From positions 1 to 64,000 of the forward strand of contig CACNCD010000002.1 in NCBI GenBank assembly GCA_902618855.1: 64,000 nt of DNA, written 5' to 3'. A program made the translations under genes and the position numbers. Below the pieces are notes generated by a model. That model made no database searches and was not told where the DNA came from. It saw only the letters and a program-made list of their open reading frames with translations. How positions within the stretch are numbered: the stretch's first letter is position 1; every line of letters starts with the position of its first letter. Positions 1-64,000 of this stretch are shown one piece after another. This DNA is from an uncultured Pelagibacteraceae bacterium. Its GTDB lineage: Bacteria; Pseudomonadota; Alphaproteobacteria; Pelagibacterales; Pelagibacteraceae.

Positions 1-135
1 TTTATACCCTCTTGCTAATTTAAATAATTTTTGATGTCCAAGGTGAACTCCATCAAAGTTTCCAATTAAAATTATAGATTTTCTATGCTTACTTAAAATA
101 TTAAAGTTTTTATAATTTATAATTTTTTTTACCAT
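1..135 (-). CDS. ribF: Bifunctional riboflavin kinase/FAD synthetase, N-terminal fragment (runs off the left edge)
   Basis: Only the first 45 residues lie in the window. They hold the FAD-synthetase nucleotide-binding signature GNFDGVHLGHQ at residues 25-35, which is diagnostic for RibF, the cytoplasmic enzyme that phosphorylates riboflavin to FMN and adenylylates FMN to FAD. The rest of the adenylyltransferase domain and the riboflavin kinase domain lie outside. The ATG at 135 overlaps the stop codon of the upstream HAD-family gene (stop 129-131), so the two are translationally coupled and co-transcribed on the minus strand. Confidence 0.9.
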   Translation of the reverse strand, partial: MVKKIINYKNFNILSKHRKSIILIGNFDGVHLGHQKLFKLARGYK

Positions 136-947
136 TTCAGCTCACTTTGCATAAAATTTACAAGAGCTTCATAATTTTTACAAACTTTTTCAATTCCATC
201 TCTGTTAATTTCCTCTTTATGAATTCCATTTGTAATAATCATTGAGTCGTAATTTAATAAATTTGCACCTTTTATATCTGTATTCAGATTATCGCCAATT
301 GCTAAAATTTTTTTATTTTTATTGTCTGTTGACTGATTATAAACCTCTGGGTAAGGTTTTCCAAAATAAATTACTTCTCCACCTAATTTTTCAAAAACCA
401 TTGCAACAGAGCCTGCACATAGCTCTCTTTTATTTCCTCTATCAACTATTAAATCTGGATTTGTACAAATCATTTTTTTTTTTGTGTGATTATTAAGTAA
501 ATCTTTATAATAGTTAAGGTCGTTATCATAATTATCAAATAGCCCAGTACATAATATGTAGTTACATAAATTAATATCTTTAGATTTATTTTTCTCAAAA
601 TCCAAAAATAAATCGAAATCTCTTGGTGGTCCAATATGATAAAAATTTTCTCCTAAATGTTTTTTTTTAAGATAAGTTAATGCAGCTTCACCAGATGTAT
701 ATACGTTTTGTAAAATTTTTTCATTCATTCCAAGTTTTTTCAAAAACGTTTTCACTGTAGAATTTGGTCTGGGTGCGTTAGTTAGAAGAACATATTTTTT
801 TTTACAATTTTCAATCTCAACTAAGACTTCGATTGCCTTTGAATGAAGGTTTATACCATTGTGAACTACCCCCCATAAATCAATAAAAAATAAATCATAA
901 TTTTGTGCTATTGATTTTAGGCCCTCAGTATCTAAATTTTTTGTCAT
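129..947 (-). CDS. HAD-superfamily class IIA hydrolase (TIGR01459-like), 272 aa
   Basis: A cytoplasmic haloacid-dehalogenase-fold phosphatase of subclass IIA. The nucleophile motif DLWGVVHNG starts at Asp23. Trp in place of the usual second Asp is normal for the alphaproteobacterial TIGR01459 group. LLTNAPRP carries motif II, FGKPYPEVY the conserved Lys, and GDNLNTDIKGA motif III. The substrate is unknown; relatives dephosphorylate small sugar or nucleotide phosphates. I chose the ATG at 947 because the conserved N-terminus starts there; an in-frame ATG at 977 would add ten non-conserved residues. Adjacent ribF overlaps its stop codon. The neighbour groES is divergent. Confidence 0.85.
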   Translation of the reverse strand: MTKNLDTEGLKSIAQNYDLFFIDLWGVVHNGINLHSKAIEVLVEIENCKKKYVLLTNAPRPNSTVKTFLKKLGMNEKILQNVYTSGEAALTYLKKKHLGENFYHIGPPRDFDLFLDFEKNKSKDINLCNYILCTGLFDNYDNDLNYYKDLLNNHTKKKMICTNPDLIVDRGNKRELCAGSVAMVFEKLGGEVIYFGKPYPEVYNQSTDNKNKKILAIGDNLNTDIKGANLLNYDSMIITNGIHKEEINRDGIEKVCKNYEALVNFMQSELKW

Positions 948-1017
948 TAAATGACATATAACCGATAAAAACCACAATTTCTCTGCTTTTTTACATATTA
1001 AATTTTTATTACTTTAT

Positions 1018-1046
1018 CTTGAAATAGCTCAGCAAGTAGCTATATG
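1018..1046 (+). promoter_or_regulatory. Candidate heat-shock (sigma-32-like) promoter of groESL
   Basis: A perfect CTTGAAA -35 heptamer (1018-1024) is followed after 13 bases by AGCTATATG (1038-1046), a weak match to the sigma-32 -10 consensus. The same spacing and a very similar -10 occur upstream of hsp20 at 15989-16016, which supports the call. I found no CIRCE inverted repeat for HrcA control here. Confidence 0.5.
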
Positions 1047-1070
1047 AGTCGCATATTAAAAGGAGAATTT

Positions 1071-1361
1071 ATGAAGTTTAAACCTTTGCACGACAGAGTG
1101 TTAATAGAAGTTTTAGATAGCAGCGAAAAAACTGCTGGAGGAATAATCATACCAGACACAGCGCAAGAAAAACCTCAAGAAGGTAAAGTTGTGGCTATTG
1201 GAAAGGGTGCAAAAACAGAAGATGGAAAAATAATCCCAATGGATGTTAAAGTTGGTGATAAAGTTTTATTCGGAAAATGGTCAGGCACTGAAGTAAAAAT
1301 TGATGGTAAGGAATATAGCATCATGAAAGAGTCCGATATCATGGGGATTTCATCAAAATAA
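1071..1361 (+). CDS. groES: Co-chaperonin GroES (Hsp10), 96 aa
   Basis: Forms the heptameric lid of the GroEL cage in the cytoplasm. The N-terminus [13 protein letters not shown], the mobile-loop segment [12 protein letters not shown] and the central [10 protein letters not shown] are classic GroES features, and 96 residues is the usual length. The start is fixed by the strong ribosome-binding site AAAAGGAG just before ATG 1071; an earlier in-frame ATG at 1044 lacks one. groEL follows 24 bases downstream. A small inverted repeat (ATATG/CATAT, 1042-1056) lies between the candidate promoter and the ribosome-binding site. Confidence 0.98.
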
Positions 1362-1364
1362 TAA

Positions 1365-3044
<1,680 letters not shown>

Positions 3045-3077
3045 AGCGCCTAATTCTTCAAATTTAAGAATTTAAAA

Positions 3078-3113
3078 AACCCCTGGATCTTTTGAGATCT
3101 GGGGGTTTTTTTT
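3078..3113 (+). terminator. Intrinsic terminator of groESL
   Basis: A 12-bp stem (AACCCCTGGATC at 3078-3089 with GATCTGGGGGTT at 3096-3107, including two G-T wobbles), a TTTTGA loop and a run of eight T from 3106 to 3113. It cleanly separates groEL from the next plus-strand gene. Confidence 0.93.
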
Positions 3114-3129
3114 ATGATAAGATATATAA

Positions 3130-4251
3130 ATGATACAGAAAAAAAGTATTTTCTACTTTATTTCTTTTTTAATATTTATTTTATTTTTTGAATTTTTATC
3201 TGCAGTTCTTGTTAATTATATTAAAAAAAACCCAATAATTATTAAATCAAAAAATTTCTATAGTTCAGAAAAAATGATTAAAGAACTCGGTGAATATTTG
3301 AATTTAATACCCTACATAGATGATGCTTTAGAATTTAGAAAATTTGTTAGTAATGAAGCCTCTAAGGAACTTTTTTTTGATACGCATGTGGCTTTTAATA
3401 AAAAAAATAATGAAAACATTCTTTTACAAGGAGATTCATGGGCTGCTGCAGCAAACAAAGCAAGTAGCAAAGAAAAAATTAATAAGATCATGTTGGAAAA
3501 AAAATTTGGTCTTATAAATTCTGGAAAAACAAGTTATTCAATTAGCCCAATGAATATTCAATTAGATATACTAATAAATAAATTTAAAATAAAACCATCG
3601 ATAATAATTGCTATTGTTGATCAAACAGATATTGGGGATGAGCTACACCGATATCAAAGTTTAGATAAAAAAAGTTTAGATTTAACAGATACTAAAATAT
3701 CCAGTGAGTTTAAAAAAAAATTTTTTACAATTTTAGATGCAAATATTATTAATAGTGTAAAAATATTTTTTTTATTTAAGGAATTTTGGATTTCGAGGCT
3801 TAATCAATTTGATGGCAACGTATTTAAAACAATAAATTATTGTTTTAGTAGATTGCTTTATTTAATTTCTAATACACCTACGGTTTTAGCACCATTAAAA
3901 TATGGAATAAATGAAGATGAAAATCGATTAATAAAGTCTAGATATGAGAAATATATTGATAATGTTTTTAAAAATAAAATTAAAAAATTAGTATTTGTTT
4001 CACATCCTCATAAAAATCATATTGAGAATAATTATAAAACCGATATAGCAACAATTATTGATGATGCTATTAATGCCTCAAAACATAAAGATAAAATATT
4101 ACATATTAAATTTAGAGAAAAATTCTATAAAACCTATAAAAATAAGTCCTTGAATGAAATTTTCATTATTTCAGACGTTACTTCTCATTTAACGGATGAT
4201 GCTTACAGAGAAATTTATTTTCCGCAAATATTTAGCGTGTGTTGTAATTAG
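3130..4251 (+). CDS. Membrane-anchored SGNH-hydrolase-like protein, 373 aa, function unknown
   Basis: I do not recognise a named family. An N-terminal hydrophobic segment (residues about 7-30) would anchor or export the protein. After it comes NILLQGDSWA with GDS at 101-103, resembling block I of SGNH/GDSL hydrolases; a Gly-containing NSGKTSYSIS near 134-143 would be block II. Near the C-terminus, Asp349 and His353 (SDVTSHL) could be the block V Asp/His, but the spacing is one residue wider than the usual DxxH. Such folds include acyl- and acetyl-esterases acting on envelope glycans. The catalytic assignment is inference. It starts just after the groEL terminator and is followed by a convergent gene. 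Confidence 0.7.
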   Translation: MIQKKSIFYFISFLIFILFFEFLSAVLVNYIKKNPIIIKSKNFYSSEKMIKELGEYLNLIPYIDDALEFRKFVSNEASKELFFDTHVAFNKKNNENILLQGDSWAAAANKASSKEKINKIMLEKKFGLINSGKTSYSISPMNIQLDILINKFKIKPSIIIAIVDQTDIGDELHRYQSLDKKSLDLTDTKISSEFKKKFFTILDANIINSVKIFFLFKEFWISRLNQFDGNVFKTINYCFSRLLYLISNTPTVLAPLKYGINEDENRLIKSRYEKYIDNVFKNKIKKLVFVSHPHKNHIENNYKTDIATIIDDAINASKHKDKILHIKFREKFYKTYKNKSLNEIFIISDVTSHLTDDAYREIYFPQIFSVCCN

Positions 4252-4373
4252 TTATTAATAACACCTTTCTTTTCAAGGTGGCCTAAAGCTTAATCTTACA
4301 AATCTATGTAGTCTTTTTCTAATAAACCACATAATTATGTTTATTAAATTTAATTGGTTGTAAGTATCACTTA

Positions 4374-5021
4374 TTAAGAGAAAATTTGTTTTACCAAAAA
4401 TAAACCTAAAGCAACAGCTGGCCCTATTCCAAAAGCAAATAGTAAAGTTCCTATGCCAACTGTCCCTCCCAAGTACCAACCAATTGAAACAACTGTTATT
4501 TCAAGAAAGCCTCTAACTACTGCTATGGGTAGATTCGTTTTTTTCTGTAGTCCAGTCATTAAGCCGTCTCTTGGTCCAGGACCTAAATTGGCGATTAAAT
4601 ATATTCCACTACCCAAACCAACTAGTAACACTGCAACTATAGCCATAACTAATTGACCTATAAAGTTTTGAGGAGTCTCAAAAAATGCTATTGATAAATC
4701 AATCATTATTGCAATTATAATTATATTTAAAATGGTACCTATGCCTGGTTTTTGATCTAAAAATGTCCATAAAGATAATGCAAAAATGCTTACAAAAAAA
4801 GTTACTACTCCTATAGAAAAACCAACGTTTAAAGAAATTCCTTGAGCAAGAACACTCCAAGGGGAAGCGCCCGTATATGAAACTATTAAAAGACCCTCTC
4901 CTAATCCAAAAATTCCTAACCCAATACATAAGTATACAAAAGTAGAAAATTTCGGTTTAAAATTTAGTGGTTTTTTTGAGCTCCATTTAACTTTGGGTAT
5001 ATTTTTTATTGATAAAAACAT
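4374..5021 (-). CDS. YczE/YitT-family integral membrane protein, 215 aa
   Basis: An inner-membrane protein with about five hydrophobic segments and family-typical motifs: GLGEGLLIVSYTGASPWSVL after the first helix and NLGPGPRDGLMTGL in the middle, a repeated Gly-Pro-Trp/Arg-Asp signature seen in YczE/YyaS proteins. The role of this family is not established, although some members sit beside regulators or biosynthetic genes. The upstream plus-strand DUF6134-like gene is divergent. In the 122 bases downstream (4252-4373) I see only a short hairpin without a U-tract and a 12-base palindrome at 4329-4340. Confidence 0.8.
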   Translation of the reverse strand: MFLSIKNIPKVKWSSKKPLNFKPKFSTFVYLCIGLGIFGLGEGLLIVSYTGASPWSVLAQGISLNVGFSIGVVTFFVSIFALSLWTFLDQKPGIGTILNIIIIAIMIDLSIAFFETPQNFIGQLVMAIVAVLLVGLGSGIYLIANLGPGPRDGLMTGLQKKTNLPIAVVRGFLEITVVSIGWYLGGTVGIGTLLFAFGIGPAVALGLFLVKQIFS

Positions 5022-5089
5022 ATTTACAGAAATCTATTTACTACTAATATTAGTTTACTCATAGCTAATAATTCTATTAAATAAAAATT

Positions 5090-5779
5090 ATGAAAAAAAC
5101 TTTTTTAAGTTTGATTTTGTTGATCTTCACTATTTCAAATCTAGGTGCACATACATCTCATTATAAAGGTATTAAAGTCATAAATATGGATGTGTTTAGA
5201 AATGGAAAACTAATTGGATATAGTAATTATTTTTTTACACATGGAAAAGATACTCTTGAGGTAAAAAATTATACGAAATTCAAAGTAAAACTTATGCAAT
5301 TGGTAATTTTTTCTATTTCTGGTGAAAGTCTAGAAAAATATAAAAATGGAAAACTGATCTCTTATCAATCGACAACTTTTCAAAATGATAAAGAAAAATA
5401 CGTAAAATTAAATTTTGATGAAAAAAATAATAATTTTTTAATTGATGGATCTTCTTTTAAAGGAAAAGTAGATACAGAAACAATTATAGGACACTGGTGG
5501 AATCATAAGATTTTAAAAGTTGATAAACAAATAAGTCCTATTTCTGGAAGTATTAAAAAACAAATAGTTAAATTCATTGAAGCGGAAAGTATAAAGCTTA
5601 ACGAAAAAAATTACATTTTACATCACTATAAATTGATATCTCAAAATAGTAATTTGCCTGAAGATAAAAGACTTGATTTTGATATTTGGTTAAACCCCAA
5701 GAATAATTTAATTTATAAAATCACTTATGAAAGAGCTGGAAAATGGGAGTACAGGCTTAAAAATTTTGAAATTAACTAA
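5090..5779 (+). CDS. Exported DUF6134-like protein, 229 aa
   Basis: The first 20 residues (MKKTFLSLILLIFTISNLGA) form a typical Sec signal peptide, so the mature protein is periplasmic or exported. The rest is a beta-rich sequence (MDVFRNGKLIGYSNYFF, YKNGKLISY, HWWNHKIL) that resembles the alphaproteobacterial DUF6134 family; no catalytic motif is evident and the function is unknown. Its stop codon overlaps the end of the convergent small membrane protein, with an AT-only inverted repeat straddling the junction. Confidence 0.75.
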   Translation: MKKTFLSLILLIFTISNLGAHTSHYKGIKVINMDVFRNGKLIGYSNYFFTHGKDTLEVKNYTKFKVKLMQLVIFSISGESLEKYKNGKLISYQSTTFQNDKEKYVKLNFDEKNNNFLIDGSSFKGKVDTETIIGHWWNHKILKVDKQISPISGSIKKQIVKFIEAESIKLNEKNYILHHYKLISQNSNLPEDKRLDFDIWLNPKNNLIYKITYERAGKWEYRLKNFEIN

Positions 5780-6069
5780 TTAAAAATTTTAATTAATAAA
5801 CTAGCAATTAAATTATTTGAAAAGATAAACGCTAAAACAACTATAAAATACATTATAGTTACTATTCTATTTCTTTTTCTTCTCAATCTAACAAATGGCT
5901 TATCGTCAAGATCAGATATATCTCTTATCCCTACAACTGGATAATCACAAGTATATCTCCAAAGAGAATCCGGCATTCTCTCATCAAGTTGATTATAATA
6001 TTTTATCCAAGAGGTAGTATATTTGAAGAGCAAATAACAGATTAATAACATGAAAGCATTTGTTATCAT
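5776..6069 (-). CDS. Small membrane protein of unknown function, 97 aa
   Basis: Two hydrophobic segments (residues about 3-22 and 70-93) flank a charged middle portion, DERMPDSLWRYTCDYPVVGIRDISDLDDKPFVRLRRKRN in part. I do not recognise a family. It follows aceA by only 9 bases on the same strand, so it may share the isocitrate lyase transcript. The position next to a central-carbon enzyme may be incidental. Confidence 0.65.
   Translation of the reverse strand: MITNAFMLLICYLLFKYTTSWIKYYNQLDERMPDSLWRYTCDYPVVGIRDISDLDDKPFVRLRRKRNRIVTIMYFIVVLAFIFSNNLIASLLIKIFN
5777..5795. terminator. AT-only inverted repeat at a convergent gene junction (weak terminator candidate)
   Basis: TAATTAAAA and TTTTAATTA form a perfect 9-bp inverted repeat with a one-base centre directly at the overlapping stop codons of two convergent genes. 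It has no G-C pair, so as RNA it would be weak; the T and A runs could help termination in both directions. Chance is a real alternative in DNA this AT-rich. Confidence 0.25.
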
Positions 6070-6078
6070 TCTATAATT

Positions 6079-7356
6079 CTAAAATTGTTCTGACTCTGTT
6101 GAACCTTCCATAGCAGTTGTTGAACTTTTCCCAGAGCTAATAGTATTTGAAACAGCATCAAAATAAGAAGTTCCTACTTCTCTTTGATGTTTTACGCTTG
6201 TGTAACCATCTTTTTCTCTTGCAAATTCTTGTTGTTGAATTTTTGAATATGCAGACATTCCCTCTTTTTTATATTTCTCTGCAAGTTCAAAAACAGCAAT
6301 ATTTTGAACGTGAAACCCTGCAAGTGTTATAAACTGAAATTTATATCCCATCTCACCAATTTTTTGTTGAAAAGTCGCTATTTGGTCATCTGATAAATGT
6401 TTCTTCCAATTAAATGATGGTGAACAGTTATAAGCTAAAATTTTACCAGGATATTTTTTATGAATTGCATCTGCAAATTTTTTTGCTTCTTCTAAATTTG
6501 GAGTAGCAGTTTCGCACCATATTAAATCCGCATACGGAGCGTATGCTAAGCCCCTTGAAATAGCCTGTTCTATCCCGTGCTTAACATAATAAAAACCTTC
6601 AGGGGATCTTTCTCCAGTCAAAAAAGGTTTGTCATTTTCATCGTGATCGTTGGTAATTAATTTTGCAGCATTTGCATCTGTTCTTGCTAAAATTATTAAA
6701 GGTACGTTTGCTATATCAGCAGCTAGTCTAGCTGCTTTAAGATTTTTAATCATAGTTCCAGTAGGTACCAAAACTTTGCCACCCATATGACCACATTTTT
6801 TCTCACTAGCTAATTGATCTTCAAAATGAACTCCAGCAGCACCAGCTTTTATGAATTTCTTTGCTAACTCGAAAACATTCAAAGGTCCTCCAAATCCTGC
6901 TTCACCATCAGCAATAATTGGAAGCATATAATCCACTTTATTTTCCTCTTTCATTTCTCCATCTTTAATTTCCATATGTTGAATTTGATCTGCTCTTACA
7001 AGAGCATTATTCATTGACTCAACTAATTTTGGAGCGCTATCATATGGATATAATGATTGATCTGGATACATTTCTCCAGCACTGTTAGCATCTGCAGCAA
7101 CCTGCCAACCACTTAGGTATATTGCTTTTAGTCCTGCTTTCGCATGCTGAACTGCATGATTTCCTGAGAGTGATCCTAAAGTATTAACATACGACTCTGA
7201 GTTTAATAATTTCCACAACTTTTCAGATTGATGTTTGCAAAGAGAATGCTCTATTTTAATTGACCCTCTTAACCTTTCTACCTCTTCAGGAGTATAGTCT
7301 CTTTTAATTCCTGCAAATCTTTTCAAATCATATGAAACTTTAGCCTCTGAACTCAT
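6079..7356 (-). CDS. aceA: Isocitrate lyase, 425 aa
   Basis: Cleaves isocitrate to glyoxylate and succinate, the first step of the glyoxylate shunt, in the cytoplasm. The catalytic signature KKCGHMGG lies at residues 186-193, with the metal-binding [11 protein letters not shown] upstream and the substrate-binding [10 protein letters not shown] further on. The length matches the short bacterial AceA type. A strong ribosome-binding site (AAGGGGAA) precedes the ATG. The divergent RamB-like regulator at 7680 is a likely transcriptional controller, since RamB-type proteins control aceA in actinobacteria and related regulators adjoin it in alphaproteobacteria. In this lineage the shunt supports growth on C2 compounds and glycolate. 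Confidence 0.97.
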
Positions 7357-7400
7357 ATAAGTATTCCCCTTGTGTGAATTTTGTAATTAGAAATTAAGTA

Positions 7401-7568
7401 CTAATTGGATTCACTGAACTCATTAGTGAACTCGTTCATACCGCTTGAACCCCAATCACAATGGTCATCTCTTAAATAAATGCCTGATTTTGAGCTCTGA
7501 GAGCTATTTTCGTGATTAGCTGTTTGAGCTTTATTTTCTAAGTTTTTGTTATTGTTTTTGTTGTTCAT
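7401..7568 (-). CDS. Small hypothetical protein between aceA and its regulator (55 aa, or 67 aa from 7604)
   Basis: A polar, Asn/Ser-rich small protein with a distinctive C-terminal half, SGIYLRDDHCDWGSSGMNEF, that looks less random than typical AT-rich noise. Two starts are possible, ATG 7568 or ATG 7604; neither has a convincing ribosome-binding site. The longer form would overlap an operator-like repeat (7580-7595), so I prefer 7568. It ends 44 bases before aceA on the same strand, so it would head the aceA transcript as a leader or accessory protein. No known family is recognised; it could also be untranslated leader. Confidence 0.4.
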   Translation of the reverse strand: MNNKNNNKNLENKAQTANHENSSQSSKSGIYLRDDHCDWGSSGMNEFTNEFSESN

Positions 7569-7579
7569 GTAAACTTTAT

Positions 7580-7668
7580 AATTTACAAAATTTACTTTTT
7601 CCATAAAAAAACAAAAAAAGCTTGTAAAATATGATAATTTATTGTAAATTTAAATTTACAAAATTTAC
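7580..7668. repeat. Pair of identical 16-base repeats (7580-7595 and 7653-7668)
   Basis: AATTTACAAAATTTAC occurs twice, 73 bases apart from start to start, both in the region upstream of aceA and its regulator. Each copy itself contains two tandem TTTAC half-sites. Exact 16-mer duplication placed this way points to paired protein-binding sites rather than coding constraint. Confidence 0.6.
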
Positions 7669-7670
7669 AA
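7642..7670. promoter_or_regulatory. Palindromic operator-like element upstream of the RamB-like regulator gene and aceA
   Basis: TTGTAAATTTAAATTTACAA (7642-7661) is a perfect 20-base palindrome, followed directly by another half-site AATTTACAA (7662-7670). It ends 10 bases before the regulator's start codon. A further TTTTGTAA half-site lies at 7379-7386, just upstream of aceA. The arrangement fits autoregulation of the regulator and control of the divergent aceA unit. Binding by the adjacent regulator is inference. Confidence 0.6.
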
Positions 7671-7679
7671 ATAGTAAAA

Positions 7680-9104
7680 ATGAGTCAAATAAACTTGAAA
7701 ATTGGGCCAAAAATTAAGGCTTTTAGGCGTAAGCTTGGGATTCAAGCAAATAAACTTGCAGATCAATTAGGCATTTCTCCTAGTTATTTAAATCTTATTG
7801 AGGGAGGAAAAAGAAAAATTGATGGTGATCTACTTTTAAAAGTCTGCCAAGAATTGAAAATTGAACTCTCAGATCTTGCAGTAAAATCAGACCTTAATTT
7901 AGTAAATGATATATCTGAGTTATTAGATGATCAACTATTTGAGGATCTAGATATTTTAGGACCTGAAATAAAAGATTTAGTTAACACTAATCCAAAATTT
8001 GCTAGAGCATTAATTAAGTTGGGTGATAATTTTAAGCAAAAAGATCATGACATCGTAAACAGGGTTGAAAATTTATCTGGTAAAATAATTGATAGTAGGA
8101 AAGCTGCTTTTCCTGGAGAGATAGTTTCAGATTTTCTTCAAGAAAATAAAAATTATTTTCCAAAACTAGAGGACTTCGCAAATTCTGTTTTTGAAAAAAT
8201 TCAGGTAAATAATAGATCAACTTATTTTGGACTTTGCGAATTTTTAAAGAAAGAGTATGGTATATTAGTTAAAGATGTACTTCCAGAAGAAGGTAAACCA
8301 TTTTCAAAAATATTTAATAAAAATAAAAAAGAGTTACTACTTAGTGATTATGTAGCTTTAGAAACAAAAAAACTCTATGCTTCATCACAAATTGCTCATG
8401 AAGGTGCAATTAAAGATATAAATGAATATCTTTCAAAATTTACATTCCCAAGTGAAGAGTCAAAAAAATTAACAAAAGTAGCTTTATTAAATTACTGTGG
8501 AGCAGCAATTTTGATGCCATATAAATTATTTCATCATGAGTGTATGAAAAATAAATATGATCTTGAATTACTGCAGAATACTTTTGCAACTACTTTTGAG
8601 CAAATCGCACATAGAGTAACATGCTTGCAAGATCCTAAGCTACCAGGAATCCCTTTTCATTTTTTAAGAGTAGATATTGCTGGAAATATATCAAAAAGAT
8701 TTTCTTTATCTGGAATTGAAATTCCAAGATATGGTGGTGCTTGCCCTAGATGGAATGTTTATTCAGCTTTTACAAGACCAGGTATTATTCAGGCAGCTGT
8801 TAGTAAAATGAGTAATGGGGAAAAGTATGTTTGTATAGCGAGAACTGTTGAAAAAGGTGTTGGAAGATTTGGTGAAGCAAAAAGTATTTTATCAATTGGT
8901 CTTGGCTGTGAAGCTAAATATGCAAAAGATTTTGTTTATACGGAAAATTTAAATATTAATGATAAAAAAACTGAAATTCCAATTGGTGTCTCATGTAGAA
9001 CATGTGATAGACTTGATTGTTCTCAAAGGGCGTTTCCACCTTTACATAAAAAATTTGATGTAGATATAAATTCAAGAGGAATTTCAGTATACGTAAGTGA
9101 CTGA
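7680..9104 (+). CDS. RamB-like short-chain fatty acyl/acetate regulator (XRE HTH + DUF2083), 474 aa
   Basis: Residues 8-65 form an XRE-type helix-turn-helix (KAFRRKLGIQANKLADQLGI, then SPSYLNLIEGGKR). The middle has the ImmA/IrrE-like region without an HExxH motif, so it is not a protease. The C-terminal part has GGACPRWNVYSAF and a cysteine cluster C439-x2-C442-x4-C447, typical of the RamB/DUF2083 group and possibly binding a metal or acyl-CoA ligand. RamB represses glyoxylate-shunt genes in Corynebacterium. Here the gene is divergent from aceA, separated by a palindromic element, so it most likely controls aceA and itself. Whether it activates or represses cannot be told from sequence. Confidence 0.88.
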   Translation: MSQINLKIGPKIKAFRRKLGIQANKLADQLGISPSYLNLIEGGKRKIDGDLLLKVCQELKIELSDLAVKSDLNLVNDISELLDDQLFEDLDILGPEIKDLVNTNPKFARALIKLGDNFKQKDHDIVNRVENLSGKIIDSRKAAFPGEIVSDFLQENKNYFPKLEDFANSVFEKIQVNNRSTYFGLCEFLKKEYGILVKDVLPEEGKPFSKIFNKNKKELLLSDYVALETKKLYASSQIAHEGAIKDINEYLSKFTFPSEESKKLTKVALLNYCGAAILMPYKLFHHECMKNKYDLELLQNTFATTFEQIAHRVTCLQDPKLPGIPFHFLRVDIAGNISKRFSLSGIEIPRYGGACPRWNVYSAFTRPGIIQAAVSKMSNGEKYVCIARTVEKGVGRFGEAKSILSIGLGCEAKYAKDFVYTENLNINDKKTEIPIGVSCRTCDRLDCSQRAFPPLHKKFDVDINSRGISVYVSD

Positions 9105-9119
9105 TAGTTTTCTTAAATC

Positions 9120-10286
9120 TTAGTTTCCTTTCTTAGATCTCTCTTTTGAAATTAGCTGAGTTAATGAGTCAACCATCATGTCTGATGCTTTAAAAATTTC
9201 GTTTGATTTATACTCGTGTGAAACATTTTTCTCTGGATTTGATTTATCCTCAATAACAATGCCTTCATCCGGTGAATTATTTTTAATATATATTAATACT
9301 AACCAATCATCATCGTTTGACTCATCCCATTTAATAAAAATTTCTCCTGTCTCAAACCTTCGATCTATACATCTCAAAATAGACATGTTTCTAGTTATAT
9401 GTCTTTTATTAAGTTGGAAAACTAAGCTATTTGCACTTCTATAAAAACTTTCAAGGGAAAGTTCTATTTTTTGTCTTGCTAAAGTATATTCTTTTTCTTT
9501 TAAAAGAAGTGTCTCCCTATCCTCATCTCCCTCAGTTTTAATGCCTAAAGCTTCTACTCTCTCTCTAATTTTTTGGTCTCTTATTATTCGATATTTCTCT
9601 TTAAGCTTTTCTATTCTTTCTTGCAAACCAGCATAATCTTCCCTTTGCTCCTTAAGAGATATTCTCTCGAGTTTCTCTAACTCTTTTACTTCTCTAATTC
9701 TAAATTTTTCAATTTGTTTTTCTAATTTTATCTGCCTTAAAAATTGTCTTTGTTTTTCGGCCTGTTCTTTTCTAACAATTGCCTGCTCCTTACGAAGGAA
9801 TAATTTAAGATCTTTTGTTCTTTCTCTTTCTAATTTAATTTCATCTTTTAAGTGTTGCTCTTTAAGTTTTATTTCTAATTTTTTCTTTTCCTCATTTGCA
9901 TGCTTGATTTCTAATCTTTCTTTTTCCTTAATTTCTATTTCTTCAAGTTTTTTTCTTCTTTTTTCTTCTTGTTGTATTACTTTGTATTCTTGAATATTTT
10001 TTTCAACTCCAGCAAAAAAGTTTTGAATACTTTTTTCAATTATAGAAAATATATTAACCTTAAATTTAAGGTCAAACTTTAGACTATTATGTAATCTAGC
10101 AATCTTAAATAAAAAGCTTCTTGGCCTTTTATAAGCCTTTCTCTCATATAATTTTTTACTCTTTTTAATTCTTTTTAATTTTTTGATTTTTACATACTTT
10201 TTTTTCTTTAAAAATTTTCTTTTAGAAACTTTTTTTCTTCTTCTTTGTGTTTTATTTAATTTTTTTGATTTATTTTTTTTTTTCAT
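9120..10286 (-). CDS. Very basic coiled-coil protein of unknown function, 388 aa
   Basis: The first 60 residues are an extreme Lys/Arg tract, about 100-270 form a long charged heptad-like coiled coil (repeated EEKRRKK, KEKERLE, KLERIS blocks), and the last 110 form a compact acidic-containing globular part (LQLNKRHITRNMSILRC is similar in tone to no family I know; ...IKWDESNDDDWLVLIYIKN). There is no signal peptide or membrane helix. The architecture suggests binding to nucleic acid, ribosome or membrane surface through the basic end with coiled-coil dimerisation. The gene is convergent with the RamB-like regulator and 35 bases downstream of cfa on the same strand. Confidence 0.75.
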   Translation of the reverse strand: MKKKNKSKKLNKTQRRRKKVSKRKFLKKKKYVKIKKLKRIKKSKKLYERKAYKRPRSFLFKIARLHNSLKFDLKFKVNIFSIIEKSIQNFFAGVEKNIQEYKVIQQEEKRRKKLEEIEIKEKERLEIKHANEEKKKLEIKLKEQHLKDEIKLERERTKDLKLFLRKEQAIVRKEQAEKQRQFLRQIKLEKQIEKFRIREVKELEKLERISLKEQREDYAGLQERIEKLKEKYRIIRDQKIRERVEALGIKTEGDEDRETLLLKEKEYTLARQKIELSLESFYRSANSLVFQLNKRHITRNMSILRCIDRRFETGEIFIKWDESNDDDWLVLIYIKNNSPDEGIVIEDKSNPEKNVSHEYKSNEIFKASDMMVDSLTQLISKERSKKGN

Positions 10287-10320
10287 TTCTTAAATTGATT
10301 TAAAATTTATCAATAAAAGA

Positions 10321-11508
10321 TTAATAAATATAGTCTCTTGTATTGGGGGCCGTGATAAAATCTTTCGTAAGTTGAAATTGAAATACAACCTGGTCACCCC
10401 ATTTAAAAGCCATTTCGCAAGATGATAAATAGAATTCCCACATTCTAAAAAATCTTTCATCAAACATATTGACTATTTTTGATTTATTTTTAATACAATT
10501 TTCTTTCCAATTTCTAAGAGTATGAGCGTAGTGCATTCTTAAAACTTCAATATCAGAAACAACAAGTCCAGATTTTTCAATTGGTCCTACCACTTCACTC
10601 ATGCTTGGAGTGTATCCTCCAGGAAAGATATATTTTGAAATCCAAGGTTGTGGGTCTCTTGGTTCGTTAACTGAACCAATTGTATGAATTAATGCTAATC
10701 CATCATCTTTAAGAAGATTACTTACTTGTTTGAAAAAGGTTTTATAAAACTTTCTTCCTACATGCTCAAACATCCCAACACTCACAACTCTATCAAACTT
10801 TTCTTTTAAAAATCTGTAATCTATTAATTTAAAATTAACTTGGTTTTCAAGATTTTCTTCTTTAGCTTTATTTTTTGAATAATCTAATTGATTTTCTGAC
10901 AAAGTTATTCCTGTGACTTCACATTTAGATTGTTTGGCTATTTCGATTGCAAGAGATCCCCAGCCTGAACCGATATCTAAAACTTTTTGATTAGGTTTGA
11001 GATTTAATTTTTTTATAATATGATCAATTTTATTTTTCTGCGCCTGTTCTAATGTATCATTTTCATTTTTAAAATAAGCACATGAATATTGTCTTTTTGA
11101 ATCCAAAAATAAATTATAAAGATCATCAGACAAATCATAATGATGAGCAACATTCTTTTTTGACTGTTTTGCAAAATTAAAGCTGGTTAAATATCTATAT
11201 GTTCCTTTTATTTTTTTTAAAATATAGCTAAATGTATTAATTTCATTTCTGCCAATATTTTGGTAAGCTATTTCTAAAAAATCAGTCAAAGTTCCATTTT
11301 CTATTTTCAAAGTTCCATCTGTATAGGCCTCACCAAAGTAAAGATCGGGATTAATCAAAAGTTTAAAATGAAGACTTTTATCTAAAATTTTTATAATTAT
11401 TGGATCAGTTTTGTTTGGTTTGCCAATAATATATTTTTTAGAATCTCCATCAATTAATATAAAACCATCTTTTTTAAAAAGATTATTTAAAAATCTTACT
11501 AACTGCAT
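10321..11508 (-). CDS. cfa: Cyclopropane-fatty-acyl-phospholipid synthase, 395 aa
   Basis: An S-adenosylmethionine-dependent enzyme that adds a methylene bridge to (or methylates) unsaturated fatty acyl chains of membrane phospholipids. The SAM-binding motif VLDIGSGWG is at 176-184 and the CFA-specific AHHYDLSDDLY at 121-131. IFPGGYTPSMSEV and the C-terminal FRMWEFYLSSCEMAF block are also family-typical. The length is close to the E. coli enzyme. A strong AAGGGG ribosome-binding site precedes the ATG. It lies 16 bases after a DapA-family gene, probably co-transcribed. Related enzymes with other lipid-methylating roles cannot be excluded. Confidence 0.93.
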   Translation of the reverse strand: MQLVRFLNNLFKKDGFILIDGDSKKYIIGKPNKTDPIIIKILDKSLHFKLLINPDLYFGEAYTDGTLKIENGTLTDFLEIAYQNIGRNEINTFSYILKKIKGTYRYLTSFNFAKQSKKNVAHHYDLSDDLYNLFLDSKRQYSCAYFKNENDTLEQAQKNKIDHIIKKLNLKPNQKVLDIGSGWGSLAIEIAKQSKCEVTGITLSENQLDYSKNKAKEENLENQVNFKLIDYRFLKEKFDRVVSVGMFEHVGRKFYKTFFKQVSNLLKDDGLALIHTIGSVNEPRDPQPWISKYIFPGGYTPSMSEVVGPIEKSGLVVSDIEVLRMHYAHTLRNWKENCIKNKSKIVNMFDERFFRMWEFYLSSCEMAFKWGDQVVFQFQLTKDFITAPNTRDYIY

Positions 11509-11524
11509 ATTTCCCCTTAATATA

Positions 11525-12388
11525 TTAATTAAAATCTAGTTTACTTAAATCTTCAAGTAATTTTTTTTCGTCTTTTTCATTTAAAAGGTTAAGGGGTGGA
11601 AGTAAATTTTTATAAATTTTGTTCTTTTTTCCTAAAAAACTGTGAAGACCTGATATTAAATTAAATTGATCAAAAACTTTTCTCACCTTGCATAGTTTTT
11701 CATTTGCAGTCTGAGTTTTTTTCTTTTCAAAATCATCAAATACCTTTCTAGACAATTCGGCAGTCGCATTACATGTGGCTGTTATTATACCTGCACACCC
11801 GATCTCTAATCCGCTGAGTAGTTTTAATTCAGAACCAGGGAAAATTGAAAAATTTTTAATTTTCAACTCTCTAAATAAGTTATAAGTGCTATCTTTGACT
11901 CCAATAATTTGTTTTGGAAATTTACTTGCTAATGTCTCAACACATTTAACACTAAATTTATAACCACATAATTTCTCAAAATTATAAAGTATGATTTTAC
12001 ATTCAGGAATTTGATTAATAATTTTAGTATAAAAATTGATGGCTCCCTCATCTTGATATTTGTAATAAGCGGGCGGCATAACTAAAAATTTATTTAAACC
12101 TAATGAACAAGAAATTTGCATAAGATTAATAGTATCACTTAAAGAATTTAATCCAGTACCTACTAAAAATTTACTTTTGTTTTCATTTGTGGAAAGTTTA
12201 TTTAATAAATCAATTTTTTCACTAATAGAGATCAATTGAGCTTGACCGGTACTACCAAAAATTGCAACACCATGACATCCCATTTGAATCAATTTTTCGG
12301 AATGTTCTATAGTTTTGTCAACATCAAGACTTAAATTATCTTTAAAAATCGACATTCCTGCAGCATAAATTCCCCTTATTTGTGTCAT
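11525..12388 (-). CDS. DapA/N-acetylneuraminate-lyase family aldolase, 287 aa
   Basis: A class I (Schiff-base) aldolase of the dihydrodipicolinate synthase superfamily. GSTGQ at 45-49 replaces the DapA GTTGE, Tyr135 (LYNF) and the Schiff-base Lys165 (GVKDST) are present. The changes around the substrate site (Gln for Glu, and ATCNA late in the barrel) argue for a sugar-acid or hydroxy-keto-acid aldolase/dehydratase rather than true DapA, but the substrate cannot be named. It precedes cfa by 16 bases. No ribosome-binding site is visible before the ATG at 12388. Confidence 0.83.
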   Translation of the reverse strand: MTQIRGIYAAGMSIFKDNLSLDVDKTIEHSEKLIQMGCHGVAIFGSTGQAQLISISEKIDLLNKLSTNENKSKFLVGTGLNSLSDTINLMQISCSLGLNKFLVMPPAYYKYQDEGAINFYTKIINQIPECKIILYNFEKLCGYKFSVKCVETLASKFPKQIIGVKDSTYNLFRELKIKNFSIFPGSELKLLSGLEIGCAGIITATCNATAELSRKVFDDFEKKKTQTANEKLCKVRKVFDQFNLISGLHSFLGKKNKIYKNLLPPLNLLNEKDEKKLLEDLSKLDFN

Positions 12389-12438
12389 GATGTTATTATT
12401 AATCTTAAAGTATAAATATTATTTATCAAATAATAATT

Positions 12439-13380
12439 ATGAAAAATGTTATTTTATTATGTTACAAAGGTTTGGGAGCAAATTTACTTCATTTATCATA
12501 CTGCCACCAAATTTATGATAAATACGGACCAGTAACAATTATTACTTTATGCAAAAATCTTAAAGAGGTTTTGTATAATGATCCAAAAATTGCTGAAGTT
12601 ATTTTTCTCGACCAGTACTATAAAAAATTTAGTGACGTTTTAAATTTAAGTAAATTTTTGTCTTCACAAAAAATAGATAATATGTTTATTTTTTATCCAA
12701 GTATAAGATTTTTTCTAGCTAGTAAATTAGCTAAAATTAAAAATATTAAATGTTATCCTTTTTTTAGTAAGAAAAATCTACACTTAGTAAAAGCTGCAAA
12801 AAAATTCACTGAAAAAATTCTTAATATTGATAATTGTTCAACAGAAACTAGGATTTTCATTGATAAAAATATTTTAGATCTGGAAAAAGCTCATATAAAA
12901 AAAAATAAAATAAATATAACTTTGGGAATTGGTTCCTCAGGACCTACTACACGATGGGGTTCTAAAAATTACATCGAATTAATTAACCGATTAAATAAGA
13001 AAAATAATTTTTTCTTTTTTTTATTATGTGGACCAAACGAAAAAAATATTGCTGATGAAATACTTAAACAAACAGATTCTGATAGCTGTTTATCGCTTCA
13101 TAGTAAAAAAATTTCCGAAATTGTTCCATTAATATCACTCACAAATGTTTATATTGGAAATGACTCTTTTGGACATCATATTACTAGTCAATGCGGTATT
13201 CCAAGTATTATAATAATGTTAGATACTCCCAGAGCCTATACCGATTATAGTTTGAAACAATTAAGAGTTTTGCCAGAAGGTGTAAAGGACGATGACATTA
13301 CGCATGATTCAAATTTCTCGCCCGATTCTATTTCGGTAGAAAAAGTTATAGATACCGCAAATTCTATTTTAAAATTATAA
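12439..13380 (+). CDS. Glycosyltransferase family 9 (heptosyltransferase-like), 313 aa
   Basis: A GT-B fold transferase like the ADP-heptose:LPS heptosyltransferases. The N-terminal KGLGANLLHLSYCHQI corresponds to the G-x-GD-x-hh-h acceptor loop (with Asn for Asp), and the C-terminal donor domain shows GSSGPTTRWGSKNY and VYIGNDSFGHHITSQCGIP. It likely adds a sugar to a surface glycan or lipid at the inner face of the cytoplasmic membrane. SAR11 lipopolysaccharide genes are often scattered, and this one is a solitary member here. Its 3' end overlaps the convergent J-domain gene by six bases. Confidence 0.85.
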   Translation: MKNVILLCYKGLGANLLHLSYCHQIYDKYGPVTIITLCKNLKEVLYNDPKIAEVIFLDQYYKKFSDVLNLSKFLSSQKIDNMFIFYPSIRFFLASKLAKIKNIKCYPFFSKKNLHLVKAAKKFTEKILNIDNCSTETRIFIDKNILDLEKAHIKKNKINITLGIGSSGPTTRWGSKNYIELINRLNKKNNFFFFLLCGPNEKNIADEILKQTDSDSCLSLHSKKISEIVPLISLTNVYIGNDSFGHHITSQCGIPSIIIMLDTPRAYTDYSLKQLRVLPEGVKDDDITHDSNFSPDSISVEKVIDTANSILKL

Positions 13381-13884
13381 GGTCTCTTTTAAAACAATCT
13401 CTTTCGCTTCATTCACTATTGATGCAAGCCTTGTTAATTCAGGACTTACATCGGGGTGTATTTTTTTCATTATTTTTTTGTAAGATTTCATAACCTCTTC
13501 ACGATTATATTTTCGTTTAGGGTCAAGATTAAGAATTCTATATGCTTCGTCTAAAGAAATAGTCTGTGTATTTAAATTTGTTCCAGTATTGTTAAAATTG
13601 AATCTTCCGGAATTTTTCAAAAATCTCAATAAACCCCATATCCTTACTATTTGTAATAATGTAAGTCCTGCTTTGGTTTTAATTAAAGGCAAAATCATCA
13701 ATAGAAAGGGCAAGGAAAATATATATCTTCCAGCAAATGCCATCAAAACTGCAAGAATTATAGATAAAATTATAGTAAATGATCTTATGCCTTTTGAAAT
13801 TTTTTTACTTGAAGTTTTAGCAAACCAATTAAGTATAAAATAAACTAGGACAAAAATAATCAGTGTTAAGAAAAAAATATTCAT
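13375..13884 (-). CDS. Membrane-anchored J-domain protein, 169 aa
   Basis: Hydrophobic segments at about residues 2-19 and 37-65, then a C-terminal J domain (SLDEAYRILNLDPKRKYNREEV onward) with the essential HPD tripeptide at 143-145. Such proteins stimulate DnaK ATPase at the membrane; the topology resembles alphaproteobacterial DjlC/Tim14-like proteins, ancestors of the mitochondrial import motor subunit Pam18. The J domain ends soon after helix III, so it is a minimal form with no client-binding region. It neighbours an oligopeptidase and hsp20 on the other strand. Confidence 0.87.
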   Translation of the reverse strand: MNIFFLTLIIFVLVYFILNWFAKTSSKKISKGIRSFTIILSIILAVLMAFAGRYIFSLPFLLMILPLIKTKAGLTLLQIVRIWGLLRFLKNSGRFNFNNTGTNLNTQTISLDEAYRILNLDPKRKYNREEVMKSYKKIMKKIHPDVSPELTRLASIVNEAKEIVLKETL

Positions 13885-13902
13885 GTATTAATTTGTTTTT
13901 AA

Positions 13903-15978
13903 ATGAAAATACCACAACTAGTTAAAAAACCTGAAAATAAATCTTGTCACAATGTTCAATGGATAGATGATTATAGCTGGATTCATCAAGAAGATATATT
14001 GGAAGTCTTAAAAAACAGCCAAAAACTTAATCCTGAGGTCAGAAAGTATCTTGAGGAAGAAAATGCATTCACTGAGCATCACATGTCAGATACAAAAAAA
14101 ATTCAGAAAGATTTATTTAAAGAGATAAAAGGAAGAATTAAATTAGATGATGAAAGTTTACCTTATAAAGATCATACTTATGAATATTGGACAAAAACAA
14201 CTGCTAAAGGAAATTATTCAATCAAATTGAGAAAAAAAATTGGCTCTAATGAAGTTGAGGAAATATGGAATGGAGATAAAGAAAAAGAAAAATTAAAAAC
14301 CGAATACTTTGGAGTTGGTGATTTAGAGGTAAGCTATAATGATAAATATCTTGGTTACTCTTTGGATTTAAAAGGATCAGAGTATTATACAATTTACGTT
14401 CGCGATACAAAATCGGGTGAACTTATTTCAGAGAAAATTGAGGAAACAAGTGGAAGTATTCTTTTTAGCTTAGATGATAAATTTATTTATTATTCGAAAC
14501 TTGATAAACACCATAGGCCAAGAAAAATATTTAGACATAAGTTAGGAACATCAGCAAAAGAGGATCAATTAATATTTGAAGAGAATAGTGAAGCCTTCAC
14601 TGTCGGCATAGGATTAAGCTCGGATGAGGAATATTATTTTATAAACACTTCTGATCATAATACCAGCGAACAATACTACTTTCATAAAAATGAGGAAATT
14701 CCAAAACCAAAAATTATAAAAAAAAGAGAAAAAGGCATAATCTATTCAGTAAATTCTTGGAATGGTAATTTTTATAATCACACAAATAAAGATGCAGAAG
14801 ATTTTAAAATTGATATTTGTGATAGTTTAGAAATTCAAAATTGGAAACCATATATACCTGCAAAAGATGAAGTTTTAATTGGTGGACTAACTTTTTTAAA
14901 TAATTGGATAATAAGAGGCGAGATATCAAATGCTTTAGGTAAAATATATGTAAAAAATTTAGAGTCCAAAATAGAAAAAGAAATAGAATTTACTGATGAA
15001 AAAGTAATTGATCCAGGAATTTCTCTTCAACAGAGAGATAGAAATACTGATTTAATCAGATTAAATTATTCCTCCCCTAAAACTCAAAGTAGAGTTTATT
15101 CGTTTAACTTAAGAACAGAGGAGAAAAAACTTATTAAAGAGCAAGAAATCCCCTCTGGTCATAACCCAGATGATTATATTGTTGAAAGACTCGAGTGTGC
15201 CTCACATGATGGGAGGCTTGTTCCAATTACTATAACAAGACATAAAAAAACTAAAATTGATGGTTCAGCGAACCTACTTCTCTATGGTTACGGATCATAT
15301 GGAAACTCTATGTCACCTGGTTTTTCCTCTACCAGACTTTCTTTGATTGATAGGGATATAATATGGGTTACTGCCCACATAAGAGGTGGAATGGAAAGAG
15401 GAATGAAATGGTGGAAAGAGGGAAAACTTTTAAACAAAAAAAATACATTTGCAGACTACTTAGCAGTAGCAAAATATTTAATAGATAAAAAATATACTTC
15501 AAAAAATAAAATTATTGGAATGGGTGGTTCAGCTGGAGGTCTTTTGATGGGGGCTGTGGTTAATAAGGAGCCTAGTTTATTTTTAGGGATAATTATGGCA
15601 GTTCCTTTTGTAGACTCTTTAACAACTAACCTTGATCATTCTCTTCCTTTGACTGTGGGAGAGTTTGATGAGTTTGGAAATGCTAAAGATATAAAAGAAC
15701 ATTTTGATTATATTTTTTCTTATGCTCCATATAATAATATTAAAAAAATGGATTACCCAAATATCTTAATTACAACAAGTTTAAGTGACAACAGAGTATT
15801 ATTTGATGAGCCAGCAAAATTTACTGCAAAACTTAGAGATTATAAGACTGATAATAAACTCTTGCTTCTAAAGACTGAGATGAACGCTGGCCATGGTGGT
15901 AAATCTGGAAGAGATGGAGCAATAGAAGAGATAGCATTTGATTATGCGTTCGCATTGAAAATTACAAATAAAATTTAA
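13903..15978 (+). CDS. ptrB: S9 family serine peptidase (oligopeptidase B-like), 691 aa
   Basis: A prolyl-oligopeptidase-fold peptidase that cleaves short peptides in the cytoplasm, after Lys/Arg if a true oligopeptidase B. The N-terminal two thirds form the beta-propeller. The catalytic triad reads Ser543 in GMGGSAGG, Asp629 in SLSDNRV and His664 in NAGHGGKSGR. The motif RGGMERGMKWW and the overall length match PtrB. No signal peptide is seen. It starts 18 bases from the divergent J-domain gene, so promoters must overlap. Confidence 0.93.
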   Translation: MKIPQLVKKPENKSCHNVQWIDDYSWIHQEDILEVLKNSQKLNPEVRKYLEEENAFTEHHMSDTKKIQKDLFKEIKGRIKLDDESLPYKDHTYEYWTKTTAKGNYSIKLRKKIGSNEVEEIWNGDKEKEKLKTEYFGVGDLEVSYNDKYLGYSLDLKGSEYYTIYVRDTKSGELISEKIEETSGSILFSLDDKFIYYSKLDKHHRPRKIFRHKLGTSAKEDQLIFEENSEAFTVGIGLSSDEEYYFINTSDHNTSEQYYFHKNEEIPKPKIIKKREKGIIYSVNSWNGNFYNHTNKDAEDFKIDICDSLEIQNWKPYIPAKDEVLIGGLTFLNNWIIRGEISNALGKIYVKNLESKIEKEIEFTDEKVIDPGISLQQRDRNTDLIRLNYSSPKTQSRVYSFNLRTEEKKLIKEQEIPSGHNPDDYIVERLECASHDGRLVPITITRHKKTKIDGSANLLLYGYGSYGNSMSPGFSSTRLSLIDRDIIWVTAHIRGGMERGMKWWKEGKLLNKKNTFADYLAVAKYLIDKKYTSKNKIIGMGGSAGGLLMGAVVNKEPSLFLGIIMAVPFVDSLTTNLDHSLPLTVGEFDEFGNAKDIKEHFDYIFSYAPYNNIKKMDYPNILITTSLSDNRVLFDEPAKFTAKLRDYKTDNKLLLLKTEMNAGHGGKSGRDGAIEEIAFDYAFALKITNKI

Positions 15979-15988
15979 TTATTTGATA

Positions 15989-16016
15989 TTGAAAAAATAA
16001 AAATAATACCTATTTA
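15989..16016 (+). promoter_or_regulatory. Candidate heat-shock (sigma-32-like) promoter of hsp20
   Basis: TTGAAA (15989-15994), a 13-base spacer, then ACCTATTTA (16008-16016), which matches six of the eight informative bases of the CCCCATNTA consensus. The same TTGAAA-N13-ANCTATNT layout lies before groES. It predicts a transcript start near 16023 and a leader of roughly 50 bases that holds the thermometer-like hairpins. Confidence 0.55.
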
Positions 16017-16021
16017 AAATA

Positions 16022-16075
16022 AGCAAGTCGCCTAATGGGGGCTTGTAACTAACCTTGCTAACAAAGGAGGATAAT
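16022..16075 (+). promoter_or_regulatory. ROSE-like RNA thermometer in the hsp20 leader
   Basis: Two hairpins fit in the leader. The first pairs CAAGTCGCC (16024-16032) with GGGGGCTTG (16037-16045) around a TAAT loop. The second pairs CCUUGCU (16053-16059) with AGGAGG (16065-16070), the ribosome-binding site itself, leaving G16057 unpaired. This UUGCU-versus-AGGA pairing with one bulged G is the defining core of ROSE elements, which repress small heat-shock protein translation at low temperature in rhizobia and others. An alternative pairing AGCAAG (16022-16027) with CTTGCT (16054-16059) would compete and free the site. Structure was derived by eye. Confidence 0.6.
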
Positions 16076-16519
16076 ATGACAAGTAAGGATCTATCTATAT
16101 TTAACTCACTAAGACCTTTTTCAATTGGTTTTGACGATATGTTTGATCAATTTGAAAACATGTTGGGAAACGGAAGTTTGACAATGCAATCAAACTACCC
16201 ACCTTACAATATAAGAAAAACTGGAAAGGATAAATATTCGATTGAAGTTGCCCTTGCAGGATTTTCTAAAAAAGATGTCGAAGTAGAGTTTGAGGACAAT
16301 TTATTAACTGTTAGAACAAAACAAGTTGATAAATCTGAAAATAGAGAAGATGGTGAAATTATTCATAAGGGTATTTCACAAAGACAATTTGCTAGATCAT
16401 TCACTATCGCAGATGATGTAAAAGTGGGTGGAGCAGAATTAAAAGATGGTCTTTTAACGATAGCCTGTGAAAGAATTGTGCCAGAATATAAAAAGAAAAA
16501 ACTTATTGAAATTAAATAA
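16076..16519 (+). CDS. ibpA: Small heat-shock protein Hsp20 (IbpA-like), 147 aa
   Basis: An ATP-independent holdase with an alpha-crystallin domain. MTSKDLSIFNSLRPFSIGFDDMFDQFENM is the N-terminal arm of the IbpA class A type, the domain runs from YNIRKTGKDKYSIEVALAGF to LKDGLLTIACER, and it ends with a short EIK tail. The start at 16076 follows an excellent AAAGGAGG; an in-frame TTG at 16055 lies inside the predicted leader hairpin and is unlikely. Regulation is probably double: a heat-shock promoter and a ROSE-like thermometer. Confidence 0.96.
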   Translation: MTSKDLSIFNSLRPFSIGFDDMFDQFENMLGNGSLTMQSNYPPYNIRKTGKDKYSIEVALAGFSKKDVEVEFEDNLLTVRTKQVDKSENREDGEIIHKGISQRQFARSFTIADDVKVGGAELKDGLLTIACERIVPEYKKKKLIEIK

Positions 16520-16529
16520 GTAAACCTTG

Positions 16530-16553
16530 CTTGTGGGGATATTTCCCCACAAG
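16530..16553. terminator. Strong hairpin after hsp20, without a U-tract
   Basis: CTTGTGGGGA and TCCCCACAAG form a perfect 10-bp stem with a TATT loop, 10 bases after the hsp20 stop and 3 bases before the end of the convergent lipoprotein gene. Neither side has a T-run, so it may act as an mRNA 3'-end stabiliser or a shared weak terminator rather than a classical intrinsic one. Confidence 0.55.
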
Positions 16554-16555
16554 TA

Positions 16556-16861
16556 TTAAAAACAACCCTTGGATTGAAATCCAACCACCATATCGTCGTT
16601 ATTAACTTCAAACTTTCTTTCACAAGGAATTCCGTATTTTTTTGTTTTATAAATTAATAATTTTGAACCATTATCACTTTTAGAAATACTATTTGCTTCA
16701 CCCATTACAATCTTTAGCTCAGAGACTGGTTGACCAATGAATTGACTTAACTTTTTGTTTTCTTTTTTAACAATTTCATCAGTCTTATCTTTTATAGATT
16801 GGCAGTTAGAAACCGAAATTAGAAGTATCATTGCTAAAAGCAAAGTGACTAACTTTTTCAT
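16556..16861 (-). CDS. Small outer-membrane-assembly-like lipoprotein of unknown function, 101 aa
   Basis: Signal peptide with a lipobox-like VSNC at 17-20, so Cys20 would be lipidated. The mature part has FIGQPVSELKIVMGEANSI and a late YKTKKYGIPCERKFEVNNDD, a layout reminiscent of SmpA/BamE-type small lipoproteins (a G-x-P/S-h-x-h-x-x-h-G start followed by beta strands), though the identity is too low to name. Cys84 and Cys100 could form a disulfide in the periplasm. Divergent from the purine permease across 131 bases that include a 12-base palindrome (16898-16909). Confidence 0.7.
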   Translation of the reverse strand: MKKLVTLLLAMILLISVSNCQSIKDKTDEIVKKENKKLSQFIGQPVSELKIVMGEANSISKSDNGSKLLIYKTKKYGIPCERKFEVNNDDMVVGFQSKGCF

Positions 16862-16992
16862 ATTTAATAATAACAGGTTTAAATTGCCTTAAATATAAAC
16901 TTATAAGTTGAAAAATGTTAATAAAGTTTGATTTTAAAGAGTAATTTTAAGGAGAATCAAATAACTTCAAAATAAAAAATTTTGGAGGAAAA

Positions 16993-18303
16993 ATGTTAGA
17001 TAATTATTTTGAATATAAAAAGCATAAAACTGATTTTAGAACTGAAGTAGTTGCGGGAATAACCACCTTTTTAACTATGGCTTATATAATGTTTCTTAAT
17101 CCTTTTATATTATCTGGAGAGTTTGCTGGTCCTGAAAAAGGTTTCTTTGATTTTGGGGCAGTATTTACTGCAACTATAGTTGCGACTGCAATTGCTTGTT
17201 TCATTATGGCATTTTATGGAAAAACCTGGCCAATTGGACTAGCTCCAGGAATGGGCATTAATGCATTTGTTGCTTTTGGAGTTGTTGCGGGTATGGGTTA
17301 TACACCACAAGCAGCTTTAGGTGCAGTGTTAGTAGCAGGTGTATTATTTTTAATTATATCATTAACACCAATTAGAGCGTGGCTTATTAATTCAATACCT
17401 AGAAGTTTAAAATTAGGAATTGGTGCTGGAATTGGACTTTTTTTAGCAATTATAGGTTTAGAGATTATGGGGGTTGTAGGAGACCATCCTGTTACACTTG
17501 TAACTTTAGGAGATATTAAAAATCCTTTAGTGCTTCTTGGATGCTTAGCTTTTGTTTCAATGGTAGTTTTAGAAAAATTAAAAGTAAAAGGAAATATTAT
17601 AATTGGTATTATTGCATTTAGTATTATTGCATGGGTAAGTGGTCTTGCTAAATTCAATGGGGTAGTTAGTTCTCCACCTCCAATGACTTATCTATTTGAT
17701 TTTGATTTGACTGCTGCAATGACCGCAGGAATGTCTACAGTTATTTTTACATTATTATTCATTGATTTTTTTGACACCGCTGGAACACTAACGTCTGTAG
17801 CAAATGTAGCGGGTAAAGTAGATAATAAAGGAAGAGTAAAAGATATTAATAAAGCAATGTTATCAGATAGTGTTGGAACTGTAGCAGGAGCATTAATGGG
17901 TACCACGACAGTAACCAGTTATGTTGAGTCAGGGGCAGGTGTAAAAGCTGGAGGTCGGACTGGAATGACATCTCTTGTAATTGGAGTTTTATTTTTGGCG
18001 TGCCTATTCTTTTCTCCACTTGCAACTAGTTTGCCAAAAGAAATAGATGGCGCTGCCCTTCTATATGTAGCGGTACTATTTGTTAGGAATATAACTGATA
18101 TTGAGTGGGATGATATTGCAGAGTCTGCACCTGCAATTGTTGCAATGATTACAATGCCACTAACATATAGTATTAGCAATGGAATAGCACTAGCGTTCGT
18201 ATCTTATGCTTTGATAAAGATATTTACTGGTAAATCTTCTCAAACATCACCTGCAATATGGGTAATTGCAGTTTTAAGTATTATAAGCTTCGCAGTAGCA
18301 TAA
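16993..18303 (+). CDS. NCS2/AzgA-family purine permease, 436 aa
   Basis: A proton-coupled nucleobase importer in the inner membrane with 12-14 hydrophobic segments. FRTEVVAGITTFLTMAYIMFLNP at the start, GLAPGMGINAF and the late GTTTVTSYVESGAGVKAGGRTG are hallmarks of the adenine/guanine/hypoxanthine branch (PurP, GhxP, PbuG). The clear GGAGG ribosome-binding site supports ATG 16993. It faces a purine phosphoribosyltransferase gene with which it shares a terminator, making an import-and-salvage pair. I saw no purine riboswitch in the leader. Confidence 0.93.
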   Translation: MLDNYFEYKKHKTDFRTEVVAGITTFLTMAYIMFLNPFILSGEFAGPEKGFFDFGAVFTATIVATAIACFIMAFYGKTWPIGLAPGMGINAFVAFGVVAGMGYTPQAALGAVLVAGVLFLIISLTPIRAWLINSIPRSLKLGIGAGIGLFLAIIGLEIMGVVGDHPVTLVTLGDIKNPLVLLGCLAFVSMVVLEKLKVKGNIIIGIIAFSIIAWVSGLAKFNGVVSSPPPMTYLFDFDLTAAMTAGMSTVIFTLLFIDFFDTAGTLTSVANVAGKVDNKGRVKDINKAMLSDSVGTVAGALMGTTTVTSYVESGAGVKAGGRTGMTSLVIGVLFLACLFFSPLATSLPKEIDGAALLYVAVLFVRNITDIEWDDIAESAPAIVAMITMPLTYSISNGIALAFVSYALIKIFTGKSSQTSPAIWVIAVLSIISFAVA

Positions 18304-18314
18304 TTAAATATTTT

Positions 18315-18345
18315 AAAAAGGGCTAGATTAATTCTAGCCCTTTTT
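18315..18345. terminator. Bidirectional intrinsic terminator
   Basis: AAAAAGGGCTAGA (18315-18327) pairs with TCTAGCCCTTTTT (18333-18345) around TTAAT: an 8-bp core flanked by A-run and T-run, so it terminates the purine permease on the plus strand and the phosphoribosyltransferase on the minus strand. The stop codon of the minus-strand gene (18334-18336) lies inside the stem. Confidence 0.92.
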
Positions 18346-18861
18346 ATGTTTAGAAACAATTTTACTAATATCAATTTCTTCATAATGTTCAGTCGGCTGT
18401 ACAATCCAAGGATCGGAGTCTAATAACACAGGGCAAAAATCAGGCACAAATGCTGAAGATTTTTTTTTCCACAAACATGCAGTTTTAATTTCGTTTATAT
18501 TTTCTTTAATCGGTTTATAATTTTTCAACCATTCAATGCTTTTATTTAATGTTAATCCTGTATCAGATAAATCATCAACTAAAAGAACTTTATTAAAATC
18601 TTTTGAAACAGCTAACGAACTAATTTCCCTTGCAAACATTAATTTTCCTTGTTTGTCCTCCATTCCTTTTCCTGAGTAACTTTGTATCACTATGTAGGCA
18701 GTTGGGAGTTTTAAAATTCTAGAAAGAATATCAATAATTGGTGCGGCTCCTCTCATTATGCCGACTAAAACTGTAGGCTTGTAGTTTTGATGGACCATTA
18801 CCGCTAATTTTTCGACTGTATTTAAATATTCATCAAAGTTAATTATTAATTTATTGCTCAT
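18334..18861 (-). CDS. Purine phosphoribosyltransferase (xanthine/hypoxanthine-guanine type), 175 aa
   Basis: Joins a purine base to PRPP to give the nucleoside monophosphate. The PRPP-binding signature VLLVDDLSDTG is at 92-102, and a PPi-loop-like GIMRGAAP at 34-41. It resembles Gpt and archaeal-type hypoxanthine phosphoribosyltransferases; the exact base cannot be told from sequence. Convergent with the purine permease, so imported base would be trapped as nucleotide by this cytoplasmic or membrane-peripheral enzyme. The last codons lie inside the shared terminator hairpin. Confidence 0.88.
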   Translation of the reverse strand: MSNKLIINFDEYLNTVEKLAVMVHQNYKPTVLVGIMRGAAPIIDILSRILKLPTAYIVIQSYSGKGMEDKQGKLMFAREISSLAVSKDFNKVLLVDDLSDTGLTLNKSIEWLKNYKPIKENINEIKTACLWKKKSSAFVPDFCPVLLDSDPWIVQPTEHYEEIDISKIVSKHKKG

Positions 18862-18909
18862 ATTAATTTTGGTATCATATTAAAAACTAATTAAAAATAA
18901 TATAAATTT

Positions 18910-19803
18910 ATGAAAATATTCGATTGCTTCATGTATTTTGATGAAGATATATTATTAGAACTCAGGTTGAATTATCTAAATAAATTTGTTGATAAATTCG
19001 TTATAATTGAAAGTAGCTATAATCATAAGGGCGAGATTAGAAAACCAAATTTTAAAATAGAAAAATATTACAAATTTAAAAATAAAATTGAATATGTTTT
19101 GCTAAAAGAACAGCCTAAAGATATTGAGGGAATCAATGTCGATGACTCAGAAATTGAAATTAATGATAAATATATTTTAAATGCAGCAAAAAGAGAGAAT
19201 TTTCAAAGAAATTATATTAAAAATTGTCTTTCAGAAGCTGAGAATAATGACTGGATTATAATTTCTGATCTTGACGAAATACCTAACTTAGAAAAAATTA
19301 ATTTTAAAAATACAAATCATAAGTTTATTTTTTTTAAACAAGATATGATGTATTACAAATTTAATCTTAAACTTGAAAATTGTATTTGGATTGGAACTAA
19401 AGCTTGTAAAATGAAAAGTTTAAAATCTCCACAGTGGCTTAGAAATATTAAAGACAGATCATATCCATGGTGGCGAATTGACACTTTATTTTCAAAAAAT
19501 AAGTATGGAAACATTAAATTTATAGATAATGGGGGTTGGCACTTTTCATACCTTAAAACTCCTGAGGAAATTGAGAAAAAATTAAAATCCTATCTTCATC
19601 ATAGAGAATATGAATTAAGTCCTATTGGCTTAGAAAAAATTAAAATTTTGATGGATCAAAAAAAAACAGTTTATAATTTAAAACAAGACCAGAGACTAAA
19701 TAAATTTAATAGTGAAAATAAACTCAAAAAAATTGAGATAAACCATTTGCCAAAATTTGTATCTGATAACAAAGACAAATTAAAGAAATGGATTGAAAAT
19801 TAA
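18910..19803 (+). CDS. Glycosyltransferase family 17, 297 aa
   Basis: Resembles the GT17 family (beta-1,4-N-acetylglucosaminyltransferase-like). MKIFDCFMYFDEDILLELRL at the start, VDKFVIIESSYNHKG, and ISDLDEIPN with the metal-binding-like DLDEIP at 120-125 are characteristic, as is the later GGWHFSYL. In marine bacteria these genes are usually linked to surface polysaccharide, but here it stands alone between the phosphoribosyltransferase and alkA genes. Cytoplasmic, no signal or membrane segment. Confidence 0.87.
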   Translation: MKIFDCFMYFDEDILLELRLNYLNKFVDKFVIIESSYNHKGEIRKPNFKIEKYYKFKNKIEYVLLKEQPKDIEGINVDDSEIEINDKYILNAAKRENFQRNYIKNCLSEAENNDWIIISDLDEIPNLEKINFKNTNHKFIFFKQDMMYYKFNLKLENCIWIGTKACKMKSLKSPQWLRNIKDRSYPWWRIDTLFSKNKYGNIKFIDNGGWHFSYLKTPEEIEKKLKSYLHHREYELSPIGLEKIKILMDQKKTVYNLKQDQRLNKFNSENKLKKIEINHLPKFVSDNKDKLKKWIEN

Positions 19804-19811
19804 CTTATCAA

Positions 19812-20438
19812 TTAGTACTGAACAGGCTCATCATCAATAGATCTCCATAAATACCAAGTTGCAACTGAACAATATGGTGAAAATTTTTTTTTAAGTTTAT
19901 TTACAAAATTTTTTGGTGGTAAATATTTTTTTTTATAATTATTAGATATTGCTCTTAATAAACCTATGTCTTGAATAGGCCATATATTTTCCCTATTAAA
20001 GGTAAATATGAGTATCATCTCTGCAGACCATCTACCAATCTGTCTTAGACTTGAAAGATAAATAATTGCATCCTCATCATCCATATTTTTTATTAGTCCA
20101 GGGTTGAATGACTTATTCAAAAATCTAAAGGAAAGTTCCTTAATACCTTTCACCTTTTGTCTACTTAATCCACATCTCTTTAATTTTTGGAAACTTAGTT
20201 TTTTTATATTTTGAGGATTTATTTTTCCTTTACATAATTTATCAAATTTTTTAAACACTGAGTTAGCTGCTGCAACACTTATTTGTTGACCAATTATACT
20301 TTTGCAAAGAGAAAAAAAGACGTCTTTTCTGGTAGTTAAAGTTTTATCTTTAAATTTTTTTATAAGTTTTTTCATCACTTTATCTTTTTTCGATAAATAT
20401 TTTTTCGCGTTATTCCAGTACTTTGGCTGCTTACTCAT
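19812..20438 (-). CDS. alkA: DNA-3-methyladenine glycosylase II (AlkA-type HhH-GPD), 208 aa
   Basis: Base-excision repair glycosylase that removes alkylated purines. SLCKSIIGQQIS (43-54), the helix-hairpin-helix LRQIGRWSAEMIL (131-143) and the catalytic Asp157 in WPIQDIGLLRA match the HhH-GPD superfamily, AlkA branch without the Ada N-terminal domain and without an iron-sulfur cluster (no Cys ladder). The 208-residue size is the minimal bacterial form. The start of this gene overlaps the end of the upstream DMT exporter by 8 bases. Confidence 0.9.
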   Translation of the reverse strand: MSKQPKYWNNAKKYLSKKDKVMKKLIKKFKDKTLTTRKDVFFSLCKSIIGQQISVAAANSVFKKFDKLCKGKINPQNIKKLSFQKLKRCGLSRQKVKGIKELSFRFLNKSFNPGLIKNMDDEDAIIYLSSLRQIGRWSAEMILIFTFNRENIWPIQDIGLLRAISNNYKKKYLPPKNFVNKLKKKFSPYCSVATWYLWRSIDDEPVQY

Positions 20439-21312
20439 TTCGTTGAATAGAAACTTGTTTTTTTAAAATAATTTCTCTCCTAAAGATAATTAAAGAGGAA
20501 ACTATGACTAGAATTGCTCCTAATAAAGTTTTGAGAGTTGGTACCTCCCCCCAAATTAAAAATCCAAATATTATTGCAAAAACTAGTGCTAAATATTTTA
20601 AGGGTGTTACTAAAGATACCTCTGAATGTTTATATGACTGACTCAGCCACAAGTTTGCAATTCCACCAAAAATTCCAATTAAAGACAATAAAACTAAGTC
20701 TTTTGTATCAGGCATAATCCAACCAAATGGTATGGTAAAAAAACTTGCAAGAGTTATCGCGGCTGAAAAATTTAATGATATTAACCATACAGGTTCAGTT
20801 GTTGATAATTGTCTAATAGCGATTGCCACATATGATAAACCTAAGCAAAAAATGATAGGGTAAATATAATAGACATTTAAAGAGCTGAAGCCAGGTTCTG
20901 TTATAATTATAATTCCAACAAATCCCACAAAAACAGCTAACCATCTAAAAAGTCCAACTTTCTCACTTAAAAAGAAAATTGAAAAAATCGTAGTAAAAAT
21001 AGGCGCTGCAAAAGAAATGCTCACGACAGTTGCTAAAGGTAAATTTCTTAGTGCAATAAATATTGCTAATAGAGCTATCAATCCAAACGAGCATCTTAAA
21101 AAATGTAGACCAAGTCTCTTTGTATAATAAAAATTATGAAGTCTATCTTTGGGTATTATTAAAAAATAAAACAGTAATCCAAAAAAACCTCTAAAAAATA
21201 AAACTTGTCCTAATGGATAGTGTTCTGACCATTTTACAATCAAATCCATGATCGAGAATGCACAAACAGATAGAAACATGTACAAAAAGCCCAATTGATT
21301 TTTAGATAACAT
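20431..21312 (-). CDS. DMT-superfamily (EamA) transporter, 293 aa
   Basis: Inner-membrane protein with ten hydrophobic segments in two EamA repeats; GFLYMFLSVCAFSIMDLIVKW opens the first and LVTPLKYLALVFAIIFGFLIWGEVP lies in the second. The family exports amino acids, cofactors or other metabolites; the substrate is unknown. I chose ATG 21312, which matches the family start; an in-frame ATG at 21360 would overlap the divergent msrA start. Followed directly by alkA. Confidence 0.88.
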   Translation of the reverse strand: MLSKNQLGFLYMFLSVCAFSIMDLIVKWSEHYPLGQVLFFRGFFGLLFYFLIIPKDRLHNFYYTKRLGLHFLRCSFGLIALLAIFIALRNLPLATVVSISFAAPIFTTIFSIFFLSEKVGLFRWLAVFVGFVGIIIITEPGFSSLNVYYIYPIIFCLGLSYVAIAIRQLSTTEPVWLISLNFSAAITLASFFTIPFGWIMPDTKDLVLLSLIGIFGGIANLWLSQSYKHSEVSLVTPLKYLALVFAIIFGFLIWGEVPTLKTLLGAILVIVSSLIIFRREIILKKQVSIQRNE

Positions 21313-21347
21313 AAGAATAACTTTTAGATAATTATAGATAATAATCA

Positions 21348-21794
21348 ATGGAAATAGCAATATTAGCTTTGGGATGTTTTTGGGGACCGGAGGAAAAATT
21401 TTCCAAAGTTCAAGGTATTATAAATACAGAAGTTGGATATTGTGGTGGCAATACTAATCCAACTACATATGAAGAAGTATGCACTGGATCTACAAATCAT
21501 GCTGAAGTGGTAAAAATAGAATTTGATGAAAAAATTATTAAGTATGAAAATCTACTTGAAAAATTTTTTGAGATGCATGACCCAACAACGTTAAATAGAC
21601 AAGGTCCGGATATAGGAACTCAATATAGAAGTGAAATTTTTTTTACAAATAATTATCAAAAAGAAATAGCTGAAAAAATAAAATCTAGATTCAATTTAAA
21701 ATATAATGGAAAAATTATAACAAAGATTTCAGGAGAAAAAAATTACTGTAAAGCAGAGGAATATCATCAAAAATATATACAAAAAAGAAATTAG
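21348..21794 (+). CDS. msrA: Peptide-methionine (S)-S-oxide reductase, 148 aa
   Basis: Repairs oxidised methionine in proteins. The catalytic GCFWG is at 9-13 with Cys10 as nucleophile; EVGYCGG, HDPTTLNRQGPDIGTQYRS and EEYHQKY complete the family pattern. At 148 residues it is a compact version, and it has no MsrB partner next to it. Three bases separate it from the sulfurtransferase gene downstream, so the two form an operon linked to sulfur and redox chemistry. Confidence 0.96.
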   Translation: MEIAILALGCFWGPEEKFSKVQGIINTEVGYCGGNTNPTTYEEVCTGSTNHAEVVKIEFDEKIIKYENLLEKFFEMHDPTTLNRQGPDIGTQYRSEIFFTNNYQKEIAEKIKSRFNLKYNGKIITKISGEKNYCKAEEYHQKYIQKRN

Positions 21795-21796
21795 TC

Positions 21797-22615
21797 ATGA
21801 GTATAGTTTCAACAGAATGGCTAAGTAAAAATCATTCAAATGTTAAAGTTATCGACTCATCCTGGCATATGCCTAACAGTGGCAGAAATGGATTTCAGGA
21901 ATATAATAAAGAACACATTGAAGATTCTATTTTTTTTGACATCGATAAAAACTCAAATAAGAAAAATAAATTACCTCACATGCTTCCTGAACACCAAGAG
22001 TGGAATAAAATAGTTTCTAACTTTGGAATTTCTAATTCTGACAAAATAGTTATATATGATAATTCTGACGTTTTAAGCTCATGTAGATGCTGGTATACGT
22101 TTATTTTTTTTGGGCATAACCCTAGTTTAGTATCTGTTCTAGATGGCGGATTATTTAAATGGAAAAAAGAAAATAAAGTAGTTACTGACAAAAAAACAAA
22201 AATAGTGAATACAAATTATTTTTCAGTTAAAAATAATCATTTGGTAAAAACTAAGAAAGAAATAGACAATAATATTATAAATAAAGAATTTAAAGTAGTA
22301 GATGCTAGAAGTAAAAATAGGTTTTTAGGATTAGAAAAAGAACCTAGGCCTGGATTAAGAAGTGGATCAATTAAAAACTCATTTTGTCTTCCTTTTGGTG
22401 ATTTAATTAATAAAGATGATAAAACATTTAAAGATAAAAATTTTATAAAAAAAAAATTTGAGGATGTAGGAATCTTTAATGAAAATAATATAGTATTTTC
22501 TTGTGGATCTGGAATTACAGCTGCAGTTTTAGCCCTAGCATATTCTTTGATTAATGATAAATATTCCCCTACGGTATATGATGGCTCTTGGGCAGAATAT
22601 GGTATGATTGAATAA
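21797..22615 (+). CDS. sseA: Thiosulfate/3-mercaptopyruvate sulfurtransferase, 272 aa
   Basis: Two rhodanese domains in tandem; only the second has the active-site Cys236 in CGSGITA, which is the 3-mercaptopyruvate sulfurtransferase type rather than thiosulfate rhodanese. VIDSSWHMP at the start, HIEDSIFFDID and SRCWYTFIFFGH-like text with RPGLRSGSIKNSFCLPF are typical of SseA. It transfers sulfur from mercaptopyruvate to thiol acceptors in the cytoplasm. Downstream comes the RND adaptor, whose in-frame TTG at 22608 would overlap this gene's stop. Confidence 0.93.
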   Translation: MSIVSTEWLSKNHSNVKVIDSSWHMPNSGRNGFQEYNKEHIEDSIFFDIDKNSNKKNKLPHMLPEHQEWNKIVSNFGISNSDKIVIYDNSDVLSSCRCWYTFIFFGHNPSLVSVLDGGLFKWKKENKVVTDKKTKIVNTNYFSVKNNHLVKTKKEIDNNIINKEFKVVDARSKNRFLGLEKEPRPGLRSGSIKNSFCLPFGDLINKDDKTFKDKNFIKKKFEDVGIFNENNIVFSCGSGITAAVLALAYSLINDKYSPTVYDGSWAEYGMIE

Positions 22616-22625
22616 ATTTAATAAA

Positions 22626-23495
22626 ATGAAAAGATCAAAAAAACTTATAACTGTCATATCAATTTTTTTTCTTGTTATTGCGGGTGTAATAATTGCAAGG
22701 ACAATGATAGGAGCCCATTTTCAAAAAAAATTTAGTAAAAGGCCTCCGCCTGGAATAATTGTAATAGATGTAAGAAACGAGAATTTTTTTGAAAAAATAG
22801 ATAGTTTTGGAACAGCCATTTCAAAAAAAACTACATCTTTTAGAATAAAAAAAAACGAATTACTTTCAGAATTGAAACTTAAAGACTATGTGAAAGAAGG
22901 ACAAACTATTGTTAAATTAAAAGAGAGAATAATAACTGCACCATTTAATGGTATCCTTGGTTACAGAGGTTTAACAGAGGATACTCTAGACTCAGAAAAT
23001 TCTATCATTATCACATTAGATGATAACTCAATAATTTACTCAGATCTAAAGATTCCAGAAACTTTTGCCAATGAAATAAAAAAAAATCTTCCAATTGAGG
23101 CAAAATTTTCAGGAAACAAGAATAAACTTTATTCTGGAAAAGTTGATGGGGTATCAAGTCGAATTAATGCTGAAACAAGAAGTCTTTTAATAAGAATAAA
23201 AATTAATAATGATAAATTTGAGTTAATTCCCGGGTCTCTTTTAGAGGTTACAATTAAATTTAATGAAAGAAGTTCTCTAGGTGTACCTGACACAAGTATT
23301 ATGTTAGAGGGAAATAAAGCCTTTGTTTATAAAGTTATAGAAAATAATAATATAAAAAAAAAAGAGGTAACCACAGGTATCAGAAATGAAGGCCTGGTTG
23401 AAATATTATCTGGACTTGATGAAGGTGACACAATTGTTGCCGCAGGACTTAAAAAAGTAAATCCAAAAGGTAAAATAAAACCAATTAAAAAATAA
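22626..23495 (+). CDS. RND efflux periplasmic adaptor (membrane fusion protein) lacking the alpha-hairpin, 289 aa
   Basis: Partner of the following RND pump. A single N-terminal membrane anchor (residues 7-27) is followed by a lipoyl domain and beta-barrel/membrane-proximal domains (VTGIRNEGLVEILSGLDEGDTIVAAG). The two lipoyl halves, DYVKEGQTIVKLKE (87-100) and RIITAPFNGILGYRG (101-115), are joined directly. In typical adaptors 60 or more residues of alpha-helical hairpin separate them; that TolC-contacting part is absent. I used ATG 22626; TTG 22608 would add six residues. The gene abuts the pump gene (stop 23493-23495, ATG 23496). Confidence 0.9.
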   Translation: MKRSKKLITVISIFFLVIAGVIIARTMIGAHFQKKFSKRPPPGIIVIDVRNENFFEKIDSFGTAISKKTTSFRIKKNELLSELKLKDYVKEGQTIVKLKERIITAPFNGILGYRGLTEDTLDSENSIIITLDDNSIIYSDLKIPETFANEIKKNLPIEAKFSGNKNKLYSGKVDGVSSRINAETRSLLIRIKINNDKFELIPGSLLEVTIKFNERSSLGVPDTSIMLEGNKAFVYKVIENNNIKKKEVTTGIRNEGLVEILSGLDEGDTIVAAGLKKVNPKGKIKPIKK

Positions 23496-26400
23496 ATGTT
23501 TATAACTGAAATAAGTATTAGAAGACCAGTTGTTGCTTGGGTAATGTCTCTAGTTTTAATTGTATTTGGAATATTTGTTTTCACAGAATTGCCCGTCAGA
23601 GAATTGCCAAGTGGCTTACAACCTCCTGTAGTTCAAGTTAAAGTTGACTATAAATCTGCTTCAGCAGAAATAATTGACCAGGAAATAACGCAAGTACTAG
23701 AAGATGTAATAGGGGGTTCTGAGGGAATTAAAAATATAGACTCAAATTCTGAAAATGGTGGTAGCACAATAAATATTGAGTTTAATACTGATATAAATTT
23801 AGATAGTGCAGCAAATGACATTAGGGAAAGGGTAGCAAGAGTGGTGGATAATCTTCCTAGTGAGTCAGATGCACCACAAATACTGAAACAGTCTGCAGGT
23901 TTTTCAACTACAATGTGGTTAGCATTAAGTTCATCCACATGGAGTGATTTGGAACTTGGGGATTATGCTGAAAGATACCTGGTAGATCAATTTTCGAGCG
24001 TAAAAAATGTCGGTAGAATAAGAACTGGAGGACTAAGAGATTTAAGTGTAAGAGTTTGGATTGATCCGATTAAGTTAGCTGCAAACGACTTGACCATACA
24101 AGAAGTTGAAAATGCTTTAAAAACTGAAAATATTAGTTTGCCCGCGGGCACTTTAGAAGCAAACAATATTGATCTAACACTGAATTTAGACAAATCTTAT
24201 AATGAAATTAATAAGTTAAAAGGCCTACCTTTAAAGAAGATCAAAAATAGCATTGTAAGACTTGACGATATTGCGAATATAGAATTTGGCCCAGTCTCTG
24301 AAAAGACTCTTTTTAAAGCACAAAAAAAGGATTCTTTAAATTTAAAAACAGTTGGTATTGGAATTTATGCTAAAAGTGGATCTTCTACAGTAGAACTTTC
24401 AAAATCAATAAAAAAGAAATTAGTTCAAGTAAGAAAAACTTTGCCAGATGATTTAAAATTAGAGATCGCTTTTAATAGAGCGAATTATGTAGGAGCTGCA
24501 ATTAAAGAGGTTTATAAAACACTTGTTATAGCTTTCTTATTAGTGGTATTAATAATTTATCTATTTTTAGGAAATCTCAAGGCTGTAATAGTTCCTGCTG
24601 TTGCACTTCCAGTAAGTCTTATAGCTTCTTTTCTTGGTCTATATTTATTTGATCTTTCAATAAATATTTTTGTACTACTAAGTTTTATTCTGGCAATAGG
24701 AATTATAACTGATGATTCAGTAATAATGACTGATGCTATATATAGAAGAATTGAAAATGGAGAAACTCCCTTAGTCGCTGCCTACAAAGGGTCAAAACAA
24801 ATAACTTTTGCGATTGTTGCAACAACACTAATATTAATTGCTGTTTTTTTACCTTTAATTTTTATTGATGGTATAGCTGGAACATTGTTTAGGGAAACTG
24901 CTATAGCTTTATCCTTCTCGATTGTAATATCTTCTTTCGTTGCTCTAACTTTATCTCCAATGTTGGGAAGTAAATTTTTAAAAAGAACTCCAAAACAAAA
25001 CTATTTTGTAACAAAATTTGGAGGTTTCTTTAATTCGTTTTTAAAAATTTACAAGGAAACATTGTTGTTTTGGTTAAACAAAAAGAAAACTATAATTTCA
25101 TTTATAATAGCTATAATTATTTGCTCTGCGGGCCTGTATTCTTTTGCAAAAAAGGAATTACTACCTATGGAAGATAGAGGTGTATACATTATCATTGGCA
25201 ACACTGATGAGGGCAGTTCTTTTGAATATACAGAAAAAAGAGCTGAGGAAGTTGAAAAAAGATTAATTCCGCTCCTTCAGTCCCCAGATACACCTTATAA
25301 AAGATTAATTATGAGAGTTCCTGGCTTTGGAGATAATAAAAATTCTTTCAATAGTTTTATAATAATTGCTCTTTTAGATCATTGGAAAAATAGAGACCTA
25401 GATTCTTTGACAGTAATGAGGCAGGCTATTGGTAAAATTGTTACTGTTCCTGAGACTATAGCATTTCCTATATCACCCCAATCTATAAGGGTTTCAAATT
25501 ATAGAAAGCCAGTGCAAATGGTTATAATGGGAAATAGTTATCAAGAACTAGAAAAAATTCAAAACGAAGTTATCGAAAGATTAAGAAAAAATAAGAATCT
25601 TAATAGAATAGAATCAGATTATTCAAGAGATAAACCAGAAATAAAATTATCAATAAATAAAAATAGAGCTAAAGATTTGGGTATATCATCTGACTCTATT
25701 GGTAAAACCCTAGAAACTCTTTATGGCGGCAAAACTGTAACTAAATTTAATAAACTCGGAAAAGAATATCCTATAATTCTTCAACAATTTTTAATTGATA
25801 GAAGAAGCAAAGAGGGTTTAGCAAAAATATTTGTTAGATCTAACACAACTGGGAAACTTATTTCTTTAGCAAACTTGGTCGAGTTTAAAGAAGAAGGATC
25901 TCCTAAAAAATTAAAAAGATATAACAGACAAAGAGCAGTTACTATTTCTGCAAATTTATCAGAAAACTATACCCTAACTGAAGCCATTAAATATCTTGAA
26001 AATACAATGAATGAGATGCAGCCAGACAAACAAATTGGCTGGAAGGGAAAGTCAGAAGAGTTGAAAGAAACAAGCAATGAACTTTATATTATTTTTGGAT
26101 TAGCGCTGCTTACAGCATATTTAGTAATGGCAGCTACCTTCAATTCTTTTATTCATCCGTTTATAATTATACTAACAGTGCCCCTAGCGTTATTTGGTGG
26201 TTTAGTTTTTATCTTATTTTTAAATAGTTCGATCAATATTTTCTCACAGATTGCCTTAGTTATACTAATAGGAATCTCGACAAAAAATAGTATTCTAATA
26301 GTTGATTATGCAAACCAACTAAGAGCAACTGGAAAGAATATTGAAAATTCAATAACAGAAGCTTGTTCTTTAAGATTTAGACCAATTATGATGACATCTA

Positions 26401-26618
26401 TAAGCACTATGATAGCCATGATACCTTTGACTATTGGCAATATTGGACCAGGGGCAGGTGAAGGTTCAAGATTAGCCGTGGGAGCAACTATTTTAGGAGG
26501 TATGATAATATCAACTTTTTTTACGTTATATGTTACCCCTACCATGTATCTCTCATTAGCAAAAAATACAAAAAGGATAGATGCGGTTGATATTGAATTA
26601 AATAAGCAACTTCGCTAA
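23496..26618 (+). CDS. RND-family multidrug efflux permease (AcrB/MexF-like), 1040 aa
   Basis: Proton-driven inner-membrane pump of the HAE1 family with twelve transmembrane helices and two large periplasmic loops. SIRRPVVAWVMSLVLIVFG opens it, the Asp-Asp pair in helix 4 reads GIITDDSVIMTDAIYRR, and the C-terminal half has LLTAYLVMAATFNSFIHPF and GISTKNSILIVDYAN. The length is full. No outer-membrane channel gene is adjacent. Substrates cannot be predicted; with a hairpin-less adaptor it may work without TolC. The stop overlaps the convergent lipoprotein gene by 4 bases. Confidence 0.95.
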   Translation: MFITEISIRRPVVAWVMSLVLIVFGIFVFTELPVRELPSGLQPPVVQVKVDYKSASAEIIDQEITQVLEDVIGGSEGIKNIDSNSENGGSTINIEFNTDINLDSAANDIRERVARVVDNLPSESDAPQILKQSAGFSTTMWLALSSSTWSDLELGDYAERYLVDQFSSVKNVGRIRTGGLRDLSVRVWIDPIKLAANDLTIQEVENALKTENISLPAGTLEANNIDLTLNLDKSYNEINKLKGLPLKKIKNSIVRLDDIANIEFGPVSEKTLFKAQKKDSLNLKTVGIGIYAKSGSSTVELSKSIKKKLVQVRKTLPDDLKLEIAFNRANYVGAAIKEVYKTLVIAFLLVVLIIYLFLGNLKAVIVPAVALPVSLIASFLGLYLFDLSINIFVLLSFILAIGIITDDSVIMTDAIYRRIENGETPLVAAYKGSKQITFAIVATTLILIAVFLPLIFIDGIAGTLFRETAIALSFSIVISSFVALTLSPMLGSKFLKRTPKQNYFVTKFGGFFNSFLKIYKETLLFWLNKKKTIISFIIAIIICSAGLYSFAKKELLPMEDRGVYIIIGNTDEGSSFEYTEKRAEEVEKRLIPLLQSPDTPYKRLIMRVPGFGDNKNSFNSFIIIALLDHWKNRDLDSLTVMRQAIGKIVTVPETIAFPISPQSIRVSNYRKPVQMVIMGNSYQELEKIQNEVIERLRKNKNLNRIESDYSRDKPEIKLSINKNRAKDLGISSDSIGKTLETLYGGKTVTKFNKLGKEYPIILQQFLIDRRSKEGLAKIFVRSNTTGKLISLANLVEFKEEGSPKKLKRYNRQRAVTISANLSENYTLTEAIKYLENTMNEMQPDKQIGWKGKSEELKETSNELYIIFGLALLTAYLVMAATFNSFIHPFIIILTVPLALFGGLVFILFLNSSINIFSQIALVILIGISTKNSILIVDYANQLRATGKNIENSITEACSLRFRPIMMTSISTMIAMIPLTIGNIGPGAGEGSRLAVGATILGGMIISTFFTLYVTPTMYLSLAKNTKRIDAVDIELNKQLR

Positions 26619-27226
26619 AAAATAATATATTTCTTTTTATTCAATTTTTTTTGACAATTTTGTAATTGATTTTTGTATTTATCTGATTGTTTTTTAACTC
26701 TTTTAGCAAGTCCAATAACTTTTGTATTTTTTTTATAGTTTTTATAGTTACCCCACCCCTCATGATAAGCAATATATTGTTTAAATGCATCTGATTTAGA
26801 AATTTTTAATATCTTTTCGGTTTTGTTTGTATACCACCCTATGAAATCAACACTATCTTTAAATCTAGTTCTTCTAGCAAGTTTGTTTCCCGTTTCTTTT
26901 TTATATTGTTTCCATGTTCCTTTTATTGCTTGCGAATATCCAAATGAGCTTGAGGGTCTTTTGTAAGGTATAACTTTAAATATTTTTTGTCTTTTAGGTT
27001 TAGCTAACCAATTGAAATCGGATTCCATTTTAATAATCGCTAATTGTATATGTATTGGTGTTCCCCACTTTTTTTCAGTATTTTTAGTATGTTTGTACCA
27101 AAGATATCTTTCTGAAAAAATTGAACATCCATCAGCAGTATTTTTTGGTATTGAGGAGCAAGAAGTTAAAATAAAAAAAAAGAATAAAATTAAAAGATTA
27201 TTTAAATTCAGCCGTCGCTTTTTCAT
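26615..27226 (-). CDS. Lysozyme-like (SLT-fold) lipoprotein, 203 aa
   Basis: A basic N-terminus, hydrophobic segment and lipobox LTSC with Cys23 mark it as a lipoprotein. The domain IQLAIIKMESDFNW puts a Glu68 followed by Ser where lytic transglycosylases have the catalytic ES; SSSFGYSQAIKGTWKQYKKETG corresponds to the GxMQ region and IAYHEGWGNYKNY to the final Y-N-x-G-like block. It probably cleaves peptidoglycan glycan strands at the envelope. The start overlaps the upstream ATPase inhibitor gene by 29 bases, an unusually large overlap. Confidence 0.82.
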   Translation of the reverse strand: MKKRRLNLNNLLILFFFFILTSCSSIPKNTADGCSIFSERYLWYKHTKNTEKKWGTPIHIQLAIIKMESDFNWLAKPKRQKIFKVIPYKRPSSSFGYSQAIKGTWKQYKKETGNKLARRTRFKDSVDFIGWYTNKTEKILKISKSDAFKQYIAYHEGWGNYKNYKKNTKVIGLAKRVKKQSDKYKNQLQNCQKKLNKKKYIIF

Positions 27227-27506
27227 TAAGCTCTTTCATTTTTTCTCTTATTTCATTATCAGAAATATTATGTGTTTTAAGATCATCTTTAATTTTTTGA
27301 AAAACATCTTCATCGCCCTCTTCTTTAAAATCAGCTTTTATTACAGATTGTATATACTCTTTTTCCTGATCACCATTATAACCTAAGATTTTTGAAACCC
27401 ACTCTCCAAGGTATTTATTTCTTCTTGCGCTTATCTTAAATTGTTTTTCCTCGTCATGTGCAAATTTTTTTTCAAAACTTTTTTTTCTATCCTCAAAAGA
27501 ATTCAT
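27198..27506 (-). CDS. ATP synthase inhibitor zeta subunit (DUF1476), 102 aa
   Basis: Matches the alphaproteobacterial zeta protein, which blocks ATP hydrolysis by F1 in Paracoccus in a way similar to mitochondrial IF1. The N-terminal MNSFEDRKKSFEKKFAHDEE and ARRNKYLGEWVSKILGY, then ADFKEEGDEDVFQKIKDDL, are the family's conserved blocks. ATG 27506 is chosen because GGAG lies 8 bases upstream and the family starts there. It overlaps VanZ-like by 4 bases and the lipoprotein gene by 29, far from the atp operon at 62.4 kb. Confidence 0.93.
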   Translation of the reverse strand: MNSFEDRKKSFEKKFAHDEEKQFKISARRNKYLGEWVSKILGYNGDQEKEYIQSVIKADFKEEGDEDVFQKIKDDLKTHNISDNEIREKMKELNEKATAEFK

Positions 27507-27862
27507 TTTTTTCTCCAAATATAAAATATTATCATCGAAAATATAACACCAGCTATATTACCAAATAAGTCAGAAAATTGAAAACTTCTATTAGGAATTA
27601 TCATATGAAGTGCCTCTAAAATAATTGAAATTGTAAAAAAGTAGTAAATTATTAATTTTTTATGACTTTTGTAATAATTTATAAATCCAAAAAAAGATAG
27701 TAACATAAATGCATACACATGATTTGACGATAACACAAAATCTGAAGTAATTTGAGGTTGTTTTTCAAAGCTTCTATAAAAAAGAAATCCTAATATGCTT
27801 CCTGGATAAATATAAAGAATTAAGAAAATTAAATTTAAAATATGGAATATTAATTTTGTCAT
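27503..27862 (-). CDS. VanZ-like membrane protein, 119 aa
   Basis: Four hydrophobic helices with VanZ-like features: SSNHVYAFMLLSFFGF near the middle and ILEALHMIIPNRSFQFSDLFGNIAGVIFSM near the end, where the E-x-x-H/Q ... D-x-x-x-N-x-x-G pattern is the conserved core of the family. The function of chromosomal VanZ-like proteins is unclear. It heads a three-gene overlapping minus-strand unit with the zeta subunit and the lysozyme-like lipoprotein. Confidence 0.82.
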   Translation of the reverse strand: MTKLIFHILNLIFLILYIYPGSILGFLFYRSFEKQPQITSDFVLSSNHVYAFMLLSFFGFINYYKSHKKLIIYYFFTISIILEALHMIIPNRSFQFSDLFGNIAGVIFSMIIFYIWRKK

Positions 27863-27894
27863 ATATAAAATAGGTTTATAAATAAAATTTTTAA

Positions 27895-28608
27895 ATGAGT
27901 CATTTAATTTTAATTAGACATGGTCAAAGTGAGTGGAATCTTGAAAAAAGATTTACTGGCTGGGTAGACGTAGATCTTGCTGCAAATGGAAAATTAGAAG
28001 CTTGTAAATCAGGAGAGCTACTAAAAGATAATAATATTAATATTGACTATTCTTTTTCTTCTTTACAAATTAGAGCAATTAATACTTTAAAACTTGTTCA
28101 CAATACAATGAGAATAAAAGAAACTTTTACAAAGGCATGGCAATTAAATGAAAGACATTACGGAGCTTTAACTGGACTAAATAAAGATGAAATGAAAAAA
28201 AAATTTGGAGAGAAAAAAGTTCACGAGTTTAGAAGATCCTGGAATATTAAACCTGAACCTTTAAATAAAAATAACCCTTACCATCCAATAAACATTGAAA
28301 CCTATAAGGACATTCCTAAAGAAAATTTGCCTGATACAGAGTCTTTAGAAGATACATATAATAGAGTTTTACCATATTATAAAAAAAATATTCAAAATAA
28401 GATTGTTGAAGGAAAAAATGTTCTAATAGTTGCGCATGGTAATTCAATCAGAGCAATGTGCAAATATCTTTTTAAATTAGATGAAAAAAAAATATCTTTA
28501 CTTGAAATTCCAACAGGAAATCCATTGGTTATTAATTTTGAAAAAAATAAAATAGTTAAGTGCAAATACTTAGATAAATCCAGGGCAAAGGATTTAATTG
28601 CCTTTTAA
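27895..28608 (+). CDS. gpmA: 2,3-bisphosphoglycerate-dependent phosphoglycerate mutase, 237 aa
   Basis: Interconverts 3- and 2-phosphoglycerate in glycolysis/gluconeogenesis. The phosphohistidine motif LIRHGQSEWN (His9), RFTGWVDVDL, LNERHYGALTGLNK and VAHGNSIRAM are all present, the dPGM pattern. The ending GNPLVINFEKNKIV is typical. The 3' end overlaps the convergent murU-like gene by 15 bases. Confidence 0.97.
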   Translation: MSHLILIRHGQSEWNLEKRFTGWVDVDLAANGKLEACKSGELLKDNNINIDYSFSSLQIRAINTLKLVHNTMRIKETFTKAWQLNERHYGALTGLNKDEMKKKFGEKKVHEFRRSWNIKPEPLNKNNPYHPINIETYKDIPKENLPDTESLEDTYNRVLPYYKKNIQNKIVEGKNVLIVAHGNSIRAMCKYLFKLDEKKISLLEIPTGNPLVINFEKNKIVKCKYLDKSRAKDLIAF

Positions 28609-29286
28609 TAAGTTATTATAAACTTCCAAATTTGTTACATGTAAAAACTCATTATCACTTCTAAAGCCATATAACTTTTTGTCCTTAATTAAGCTTTTCC
28701 ATATTTCTAAAATTGAAAAATTTTTATTTATGGATGAACTAAAAACTTTTCTATTAATTATTTGACATCCTGTAAAAATGTAATTGTTTTCTTTATTTTT
28801 TTTTAATAAATTTTCAGACAAAGTGAAATCACCTTTCAAGTTTTTATCGAAGCTTAAATTTTTTTCAACGACTAATAAAATTGTTTCTTTATTTTTTGAA
28901 AAGTAAAAATTTTTCATTTGATTAATTAGAGTTAAATAATTTAAATTCCAAATTGTATCAGGATTAAACACTAAGAAATCTTGTTCATTAGAAGATTTAA
29001 TCATATTTAAAATGCCGCCACCAGTATCCAAAATTTCATCACCATCACTTATGACTTCTATTTCAATTTCAAAATTTTTTTCTTTAATAAATTTTTTAAT
29101 TTCTTCCTGCAGATAAAAAGTATTGATTTTAATTTTTTTGATTTCTAAATTTTTTATTAGTTCAATAGTATTTTCTAATAAAGTAATATTATTTATTTTT
29201 AAAAGTGGTTTTGGAATTTTTAGCGTCAACGGGTTTAATCGCTTTCCATATCCTGCACATAAAATTAAAGCCGTATCAATATTCAT
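28594..29286 (-). CDS. murU: Sugar-1-phosphate nucleotidyltransferase (MurU-like), 230 aa
   Basis: Nucleotidyltransferase fold with the signature LILCAGYGKRLNPLTLKIPKPL at the N-terminus and DGDEILDTGGGILNM with the metal-site DTGGG in the middle. Together with the adjacent kinase gene it matches the AmgK-MurU pair: AmgK phosphorylates N-acetylmuramic acid at C1 and MurU makes UDP-MurNAc, bypassing de novo synthesis during wall recycling. Generic mannose-1-phosphate guanylyltransferase is the alternative. The start overlaps amgK by 4 bases. Confidence 0.82.
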   Translation of the reverse strand: MNIDTALILCAGYGKRLNPLTLKIPKPLLKINNITLLENTIELIKNLEIKKIKINTFYLQEEIKKFIKEKNFEIEIEVISDGDEILDTGGGILNMIKSSNEQDFLVFNPDTIWNLNYLTLINQMKNFYFSKNKETILLVVEKNLSFDKNLKGDFTLSENLLKKNKENNYIFTGCQIINRKVFSSSINKNFSILEIWKSLIKDKKLYGFRSDNEFLHVTNLEVYNNLLKGN

Positions 29287-30245
29287 TTTTTCATTCTACA
29301 CTTTTTTGTAAAATTATTATCTAAACAATTTTTTAAATTATAAAAAATTATATTATTATTTATTCTACTTTCAATTAACTCCCAAGCGTGTGGTATCATT
29401 TTTAAATACTTTTTTTTATTGTCTCTGATGGCTAATCTAGTAAAGATCCCAATTATCTTTAGGTTTCTTAAAACTGATAATATTTCAAAATCATTTTTAA
29501 AATAATTTTTGTTTATTTTATTTTTATTTAAATCAATATAAAAATTGTATACTGAATTTTTGATTTTTTTTGAGGTTTTTATTCTCACATCATCAATTAG
29601 AGAAGCTAGATCATAGGCTTTATTTCCAATTACAGCATCTTGACTATCTAGTACTCCAATTTTATTTTTACTTATCATCAGATTAGAAACATGAAAGTCT
29701 CTATGAACAAAAGTATCATTTTTTAATTTTAACTTTGAAAGTAAATAATTAATTTCATTTGAAAGTTTTTTATTTAATTTTGTAACTTTTTTTTTATTTA
29801 TTTTTTTTGGCACATACCATTGCATAAAAAGCTTTGCTTCATTGAATAGTAATTTTTTTGAATAAAGTGGAAGTATATAATTCTTATTTTTAAAGTTTTT
29901 AATTTTTTTTTCCTCAATTTTTTGGATTTTTTTTAAAAGAAAAATTACATTTTTAAATAATTTAGACTGATTTTTTTTCCTCTTTAAATTTGAGTAAATT
30001 GAAAAATTCCCAAAGTCTTCAATCTCTATAAAATTTTGCTTGTAATTGTTGCTTAAAATTTTTGGTGCTTTAATGCCATTTTTAATTAATATTTTATTTA
30101 TTGCATCGTAGATTAATAAATTTTTTTTTTTCTCTTTTTTTGCATAAACAATTACTGAGGTTTTTTCTTTTGATTTTTTTCTAAAAAAAACTCTAAAAGA
30201 TGCATCACTCTTTATCTTTTTAAAAATTTTTTTATCTAAATTCAT
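29283..30245 (-). CDS. amgK: Aminoglycoside-phosphotransferase-family sugar kinase (AmgK-like), 320 aa
   Basis: APH fold: the catalytic loop VHRDFHVSNLMI and the DSQDAVIGNKAYDLASLIDD metal-binding segment are clear. The gene lies between tsaE and murU, the position of amgK in many alphaproteobacteria, where it is the anomeric MurNAc/GlcNAc kinase of cell-wall recycling rather than an antibiotic-resistance enzyme. The protein is very Lys-rich. The start overlaps tsaE by 14 bases. Confidence 0.84.
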   Translation of the reverse strand: MNLDKKIFKKIKSDASFRVFFRKKSKEKTSVIVYAKKEKKKNLLIYDAINKILIKNGIKAPKILSNNYKQNFIEIEDFGNFSIYSNLKRKKNQSKLFKNVIFLLKKIQKIEEKKIKNFKNKNYILPLYSKKLLFNEAKLFMQWYVPKKINKKKVTKLNKKLSNEINYLLSKLKLKNDTFVHRDFHVSNLMISKNKIGVLDSQDAVIGNKAYDLASLIDDVRIKTSKKIKNSVYNFYIDLNKNKINKNYFKNDFEILSVLRNLKIIGIFTRLAIRDNKKKYLKMIPHAWELIESRINNNIIFYNLKNCLDNNFTKKCRMKK

Positions 30246-30684
30246 TTATTTTCAAAATTCTTTTATCTGATTTTGATTTATATTTGAATAAAAGTTCAAT
30301 TCTTTTTTTTGGTCTTTTACTTATTTTCTCTGGCCATTCTATCAAGGTCAAAATACTACTGCAATTTTCCAATATCCCTAAATTTTTTATATCAATTTTT
30401 TTTTCTATCCTAAAAAGATCATAATGTTCGATTAAAAGATTCTTTACCTTATATTCGTGTAATAAATTGAATGTTGGGCTTGGAACTTCTGTTAATTTAA
30501 CTTTATTAATTTGTTGAAGATTGTTAATCAAATACTTAATAAAAGTGGTTTTACCTACACCTATTTCACCAAAAAAAAATAATATATCGCCTTTTTTAAT
30601 TTTTTTTGAAACTTCTTTTGCTATTTTAGCTGTGTCGCTTTCTTTTGAAATATCAAATTTGCTACTTTTAGTAGCGATAGGCAT
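30232..30684 (-). CDS. tsaE: tRNA threonylcarbamoyladenosine biosynthesis ATPase TsaE, 150 aa
   Basis: P-loop ATPase that acts with TsaB/TsaD in making t6A37 of ANN-decoding tRNAs. The Walker [10 protein letters not shown] follows [12 protein letters not shown], and [18 protein letters not shown] and LIEWPEK are the conserved TsaE blocks. Two in-frame ATGs are possible, 30684 and 30702, both inside the end of ahcY; I took the shorter overlap (17 bases). No good ribosome-binding site is visible, so translational coupling to ahcY is likely. Confidence 0.92.
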
Positions 30685-31954
30685 CTGGTTTGTAAGGTCC
30701 ATCAGGTGTTACACTAATATAATCCGCCTGATCTTTAGACATTTTAGTTAGTTTCGCTCCAACTTTTTCTAGGTGTAATCTTGCTACTTTTTCATCTAGA
30801 TGTTTTGGTAATACGTAAACTTTTTTTTCATACTTTTCAGAATTATTCCAAAGTTCTATTTGAGCAGTAACTTGATTAGTGAAAGATGCGCTCATTACAA
30901 AACTTGGGTGACCAGTAGCACACCCTAAATTAACCAATCTTCCCTCTGCTAATAAAATAATTCTTTTGTTACTTGGTAAAGTAATTTCATGTACTTGTGG
31001 CTTAATCTCATCCCATTTGTAATTTTTTAAGGCTTCAACTTGAATCTCATTATCAAAATGTCCAATATTACATAATATCGCTCTGTCTTTCATATCTCTC
31101 ATGTGGTCAGCAGTGACAATATCTTTATTTCCTGTGGCCGTAACAACTATATCCGCCTCTTTGATCATCTCGTCCATTAAAACAACTTCATAACCTTCCA
31201 TGGCAGCCTGAAGAGCGCAAATTGGGTCTGTTTCTGTAACCATAACTCTTGCACCGCTTTGTCTTAAAGAAGCAGCACTTCCTTTACCTACATCTCCAAA
31301 ACCAGCAACAATCGCAACTTTTCCTGACATCATTACATCTGTTGCCCTTTTAATTCCATCAACTAAACTTTCTCTACAACCATATAAATTATCAAATTTT
31401 GATTTTGTAACAGAGTCGTTCACATTAATTGCCGGGACCATTAAGGTTCCTTTTTCTTGCATTTTTTTTAAAGCTAAAACTCCAGTGGTAGTCTCTTCAC
31501 TAAGTCCTTTAACATTTTTTAAAAGTTCTTTATATTCTTTGTGCATCAAAGCAGTTAAATCACCACCATCATCTAAGATCATATTTGGCTCCCAACCCTT
31601 CTTTCCAACAATCGTTTGCTTTACACACCACCAATATTCTTCTTCTGTTTCACCTTTCCATGCAAATACAGGAATTCCTGCTTTAGCTATTGCTGCAGCT
31701 GCATGATCTTGTGTTGAAAATATATTGCATGAGGACCATCTAACATCAGCACCCAACTCTACTAAGGTTTCAATTAAAACAGCTGTTTGAATTGTCATGT
31801 GAAGGCAACCAACAATTTTAGCTCCTTTTAAGGGGGATTTTCCTTTATATTCTTTTCTAATTGCCATTAACCCAGGCATTTCCGTTTCAGCTAGTGAAAT
31901 TTCTTTTCTTCCAAATTCAGCTTGAGAAATATCTTTAACTTTAAAATCTTCCAT
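30668..31954 (-). CDS. ahcY: Adenosylhomocysteinase (S-adenosylhomocysteine hydrolase), 428 aa
   Basis: Hydrolyses the SAM by-product SAH to adenosine and homocysteine with bound [34 protein letters not shown], the Rossmann [10 protein letters not shown] and the C-terminal [10 protein letters not shown] are classic. ATG 31954 matches the family start; an upstream in-frame ATG at 31990 would add twelve unrelated residues. It sits 44 bases after chvG and overlaps tsaE. It clears SAH made by methyltransferases such as Cfa. I saw no SAH riboswitch in the 44-base gap. Confidence 0.97.
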
Positions 31955-31998
31955 TGCTGGGGTTCTAACAATAATAATTAAAAGAATCAACTTTTAGA

Positions 31999-33537
31999 TC
32001 AACTTTTTGGAAAAGTAATTTCAACGTTTGCTCCTTTTTGATTGGGGTTATTTGACGCTCTAATTACACCTCCATGAAGATCAACAAGATTTTTAACAAT
32101 ATTTAGGCCTAACCCTGAATGTTCACCAAACTTTTCTGGTCTATTGCTATAAAATCTTTGAAAAATTTTTTTGGTATCCTTTTCTTTAAATCCTTGGCCT
32201 TCGTCAATTACTTTAAGCAGAACATTACCGTTATTATCCTTCTTAAGTTCAACTGATATTTTTTGGTTATCTGAACTAAAAGAAATAGAGTTATCAAGTA
32301 GATTTGCTATTATCTGCTCTATTCTATTTTCGATTCCATAAATTTTATAGTTACTTGAATTATTTTTTTCAATAAATTCAATTTTAATACCTCTTTTTGT
32401 CTCGTAAATATTATTAAAATCATCAACTACAGATTTAATAATATATTTAAGATCAATAATGTTCATTGGTTCTTTGCTTAATGCAACTTCGTCTTTTAGA
32501 ATTTGAGAATAATCAGTAATCAATCTCTCAATTCGTAAAATATCATGGTCAAGAATTTTCAATAATTTTAATCTCTCAGATTTATCACTTGTTTCATTTA
32601 AAATTTCTGTTGCACTTTTTAATGAAGCTAACGGGTTTCTAATTTCATGAACTAAATCTGTAGAAAAATTTTCTGCACTTTGAATTCTTTGTTGTAGATT
32701 GTGGGTCATATCATCCAATGATTTAGAGAGCGTTCCAAGTTCATCATTTCTATTTTTTAAAATATTAATATTTGTTTTCTCTTTACTTTTATCTTTAATA
32801 ATTTTTGTATAATCCACTAGATTTTTTATTGGTTTTAAAAAATATCTATTAAGTATTATAGAAAAAATTAAAATTACAATTGCAACTATAATTGCTGTTC
32901 TAATAGTGAAAGTTTTTCTCTCGTCTATTGCATTTTTAATATCATTTGCATTTTCTGTTATAGTAATAAAACCAATATTTTTACCATCAATGATAATATT
33001 TTTTATTGTGGTTAACAAAAATTGGTTATAGTTTTCTTGAACAAAAGTATATGGCCTTCCATAATCTTTGGATTTAGAATAATTTAGCAAAATATCTTTA
33101 GGGGATAATTTATCTTTTTTTTTTAATTCCTTTTTAATTTTTTTTTCTTTTAAGGTTTTATCATTAATTTGATCAAGTTCGACAGCATCTAATCTTTGAG
33201 AAAAAGATCTGGGATCAAGATCTAGTGTGTCTGTATCTCCAATTAAATTAAAATTATTATCAAAAAAAATAACTCTATCTAAATTTTGAAATAAGAATCT
33301 TGTTGAAAATAAAAATTTTCTTATATCTTGATTGTTAAATTTTATCTTTAATCTATCAATATGACTTATAGTATTATTTATGATCTGAATATGGTTTGCG
33401 GTTTTCTTTTTTATTAAGATAGGTTGTACATTAGTTAAATATAGAACTGTAAAAGTTCCGATAATTATAAAAAAGACAAAGTTTACAAATAAAAATTTTT
33501 TTAGAATGGATAAATTTTTTATTAAAGCATTGAACAT
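31999..33537 (-). CDS. chvG: Sensor histidine kinase, ChvG-like, 512 aa
   Basis: Membrane sensor with helices at about 14-36 and 212-231 around a periplasmic domain of some 170 residues, then HAMP (around 232-285), the phosphoacceptor His297 in STDLVHEIRNPLASLKSA, and the N, G1 and G2 boxes (ANLLDNSISFS, VIDEGQGF, HSGLGLNIVKNLV). ChvG senses acid or envelope stress in rhizobia and signals through ChvI. The start overlaps the last base of the chvI stop, so they are co-translated. Confidence 0.92.
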   Translation of the reverse strand: MFNALIKNLSILKKFLFVNFVFFIIIGTFTVLYLTNVQPILIKKKTANHIQIINNTISHIDRLKIKFNNQDIRKFLFSTRFLFQNLDRVIFFDNNFNLIGDTDTLDLDPRSFSQRLDAVELDQINDKTLKEKKIKKELKKKDKLSPKDILLNYSKSKDYGRPYTFVQENYNQFLLTTIKNIIIDGKNIGFITITENANDIKNAIDERKTFTIRTAIIVAIVILIFSIILNRYFLKPIKNLVDYTKIIKDKSKEKTNINILKNRNDELGTLSKSLDDMTHNLQQRIQSAENFSTDLVHEIRNPLASLKSATEILNETSDKSERLKLLKILDHDILRIERLITDYSQILKDEVALSKEPMNIIDLKYIIKSVVDDFNNIYETKRGIKIEFIEKNNSSNYKIYGIENRIEQIIANLLDNSISFSSDNQKISVELKKDNNGNVLLKVIDEGQGFKEKDTKKIFQRFYSNRPEKFGEHSGLGLNIVKNLVDLHGGVIRASNNPNQKGANVEITFPKS

Positions 33538-34238
33538 TAACTAACATTCCATCTATATCCACTCCCGTATCTAGTCTCAATTGCGGAAAAGTTTTCATCA
33601 ATTTTTTTAAATTTTTTTCTAATCCTTTTAACATGGCTGTCTATAGTTCTATCCTCAATATCTGTATCTTCTCTGTAAGCTATATCCATTAACTGAGATC
33701 TTTCTTTAATAATACCTGGTCTTTTAGCAAGTTCTTGTACTATTAAAAATTCTGTAGTTGTTAATTTATCAGGTAATTGTTTACCTGCCCATTCACATTC
33801 TAATTGTGAAGGATCTAATTTTAATTTTCCATGAGAAATAATATTTTTACTATCTTCAATACTACTAATATTTTTTTTTCTTAGCTGCACCCTTATTCTT
33901 TCAATCAAAACTTTTATTGAAAAGCCTCCAGATTTTTTAATAAAATCATCCGCTCCAAGTTTAAGACCTAATAATTCATCTACTTCTTCATCCTTTGAAG
34001 TTAGAAATATGACTGGTAAAGAACTTTTTTTTCTAAGTTTTTTTAAAAGTTCCTCGCCATCCATTTTTGGCATTTTAATATCTACTATTGCTAAATCTGG
34101 AGGTGTTCTTGTAAGGCCAATAAGCGCACTTTCTCCATCTAGATAAGTTTGAACATTATAGCCCTCTTTCTCAAGAGCTATACTTATGCTTGTAAGAATA
34201 TTTCTATCATCATCTATAAGCGCTATAGTTTGTTTCAT
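33537..34238 (-). CDS. chvI: OmpR-family response regulator, ChvI-like, 233 aa
   Basis: Receiver domain with Asp9/Asp10 and phosphoacceptor Asp53 ([13 protein letters not shown]), the LTSKDEE loop, then a winged-helix DNA-binding domain ending in [14 protein letters not shown] and [12 protein letters not shown]. Partner of the ChvG kinase immediately downstream. Together they are a conserved envelope-stress system of alphaproteobacteria and one of the few two-component systems kept in SAR11. Confidence 0.94.
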
Positions 34239-34289
34239 AAGGCCTATATAAAAATACTAAATTGTTTTAATTTGGGCAACATATCATTA

Positions 34290-37055
34290 TTAATGAAGTA
34301 TACCCCAATTATCACCTGTATTTATATCAACTGTTAGAGGAGTTGTGAAGGAATGCAAATCACTATCTTTTACACTAATCATTTCATCCTGAATAATTTT
34401 ACATAAATTTTTTACTTCATTATTTGGAACTTCAAAAATTAGTTCATCGTGAATTTGTAACAACATCCTAATTTTATTATCCTTAATTTTTTTATTTAAT
34501 CTGATCATCGCTAGCCTCATAATTTCAGCCGCGGATCCTTGAATTGGAGCATTAATTGCAGCTCTTTCTTGAAAATTTCTAACGTTATAATTTTTATCAT
34601 TAATTCCAGAAATATATGATCTTCTTCCAAAAATATTATTTACATAACCTGCTTTTCTGCAAAATTTTATTGTACTATTCATATATTCTTTGATTTCAGG
34701 AAACTTTAAAAAATAAGATTTTAAAAAACTCTCAGCTTCATTATTTGAAACCATAATTTGTTTTGCTAAACCATATTGTGAAATGCCATATATAATTCCA
34801 AAATTAATTGCTTTTGCTTTCCTTCTTGTATCTTGGTCAACCTTATTGATATCAATATTGAAAACTTGGCTAGCAGTTAAAGAATGAATATCTTCATCGT
34901 TTTTAAAAGCTTTTTTTAACTCTTTTACATCAGCAAGATCAGCTAAAATTCTCATCTCTATTTGATTATAATCCGCAGAAATAAGCGTATATCCTTTTTC
35001 AGCAATAAAAGCTTTTCTAATCTCTTTACCGTCTTCTGATTTTATAGGAATATTTTGCAAGTTTGGGTCACTTGAAGCTAACCTTCCCGTAGTTGTTGCT
35101 GCTAATAAAAAGGAGGTGTGAACCCTTTTTGTTTTGTCATTGATGTGCTCCCTTAAAGAGTCAGTATAAGTATTTTTTAATTTTGAAACCTGTCTCCAAT
35201 CTAATATTAATTTTGGAAATTTATGTCCTTTAAAAGATAAATCTTCAAGAACACTAGCACTTGTAGCAAAACTACCTTTTTTCGTTCTTTTTAAAACAGC
35301 AATTTTTAAATCATTGTAAATTATTTCACCAAGTTGCTTAGGTGAACCAATATTAAATTCTTTGTTTGCAATTTTATATATATCATTTTCTAATTTTCTG
35401 ATTTTTTTATCAAATTTTTTCGATAAATTTTCTAAAAAAAGACTATCGACTTTAATTCCATTAATTTCCATTTCAGCTAAAATTTTAATTAAAGGTTTTT
35501 CAAATAGTTCATAAATATTTATGAGTTTTTCTAATTTCAAATTTTTTTGAAAAATTTTAAATAGCCTATAAGTAATATCTGCATCTTCGGCCGCATAATT
35601 CATGGCTTTATTAACCTCAACCTCACTAAAATTTATTTCCTTTTTTCCTGAGCCTACAATATCTTTAAAAGCAATTGGCTTATGATTTAAATGAATTTCA
35701 GAAAGAGTATCCATGTTATGTCTATTTTTACCAGCATCAAGAACATAGGACATTAGCATTGTATCCTCCATCGAGTTCATTTCAATGCCTTGATACCGTA
35801 AAATAACAAAATCAAATTTTATATTTTGACCTATTTTTTTTATGCTCTTATCTTCTAATATTGGTTTTAATTTTTTGATAATTTTTTCTTTATTTAAACA
35901 TTTAGCATTTTTATGTCCAAGCGGCATATAACATGCTTTGCCAATTTTTGTACTTAAAGAAATCCCAACTAAACTTGCTATATGTGGGTCTAAGGATGTG
36001 GTTTCAGTGTCTATTGCAATTTCTCCACTTTCCTCAGCCTCTTTTAACCATCCATCAATTTCATCCTCATTTTTAATTAAATGATAATTTTTTGAGTTTA
36101 TTGATAACTTTTTTTCTAATATATTAGAATTCTTGTTATTTTTTGAAATATCAGGCTCTCCATGAGAAGATATTACTGAACTAAGAAGACGGTTAAATTC
36201 CATTTCCCTTAGAAATTTATATAGTTTGTCTTTATCGATTATTTTAAATTTAAACTCTTCAATTTTGTTTTTTATTGGTACTTTTTTTTCAAGTGTAACT
36301 AATTTTTTACTTATTAAAGCCTTATCTTTGTTTGCAATAATTGTTTCTCGTCTTTTATTTTGTTTAATTTCATGGGCTTTGTCTAACAACTTTTCTAAAG
36401 TTCCATAATGATTAATTAGCTCAGCAGCTGTCTTAACTCCTATTCCGGGTACACCAGGTACATTATCGCTAGAATCTCCAGCAAGTGACTGGACATCGAT
36501 TACTTTACTCGCATCAACACCAAATTTATCTAATACATCCTTGTCACTAATAAACTTATTTTTCATTGGATCGTATATGCGTACATCTTTTTTATAAAGT
36601 TGCATGAGATCTTTATCTGATGAAACAATTGTTACTTTTGCGCCCTTCTTTAGAATTTGATCTGTATAGGTTGCAATAAGATCGTCAGCTTCATAATTAA
36701 TTAATTCAATACATGGTAAATTAAAAGCAACTACAGATTTTCTTATATATTCAAATTGAGGAATTAAATCTTCTGGTGCGTCAGATCTATTTGCTTTGTA
36801 GTCAGAATATATTTCATTTCTAAAATTTTTTCTTGCGGAGTCAAAAATTACCGCAAAATGAGTTGGTTTTTGTAAATTATCTTTAGAGTTAGAATCTTCA
36901 ATTAACTTAAATAGCATATTGCAAAAACCACTCACAGCACCAACTGGAAGGCCATCACTCTTCCTTGTTAATGGTGGTAAAGCATAATATGCTCTAAAAA
37001 TATAGCCTGAGCCATCTATCAAGTAAAAATGATCACTTTTTTTTATTTTATCCAT
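34290..37055 (-). CDS. polA: DNA polymerase I, 921 aa
   Basis: Full-length Pol I. The N-terminal 5'-3' exonuclease has YLIDGSGYIFRAYYA and SSDKDLMQL. The 3'-5' proofreading domain appears active: AIDTETTSLDP supplies the Asp/Glu pair, and QNIKFDFVIL and YAAEDADITYRL complete it. The polymerase domain has motif A ISADYNQIEMRILA, motif B with RRKAKAINFGIIYG, and motif C QIHDE with His869-Asp870. It acts in Okazaki-fragment processing and repair. Divergent from the ABC ATPase gene across 51 bases. Confidence 0.98.
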   Translation of the reverse strand: MDKIKKSDHFYLIDGSGYIFRAYYALPPLTRKSDGLPVGAVSGFCNMLFKLIEDSNSKDNLQKPTHFAVIFDSARKNFRNEIYSDYKANRSDAPEDLIPQFEYIRKSVVAFNLPCIELINYEADDLIATYTDQILKKGAKVTIVSSDKDLMQLYKKDVRIYDPMKNKFISDKDVLDKFGVDASKVIDVQSLAGDSSDNVPGVPGIGVKTAAELINHYGTLEKLLDKAHEIKQNKRRETIIANKDKALISKKLVTLEKKVPIKNKIEEFKFKIIDKDKLYKFLREMEFNRLLSSVISSHGEPDISKNNKNSNILEKKLSINSKNYHLIKNEDEIDGWLKEAEESGEIAIDTETTSLDPHIASLVGISLSTKIGKACYMPLGHKNAKCLNKEKIIKKLKPILEDKSIKKIGQNIKFDFVILRYQGIEMNSMEDTMLMSYVLDAGKNRHNMDTLSEIHLNHKPIAFKDIVGSGKKEINFSEVEVNKAMNYAAEDADITYRLFKIFQKNLKLEKLINIYELFEKPLIKILAEMEINGIKVDSLFLENLSKKFDKKIRKLENDIYKIANKEFNIGSPKQLGEIIYNDLKIAVLKRTKKGSFATSASVLEDLSFKGHKFPKLILDWRQVSKLKNTYTDSLREHINDKTKRVHTSFLLAATTTGRLASSDPNLQNIPIKSEDGKEIRKAFIAEKGYTLISADYNQIEMRILADLADVKELKKAFKNDEDIHSLTASQVFNIDINKVDQDTRRKAKAINFGIIYGISQYGLAKQIMVSNNEAESFLKSYFLKFPEIKEYMNSTIKFCRKAGYVNNIFGRRSYISGINDKNYNVRNFQERAAINAPIQGSAAEIMRLAMIRLNKKIKDNKIRMLLQIHDELIFEVPNNEVKNLCKIIQDEMISVKDSDLHSFTTPLTVDINTGDNWGILH

Positions 37056-37106
37056 TTGTATAATATTATCTTAAATGCAACGAATGTTGTATGAGTATAA
37101 ATCTCT

Positions 37107-38045
37107 ATGAATAAAAAAAGTGTACTTTCAATTAAAAATTTAAATAAAATTTATTCCATAAACTCAAGCAAAAGCCCAGATAGTGTACAGGCTTTAAAAA
37201 ATTTAAACTTAGACGTGAAAGAAGGTGAGATATTTGGATTGTTAGGTCCTAACGGTGCTGGAAAAACTACTTTTATAAATATTTTATCAGGAACGGTAAT
37301 CAAAAGTTCTGGAGAAGTTAATGTTTGGGGTTTTGATTTAGATAAAAATCCAAGACAAGTTAGAGCATCTATAGGTATAGTTCCCCAAGAAGTTAATTTA
37401 GATCCCTTTTTCAGTCCTAGAAAACTTTTAGAACTTCAAGCTGGAATGTATGGTGTAAAAAAGAAAGATAGAATAACTGATACTGTGCTAAAGCTTGTTT
37501 CGCTAGAAAAAGAAGCAAATAGCTATGCAAGAAGCCTATCTGGAGGAATGAAAAGAAGATTATTAATGGCAAAAGCGTTAGTTCACCAGCCACCAATAAT
37601 ATTTCTAGATGAGCCAACTGCTGGTGTAGATGTTAATCTTAGAAGAAATCTTTGGGATAGTGTAAAACTTCTTAATAAGTTAGGTGTTACAATAATACTA
37701 ACAACTCATTATCTTCAAGAAGCTGAAGAAATGTGTGATAGAATAGGAATCCTAAGCAAAGGTAGTTTAGTTGCTTTAGATAGTACTAAAAATCTCATTA
37801 ATAGAATCAAAACAAAAAAAGTTACTTTTAAAATCAACTCTCCAATTGATTTTAAGAATATTACTCTTAAGTCCTTAAAAATATTATATAATAATGAAAA
37901 TGAAATATGCGTCTCATACGATAAAAATGCATTTACTATGAGTGAATTAATTGAGGTATTTAACAAAAAAAATATTAAAATAATCGATATTTCTAGTGAT
38001 GATGGAGATTTAGAAGATGTGTTTATTAACATAACAAAAAACTAG
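37107..38045 (+). CDS. ABC-2-type exporter ATP-binding protein without an adjacent permease, 312 aa
   Basis: Walker A GPNGAGKTT at 47-55, signature SLSGGMKRR, Walker B IIFLDEPTAG and the H-loop LTTHYLQEAEEM are intact; a C-terminal extension (DLEDVFINIT) is typical of the DrrA/YadG/CcmA-like group that drives ABC-2 exporters. The next gene is bioY, not a YadH-like permease, so the membrane partner is elsewhere in the genome or shared. The distance to bioY (31 bases) suggests co-transcription, but BioY needs an ECF-type ATPase, which this is not. Confidence 0.9.
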   Translation: MNKKSVLSIKNLNKIYSINSSKSPDSVQALKNLNLDVKEGEIFGLLGPNGAGKTTFINILSGTVIKSSGEVNVWGFDLDKNPRQVRASIGIVPQEVNLDPFFSPRKLLELQAGMYGVKKKDRITDTVLKLVSLEKEANSYARSLSGGMKRRLLMAKALVHQPPIIFLDEPTAGVDVNLRRNLWDSVKLLNKLGVTIILTTHYLQEAEEMCDRIGILSKGSLVALDSTKNLINRIKTKKVTFKINSPIDFKNITLKSLKILYNNENEICVSYDKNAFTMSELIEVFNKKNIKIIDISSDDGDLEDVFINITKN

Positions 38046-38076
38046 ATTAAAATTATTAAAATAGTAAAATAGATTT

Positions 38077-38628
38077 ATGGAAATTATTAAAGCAGTACCA
38101 AATCAAAAAATAATAAAAAATTTATTAATAATTTTTTTAAGCTCCTTACTAATTACAATCTCAGCTAAAATAAAAATACCTTTTTACCCTGTGCCAATGA
38201 CAATGCAAACTTTTGTAGTAATATTAGTAGGTATTACTTTTGGTTGGAAAATTGGAGTAGCTACAATTTCTTTATACCTATTTGAAGGTATAATTGGTTT
38301 GCCAGTGTTTGCTGGCACCCCGGAAAAAGGTGCTGGGTTTAGCTATTTTGTTGGTCCAACTATGGGATACTTAGTAGGATTTATATTTGCAACTTTTGTC
38401 GCTGGTTATTTAAATTTTAATACTAATATTTTCTTTATTTTTTTAAAGTTGATATTTTCTGTTTCAATAATTTATATTTTAGGAGTCTCATGGTTAGGAA
38501 ATCTGATAGGTTGGGATAAACCAGTTCTTGAACTTGGCCTTAAACCGTTTCTTTATGCTGAATTATTTAAAATTTTGTTGTTAACAATTTTAACAAAAAA
38601 ACTTATTACTCTTAGAAAATTTATCTAG
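38077..38628 (+). CDS. bioY: Biotin transporter BioY, 183 aa
   Basis: S component of the biotin ECF transporter, with six helices. KIPFYPVPMTMQTFVVIL, then FEGIIGLPVFAG and GAGFSYFVGPTMGYLVGF, are the diagnostic BioY motifs. No bioM/bioN (EcfA/EcfT) is adjacent; solitary BioY proteins can take up biotin by themselves in other alphaproteobacteria. Dependence on outside vitamins is a known SAR11 trait. The 3' end overlaps the convergent regA-like gene by 8 bases. Confidence 0.95.
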   Translation: MEIIKAVPNQKIIKNLLIIFLSSLLITISAKIKIPFYPVPMTMQTFVVILVGITFGWKIGVATISLYLFEGIIGLPVFAGTPEKGAGFSYFVGPTMGYLVGFIFATFVAGYLNFNTNIFFIFLKLIFSVSIIYILGVSWLGNLIGWDKPVLELGLKPFLYAELFKILLLTILTKKLITLRKFI

Positions 38629-39196
38629 GTGACCTTTTAGAAAGTATTCTTTGAAGAGTTCTACGATGCATTTTAAGACGTCTTGCAGTTTCAGAAACAT
38701 TTCTATTACAAAGTTCAAATACTCTGTGTATATGTTCCCACTTAACTCTATCTGCAGACATCGGATTTTCAGGTGGTTGTGGTTTTTTGTTAGGGTCAGC
38801 CAGAAGTGCTTTTTCCACATCATCTGCATCAGCAGGTTTAGCTAAATAATCAATTGCACCCTCTTTAATTGCTGCAACAGCTGTAGGAATATTGCCATAC
38901 CCTGTAAGCATCACGATTCGGCTGTTAATTTTTAATTTTTGAATCTCCTTTACAACTTCTAAGCCATTACCATCACCTAATCTTAAATCAACAACTGCAA
39001 AAGCTGGTTTATTTGTTTTGAGAGTTTCCAGGGCATTTTTTACACTCTCAGCTTGTGAAACCAAAAATCCTTTTTTTTCCATAGCTCTGGATAACCTTTC
39101 TCTAAAAGGATTATCATCATCTACAACAAGTAATGATTTATCCTCAAAATTACTTGTTTTATCTATGCTTTTTGATGCATCAGTCATACCACTCAT
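38621..39196 (-). CDS. regA: ActR/RegA/PrrA-type redox response regulator, 191 aa
   Basis: Receiver domain with Asp26-28 and phosphoacceptor Asp70 (AVVDLRLGDGNGLE), then a short Pro-rich hinge (KKPQPPENPM) and the Fis-type helix-turn-helix NVSETARRLKMHRRTLQRILSKR, which is nearly invariant across RegA/ActR/PrrA. The family controls respiration, carbon and nitrogen genes in response to redox via the RegB kinase. No regB is adjacent. It reads toward bioY, away from the polyamine operon. Confidence 0.95.
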   Translation of the reverse strand: MSGMTDASKSIDKTSNFEDKSLLVVDDDNPFRERLSRAMEKKGFLVSQAESVKNALETLKTNKPAFAVVDLRLGDGNGLEVVKEIQKLKINSRIVMLTGYGNIPTAVAAIKEGAIDYLAKPADADDVEKALLADPNKKPQPPENPMSADRVKWEHIHRVFELCNRNVSETARRLKMHRRTLQRILSKRSPR

Positions 39197-39336
39197 ATGG
39201 CTGTTAATTTCTAAAATTCAATACTTATTTAGTCCTTTACTTTAAGGTTTTTTTGGCTTAATTGGTCGCGGATATAAAGTTTTTTAGTAATTCTAAAAAT
39301 CTTTTTTTTTGTTAAATTTTTTTGGGGGCATATGAA

Positions 39337-40515
39337 ATGCAAAAATTTAAAAGTGTTGACGAGCTTGTAAGTCGACTAAAACCGGAAGAACCTTTTTATT
39401 GTATCAGAAAAAAATCGATACAAATAGCATCAAAAACTTTCCAAAATAAATTTCCTGGAAAAATACTTTATGCAGTTAAGACTAACCCTCATCCCGAGGT
39501 ATTAAAAACTATTTTAGAAAGTGGAATAGATAATTTTGATGTCGCTTCAATAAAAGAAATTCAAGATATCAAAAAGATTAGCACTAAAGCAAAATGTTCT
39601 TTTATGCATACTATTAAAAGTAGAGAAAGTATAAGAACTGCGTATTTTAAGTTTAATGTTAAAGCTTTTGCTTTAGATACAAAGGAAGAATTAATCAAAA
39701 TAATAGAATCTACTAATAATGCTAAAGATCTGGAATTATTTCTCAGAATTTCGGTATCAAACGAACATGCTGAAATAGATTTATCAAAAAAATTTGGAGC
39801 TTTAAATTCTGAAGCAGTTGGTTTATTTAGATTAACAAAACAGTATGCAAATAAAATTGGTTTAAGTTTTCATGTTGGTTCACAATGTATGCACCCAATA
39901 TCATATACAAAAGGAATTGCAGAAATTGGTAATATAATTAAGAAAACGAAAATTGTACCTGATTATATAAACGTTGGAGGGGGATTTCCTACTATATATC
40001 CTGATTTGGTTCCACAATCATTAGATAAATACTTTGAAGAAATTAAAAGTAGCTTAGAAAATTTGAAATTAAAGAAACTTCCTGAAATTATTTGTGAACC
40101 CGGAAGAGCAATTGTTGCTGAGAGTGGATCTACAATAGTAAGAGTTAATTTAAGAAAAAAACAAAAACTGTATATTAATGACGGAACTTACGGAACTCTT
40201 TTTGATGCAGGAGTTCCAAATATAGTTTACCCTGCTCGTCTTATTACAAATGGGAGAGTTATATCTAAAAAATTAACTTCATTCGATTTTTATGGACCAA
40301 CTTGTGATAGTATGGACTATATGAAAGGACCTTTTATACTTCCTAATAATATTAAAGAGAATGATTATATCGAGCTAGGACAACTCGGAGCTTACGGCTT
40401 AACTTTTAGAACTCAATTTAATGGTTTCTATTCAGATAATATTTTTGAGGTAGAAGATAAACCGATAATGAGCATGTACGATCAAAAGGCCAGTGAAGCA
40501 TTTCTTGTGGCTTAA
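39337..40515 (+). CDS. Ornithine/lysine decarboxylase, alanine-racemase fold type, 392 aa
   Basis: PLP-dependent decarboxylase of fold III. The Schiff-base Lys48 sits in ILYAVKTNPHP, with HVGSQC, the phosphate-binding GGGFP, EPGRAIVAESG, and GPTCDSMDYM with the catalytic Cys near the C-terminus. It makes putrescine (or cadaverine) as the first step of the three-gene polyamine operon. ATG 39337 has GGGGG 8 bases upstream; an in-frame TTG at 39322 is less likely. The 140 bases before it show no tRNA or clear regulatory RNA. Confidence 0.92.
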   Translation: MQKFKSVDELVSRLKPEEPFYCIRKKSIQIASKTFQNKFPGKILYAVKTNPHPEVLKTILESGIDNFDVASIKEIQDIKKISTKAKCSFMHTIKSRESIRTAYFKFNVKAFALDTKEELIKIIESTNNAKDLELFLRISVSNEHAEIDLSKKFGALNSEAVGLFRLTKQYANKIGLSFHVGSQCMHPISYTKGIAEIGNIIKKTKIVPDYINVGGGFPTIYPDLVPQSLDKYFEEIKSSLENLKLKKLPEIICEPGRAIVAESGSTIVRVNLRKKQKLYINDGTYGTLFDAGVPNIVYPARLITNGRVISKKLTSFDFYGPTCDSMDYMKGPFILPNNIKENDYIELGQLGAYGLTFRTQFNGFYSDNIFEVEDKPIMSMYDQKASEAFLVA

Positions 40516-41558
40516 TGTCTGAAAAAAAAAATATAGGTCATAATAGTAAAAAAGACTTTCTTAAAAAAGCCGTTGAGCATATAGACATAACTTCATTTGA
40601 CTCAAGAAAAATAATTTCTTCTATGGAAAAAATGTCGTTTGTTTCAAGAGAAACCGCAAACGCAGCAAATATTTATAATGAGATGTTAAAAGATAAAGAT
40701 TGTACAATTTTTTTAACATTAGCTGGATCAACATCTGCTGCCGGATGTATGAATATTTACAAAGATTTAGTTAAATATAATATGGTAGATGCAATAGTTG
40801 CAACTGGAGCATCTATAATTGATATGGATTTTTTTGAAGCAATGGGATTTAAACATTACCAAGGTTCTCAATTTCAAGATGATAAAGAGTTACGAAAAAA
40901 TTACATTGATAGAATATATGATACTTATATTGACGAAGATGAGTTGCAGATATGTGATAAGAAAATATGCGAAATTGCTGATAATCTAGAGCCGAGAAGT
41001 TATACATCGAGAGAATTTATTAAAGAAATAGGAAAGTTTTTAAAAAAAAATTCAAAGAAAAAGGAGTCTTTGATTGAAATTGCCTATGACAATAATGTTC
41101 CAATATTTTGTCCTGCATTTACAGACTCCAGCGCTGGGTTTGGACTAGTTATTCATCAAGAAAAAAATCCTAAAAAACATTTAACCATTGATTCTGTTAG
41201 AGACTTTAGAGAATTGACTGAAATAAAAATAAAATCCAAAGGCTCTGGTTTATTTATGATTGGCGGAGGGGTTCCAAAAAATTTTATTCAAGATACAGTA
41301 ATATGTGCTGAGCTTTTAGGAAAAGAGGTAGATATGCATAAATATGCAATTCAAATTACTGTGGCGGACTCAAGAGATGGGGCGTGTAGTAGCTCTACAT
41401 TAAAAGAGGCAAGTTCATGGGGAAAAGTTGATATAACAAAAGAGCAAATGGTCTTTGCAGAGGCCACAAGTGTTTTACCATTAATTGCAAGTGATGCTTA
41501 TCATAAAGGTTATTGGAAAAACAGAAGTCGTAAAAATTTTTCAAAATTATTTGGGTAA
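40515..41558 (+). CDS. Deoxyhypusine-synthase-like protein (probable homospermidine synthase type), 347 aa
   Basis: Same family as eukaryotic/archaeal deoxyhypusine synthase: TLAGSTSAAGCMNIY and VATGASIIDMDFFEAMG early on, PIFCPAFTDSSAGFGL, and ADSRDGACSSSTLKEASSWGKVD, where Lys304 matches the residue that forms the imine intermediate. Bacteria lack eIF5A, and bacterial members have been linked to homospermidine or other aminobutyl transfer to small polyamines. The placement between a decarboxylase (start overlaps its stop by one base) and a ureohydrolase supports polyamine synthesis. The exact product is not predictable here. Confidence 0.87.
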   Translation: MSEKKNIGHNSKKDFLKKAVEHIDITSFDSRKIISSMEKMSFVSRETANAANIYNEMLKDKDCTIFLTLAGSTSAAGCMNIYKDLVKYNMVDAIVATGASIIDMDFFEAMGFKHYQGSQFQDDKELRKNYIDRIYDTYIDEDELQICDKKICEIADNLEPRSYTSREFIKEIGKFLKKNSKKKESLIEIAYDNNVPIFCPAFTDSSAGFGLVIHQEKNPKKHLTIDSVRDFRELTEIKIKSKGSGLFMIGGGVPKNFIQDTVICAELLGKEVDMHKYAIQITVADSRDGACSSSTLKEASSWGKVDITKEQMVFAEATSVLPLIASDAYHKGYWKNRSRKNFSKLFG

Positions 41559-41561
41559 GAA

Positions 41562-42440
41562 TTGAATTATTTATCAAACAAGAATGGTTTTTTAGGTGTT
41601 GATAATAAATTTAGTTTTAAAGAAAAAGTTCTTGTTATTCCCTTCGGATTAGAAAAAACAGTTAGTTATGGCGGTGGAACTAGAAATGGACCAAAAGAAA
41701 TTATTAAGGCGTCACATCAAGTTGAATTATACGATGAAGAATTGAATTGTGAACCATATAAAGAAATTGGCATCAAAACTTTGAAACCTTTTAAAATTGA
41801 CAAAAATATTAAAAAAGCATTAAAAAAAATTTCAAAAATAAATGAAAAAATACTAGAAAAAAATTTATTTCCCCTCACTCTTGGTGGTGAACACTCTATT
41901 ACGCCAGGATGCATTATTCCATTTACTAAAAAATATAAAAATATTTGTTTATTACATTTTGATGCACATGCTGACCTAAGAGAAAGTTATAATGGTGAAA
42001 AGTTTTCTCACGCATCGGCAATTAAAAGATGTTTAGATTATAAAAATGTATCTTTAATCTCTTTTGGAATTAGAAATATTTCAAAGAGTGAAATACCATT
42101 CTTAAAAAAAAATAGATCAAGAATCAGTATTTTTTGGGCAAAAGATAAACCAAAATGGAATTTAAATAAATTTAAGAAATTGATAAAAAATAAAAATGTT
42201 TATTTAACGTTTGATGTTGATGGTTTTGACTCAAGTATAATGCCAGCAACAGGAACACCTGAACCTGGAGGTTTGTTCTGGGATGAAACGTTAAATATTA
42301 TAAAAATTGCCTCTAAAAACTCCAATATTGTTGGCGCAGATATTAATGAACTTGCCCCGATAAAAGGATTTAATTCTTATAATTTTTTAGTAGCAAAGTT
42401 AGCTTATAAAATTTTATCTTATAAATTTTTAGCTAAATAG
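41562..42440 (+). CDS. speB: Agmatinase/arginase-family ureohydrolase, TTG start, 292 aa
   Basis: Binuclear Mn enzyme: LGGEHSIT (His111), HFDAHADLR (134-138 DAHAD) and TFDVDGFDSSIMP (218-223) are the metal-binding signatures. It releases urea from agmatine or another guanidino compound; the operon favours agmatinase giving putrescine. The only plausible start is the TTG at 41562, four bases past the previous stop; the first internal Met is far inside the protein. The 3' end overlaps the convergent yhhQ-like gene by 8 bases. Confidence 0.9.
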   Translation: MNYLSNKNGFLGVDNKFSFKEKVLVIPFGLEKTVSYGGGTRNGPKEIIKASHQVELYDEELNCEPYKEIGIKTLKPFKIDKNIKKALKKISKINEKILEKNLFPLTLGGEHSITPGCIIPFTKKYKNICLLHFDAHADLRESYNGEKFSHASAIKRCLDYKNVSLISFGIRNISKSEIPFLKKNRSRISIFWAKDKPKWNLNKFKKLIKNKNVYLTFDVDGFDSSIMPATGTPEPGGLFWDETLNIIKIASKNSNIVGADINELAPIKGFNSYNFLVAKLAYKILSYKFLAK

Positions 42441-42981
42441 CTTTAAGAGTGCCTATAGCCATTCTAAATGGTATTAACATCAACAAAGCTATAAATAATT
42501 TTACCATTAAATCACCTAGTGATAATGTTACCCAAGGCACACCTGTTCCATAAAAGGAAATAGAAAAAAATAAAGAAGTATCTACAATTGAAGCTATCAC
42601 AGAAGATGTCAAAGGAGCTATATACCATTTTTTTTTTCTTAATTTATCAAATATTTGTACATCAAGAAGTTGAGCAGAGAGAAAGGCTATCCCTGAACCA
42701 AAAGCAATCCTAATTGAAATTAAATCGGAAAAATTTGTTGAAAAAATAATTGTAAAAAATATTCCAATGAAAAACCCTACATATACAATTTTTCTAGCTA
42801 TAATTTTCCCATAAGTTCTATTTGCTAGATCTGTAATTAAAAATGCAATTGGATAACTGAGGGCCCCATATGTTAATATCTCTTGTAAATTATAAAATCT
42901 TATTGGAAATTGAACTAAAAAGTTCGAAGATAAAACTACAACTCCCATTGAAAATGAGAGCAAATAGAAAAGTTTATTCAT
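42433..42981 (-). CDS. yhhQ: Queuosine-precursor transporter, YhhQ-like (VUT family), 182 aa
   Basis: A six-helix membrane protein with YPIAFLITDLANRTYGKIIARKIVYVGF, the diagnostic ITD-x-x-x-x-x-YG-x-x-x-A-R block, plus AFLSAQLLDVQIFDKLRKKKW. E. coli YhhQ imports the queuosine precursors preQ0/preQ1. It starts in the stop codon of rpmB, so translation is coupled. A role in salvage would fit a small genome, though precursor specificity is inferred from the family. Confidence 0.9.
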   Translation of the reverse strand: MNKLFYLLSFSMGVVVLSSNFLVQFPIRFYNLQEILTYGALSYPIAFLITDLANRTYGKIIARKIVYVGFFIGIFFTIIFSTNFSDLISIRIAFGSGIAFLSAQLLDVQIFDKLRKKKWYIAPLTSSVIASIVDTSLFFSISFYGTGVPWVTLSLGDLMVKLFIALLMLIPFRMAIGTLKAI

Positions 42982-43262
42982 TAAGCAGATTTTACTAAAA
43001 GACTTCTTTTAATCTTTTTAAGTCTCGGAGATAGATTCTTATTTTTTGCAGTTTTAAGAAAAAGGTCGAAAGTACCCTTTTTATCTACAGATCTTACACC
43101 AGCATTAGAAACAGTAAGTTTTAAATTTCTTTTTAGAATTTCACTTCTAAAATTTACTTTTTTTAAATTAGGAAGAAATCTTCTTTTTGTCTTATTATTT
43201 GCATGGCTTACTTTGTGACCCTTAAGAGGATTTTTTCCAGTTAATTCACATTTTTTTGCCAT
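42981..43262 (-). CDS. rpmB: 50S ribosomal protein L28, 93 aa
   Basis: Begins [29 protein letters not shown], the conserved L28 N-terminus with one remaining Cys of the C+ zinc form (others lost). NLRK-type basic residues and the [13 protein letters not shown] segment follow. Ninety-three residues is usual for alphaproteobacteria. There is no visible ribosome-binding site before the ATG, and candidate promoters lie 12-40 bases upstream, so the leader would be very short. Confidence 0.96.
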
Positions 43263-43274
43263 AATAGAAAAAGA

Positions 43275-43303
43275 TATATAATCTGGGATTATAATTACGT
43301 CAA
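43275..43303 (-). promoter_or_regulatory. Candidate promoter of rpmB
   Basis: On the minus strand TTGACG (43298-43303), a 17-base spacer and TATATA (43275-43280) make a good sigma-70 match, giving a leader of only about six bases. An alternative -10 TATAAT at 43288-43293 with a TTGATT 18 bases further upstream would give a leader near 19 bases. Either fits transcription starting after pyrD. Confidence 0.55.
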
Positions 43304-43313
43304 GTTTATTTAA

Positions 43314-44363
43314 TCAATTTAAATTCTTACCAATTATTTCTCTGAAATTTTTGACCTTTTTTTCAATTAATATTTGTTTAAGCTCTTTTTTAATTTTCAA
43401 AATAATACTTGGGCCTTGGTAAACCATTCCTGTATATAATTGTAAATAACTAGAGCCTGCTACAAGTTTTTCATAAGCACTTTTGCCTGAGTCAACGCCT
43501 CCAACCCCAATAATGTCAATTTTGCCATTTAAAATATTATAAAATTTTTTAATAAGTAAATTTGATTTTTTTTCTAATGGTTTTCCTGATAATCCTCCTT
43601 TTTGATGTCTAGAGTTGCTTATCAAATTATTTCTACCACGATCAGTTGTGTTTGATATTATTACTGCCTTTATATTATGCTCAATCAATATTGAGGAAAT
43701 TTTTCCTACCTGAGTTTCTTCTATATCAGGAGAAATTTTTACAACAATAGGTATTCTGGAATTAAGTTTTTCTTTTTCATTTGATATCGTTGTCATAAGT
43801 TTATCAAACTTACCTTTATCATGAAAATCTCTAAGATTTTCTGTATTTGGAGAGGAAATATTTATTGTTATATAATCAGCTAAATCGTGAAATTTTTTTA
43901 ATCCAAGCACATAATCATTTAATCTATCTGTACTATCTTTATTTGGTCCTAGATTTACCCCTAATAAACCTTTTGGTTTATTCGATTGAATTCTTAAACT
44001 TATATTCTCCGCTCCTAAATTATTAAATCCTAATCTGTTTATTAAAGCTTGATCTTCAACTAATCTAAAGACTCTAGGTTTTGGATTTCCATATTGCTTA
44101 AGAGGTGTTACAGTGCCTACTTCAACAAATCCAAAGCCTAGGTTAAATATAGAATTATATACTTCAGCATTTTTATCAAAACCTGCAGCTAAACCAATTG
44201 GGTTATCAATTTTTTTTCCAAATAATTCAGTTTCAAACATAGGATTTTTTTTATCTTCATCAAAGATGTTTGGTGCAATATTTAATTTAAGAGATTTGAT
44301 AGCTAAATTATGAGCTGTTTCAGGATCTATTTTAAAAATTAAATTTCTAATTTTAGAGTACAT
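43314..44363 (-). CDS. pyrD: Dihydroorotate dehydrogenase (quinone), class 2, 349 aa
   Basis: Membrane-associated FMN enzyme of pyrimidine synthesis that passes electrons to quinone. NPIGLAAGFDKNAE, GFVEVGTVTP, the active-site Ser region ITINISSPNTENLR and IIGVGGVDSGKSAYEK with VAGSSYLQLYTGMVYQGP are the class 2 signatures. The N-terminal amphipathic helix (MYSKIRNLIFKIDPETAHNLAI) is the quinone-tunnel element. It overlaps the stop of lysK by one base. Confidence 0.96.
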   Translation of the reverse strand: MYSKIRNLIFKIDPETAHNLAIKSLKLNIAPNIFDEDKKNPMFETELFGKKIDNPIGLAAGFDKNAEVYNSIFNLGFGFVEVGTVTPLKQYGNPKPRVFRLVEDQALINRLGFNNLGAENISLRIQSNKPKGLLGVNLGPNKDSTDRLNDYVLGLKKFHDLADYITINISSPNTENLRDFHDKGKFDKLMTTISNEKEKLNSRIPIVVKISPDIEETQVGKISSILIEHNIKAVIISNTTDRGRNNLISNSRHQKGGLSGKPLEKKSNLLIKKFYNILNGKIDIIGVGGVDSGKSAYEKLVAGSSYLQLYTGMVYQGPSIILKIKKELKQILIEKKVKNFREIIGKNLN

Positions 44364-45925
44364 TATTTTAACTTATCTTTAATAAGTTGCTTTGTTTCCT
44401 TTACACCAAAAAAGCTTATAAAAAATCCTAACCTTGGTCCATTCTCATCTCCAAAAACCACTTCATAAATAAGCTTGAACCATTCTCTTAACTTTTCCTT
44501 ATATCCATTATCTTTACCTGTGGAATAGATTAAAGTTTGTATATCTTCTGGAGACATATCATCGTTACATTCATCAAGTGTTAAAATTAAGGCTTGTATA
44601 GCTTTTTTTTCATTTTCATTAGGTTTTTTGTATTTTTTTTTTAATTTTATAACTTCATTAAAATATTTTATTGCATATTCAATTAAATTATCAAATATTG
44701 GAAACTCATTTTCTGTAATACTTTTTTTATATTTTTTAACAAATTTCCATAAAAGCTCTTTTGAGTCAGCATTACTTGCTTCAACTAAGTTTAAAAGCAT
44801 CGAAAAAGACATGATCAAATCTTCTTTGGGAATTTTTCCATTATGAACATGCCAGGCTGGATTTAATAAAATTTGTAATTCATTTTGAGATTTACTTTTT
44901 TGGATAAAATCTAAATATTCATCGACTGCTTTAGGTACAATTTCTTTATATAATTTTTTTGCTCTTTTTGGATTTTGGTACATAAATAAAGATAGACTCT
45001 CAGGAGATGCATATTCCAACCACTGCTCTATTGTAATTCCATTTCCTTTTGATTTAGATATCTTTTCCCCTTTTTCATCGAGAAACAATTCATAAGCAAA
45101 ACCTGATGGATTATTTTTCCCAAGTAATTTTATTATTTTCGAGGATAAAATTGCACTTTCAATAAGATCTTTTCCATACATTTCAAAATCTACATCAAGC
45201 GCATACCATCTCATTGCCCAATCTACTTTCCATTGGAGCTTGCACTTGCCATCTAAAATACTTACCTCAAGTTTTTTGCCATTGTTATCAAATAATATTT
45301 TAGATTTTTCCTTAAAAATCTCTAAAACTGGTATTTCTAAAACAATTCCACTTTCTGGACATATTGGCAAAAACGGGCTGTAAGTTTTTTGACGCTCCTT
45401 ACCCAAAGTTGGTAAAATAATATTCATTATTTCTTGGTAATTTTCTAAAATTTTTTGAAGGCTTGAGTTAAAAAAACCTGACGTATATAAATTGGTAGAA
45501 CTTTTAAAATTATATTTAAACTTGAATCTATCTAAAAATTTCTTCAACATCTCGTTATTATGATCTCCAAAACTTTTATATTTTTTAAAAGGGTCTGGGA
45601 TTGATGTTAAAGGTTTATGTAAATTTTGGTTCAATAAATTTTTATCTGGTACATTGTCCGGTACTTTTCTTAATCCATCCATATCATCTGAAAAGGTAAC
45701 TATTTCTTTTGGAATATCCGTAAGATAATTTAGAGCATTAACAACCATACTTGTTCTTACTACCTCTCCAAAAGTTCCAATGTGCGGAAGTCCACTTGGT
45801 CCATATCCAGTCTGCAAAATAATTTTGTTTTTTTTTTCTATAATTTTTTTTCTTTCACGTAAAATTTTTTTTGCCTCAACAAAAGGCCAAGCGTTTGTCT
45901 TATCTAAATTATTTTTCTCAATCAC
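44363..45925 (-). CDS. lysK: Class I lysyl-tRNA synthetase, 520 aa
   Basis: Charges tRNA-Lys with the Rossmann-fold (class I) enzyme found in archaea, spirochaetes and most alphaproteobacteria, not the common class II LysS. The HIGH-like HIGT is at 48-51 and the KMSKS-like KISKSKGNGI in the second half. TFSDDMDGLRKVP and WPFVEA near the N-terminus fit the family. Its mRNA continues into pyrD. Divergent from trkH over 89 bases. Confidence 0.96.
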   Translation of the reverse strand: MIEKNNLDKTNAWPFVEAKKILRERKKIIEKKNKIILQTGYGPSGLPHIGTFGEVVRTSMVVNALNYLTDIPKEIVTFSDDMDGLRKVPDNVPDKNLLNQNLHKPLTSIPDPFKKYKSFGDHNNEMLKKFLDRFKFKYNFKSSTNLYTSGFFNSSLQKILENYQEIMNIILPTLGKERQKTYSPFLPICPESGIVLEIPVLEIFKEKSKILFDNNGKKLEVSILDGKCKLQWKVDWAMRWYALDVDFEMYGKDLIESAILSSKIIKLLGKNNPSGFAYELFLDEKGEKISKSKGNGITIEQWLEYASPESLSLFMYQNPKRAKKLYKEIVPKAVDEYLDFIQKSKSQNELQILLNPAWHVHNGKIPKEDLIMSFSMLLNLVEASNADSKELLWKFVKKYKKSITENEFPIFDNLIEYAIKYFNEVIKLKKKYKKPNENEKKAIQALILTLDECNDDMSPEDIQTLIYSTGKDNGYKEKLREWFKLIYEVVFGDENGPRLGFFISFFGVKETKQLIKDKLK

Positions 45926-46014
45926 AATTTTTTACAATATATCTTATTTTTTGGCGTATTTATTTATTCTTATAGAGTTGAAATTTATTTTCCATAAAAT
46001 AATGTTCTTTAAAA

Positions 46015-47460
46015 ATGCCTAATTATAAAACTGTTTTTTTCACATTAGGAGTGCTTCAAATTATTCTTGGAATTTCTATGATAATTCCAATTATTTTTCA
46101 GATAGTATTTAATGAATTGGATTCTTCTTTTATTGGAGCGGGTATAATTACTGTGGTATTCGGTATTTTATTCTTTTTATCAAATATGGATCATCAAAAA
46201 AAATTAAACTTACAACAAGCTTTTTTATTAACTGCTTTATCTTGGCTTAGTATAGCAATATTTGGTTCTCTACCATTTATTTTTTCTTCATTAGAACTTA
46301 GTATCACAGATGCTTTTTTTGAGAGTATGTCAGGAATTACAACGACTGGCTCTACAATTATAACAAACTTAAATGAAAGTCCTAAAGGTATACTTATATG
46401 GAGAGCAATTTTACAATGGCTAGGTGGCATTGGCATCATTGTCATGGCAATAACTTTAATGCCCATAATGAATGTAGGTGGCATGCAGCTATTTAAAATT
46501 TCGAGTAACGATGCATCTGAAAAAATATTACCTAAATCAAAAGAAATATCATTAAGACTAATTATAATTTATTTTATTTTAACTTTTTTATGTGCATGTT
46601 TTTATAAATTCTTTGGAATGAATTTTTTTGATAGTCTAACACATTCAATGACCACAATTGCTACAGGTGGTTTTTCAAACTATAATGAGTCAATAGGATA
46701 TTTTAATAATGCAAGCATTGAAATAACTGCAATATTATTTATTATATTGGGTAGCATACCTTTCATATCTTATATTCAATTCTTAAGTGGTAATAAAAAA
46801 ATTTTCATCCATGACACGCAAATAAGAACCTTTTTAAAAATAATTTTAGTTTCAATTCTTATAATTTCAATTTATCTAATTTTTAAACATGAAACAATTT
46901 CATTTAAGATCTTTAGGCAAATTTCTTTCAATGTAGTTTCTATTTTAACAGGCACAGGTTATGTAACTCACCAGTTTGATAGTTGGGGAAGTTTTCCTCT
47001 TATTTTTTTTCTTATATTAATGTTCATAGGTGGTTGTGCTGGATCAACTGCATGTGGAATAAAAATATTTAGAATTCAAATATTATATACTTTTTTAAAA
47101 AATCAATTAAAAAAAATAATTTATCCTAGGGGAGTTTTTATAATTAAATACGATAATAATAATTTAGATGACAAATTTATGTCATCTATAATATCGTTTA
47201 TTTATTTATATATAACAATTTTTTTTATTATTACTGCCTTTTTGTCTTTAAGTGGTTTAGATTTTATTACCTCGATTTCTGCTGCTGCAACTTCTATTTC
47301 AAATGTAGGACCTGGCTTAGGTAATATTATTGGTCCTAACGGAAATTTTTCGTTATTACCAGACGTATCAAAATGGATATTAAGTATAGCGATGATTTTG
47401 GGTAGGTTAGAATTGTTTGCAATACTAGTTTTATTCCTACCTTCTTTTTGGAGAACTTAA
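46015..47460 (+). CDS. trkH: TrkH-type potassium uptake protein, 481 aa
   Basis: Inner-membrane channel-like K+ transporter with four pore repeats: the first filter reads SGITTTGST (106-114), the second THSMTTIATGGFSNYNES, the third SFNVVSILTGTGYVTHQFDSWG, the fourth AATSISNVGPGLG. GGCAGSTACGIKIFR is also conserved. It needs the NAD-binding TrkA subunit, which is not adjacent. One base separates it from the ampG-like gene. Confidence 0.95.
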   Translation: MPNYKTVFFTLGVLQIILGISMIIPIIFQIVFNELDSSFIGAGIITVVFGILFFLSNMDHQKKLNLQQAFLLTALSWLSIAIFGSLPFIFSSLELSITDAFFESMSGITTTGSTIITNLNESPKGILIWRAILQWLGGIGIIVMAITLMPIMNVGGMQLFKISSNDASEKILPKSKEISLRLIIIYFILTFLCACFYKFFGMNFFDSLTHSMTTIATGGFSNYNESIGYFNNASIEITAILFIILGSIPFISYIQFLSGNKKIFIHDTQIRTFLKIILVSILIISIYLIFKHETISFKIFRQISFNVVSILTGTGYVTHQFDSWGSFPLIFFLILMFIGGCAGSTACGIKIFRIQILYTFLKNQLKKIIYPRGVFIIKYDNNNLDDKFMSSIISFIYLYITIFFIITAFLSLSGLDFITSISAAATSISNVGPGLGNIIGPNGNFSLLPDVSKWILSIAMILGRLELFAILVLFLPSFWRT

Positions 47461-47461
47461 A

Positions 47462-48934
47462 TTGAAAAATAAACAAATATCTATATTTCTTGAAAAAAAA
47501 GTTTTTAAACTTTTATTTCTTGGATTTTCGTCAGGTCTTCCAATTCTTTTAGTATTTTCAACATTGTCTATTTGGTTGCATAAAGCGGGTATTGATAGGA
47601 GCACAGTAACATTATTTAGTTGGGCAGGATTTGCTTATGCCTTTAAATATTTATGGTCACCACTTGTTGATAATTTTAAAATTTCGTATTTTCAAAAATT
47701 TGGACACCGTAGAAGTTGGTTACTTTTTTCACAAATAATGATATTCCTAAGTTTATTAGCAACTTCATTGACAGATCCAGCAAAAAATATTTATTTAACA
47801 GCGTTCACTATTACTTTCTTAGCAATTTTTAGCGCAACGCAAGATATAGTAATCGATGCGTACAGAATAGAAAGTGCACCACAAAGTTATCAGGGTCCAT
47901 TGTCTTCTATGTATATCGCTGGTTATAGATTAGCGATGTTAGTTGGTGGTGCAGGTAGTTTATGGCTTGCATCTTATCTTGGTGTTGAAAACTATAAACA
48001 ATCTGTTTGGATGATAGTTTATATTTCAATGGCAGCTTTGATGTTTGTTGGAATTTTAACAACTATATTATCAAGCGAACCAAAAGTGAAAAGAACTTAT
48101 ACATCTAAAATTACACAACATACAAGATTTTTGCTAGTTATATTATTTTCAATAATTAGCTTTATATTTTTTTATTCTTTTTTAGATAATCCTTTCAGTT
48201 CCGAAGATATTTTTAAAAAATTTTTATTTGCAGCTATCAGGATTTGTTTATGTTTTTTATTAATGGCTTTTATAATAATATTATTTATAAAAATAAAATT
48301 TTTGTCAAAAAGTAATTTTGAAAAAATATATTTAAATCCAATAAGTAATTTTATAAAAAGATATGGCAAGTTTGCTATTTCAATATTAATTTTAATAGGT
48401 TTATACCGTATCGCAGATGTTGTTATGGGCGTGGTAGCAAACATATTTTACCTAGAAAAAGGTTTTGATGTAAAAGAAATTGCAACTTATTCTAAATTTT
48501 TTGGAGTATTTGCAACAATACTTGGTGGTTTAGTAGGTGGTTTTTTTGCTTTAAGGTTTGGGACAATGAAAGCACTTTTTTTAGGAGCATTGATCGCAGC
48601 CTCAAGTAATTTATTATTTGCATGGCTAGCTGTATCAGAAGCTAATATTTCTTTTTTGATTGCTGTAATTACTGCTGATAATATATCAAGTGGATTTGCA
48701 GGTGCTGCTTTCGTAGTTTACTTATCTGGCTTGACCTCTATCAGATTCACCGCAACCCAATATGCACTTTTTAGCTCTTTAATGCTATTTATTCCTAAGT
48801 TTATTGCGGGTTATTCTGGTAGTTGGGTAGACGTTATTGGTTATGCAAATTTCTTTTGTGTAACCGCTTTACTTGGTTTACCTGTTTTACTATTAATCAT
48901 TTGGCTGGCAAAAGTTGCTCCAATAAAAAATTGA
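47462..48934 (+). CDS. ampG: AmpG-family muropeptide MFS permease, TTG start, 490 aa
   Basis: Twelve-helix or larger MFS protein with the AmpG opening FLGFSSGLPILLVFSTLSIWLHKAGI, FAYAFKYLWSPLVDNF and ATQDIVIDAYRIE, the diagnostic AmpG motif. It imports anhydro-muropeptides or GlcNAc-anhMurNAc for recycling. The only reasonable start is TTG 47462, one base after the trkH stop; the next Met codons are beyond the first helices. Followed within three bases by a NlpC/P60 hydrolase gene, which fits a wall-recycling unit. Confidence 0.92.
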   Translation: MKNKQISIFLEKKVFKLLFLGFSSGLPILLVFSTLSIWLHKAGIDRSTVTLFSWAGFAYAFKYLWSPLVDNFKISYFQKFGHRRSWLLFSQIMIFLSLLATSLTDPAKNIYLTAFTITFLAIFSATQDIVIDAYRIESAPQSYQGPLSSMYIAGYRLAMLVGGAGSLWLASYLGVENYKQSVWMIVYISMAALMFVGILTTILSSEPKVKRTYTSKITQHTRFLLVILFSIISFIFFYSFLDNPFSSEDIFKKFLFAAIRICLCFLLMAFIIILFIKIKFLSKSNFEKIYLNPISNFIKRYGKFAISILILIGLYRIADVVMGVVANIFYLEKGFDVKEIATYSKFFGVFATILGGLVGGFFALRFGTMKALFLGALIAASSNLLFAWLAVSEANISFLIAVITADNISSGFAGAAFVVYLSGLTSIRFTATQYALFSSLMLFIPKFIAGYSGSWVDVIGYANFFCVTALLGLPVLLLIIWLAKVAPIKN

Positions 48935-48936
48935 AA

Positions 48937-49671
48937 ATGATAAATACTAATATAGTTTTAAATGTTTATAAGGAAAAATCTTCTAAATCTCCTTTGTCAA
49001 CTCAGCTTCTTTATGGGGATAAATTTAAAATTATAAAGAAGTATGGAAAATTTTTAAAAATAAGAACAACATATGATAATTATACCGGTTATATAAAAAG
49101 TAAAAAGTTTAAAGAAAACTTTAATCCTACTCATAAAATTTCAAGTTTATCTGCTTATCTATATTCTAGACCCAATAAGAAATTTAAACTTAGAAAAAAG
49201 ATAAGTTTTTGTTCATATATAAAAATAAATAAAATAAAAAAAAATTTCCTAAATTTTGATAAATACTGGATAAGTAAAAAAGATGTTTTGCCAATAAAAA
49301 AGAAAGATTTATTGTTTTCGAAAATAAAAATGTTTAAAAATATTAAGTATAAATGGGGTGGCAACAGTTTTAAGGGAATAGATTGCTCTGCCCTTGTTCA
49401 AATATTTTATAAATTTAATAACAAATTTTGTCCTAGAGATACTAAAGATCAGATTAAGTATTTTAAAAAAAATGTTAAAATAAATAAAATAAAAAAAAAT
49501 AATCTTATTTTTTGGAAAGGACATGTGGCAGTTTGTATTTCTAAAAAAAATTTAATTCATGCCTATGGGCCAAAAAAAAAAGTTATAATAATGAATACAA
49601 ATAAAACAATTAAAGAAATAGAAGAAAAGTCAAATCTTAAAGTAAAATATATAAAAAATGAATCAAACTGA
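48937..49671 (+). CDS. SH3b + NlpC/P60 cysteine peptidase, 244 aa
   Basis: Two N-terminal SH3-like repeats (residues about 6-60 and 66-118) and a C-terminal NlpC/P60 domain with Cys150 (KGIDCSALVQIFY), His196 (KGHVAVCIS) and His208 (LIHAYG). This layout matches gamma-D-glutamyl-diamino acid endopeptidases that trim wall peptides. No signal peptide is visible, so it probably acts in the cytoplasm on peptides brought in by AmpG. ATG 48937, just after the ampG stop, is chosen; a longer reading frame exists but lies inside ampG. Confidence 0.9.
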   Translation: MINTNIVLNVYKEKSSKSPLSTQLLYGDKFKIIKKYGKFLKIRTTYDNYTGYIKSKKFKENFNPTHKISSLSAYLYSRPNKKFKLRKKISFCSYIKINKIKKNFLNFDKYWISKKDVLPIKKKDLLFSKIKMFKNIKYKWGGNSFKGIDCSALVQIFYKFNNKFCPRDTKDQIKYFKKNVKINKIKKNNLIFWKGHVAVCISKKNLIHAYGPKKKVIIMNTNKTIKEIEEKSNLKVKYIKNESN

Positions 49672-51214
49672 ATATAAAAAAAAGGAAATAGAAAAAATAA
49701 TAAATCTTATTAATGTTAAAAAATACAATGATGTAATCTCAAAAGCGAGAGTACTAATAAAAAAATTTCCTCATGACTATATATTTTATAATGCTTTAGG
49801 AATGGCCTTAATGAATGTTGGGCAATATGATGAATCTCTTGAAGTGCTTAGTAAAGCAATCAGACTTGATGAAAACAATATACACATTTTAAACAATCTT
49901 GGACTTGTTAACGGCTATCTAGCGAATTACAAAAAAGCAAATGAATATTATGATAGGGCTTTAAAAATTAAACCTAATTTTTTAAATGCTTTAATTAATT
50001 TATCGCAACTAAAAGAAAAACTAAATCTAAACAATGAAGCAATAGAAATTTTAAAGATTGCCTTAAAACATTATCCTGAGGATTATTTTTTGCACTATGT
50101 AGTAGCAACAATATATCAATTCATAGGTGACTTTAAAAATAGCCATCTTCATTTTGAAAAATCATTGAGTATTAATCCAAATGCTACAGAAATTTATAGA
50201 CTAATGAGTATGACAAAGAAATTTAAAGAAAACGATAAAGATTTTGAAATATATAAAACTAAATTAAAGGATAAAAATCTTAATGAGGTTAAAAAAATGC
50301 ATCTTTATTTTGCTTTAGGTAAAGCTTTTGATGACATAAAAGATTTTAATAATTCTTTTTCAAATTACAAAAAAGCAAATGATATAAAAGATAAATTACT
50401 TAAATATAATTTTAAAACCGAAAACCAAACCTTTTCAAATTTAAAAAAAAATTTTGAAAAAAAATCAAATAATATATCCTTGGATATAAATTATGATAAA
50501 AAGATAATTTTTATAATTGGCATGCCGAGATCTGGAACTTCTTTGATCGAACAAGTATTATCTGCACATGAAGAAGTTGTTGGAGCTGGAGAGCTTACTT
50601 TTTTAACAGAATCTATTTATAAGGAATTTTTTATAAGTTCTAATGAGTTTGATTCTAGTTCTATCTCTTTAGAGAAACTGAAAAGGATTCAGAAATTTTA
50701 TATTGATAAAATTAATGAGTTTGATTATTCAGAAAAATATATAGTTGACAAAGCTCCACTTAATTTTAAATGGGCTGGTTTTATAAAAAAAATATTTCCG
50801 AATTCTTATATTATTAATTGTAATAGAGATCCTATGGATATTTGCTGGTCAAACTATAAGCAAAATTATTCGTCCTCAAACCTTGCATTTGCTTATAATT
50901 TAAAAAACCTTGCTCAATATTACAATCTATACAGTGAATATATGAATTTTTGGCAGAAAGTTTTGGGTGAAAAAAATTTACTTAATATAAAATATGAAAC
51001 CTTTACAGAAAATTTTGAGGAGGGTGTTAAAAAATTACTAAGTTTCTGTGATCTAAATTGGAGCTTAAAGTGTGTTGAATTTTATAAAAATAAAAATTCT
51101 GTATCTACAGCTAGCTTAGCTCAAGTAAGACAACCAATTTACAAAACATCAGTCGCATCTTGGAAAAACTATTCCCAATATCTTGGAGATTTAAAAAGCT
51201 CTATTAAAAAATAA
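49658..51214 (+). CDS. TPR-repeat sulfotransferase, 518 aa
   Basis: Residues about 1-230 are tetratricopeptide repeats (ALGMALMNVGQYDESLEVLSK is one, NLGLVNGYLANYKKANEYYD the next). From about residue 286 a sulfotransferase domain starts with the PAPS-binding loop FIIGMPRSGTSLIEQVLSAH, with VDKAPLNFKWAG and NCNRDPMDICWSNYKQ as later motifs. The TPR-sulfotransferase fusion is common in marine alphaproteobacteria and resembles tyrosyl-protein sulfotransferases; the acceptor is unknown. It overlaps the NlpC gene by 14 bases, so they are coupled. Confidence 0.9.
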   Translation: MNQTEYKKKEIEKIINLINVKKYNDVISKARVLIKKFPHDYIFYNALGMALMNVGQYDESLEVLSKAIRLDENNIHILNNLGLVNGYLANYKKANEYYDRALKIKPNFLNALINLSQLKEKLNLNNEAIEILKIALKHYPEDYFLHYVVATIYQFIGDFKNSHLHFEKSLSINPNATEIYRLMSMTKKFKENDKDFEIYKTKLKDKNLNEVKKMHLYFALGKAFDDIKDFNNSFSNYKKANDIKDKLLKYNFKTENQTFSNLKKNFEKKSNNISLDINYDKKIIFIIGMPRSGTSLIEQVLSAHEEVVGAGELTFLTESIYKEFFISSNEFDSSSISLEKLKRIQKFYIDKINEFDYSEKYIVDKAPLNFKWAGFIKKIFPNSYIINCNRDPMDICWSNYKQNYSSSNLAFAYNLKNLAQYYNLYSEYMNFWQKVLGEKNLLNIKYETFTENFEEGVKKLLSFCDLNWSLKCVEFYKNKNSVSTASLAQVRQPIYKTSVASWKNYSQYLGDLKSSIKK

Positions 51215-52108
51215 TTATCTTCCAAAGTCTGGTTTATTTATATCTTGTTTTAACTCTATAATTTTTTTTCTTACTTTTTTTGTGTTAGTTAATTTTTTAA
51301 TTATTTGTTTATTTTTTTTTAAATTTATATCATTTTTAAAAGATTTAAGATTTTTAATAAATAAGTTAATAGCTAAAGTCATATTTTTTCTATTATTAAA
51401 AAAAATATCTCTCCACATAATTTCATTGCTCGCCGCTATTCGAGAAAAGTCTCTTAGTCCCCCAGCGCTAAATTTGACTAAATTATATTTTTTTTGTTTT
51501 TCAAAATCTGTAGCTGTTTTAACTAAATTGTAAGCAATTAAGTGAGGTAAATGGCTAGTAATTGAAAAAATTATATCATGCTGCTTAGAATTCATAAAAA
51601 TTACTTTTGATCCTATCTTTTGCCAGAATTTTCTGAGTTTTGACAATCTATATTTATCAACTCTATCCTCTTTAATTAAAACACACCATTTATTTTTAAA
51701 AAGATCTTTATTACCAAATTTTGGCCCACTCACCTCAGATCCAGTTATTGGATGAGAAGGTATCCAAGTAGTATTTTTTTTTAATATTTTTTTTACATTT
51801 TTAAAACTTTGTTCTTTAGTTGATCCAACATCAGTAACTATCGTTTTGTTAGTAACAAACTTATTTATTTTTAAAATCACATTTGAGTATTGACTCATTG
51901 GTGTACAAAAAATTATTAGGTCAAAACTATTAGGAATGTCTTTTAAGCTACTTATAATTTTACACTTTAATTTTAATTTTTTTAATACTGATATATTTTT
52001 TTTAGATTTTTCTAAAACAACAATATTTTTAAATAATCTTTTTTGACTAACAGCTCTTAGGATAGAAGAGCCAATTAAACCACATCCAACTATAAGAATA
52101 TTTTTCAT
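51215..52108 (-). CDS. tyrA: Prephenate/arogenate dehydrogenase, 297 aa
   Basis: Oxidative decarboxylase of tyrosine biosynthesis. The Rossmann GCGLIGSSILRAV is at the N-terminus, then VTDVGSTK, HPITGSEVSGP and the substrate-binding HDIIFSITSHLPHLIAYNLV. It lacks chorismate mutase or ACT domains, as in the alphaproteobacterial cyclohexadienyl dehydrogenase (TyrC). Its start overlaps the end of hisC by 4 bases; hisC-tyrA is a common alphaproteobacterial pair because the aminotransferase also serves aromatic synthesis. Confidence 0.94.
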   Translation of the reverse strand: MKNILIVGCGLIGSSILRAVSQKRLFKNIVVLEKSKKNISVLKKLKLKCKIISSLKDIPNSFDLIIFCTPMSQYSNVILKINKFVTNKTIVTDVGSTKEQSFKNVKKILKKNTTWIPSHPITGSEVSGPKFGNKDLFKNKWCVLIKEDRVDKYRLSKLRKFWQKIGSKVIFMNSKQHDIIFSITSHLPHLIAYNLVKTATDFEKQKKYNLVKFSAGGLRDFSRIAASNEIMWRDIFFNNRKNMTLAINLFIKNLKSFKNDINLKKNKQIIKKLTNTKKVRKKIIELKQDINKPDFGR

Positions 52109-53187
52109 CTTGATCTAAATATTTTTTTAAAATTTTTTATCACTTTATTATTAGCATCGGTATTTCCAATTGTTAATCTTAAAGCGTTTTTAATATTATA
52201 GGACTGCATGCCTCTTAGTATTATACCGTTATTTTCTAACTTCTTTTTAATATATGAAGCTGAAAATTTACAATTATTAAAATTTAATAATAAAAAATTA
52301 GCTGATACCTCATTTGTTTTGATTGAATAAGTTTCAAATATTTTTTTTAATTTTTTTGCCCAAAACAAATTGTGTATTACAGATTTTTTAATAAAATTTT
52401 TATCTTTTAACGCTGCAACAGCAGCAACTTCAGCCTTAGTGTTAACATTGAATGGAGGTTTAATTTTATACATTGCATCAATTATATTTTTAGGTCCGTA
52501 ACCCCATCCGATTCTTAGTGATGCAAGACCATAAATTTTTGAGAAAGTTCTGAGTATTAAAACATTGTTTTTGTTTTTAAATAACTTTAATCCTGACTCG
52601 TAATTTTTATTTTTCATATATTCCACATATGCATCGTCAACCACAAGCAAAATGTTATTTCTAAGTTTATTCCTTAACTCAATTAATTCTTTTTTTTCTA
52701 AATATGTCCCTGTTGGATTGTTGGGATTGGCTATAAAAACTATTTTTGTTTTTTTTGATACCTTTTTTAAAATTTCATTGACGGAAATTTTAAAATTTTT
52801 TTCATTTGCGTAAATAATTTTTGCTCCAGCTATTTTTGCATAAATTCTATACATTAAAAAACTATATTGTGGGACTACAACTTCATCTTTCGGTTTTAAA
52901 AATAAAGTACAAATAATTTGAATTATCTCATCTGATCCAGCCCCACAAATAATGTTTTCAAATTTACATTTAAATTTTTTTGAAATACTAATTCTTAAAC
53001 TTTTTGACTTGCTATCAGGGTAGCTAGAAATTTTTGTTTTTTTATTAATTTCTTTTTTAACCAAATTACTTACACCCAAAGCAGATTCATTCGCCGATAA
53101 CTTGGTTATATTTCTAAGCCTATATAATTTCGATTTTCCAGGTTTATAGGTTTCTATTTCTATTTTTTTAAATTTTAAAAAAGACAT
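52105..53187 (-). CDS. hisC: Histidinol-phosphate/aromatic aminotransferase, 360 aa
   Basis: PLP aminotransferase fold I: ANESALGVS, IICGAGSDEIIQII, NPNNPTGT, VDDAYVEY and the Schiff-base Lys in LRTFSKIYGLASLRIGWGYG. It makes histidinol phosphate and, given the adjacent tyrA, probably phenylalanine/tyrosine too. Transcribed leftward, divergent from metX over the riboswitch-containing gap of 195 bases. Confidence 0.94.
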   Translation of the reverse strand: MSFLKFKKIEIETYKPGKSKLYRLRNITKLSANESALGVSNLVKKEINKKTKISSYPDSKSKSLRISISKKFKCKFENIICGAGSDEIIQIICTLFLKPKDEVVVPQYSFLMYRIYAKIAGAKIIYANEKNFKISVNEILKKVSKKTKIVFIANPNNPTGTYLEKKELIELRNKLRNNILLVVDDAYVEYMKNKNYESGLKLFKNKNNVLILRTFSKIYGLASLRIGWGYGPKNIIDAMYKIKPPFNVNTKAEVAAVAALKDKNFIKKSVIHNLFWAKKLKKIFETYSIKTNEVSANFLLLNFNNCKFSASYIKKKLENNGIILRGMQSYNIKNALRLTIGNTDANNKVIKNFKKIFRSR

Positions 53188-53263
53188 TATAATTTTTTAT
53201 ATAACTATCCTTATAAATAAATTAATCAAGAATTATAGATAAATGGTTTTTTTGACAAAAAAT

Positions 53264-53289
53264 TTGACATATTGAAAGTGATCTTGTAA
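53264..53289 (+). promoter_or_regulatory. Weak candidate promoter of metXW
   Basis: TTGACA (53264-53269, with another at 53252-53257) and an imperfect -10 TTGTAA (53284-53289) precede the riboswitch. The spacer of 14 is short, so the call is weak; its position just upstream of the riboswitch is what recommends it. Confidence 0.35.
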
Positions 53290-53297
53290 AAAAAATA

Positions 53298-53347
53298 TGC
53301 GCTGATTTATCTGAATTGCGAGCGCTTAAAAAAAACCGCTAAATAAG
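53298..53347 (+). promoter_or_regulatory. SAM-II riboswitch controlling metX
   Basis: The element has P1 GCGCT (53299-53303) pairing with AGCGC (53321-53325), the conserved GATTTA next to the first strand, TTGC just before the second strand, an A-rich linker and GCTAAA (53338-53343). This follows the H-type pseudoknot layout of the SAM-II (metA/metX) riboswitch almost base for base, including the marine metagenome version used for its crystal structure as I remember it. SAM binding would lower metX translation. ATG 53383 lies about 40 bases further on. Confidence 0.9.
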
Positions 53348-53382
53348 TTTTTTTCTCACAATTCGTCTATCAGTTAAATTAT

Positions 53383-54492
53383 ATGAATAACAAAGAAAAT
53401 ATTAAAAAAATTGTCATAAAAAAACCTCTTAAGTTAGATTGTGGTGAAACAATAGTTGACTACCCTTTGGCTTATGAAACTTATGGAAAGCTAAATGAAA
53501 AAAAGGACAATGCAATTTTAGCATTCCACGCTTTAACAGGAGATCAATTTGCTTCTGACATAAACCCAATAACTAAAAAGCAAGGATGGTGGTCTTATGT
53601 CATTGGTCCATCAAAGGCAATAGACACAAATAAATTTTTTGTAATTTGTGCCAATGTTATCGGAAGTTGCATGGGTTCATTTGGTCCAGGAAATATAAAC
53701 CCAAAAACAAACAAAGAGTTTGGAACAGATTTTCCAGTCATAACAATTAATGACATGGTTAATGCTCAATATAACCTATTAGATTTTTTTAAAATCGATA
53801 AACTACATAGTGTGGTCGGTGGTTCAATGGGTGGAATGCAAGTGCTTCAATTTGTTGCTAATTTTCCAAACAAAACTAAAACTGCAATTCCTATCGCATG
53901 TACCGCGAGTCACTCTGCACAAAATATTGCTTTCAACGAGCTTGGCAGACAATCAATTATGGCTGATGCTAATTGGAAAAATGGAAATTACTCATATTTA
54001 AATTCTACACCAGACAAAGGTCTTGCGGTTGCAAGAATGGCAGCACATATCACTTATCTTTCAAAAAAAGGTCTGCAAGAAAAATTTGGCAGGAAGCTTC
54101 AAGAAAAAGATGACTTAAATTTTAGTTTTGATGCAGACTTTCAAATTGAGAGCTATTTAAGATATCAAGGATCAATTTTTGTAGATAGATTTGATGCAAA
54201 CAGTTACTTGTATATAACGAGAGCAATGGACTATTTTGATCTTGTAAAACAATATAACGGAAATTTATCAAAGGCCTTTGAAAATTCTAAAACCAAGTTT
54301 TTTATTATTTCTTTTACTTCCGATTGGTTATATCCAACTGCAGAAAATAAAGAAATTGTAATTGCCTTAAATTCAGCAGGCGTTGAGGTGGGTTTTATAG
54401 AAATAATAAGCGATAAAGGACATGATTCATTTCTTTTAGACGTACCAGAATTTTTAAAAACTGTAAAAAATTTTTTAGAAGCTAATTATTAA
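53383..54492 (+). CDS. metX: Homoserine O-acetyltransferase (or succinyltransferase), 369 aa
   Basis: Alpha/beta-hydrolase that activates homoserine for methionine synthesis. The triad is Ser148 (VVGGSMGGMQVL), Asp314 (SFTSDWLYP) and His347 (KGHDSFLLD). NVIGSCMGSFGPGN is the usual oxyanion region. With metW immediately downstream (5 bases) it forms the common alphaproteobacterial metXW pair. The SAM-II riboswitch upstream gives feedback control. The acyl group used (acetyl or succinyl) is not certain. Confidence 0.96.
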   Translation: MNNKENIKKIVIKKPLKLDCGETIVDYPLAYETYGKLNEKKDNAILAFHALTGDQFASDINPITKKQGWWSYVIGPSKAIDTNKFFVICANVIGSCMGSFGPGNINPKTNKEFGTDFPVITINDMVNAQYNLLDFFKIDKLHSVVGGSMGGMQVLQFVANFPNKTKTAIPIACTASHSAQNIAFNELGRQSIMADANWKNGNYSYLNSTPDKGLAVARMAAHITYLSKKGLQEKFGRKLQEKDDLNFSFDADFQIESYLRYQGSIFVDRFDANSYLYITRAMDYFDLVKQYNGNLSKAFENSKTKFFIISFTSDWLYPTAENKEIVIALNSAGVEVGFIEIISDKGHDSFLLDVPEFLKTVKNFLEANY

Positions 54493-54497
54493 TAAAT

Positions 54498-55094
54498 ATG
54501 AAGAAGGAATTTCAAATAATTTCAGAATTAATTGAAAATAATACGAGAGTTCTCGATGTAGGATGCGGGGATGGAGTATTAATGAGATACTTAAAGGATC
54601 AAAAAAATGTTGATACCCGTGGCTTAGAAATTTCAAAAAATAAAGTACAAATATGTGTTTCAAAAGGACTTACAGTGATAGAAGGAAATGCTGAAGAGGA
54701 TTTAAAGCAGTTTCCAAACTCTTCATTTAATTATGTTATTTTAAGCCAAACTTTGCAAGCATTTTACAATCCAGAAAAGGTTATAGACAATCTTTTGAAT
54801 GTTGCAGATAAAGCTATCATTACAATTCCAAATTTTGGTTTTTGGAAAGTCAGACTGGACCTTTTAATTAAAGGAACAATGCCTATCACTAAAAACCTTC
54901 CAGACGAATGGTATAATACTCCAAATTTACATATGTGCACAATCAAAGATTTTTTTAATTTCTGCTCGAAAAAAAAAATAAAGTTATATAAATCGTTAGC
55001 TTTGTATGGTGAAAAAACATCTGAAATTAATAATTACAATTTAAATTGGAAAAATTTATCATCTGAATTAGGGATTTTTTTGATAGAAAAGTAA
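54498..55094 (+). CDS. metW: MetW methyltransferase-fold protein, 198 aa
   Basis: A class I methyltransferase-like fold with VLDVGCGDGVLMRYL at 18-32, and the MetW-specific NYVILSQTLQAFYNPEKV, TIPNFGFWKVRL and GTMPITKNLPDEWYNTPNLH. It works with MetX in homoserine acylation in several bacteria. Co-transcribed with metX and followed by gloB after a single base. Confidence 0.95.
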   Translation: MKKEFQIISELIENNTRVLDVGCGDGVLMRYLKDQKNVDTRGLEISKNKVQICVSKGLTVIEGNAEEDLKQFPNSSFNYVILSQTLQAFYNPEKVIDNLLNVADKAIITIPNFGFWKVRLDLLIKGTMPITKNLPDEWYNTPNLHMCTIKDFFNFCSKKKIKLYKSLALYGEKTSEINNYNLNWKNLSSELGIFLIEK

Positions 55095-55095
55095 T

Positions 55096-55815
55096 ATGGA
55101 AGTTAAAATTATACCATGTCTTGAAGATAACTATGCATATCTTTTAATCGACAATACAAATAATACTGCCTGCATAATTGACCCGAGCGAAGCTTCACCG
55201 ATAATTAATTATTTAGAAAAAAATAAAATTAAATTAAGTTTTATCTTAAATACGCATCATCATTATGATCATGTTGGAGGCAATAAAAAGTTAAAAGAAA
55301 TATATGGTGCAAAAGTAATTGGTTACATAGATGACAAAAAAAGAATTCCAGGAATAGATATTATTGTCAAGAACAATCAAATTTGGAAAGAAAAAAATTT
55401 TGAAGCAAAGATTATACATATACCTGGACATACAAAAGGTCATATTTGTTTTTATTTTTTTAATGAAAAAAAAATATTTTCTGGTGATACGTTATTTTCT
55501 TTGGGATGTGGAAAAATTTTTGAAGGCACTTATGCACAAATGTTTGAATCTTTAAATTTCTTTAAAACATTACCTCAGGATACAAATATTTATTGTGGCC
55601 ATGAGTATACTCTTAAAAATTCTGAATTTTGTTTAAAGCATGATCCAAATAATCCAAACCTTAAAAAAAAAATTCAGAAAATTAAAGAAAAACTAAATAA
55701 AAATTTACCAACCCTTCCAACAACAATAAAGGACGAAATTGAGTGTAACATTTTTTTAAGAACAGAAAACTTGGAAAATTTTTCAAAACTGAGAGATTTA
55801 AAGGATAATTTTTAG
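55096..55815 (+). CDS. gloB: Hydroxyacylglutathione hydrolase (glyoxalase II), 239 aa
   Basis: Metallo-beta-lactamase fold with THHHYDHVGGN (His54, His56, Asp58, His59), HIPGHTKGHICF, SGDTLFSLGCGKIFEGT and the late CGHEYTLKNSEF. It hydrolyses S-lactoylglutathione to lactate in methylglyoxal detoxification. Last gene of the metX-metW-gloB unit. Confidence 0.95.
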   Translation: MEVKIIPCLEDNYAYLLIDNTNNTACIIDPSEASPIINYLEKNKIKLSFILNTHHHYDHVGGNKKLKEIYGAKVIGYIDDKKRIPGIDIIVKNNQIWKEKNFEAKIIHIPGHTKGHICFYFFNEKKIFSGDTLFSLGCGKIFEGTYAQMFESLNFFKTLPQDTNIYCGHEYTLKNSEFCLKHDPNNPNLKKKIQKIKEKLNKNLPTLPTTIKDEIECNIFLRTENLENFSKLRDLKDNF

Positions 55816-55825
55816 TTTATTAAAC

Positions 55826-55853
55826 TTGACTAAAAAAAGTCTCAGACTATATT
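55826..55853 (+). promoter_or_regulatory. Candidate promoter of rplU-rpmA-obg operon
   Basis: TTGACT (55826-55831), a 16-base spacer and TATATT (55848-55853) give a good sigma-70 match, with transcript start near 55860 and a short leader of about 19 bases before the rplU ATG at 55879. Confidence 0.6.
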
Positions 55854-55878
55854 GCTGACTATAAATTTTTGATACACT

Positions 55879-56283
55879 ATGTCTTACGCAGTTATAAAAA
55901 CCGGTGGAAAACAATATAAAGTTAAAGCTGGAGAGATACTTAAAGTTGAAAAACTCCATGAACTTAAACCTTCATCAACAGTTAATTTTGATGAAGTCTT
56001 GGCATACGGAGATGATAGTAAAATTGAAATTGGAACACCTTTAATTAGTGGTGCTAAAGTTGAAGCCAATTTAATAAAAAATTCTAAAAATAGAACTGTT
56101 CTTATTTTTAAAAAAAGAAGAAGAAAAAATTCAAGAAGAAAAAATGGGCATAGACAGGAATATTCTTTAATTAGAATAAATAAAATTTTTTCAAAAGATG
56201 GAAAATTATTATCAGAGGCTGAAAAATTAAAAAAAATTAATGAAAAAAAAGAAATTAAAAAATCTACTCAGGAAAAAAAATAA
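55879..56283 (+). CDS. rplU: 50S ribosomal protein L21, 134 aa
   Basis: MSYAVIKTGGKQYKVKAGE and the basic FKKRRRKNSRRKNGHRQEYSLIRI are the L21 signatures. It has about 30 extra Lys/Glu-rich residues at the C-terminus beyond the usual ~103, a feature of some alphaproteobacterial L21 proteins. It heads the conserved rplU-rpmA-obg gene string. Confidence 0.97.
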   Translation: MSYAVIKTGGKQYKVKAGEILKVEKLHELKPSSTVNFDEVLAYGDDSKIEIGTPLISGAKVEANLIKNSKNRTVLIFKKRRRKNSRRKNGHRQEYSLIRINKIFSKDGKLLSEAEKLKKINEKKEIKKSTQEKK

Positions 56284-56293
56284 AAGGTAATTT

Positions 56294-58659
<2,366 letters not shown>

Positions 58660-58660
58660 A

Positions 58661-59911
58661 ATGAAATCAAACATCAATTCGATCGGAGAAAAGGCAAAAA
58701 AGGCTATCCAAAAAAAAATTAATAATAATATGAAAAATAACGTTCTTAAAAGTTTTTTATTTTTAATTAACAAAGAAAAAGAAAAAATTATACAAGAAAA
58801 TAACAAAGATATTAAATTTGCCTCTAAAAAAAAAATTAAATCAAATTTAATTGAAAGGCTTGTGTTAAATCAAAAAAAAATAAAATCACTTAAAAAGTCA
58901 GTGAAAGATATTATTAGGCTGGAAGACCCAATTAATAAAATTCTAGAAAAATGGAAAAGACCAAATGGATTATTAATAAGAAAAATTTCAACTCCTATAG
59001 GTATAATTGGTGTTATTTATGAGAGCAGACCAAATGTTACTTCGGATATTTCAAGTTTATGTTTTAAATCTGGAAATGCTGTTATTTTAAGAGGAGGCTC
59101 TGAAGCTATAAATACTAATAGAATACTAGCTTCACTTTTTAGAAAAGCCTTAAAAATTAATAAAGTAGATCCAAACTTTGTTCAATTTATAAACGATAGA
59201 AATAGAAAAATAGTAGATTTTATGTTGTCTAAGATGGTAAATAAAATTGATGTTATTATTCCAAGAGGTGGCAAAAACTTAATTAAAAAGGTTCAAAGTA
59301 TCTCTAAAATACCAATAATTGGTCACTTGGAGGGCATTTGCCACACTTATGTTGATAAAGACGCAAATTTAAAAATGGCAAATAAAATTGTTCACAACGC
59401 TAAATTAAGAAATACAAGTATCTGCGGGGCGACTGAAACTATTCTATTTCATAAAAAAATTGTTAAAAAGTTTTGTAATGAAATTTTAAAAAATTTACAT
59501 AATAATGGTTGTAAAATAATAGGTGATAACTTTTTAAGAAAATTTTATAAAGGAAAAATATATGTTGCTAAAGAAAGAGATTGGTCAACTGAATATTTAT
59601 CTGCTACTGTTTCTATAAAATGTGTTGATAGTTGTGAGGAAGCTATAAAACACATCAATAAATATGGTACAAGTCATACAGAATCTATCATCACAAATAA
59701 TAAAAAAACTGCATTAAAATTTATGAGAGATATTAATAGCTCTATTGTTATGCATAATACCTCAACTCAATTTGCTGATGGAGGTGAGTTTGGTTTTGGA
59801 GGTGAGGTAGGAATTTCAACAAATAATCTTCCCCCAAGAGGTCCAGTTGGTTTAAATCAACTAATTTCTTATAAATATGAAGTTCTTGGAAAAGGTAATA
59901 TTAGGAAATAA
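58661..59911 (+). CDS. proA: Gamma-glutamyl phosphate reductase, 416 aa
   Basis: Second step of proline synthesis; aldehyde-dehydrogenase fold. TPIGIIGVIYESRPNVTSD, the nucleophile Cys in NTSICGATETIL, and HNTSTQFADGGEFGFGGEVGIS close to the C-terminus are characteristic. Length matches E. coli ProA (417). The adjacent nadD reading frame overlaps or abuts its stop. Confidence 0.97.
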   Translation: MKSNINSIGEKAKKAIQKKINNNMKNNVLKSFLFLINKEKEKIIQENNKDIKFASKKKIKSNLIERLVLNQKKIKSLKKSVKDIIRLEDPINKILEKWKRPNGLLIRKISTPIGIIGVIYESRPNVTSDISSLCFKSGNAVILRGGSEAINTNRILASLFRKALKINKVDPNFVQFINDRNRKIVDFMLSKMVNKIDVIIPRGGKNLIKKVQSISKIPIIGHLEGICHTYVDKDANLKMANKIVHNAKLRNTSICGATETILFHKKIVKKFCNEILKNLHNNGCKIIGDNFLRKFYKGKIYVAKERDWSTEYLSATVSIKCVDSCEEAIKHINKYGTSHTESIITNNKKTALKFMRDINSSIVMHNTSTQFADGGEFGFGGEVGISTNNLPPRGPVGLNQLISYKYEVLGKGNIRK

Positions 59912-59912
59912 A

Positions 59913-60428
59913 TTGGCGATAAAAAAAATTGGAATATTGGGTGGTAGTTTTGATCCTGCGCACATAGGACATCTTGCAATATCCATTCAAGCAAAAAAAA
60001 AATTCAAATTAAGCAACATCATTTGGGCTATTACAAAACAAAATCCTTTTAAAAAAAGAACTAGCAAAAATTTAAGTGAAAGAATTAAACAAGCAAAAAA
60101 AATATCAAAATCGAAAAAGTTTATCAAAGTTACATATTATGAGGATAAAATTAAATCTAATAAAACTATTAATTTACTAAATTATATTAAAAAAAAAAAT
60201 AATGTTAGTATCTATTTTATAATAGGATCAGATATTCTAATAAATTTTCATAGATGGTATAAATGGAAATTGATTTCTCAAAAATGTAATATTTTAGTTT
60301 TTGACAGACATGGTTTCAAAACTAAATCTTTAAAATCAGTGGCTTTTAAACACCTAAAACAAAAGAATTTGAAATTTGTTAAATTTAAGAAAGTTAATAT
60401 TTCATCTTCTAAATTAAGAAAAATTTGA
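59913..60428 (+). CDS. nadD: Nicotinate-nucleotide adenylyltransferase, probable TTG start, 171 aa
   Basis: Adenylates nicotinate mononucleotide in NAD synthesis. GILGGSFDPAHIGH with HIGH, FIIGSDILINFHRWYKW and the ending ISSSKLRK (family ISSTxIR motif) identify it. The TTG at 59913, right after the proA stop and with TAGGAAA upstream, gives the usual short N-terminus; an in-frame ATG at 59877 would overlap proA by 35 bases and add twelve residues. The protein stops directly after the ISSSKLR motif and lacks the usual ~15-residue tail. Confidence 0.92.
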   Translation: MAIKKIGILGGSFDPAHIGHLAISIQAKKKFKLSNIIWAITKQNPFKKRTSKNLSERIKQAKKISKSKKFIKVTYYEDKIKSNKTINLLNYIKKKNNVSIYFIIGSDILINFHRWYKWKLISQKCNILVFDRHGFKTKSLKSVAFKHLKQKNLKFVKFKKVNISSSKLRKI

Positions 60429-60445
60429 TAAGGTTTTAATAATTA

Positions 60446-60796
60446 ATGGATAAAATCACTAATCTTAAAGAAACAATTTTAAAAACCTTAGATAACAACA
60501 AAGCCTTAGATATCATTAGCATTGATCTTGCAAATAAAAGCTCAATGGCAGATTATATGATAATAGCAAGTGGAACTTCATCAAGACATATTCAAGCTTT
60601 ATCTGAGCAAGTATTAGAAAAATTTAAAAATAGTGGAATAAAGAATTGTAAAATCGAAGGATCCGATAGTAACGAATGGAAATTAATAGATGGAATTGAT
60701 TTAATAGTTCATATTTTTAATCCAGAAAAAAGAAAATTCTATGAACTAGAAAAAATGTGGTCTGAATTAATTCCTAAAGAAAAAGTTACAATATGA
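60446..60796 (+). CDS. rsfS: Ribosome silencing factor RsfS, 116 aa
   Basis: Binds L14 and blocks subunit joining in stationary phase or starvation. DIISIDLANKSSMADYMIIASGTSSRHIQAL and EGSDSNEWKLIDGIDLIVHIFNPEKRKFYELEKMW (shown here in pieces) are the RsfS/DUF143 signatures. Its end overlaps ctpA by four bases. In other alphaproteobacteria rlmH normally follows; here it does not. Confidence 0.96.
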   Translation: MDKITNLKETILKTLDNNKALDIISIDLANKSSMADYMIIASGTSSRHIQALSEQVLEKFKNSGIKNCKIEGSDSNEWKLIDGIDLIVHIFNPEKRKFYELEKMWSELIPKEKVTI

Positions 60797-61929
60797 AAAA
60801 ATTTATAAAAATCGTAATGATAATGTTTTTTACTTGTTTTAAAGGAAGCTATGCAGCAAATAATACCGAACTTTATAAAAAAATAGATTTATTCAGTGAA
60901 GTTTTAAATAAAATTAATAATGAATATGTAGAGGAAATCGACCAAGGCGAGGTAATGGATGCAGCAATTGATGGTGTATTGCAATCTCTCGATCCATATT
61001 CGTCTTACATGTCCCCTGAAATGTTATTAAATATGCAAACAGAAACAAGTGGAGAATTTGGTGGACTAGGTATCGAGGTAAGTATGGAAGCTGGAGTAGT
61101 AAAAGTAATTTCACCTATTGATGATACGCCTGCTTCAAAAGCTGGAGTAAAAGCTGGAGACTACATTGTTAAAATTAACGATATTCAAGTTCAAGGAAAA
61201 TCTTTAACAGAAGCTGTAGAATTGATGAGGGGCCCGGTTGGAAGTGATATAAAAATAACAGTAAGAAGAAAAGGGGTTAAGAAGGCATTAATTTTTGAAA
61301 TAACTAGAGAAGTTATAAAAATTCAATCAGTAAAATCTGAAATACTTAACAATGAGGTAGGTTATATAAGATTAAATGCCTTCAATGAAAACAGTAGCGA
61401 TCAAATTAAAAATAAACTTAAAGAAATAAATAAAAATAAATCAGTAAAAAGTTATATTTTAGATCTAAGAAATAACCCAGGCGGGTTGCTCTCACAAGCT
61501 ATTAAAATTTCAGACTTCTTTCTTAATGAAGGCGAAATTGTATCTACCAAAAGTAGGAATAAATCTGAGAATAGAAAATTTTTTGCAAAAAAAGGTGACA
61601 TTATTGATGGAAAAACGTTAATTGTTTTGATTAATTATGGGTCAGCATCCGCATCAGAAATAGTAGCTGGAGCCTTAAAGGATCATAAAAGAGCTATAGT
61701 GCTTGGTGAACAAAGTTATGGCAAAGGATCAGTTCAGTCAATTATTCCATTAAAAAATAAAGGAGCTATAAGATTAACTATTTCTAAATACTATCTTCCA
61801 TCAGGCAAGTCTATTTCAGAAGTTGGTATAATACCTGATATTGAAGTAGTTGAAAAAGATGAAGATTTCAAAATAAATACTGAAAGTGATAATCAGCTTG
61901 AATTTGCATTAAAACTTCTTAATGGATAA
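60793..61929 (+). CDS. ctpA: Carboxyl-terminal processing peptidase CtpA (S41), 378 aa
   Basis: Periplasmic protease: signal peptide (residues 1-21, ending SYAA), a PDZ domain around 85-165 (GLGIEVSMEAGVVKVISP, KAGDYIVKINDIQVQG) and the S41 domain with the serine in GSASASE (283-289) and catalytic Lys311 in QSYGKGSVQ. It processes envelope proteins and may adjust wall hydrolases. It overlaps rppH by 8 bases. No lipobox is seen. Confidence 0.95.
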   Translation: MKKFIKIVMIMFFTCFKGSYAANNTELYKKIDLFSEVLNKINNEYVEEIDQGEVMDAAIDGVLQSLDPYSSYMSPEMLLNMQTETSGEFGGLGIEVSMEAGVVKVISPIDDTPASKAGVKAGDYIVKINDIQVQGKSLTEAVELMRGPVGSDIKITVRRKGVKKALIFEITREVIKIQSVKSEILNNEVGYIRLNAFNENSSDQIKNKLKEINKNKSVKSYILDLRNNPGGLLSQAIKISDFFLNEGEIVSTKSRNKSENRKFFAKKGDIIDGKTLIVLINYGSASASEIVAGALKDHKRAIVLGEQSYGKGSVQSIIPLKNKGAIRLTISKYYLPSGKSISEVGIIPDIEVVEKDEDFKINTESDNQLEFALKLLNG

Positions 61930-62407
61930 AAAATTAGAAAATTTTCAAAAACTTCCTTATAGAAATGGAGTTGGAATTGTTGTGCTAAATAACGAGAATA
62001 AAGTTTTTGTAGCAAAGAGAATTGATAACCCTAAAAATTTTTGGCAGATGCCTCAAGGAGGAGTTGATGAGGGTGAAGATCTTTTAAACGCTGCCTACAG
62101 AGAATTAAAAGAGGAAACAAGTATTTTTAACGTAAAATTGATAAAAGAAATTGAAGATTGGACTCAATATGATTTACCATCAAAACTAATCGGTATTATT
62201 TGGAAAGGACGATATAAAGGACAAAAACAAAAATGGTTCATATTTAAGTTTTTGGGAAATGATACTGAAATCAATATAAAAACTAAAAATCCCGAATTTT
62301 TAGACTGGAAATGGATTGAAGTAGGAAAAATTACAGAGATAGTTGTAGATTTTAAAAAAGAAGTTTATCAGAAAGTTGAGAAAGAAATAAAAAAAATTAT
62401 TAATTAA
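61922..62407 (+). CDS. rppH: RNA pyrophosphohydrolase RppH, 161 aa
   Basis: Nudix hydrolase that removes pyrophosphate from mRNA 5' ends to start decay. YRNGVGIVVLN, WQMPQGGVDEGED and the Nudix box at residues 46-68 (GG...RELKEET) plus FLDWKWIE match RppH. The neighbourhood with ctpA is typical of alphaproteobacteria. The 3' end overlaps the convergent atpC by 8 bases. Confidence 0.94.
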   Translation: MDKKLENFQKLPYRNGVGIVVLNNENKVFVAKRIDNPKNFWQMPQGGVDEGEDLLNAAYRELKEETSIFNVKLIKEIEDWTQYDLPSKLIGIIWKGRYKGQKQKWFIFKFLGNDTEINIKTKNPEFLDWKWIEVGKITEIVVDFKKEVYQKVEKEIKKIIN

Positions 62408-62791
62408 TTGATTTTAAAACCTCAATTTTTTGTTCAGCAAGATACTTTTGCTGATCACTAATTTCTTTATCCTGAGAATTTTTCTCAGCTTCACTTAAGA
62501 TTGTATCAATTCTGTCTTTTTTCATGTCATTAATATTAGAAATTGAACTAGTAAGAATCGTTAAATTGTTATCTTTAAATTCAACAATTCCATCTTCAAC
62601 AAAAAACCTATCCTCTGCTCCTTTTGAAAATATTTTGATTAATCCTGGCTTTAAAAAAGATATAAGTGAAATATGATCTTTTAAGATACCCATTTCTCCT
62701 TCGTAAGCAGGAATAATTACCTCTGTAACATCATCTTTTAAAAGAAAAGACTTTTCAGGATTAACTATTTCTAATTTAAATTGATCACTCA

Positions 62792-62792
<1 letters not shown>
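62400..62792 (-). CDS. atpC: ATP synthase epsilon subunit, 130 aa
   Basis: Central-stalk subunit of F1 that couples rotation and inhibits hydrolysis. FKLEIVNPEKSFLLKDDVTEVIIPAYEGEMGIL and GLIKIF lead the beta-sandwich; the C-terminal helical pair is short. The ATG shares a base with the atpD stop (TAATG), so translation is coupled. Last gene of the atp operon. Confidence 0.95.

Positions 62793-64000
<1,208 letters not shown>

Follow-up and report, generated by a model that had tools for sequence, protein, structure and literature searches.

The hsp20 genes of SAR11 bacteria are preceded by a conserved leader – probably a compact two-hairpin element of the ROSE type – which probably opens the mRNA and would act as a translational thermometer under sigma32 control, as judged by comparison of 176 leaders of one family. 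SAR11 bacteria are counted among the most abundant marine bacteria, and their very small genomes encode few regulators. If real, a conserved RNA-based switch in front of hsp20 would offer cheap sensing of warming or protein damage, and the leader provides a testable handle on the response of SAR11 to ocean heat.

Results

The hsp20 leader and its coordinates

The window analysed here – a 64,000-nucleotide stretch of contig CACNCD010000002.1 from an uncultured Pelagibacteraceae bacterium (assembly GCA_902618855.1) – contains an ibpA-like hsp20 gene that is the sole PF00011 match (63.9 bits) in a genome assembly 87.65% complete. A sequence-only reading of the window had proposed a ROSE-like RNA thermometer between 16022 and 16078, and the letters it quoted (AGCAAG, CCTTGCT, AGGAGG and ATG) are found where it placed them (Table 1). 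The pairing of CCUU(G)CU with AGGAGG that it drew is possible, with G16057 unpaired and a loop of AACAA, and the upstream hairpin is present, its stem being placed by RNAfold.

Table 1. Features of the hsp20 leader region in the window
Feature	Position	Strand	Basis
-35-like box ATTGAAA, sigma32-type promoter	15988-15994	+	Read from sequence; relatives
-10-like box CCTATTT (family form CCCATAT), spacer 14	16009-16015	+	Read from sequence; relatives
AGCAAG	16022-16027	+	Read from sequence
Hairpin 1: covarying stem, YGCC-loop-GGGR core	16023-16046	+	RNAfold, covariation in 73 leaders, RNAalifold, tree count
Anti-SD CCUUGCU, containing ROSE motif UYGCU (16055-16059), G16057 bulged	16053-16059	+	Sequence and leader comparison
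Shine-Dalgarno (SD) AGGAGG, partner of the anti-SD in hairpin 2	16065-16070	+	Sequence and leader comparison
ATG of hsp20	16076-16078	+	Sequence
hsp20 (ibpA-like), 147 aa	16076-16519	+	Translation; PF00011
AGUAAGG, codons 3-5, alternative seven-pair partner of CCUUGCU	16082-16088	+	RNAfold, frozen synonymous sites

Folding of 16022-16078 with RNAfold gives the upstream hairpin and a partial anti-SD/SD hairpin at -17.0 kcal/mol (z -2.66), an energy equalled by one of 200 shuffles; when longer coding sequence is added, the anti-SD pairs instead with codons 3-5 in two of the four stretches folded. Five Gs at 16037-16041 in hairpin 1 are unique to the window among 73 aligned leaders, and because of them RNAfold draws a G-G mismatch here and not the bulged G of the family. 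The arrangement CTTGCT-N3-9-AGGAG occurs once in the window, with 0.16 expected, and at least once in 15 of 100 shuffles; chance could therefore give the anti-SD/SD pair by letters alone, and the case rests on relatives. What lifts the pair above chance is its conservation, UYGCU...AGGA being present in all 185 usable leaders.

Conservation in SAR11

hsp20 was detected in 155 of 201 genomes of the genus and in 342 of 397 of the order, many of these genomes being incomplete. Leader loci comprised the best 80 named loci together with loci from other genera and divergent members, and of the 192 in all, seven were partial and were dropped; the other 185 gave usable leaders, which represent 162 different sequences over 60 nt. 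The window's family (f1) accounts for 176 of these (153 distinct over 60 nt, with some loci present twice, from two collections) and a second family (f2) for nine. UYGCU lies upstream of the ribosome-binding site in 176/176 f1 leaders, Y being C in L148, L150 and L151, and the ribosome-binding site was never seen without it – the pattern that the sequence-only reading had named as telling against a thermometer. A strict hairpin 1 pattern, UYGC[CU]-loop-[AG]GG[AG], is matched by 171 of the 176, and L046, L060, L087, L166 and L173 are one-base variants of it; of the 171, 157 have an outer stem of 4-7 unbroken pairs and 14 have one of 0-3.

The f2 leaders (L153-L162 without L157) are of a different kind, with UCGCUUAAGGAGGAUU in 9/9, a UCGCU that nearly abuts the SD, and an upstream hairpin that differs from that of f1. 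Five genomes that are 92-100% complete (G340, which is a single contig, G229, G302, G284 and G346) have no hsp20 match and no such leader, and have probably lost the gene.

Promoter and predicted 5′ end

Boxes resembling CTTGAAA-N14-CCCATAT, the sigma32 consensus as quoted in PMC3669281, are located upstream of the leader. Scored over the 14 letters of this consensus, 160 distinct upstream regions reach 10-14 (157 of them at least 11), and 60 shuffled sequences reach 8-11; the family form CTTGAAA is present in 131/160 and the 14-nucleotide spacer in 153/160. The -10 box stands 7 nt before hairpin 1 in 131/160 regions, and likewise in the window, which argues that hairpin 1 probably opens the mRNA. 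The hsp20 transcript thus probably starts with hairpin 1, with a 5′ end predicted near 16021-16024; a start downstream of 16053, which the sequence-only reading had regarded as fatal to its proposal, is not what the boxes indicate. By hand count the window's own two boxes carry 11/14 consensus letters, a score also reached by 2/60 shuffled sequences, and its promoter call therefore leans on relatives. An RpoH gene is present in the genome (356 bits; cut-off 323). Upstream regions of SAR11 dnaK show, by eye, similar sigma32-type boxes and no ROSE-like leader, and no such element was seen by eye in SAR11 rpoH or dnaK leaders wherever starts were located, the window's genome included; several rpoH starts and one dnaK start, which were not located, fall outside this check.

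Hairpin 1 covaries

The alignment used for covariation contains 73 leaders, 68 dereplicated and five with longer loops outside the first pattern; two other alignments, A2 (73 leaders cut at the SD) and A3, have the SD out of register and were excluded from models. In hairpin 1, 95.1% of cells are paired and 7/9 pairs have changed on both sides, with a covariation of 0.429 against a shuffled mean of 0.246 and none of 500 shuffles as high. Sliding the 3′ side by one base reduces pairing to 49-55%, and RNAalifold, unprompted, returns the identical nine pairs and the identical bulged G. On a tree built from hsp20 codons 3′ of the start region, parsimony counts 39 double compensatory changes over the nine pairs and 31 changes to unpaired; 38 of the double changes fall in the first seven pairs, for which a partner slid by -1 gives one and a partner slid by +1 gives 12. 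The bulged G and its adjacent C-G pair are invariant in the 73 leaders, and in genus g2 (L144-L147) and L187 the core is UYGCU/AGG[AG], the ROSE motif itself. Support is good both for hairpin 1 and for the resemblance of the leader to ROSE. The search for compensatory changes that the sequence-only reading had recommended thus succeeds for hairpin 1, but hairpin 2 yields no covariation within SAR11.

Hairpin 2 and the Shine-Dalgarno sequence

UYGCU and AGGAG hardly vary, so that covariation cannot test hairpin 2 pairing within SAR11. Among the 73 leaders 87.7% of its cells are paired with one double-change cell, a register slid by +1 pairs 94.6% of fewer cells, and the hairpin is absent from the RNAalifold prediction; we infer its pairing within SAR11 from conservation. 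The flanking pair at -2 is C-G in 53, U-G in 7, A-U in 7 and unpaired in 86 (n=153), and in other alphaproteobacteria the pair at -1 is G-U in 8, C-G in 7, A-U in 3, G-C in 1 and unpaired in 2 (n=21, in a register chosen to favour pairing, L231 giving none). Support for hairpin 2 appears to lie across the class, not within SAR11.

Modelling the leader by itself puts the cost of opening the SD at 6.0 kcal/mol (15 °C) and 3.5 kcal/mol (37 °C); with UYGCU replaced, the values fall to 1.0 and 0.1 kcal/mol, respectively. In 37-43% of cases a shuffled anti-SD segment closes the SD equally well or better; this comparison does not support an unusually tight closure, and stability alone therefore proves nothing. 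When coding sequence is included, the anti-SD pairs with the codons, and for this reason the SD itself opens easily, at a median of 1.9 kcal/mol (15 °C).

Covariance searches

At gathering score no Rfam family matches the window, and at E<=10 the segment 15850-16250 gives six weak matches, none of them ROSE. The Rfam covariance search of SAR11 leaders that the sequence-only reading had proposed bears it out in part: the best matches of ROSE_3 (RF02523) and ROSE (RF00435) in SAR11 are hsp20 leaders, which together with the constancy of UYGCU upholds the claim of a ROSE-like leader, but all lie below cut-off. With cmscan, 20 loci gave ROSE_3 twice, at L052 (26.4 bits) and L166 (24.4 bits), both on the coding strand of the hsp20 leader and the best SAR11 scores against a cut-off of 43. 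Over 40 SAR11 genomes the top three of the 49 ROSE_3 matches listed are hsp20 leaders (G417, E 0.0038; G156, E 0.026; G215, E 0.081), the other 46 lie elsewhere, and 37 leaders, the window's included, have no match at E<=10. RF00435 gave three matches over 33 SAR11 genomes, the best of which (G203, 19.7 bits against a cut-off of 45, E 0.77) is an hsp20 leader and the remaining two are not. The curated cut-off is reached in 0/33 (RF00435) and 0/40 (RF02523) SAR11 genomes, and the leader is thus ROSE-like by features given in the literature and not an Rfam member. Over 289 genomes of the class, RF00435 has eight matches at E<=1e-3, one above cut-off, and all eight precede a gene that by eye starts like Hsp20.

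We built a model (R1) from the 73 leaders, covering hairpins 1 and 2 with coding sequence only to the ATG. It scores E<=6.4e-9 at the hsp20 start in 29/29 f1 genomes with hsp20, many of which are training sequences or near relatives, and finds nothing better than E 0.008 in eight f1 genomes without an hsp20 match or than E 0.4 in three f2 genomes. Searched with strict filters against the 289 class genomes, its five best matches outside SAR11 (E<=7e-8) are all upstream of hsp20, and the 14 non-SAR11 matches at E<=1e-3 precede hsp20 in six cases, rpoH in three and dnaK in two, the other three (L220, L223 and L225) having no hsp20 there. Among 13 weaker matches, L231 and L232 precede hsp20, L236 precedes dnaK, and ten show no hsp20. 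The rpoH genes were identified by TIGR02392 in G781, G697 and G735 (below cut-off in G735), and the dnaK genes by TIGR02350 in G667 and by N-terminal sequence in G775 and G767.

Ten R1-found leaders were folded, and both bulged-G hairpins form in L213, L217, L218, L219 and L222, hairpin 1 only in L214, L224 and L236, hairpin 2 only in L226, and neither in L221. Two of the rpoH leaders (L218 in G781 and L222 in G697) are therefore among those with both hairpins and the third (L221 in G735) has neither; the dnaK leaders L224 (G775), L226 (G667) and L236 (G767) each have one in the minimum-energy fold.

Discussion

Relationship to known ROSE elements

Two-hairpin ROSE elements are already known, and the SAR11 leader is a compact further example. 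Of the ROSE features described in PMC3669281 and PMC11342760, the leader has its location in the 5′ UTR of a small heat-shock gene, a UYGCU motif that can pair imperfectly with the SD leaving one G bulged, and a 5′ hairpin. The sequence-only reading had considered the leader shorter than usual, but short ROSE-like thermometers of 61-62 nt with two hairpins are reported for Pseudomonas ibpA, in which regulation lies with hairpin II alone, this hairpin opening between 25 and 42 °C and hairpin I remaining closed (PMC3669281). The Pseudomonas and SAR11 leaders share a small heat-shock gene, a sigma32(-type) promoter and a short two-hairpin 5′ UTR in which a stable hairpin I is followed by a UYGCU/SD hairpin II. 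However, Pseudomonas belongs to the Gammaproteobacteria and its temperature response is proven, whereas the SAR11 element is known by sequence comparison; the SD/anti-SD core has G-C flanks in Pseudomonas and one flanking pair in most SAR11 leaders; and the passages of PMC3669281 consulted do not mention a pairing with codons 3-5 for Pseudomonas ibpA.

ROSE_3 shares with the SAR11 leader its two-hairpin layout, a bulged-G hairpin 1 and an ACUYGCU hairpin 2. RF00435 likewise has a helix I with a bulged-G YGCC/GGgg core and 4-nt loop, and a UUGCU hairpin on the SD, but SAR11 lacks its middle hairpin and the long lower stem of its SD hairpin, the outer run of which has 1-4 pairs in SAR11 and 5 in all eight RF00435 loci. 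The bulged-G core can be seen in the Rfam alignments themselves, in helix I of RF00435 and hairpin 1 of ROSE_3. Melting medians from Vienna are 68 °C for the 73 SAR11 hairpins, 66 °C for nine R1-found leaders elsewhere and 81.5 °C for the eight RF00435 loci, values that are unrealistic and of which only the order is used, as a hint. It is conjecture that the fewer flanking pairs of SAR11 hairpin 2 and its lower modelled opening temperature relative to RF00435 loci suit a colder range.

We found no description of a SAR11 hsp20/ibpA leader or RNA thermometer in the literature as represented by titles and the beginnings of abstracts. The main text of the survey PMC2704228 has no mention of hsp, heat shock, ibpA, thermometer or chaperone, and a thermometer is not mentioned in PMC5760092.

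A thermometer and its alternatives

In the mechanism we favour, hairpin 1 at the extreme 5′ end would shield that end and help hairpin 2 to fold, and hairpin 2, with one G of UYGCU bulged and the motif paired with the SD, would hold back translation at normal temperature. Warming would melt the weak hairpin 2, letting the ribosome bind and Hsp20 be made, a control added to that of sigma32 over transcription. A second closure of the start region could come, in Pelagibacter and closely related genera, from pairing of the anti-SD with codons 3-5. We infer melting and repression of the SAR11 leader from the work on Pseudomonas (PMC3669281).

The leader could instead be chiefly a binding site for Hsp20 itself, bound protein blocking translation until aggregates draw it off, such that the signal is protein damage. 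We regard this as possible but rather doubtful in that exclusive form; it could also act together with the thermometer, to which Hsp20 self-repression is a serious partner, presumed here by analogy. Escherichia coli IbpA, which resembles SAR11 Hsp20 (known by sequence) in being a small heat-shock protein with the same arginine spacing and a ROSE-type leader, represses its own translation via the 5′ UTR and needs Arg93 to do so, a residue described as common among the IbpAs of alpha- and gammaproteobacteria (PMC10474464). R-x-F-x-[RK], equivalent to Arg93 by its spacing, is present in 184/185 of the proteins encoded here, the remaining one being truncated. In cultures of Candidatus Pelagibacter ubique, sulfur-limited stationary phase brings a 3.74-fold increase in IbpA protein, for which no significant change in mRNA is listed, and in control stationary phase the protein goes up 7.63-fold and its mRNA 3.69-fold (PMC5069961), although protein stability, rather than translation, could explain such a rise. 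The hairpin 1 core is conserved beyond the needs of a mere clamp. However, binding of Hsp20 to the leader is putative for any SAR11 protein, and leaders of the same type on rpoH and dnaK elsewhere fit a thermometer at least as well.

The near-freezing of codons 2-5 raises the idea that the functional helix joins the anti-SD to codons 3-5, not to the SD, and thereby closes or switches the start region; we think this unlikely. Over 143 distinct genes, the synonymous entropies of these codons (ACA AGT AAG GAT, 16079-16090) lie between 0 and 0.19 bits, compared with an average of 0.90 bits for 114 conserved degenerate codons of hsp20, and lysine 4 is AAG in 136/137; yet seven other, scattered hsp20 codons are also below 0.35 bits, and codon choice at translation starts can freeze synonymous sites for other reasons. 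Both common forms of the helix, CCUUGCU/AGUAAGG and CUUGCUU/AAGUAAG, have seven pairs, and as noted above RNAfold favours the codon helix once more coding sequence is included, but the helix shows no covariation. In the model, the natural codons let the SD alone open more easily than recoded ones and the whole start region less easily, and recoding codons 2-5 cuts the opening cost of the whole region by 1.8-2.9 kcal/mol. Several distant genera that keep UYGCU and the SD lack the codon partner or have a shorter one (n=171), which rules out the codon helix as a universal feature and makes it an addition to the element, not its core.

A reading with no thermometer at all, in which hairpin 1 serves as a DNA operator or simply as a stabilising stem and UYGCU is an unrelated conserved site, is very improbable: hairpin 1 does lie at the predicted transcription start, and hairpin 2 does lack covariation in SAR11, but G-U pairs are common in hairpin 1 (one pair is U-G in 46/73 leaders), which argues for RNA pairing and not a DNA palindrome, and hairpin 1 and UYGCU are found together again in leaders of hsp20, and in some of rpoH, elsewhere. 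The two-state switch of the sequence-only reading, in which AGCAAG competes with the SD for CUUGCU, can be virtually dismissed, for although the window's strain has six perfect pairs and CUUGC could also find a partner in GUAAG, the common form of the arm, the pairing is not conserved in the 73 leaders (74.4% of cells paired against a shuffled mean of 74.8%, with 434/500 shuffles as high), its outermost pair forms in only 15/73, changes in the 5′ arm follow the 3′ arm of hairpin 1 instead, and the near-identical relative L032 has AACAAG.

Beyond SAR11 hsp20

A 2014 review states that ROSE always goes with small heat-shock genes (PMC4166951), although a report of 2024 describes ABC transporter genes with ROSE-like elements (PMC11342760). 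The SAR11 model points to the same type of leader on rpoH and dnaK elsewhere, and given the statement in PMC4166951, these leaders are a more surprising lead than the SAR11 leader. Of the large set of look-alike leaders in these AT-rich genomes, almost none is picked up by the curated ROSE models. A wider reading, which we put forward tentatively and do not expect to hold in full, is that a general alphaproteobacterial heat-shock leader exists on hsp20, rpoH and dnaK, contrary to PMC4166951, and that SAR11 may have kept one trimmed and weakened copy, with a lock reaching into the coding region and reporting aggregation, via Hsp20, as well as temperature.

Past the hsp20 stop codon in the window, at 16525-16553, CCTTGCTTG stands at the foot of a hairpin, CTTGTGGGGATATTTCCCCACAAG. 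These letters repeat the anti-SD of the leader, and similar ones are located 3′ of hsp20 in L180, L190 and L192.
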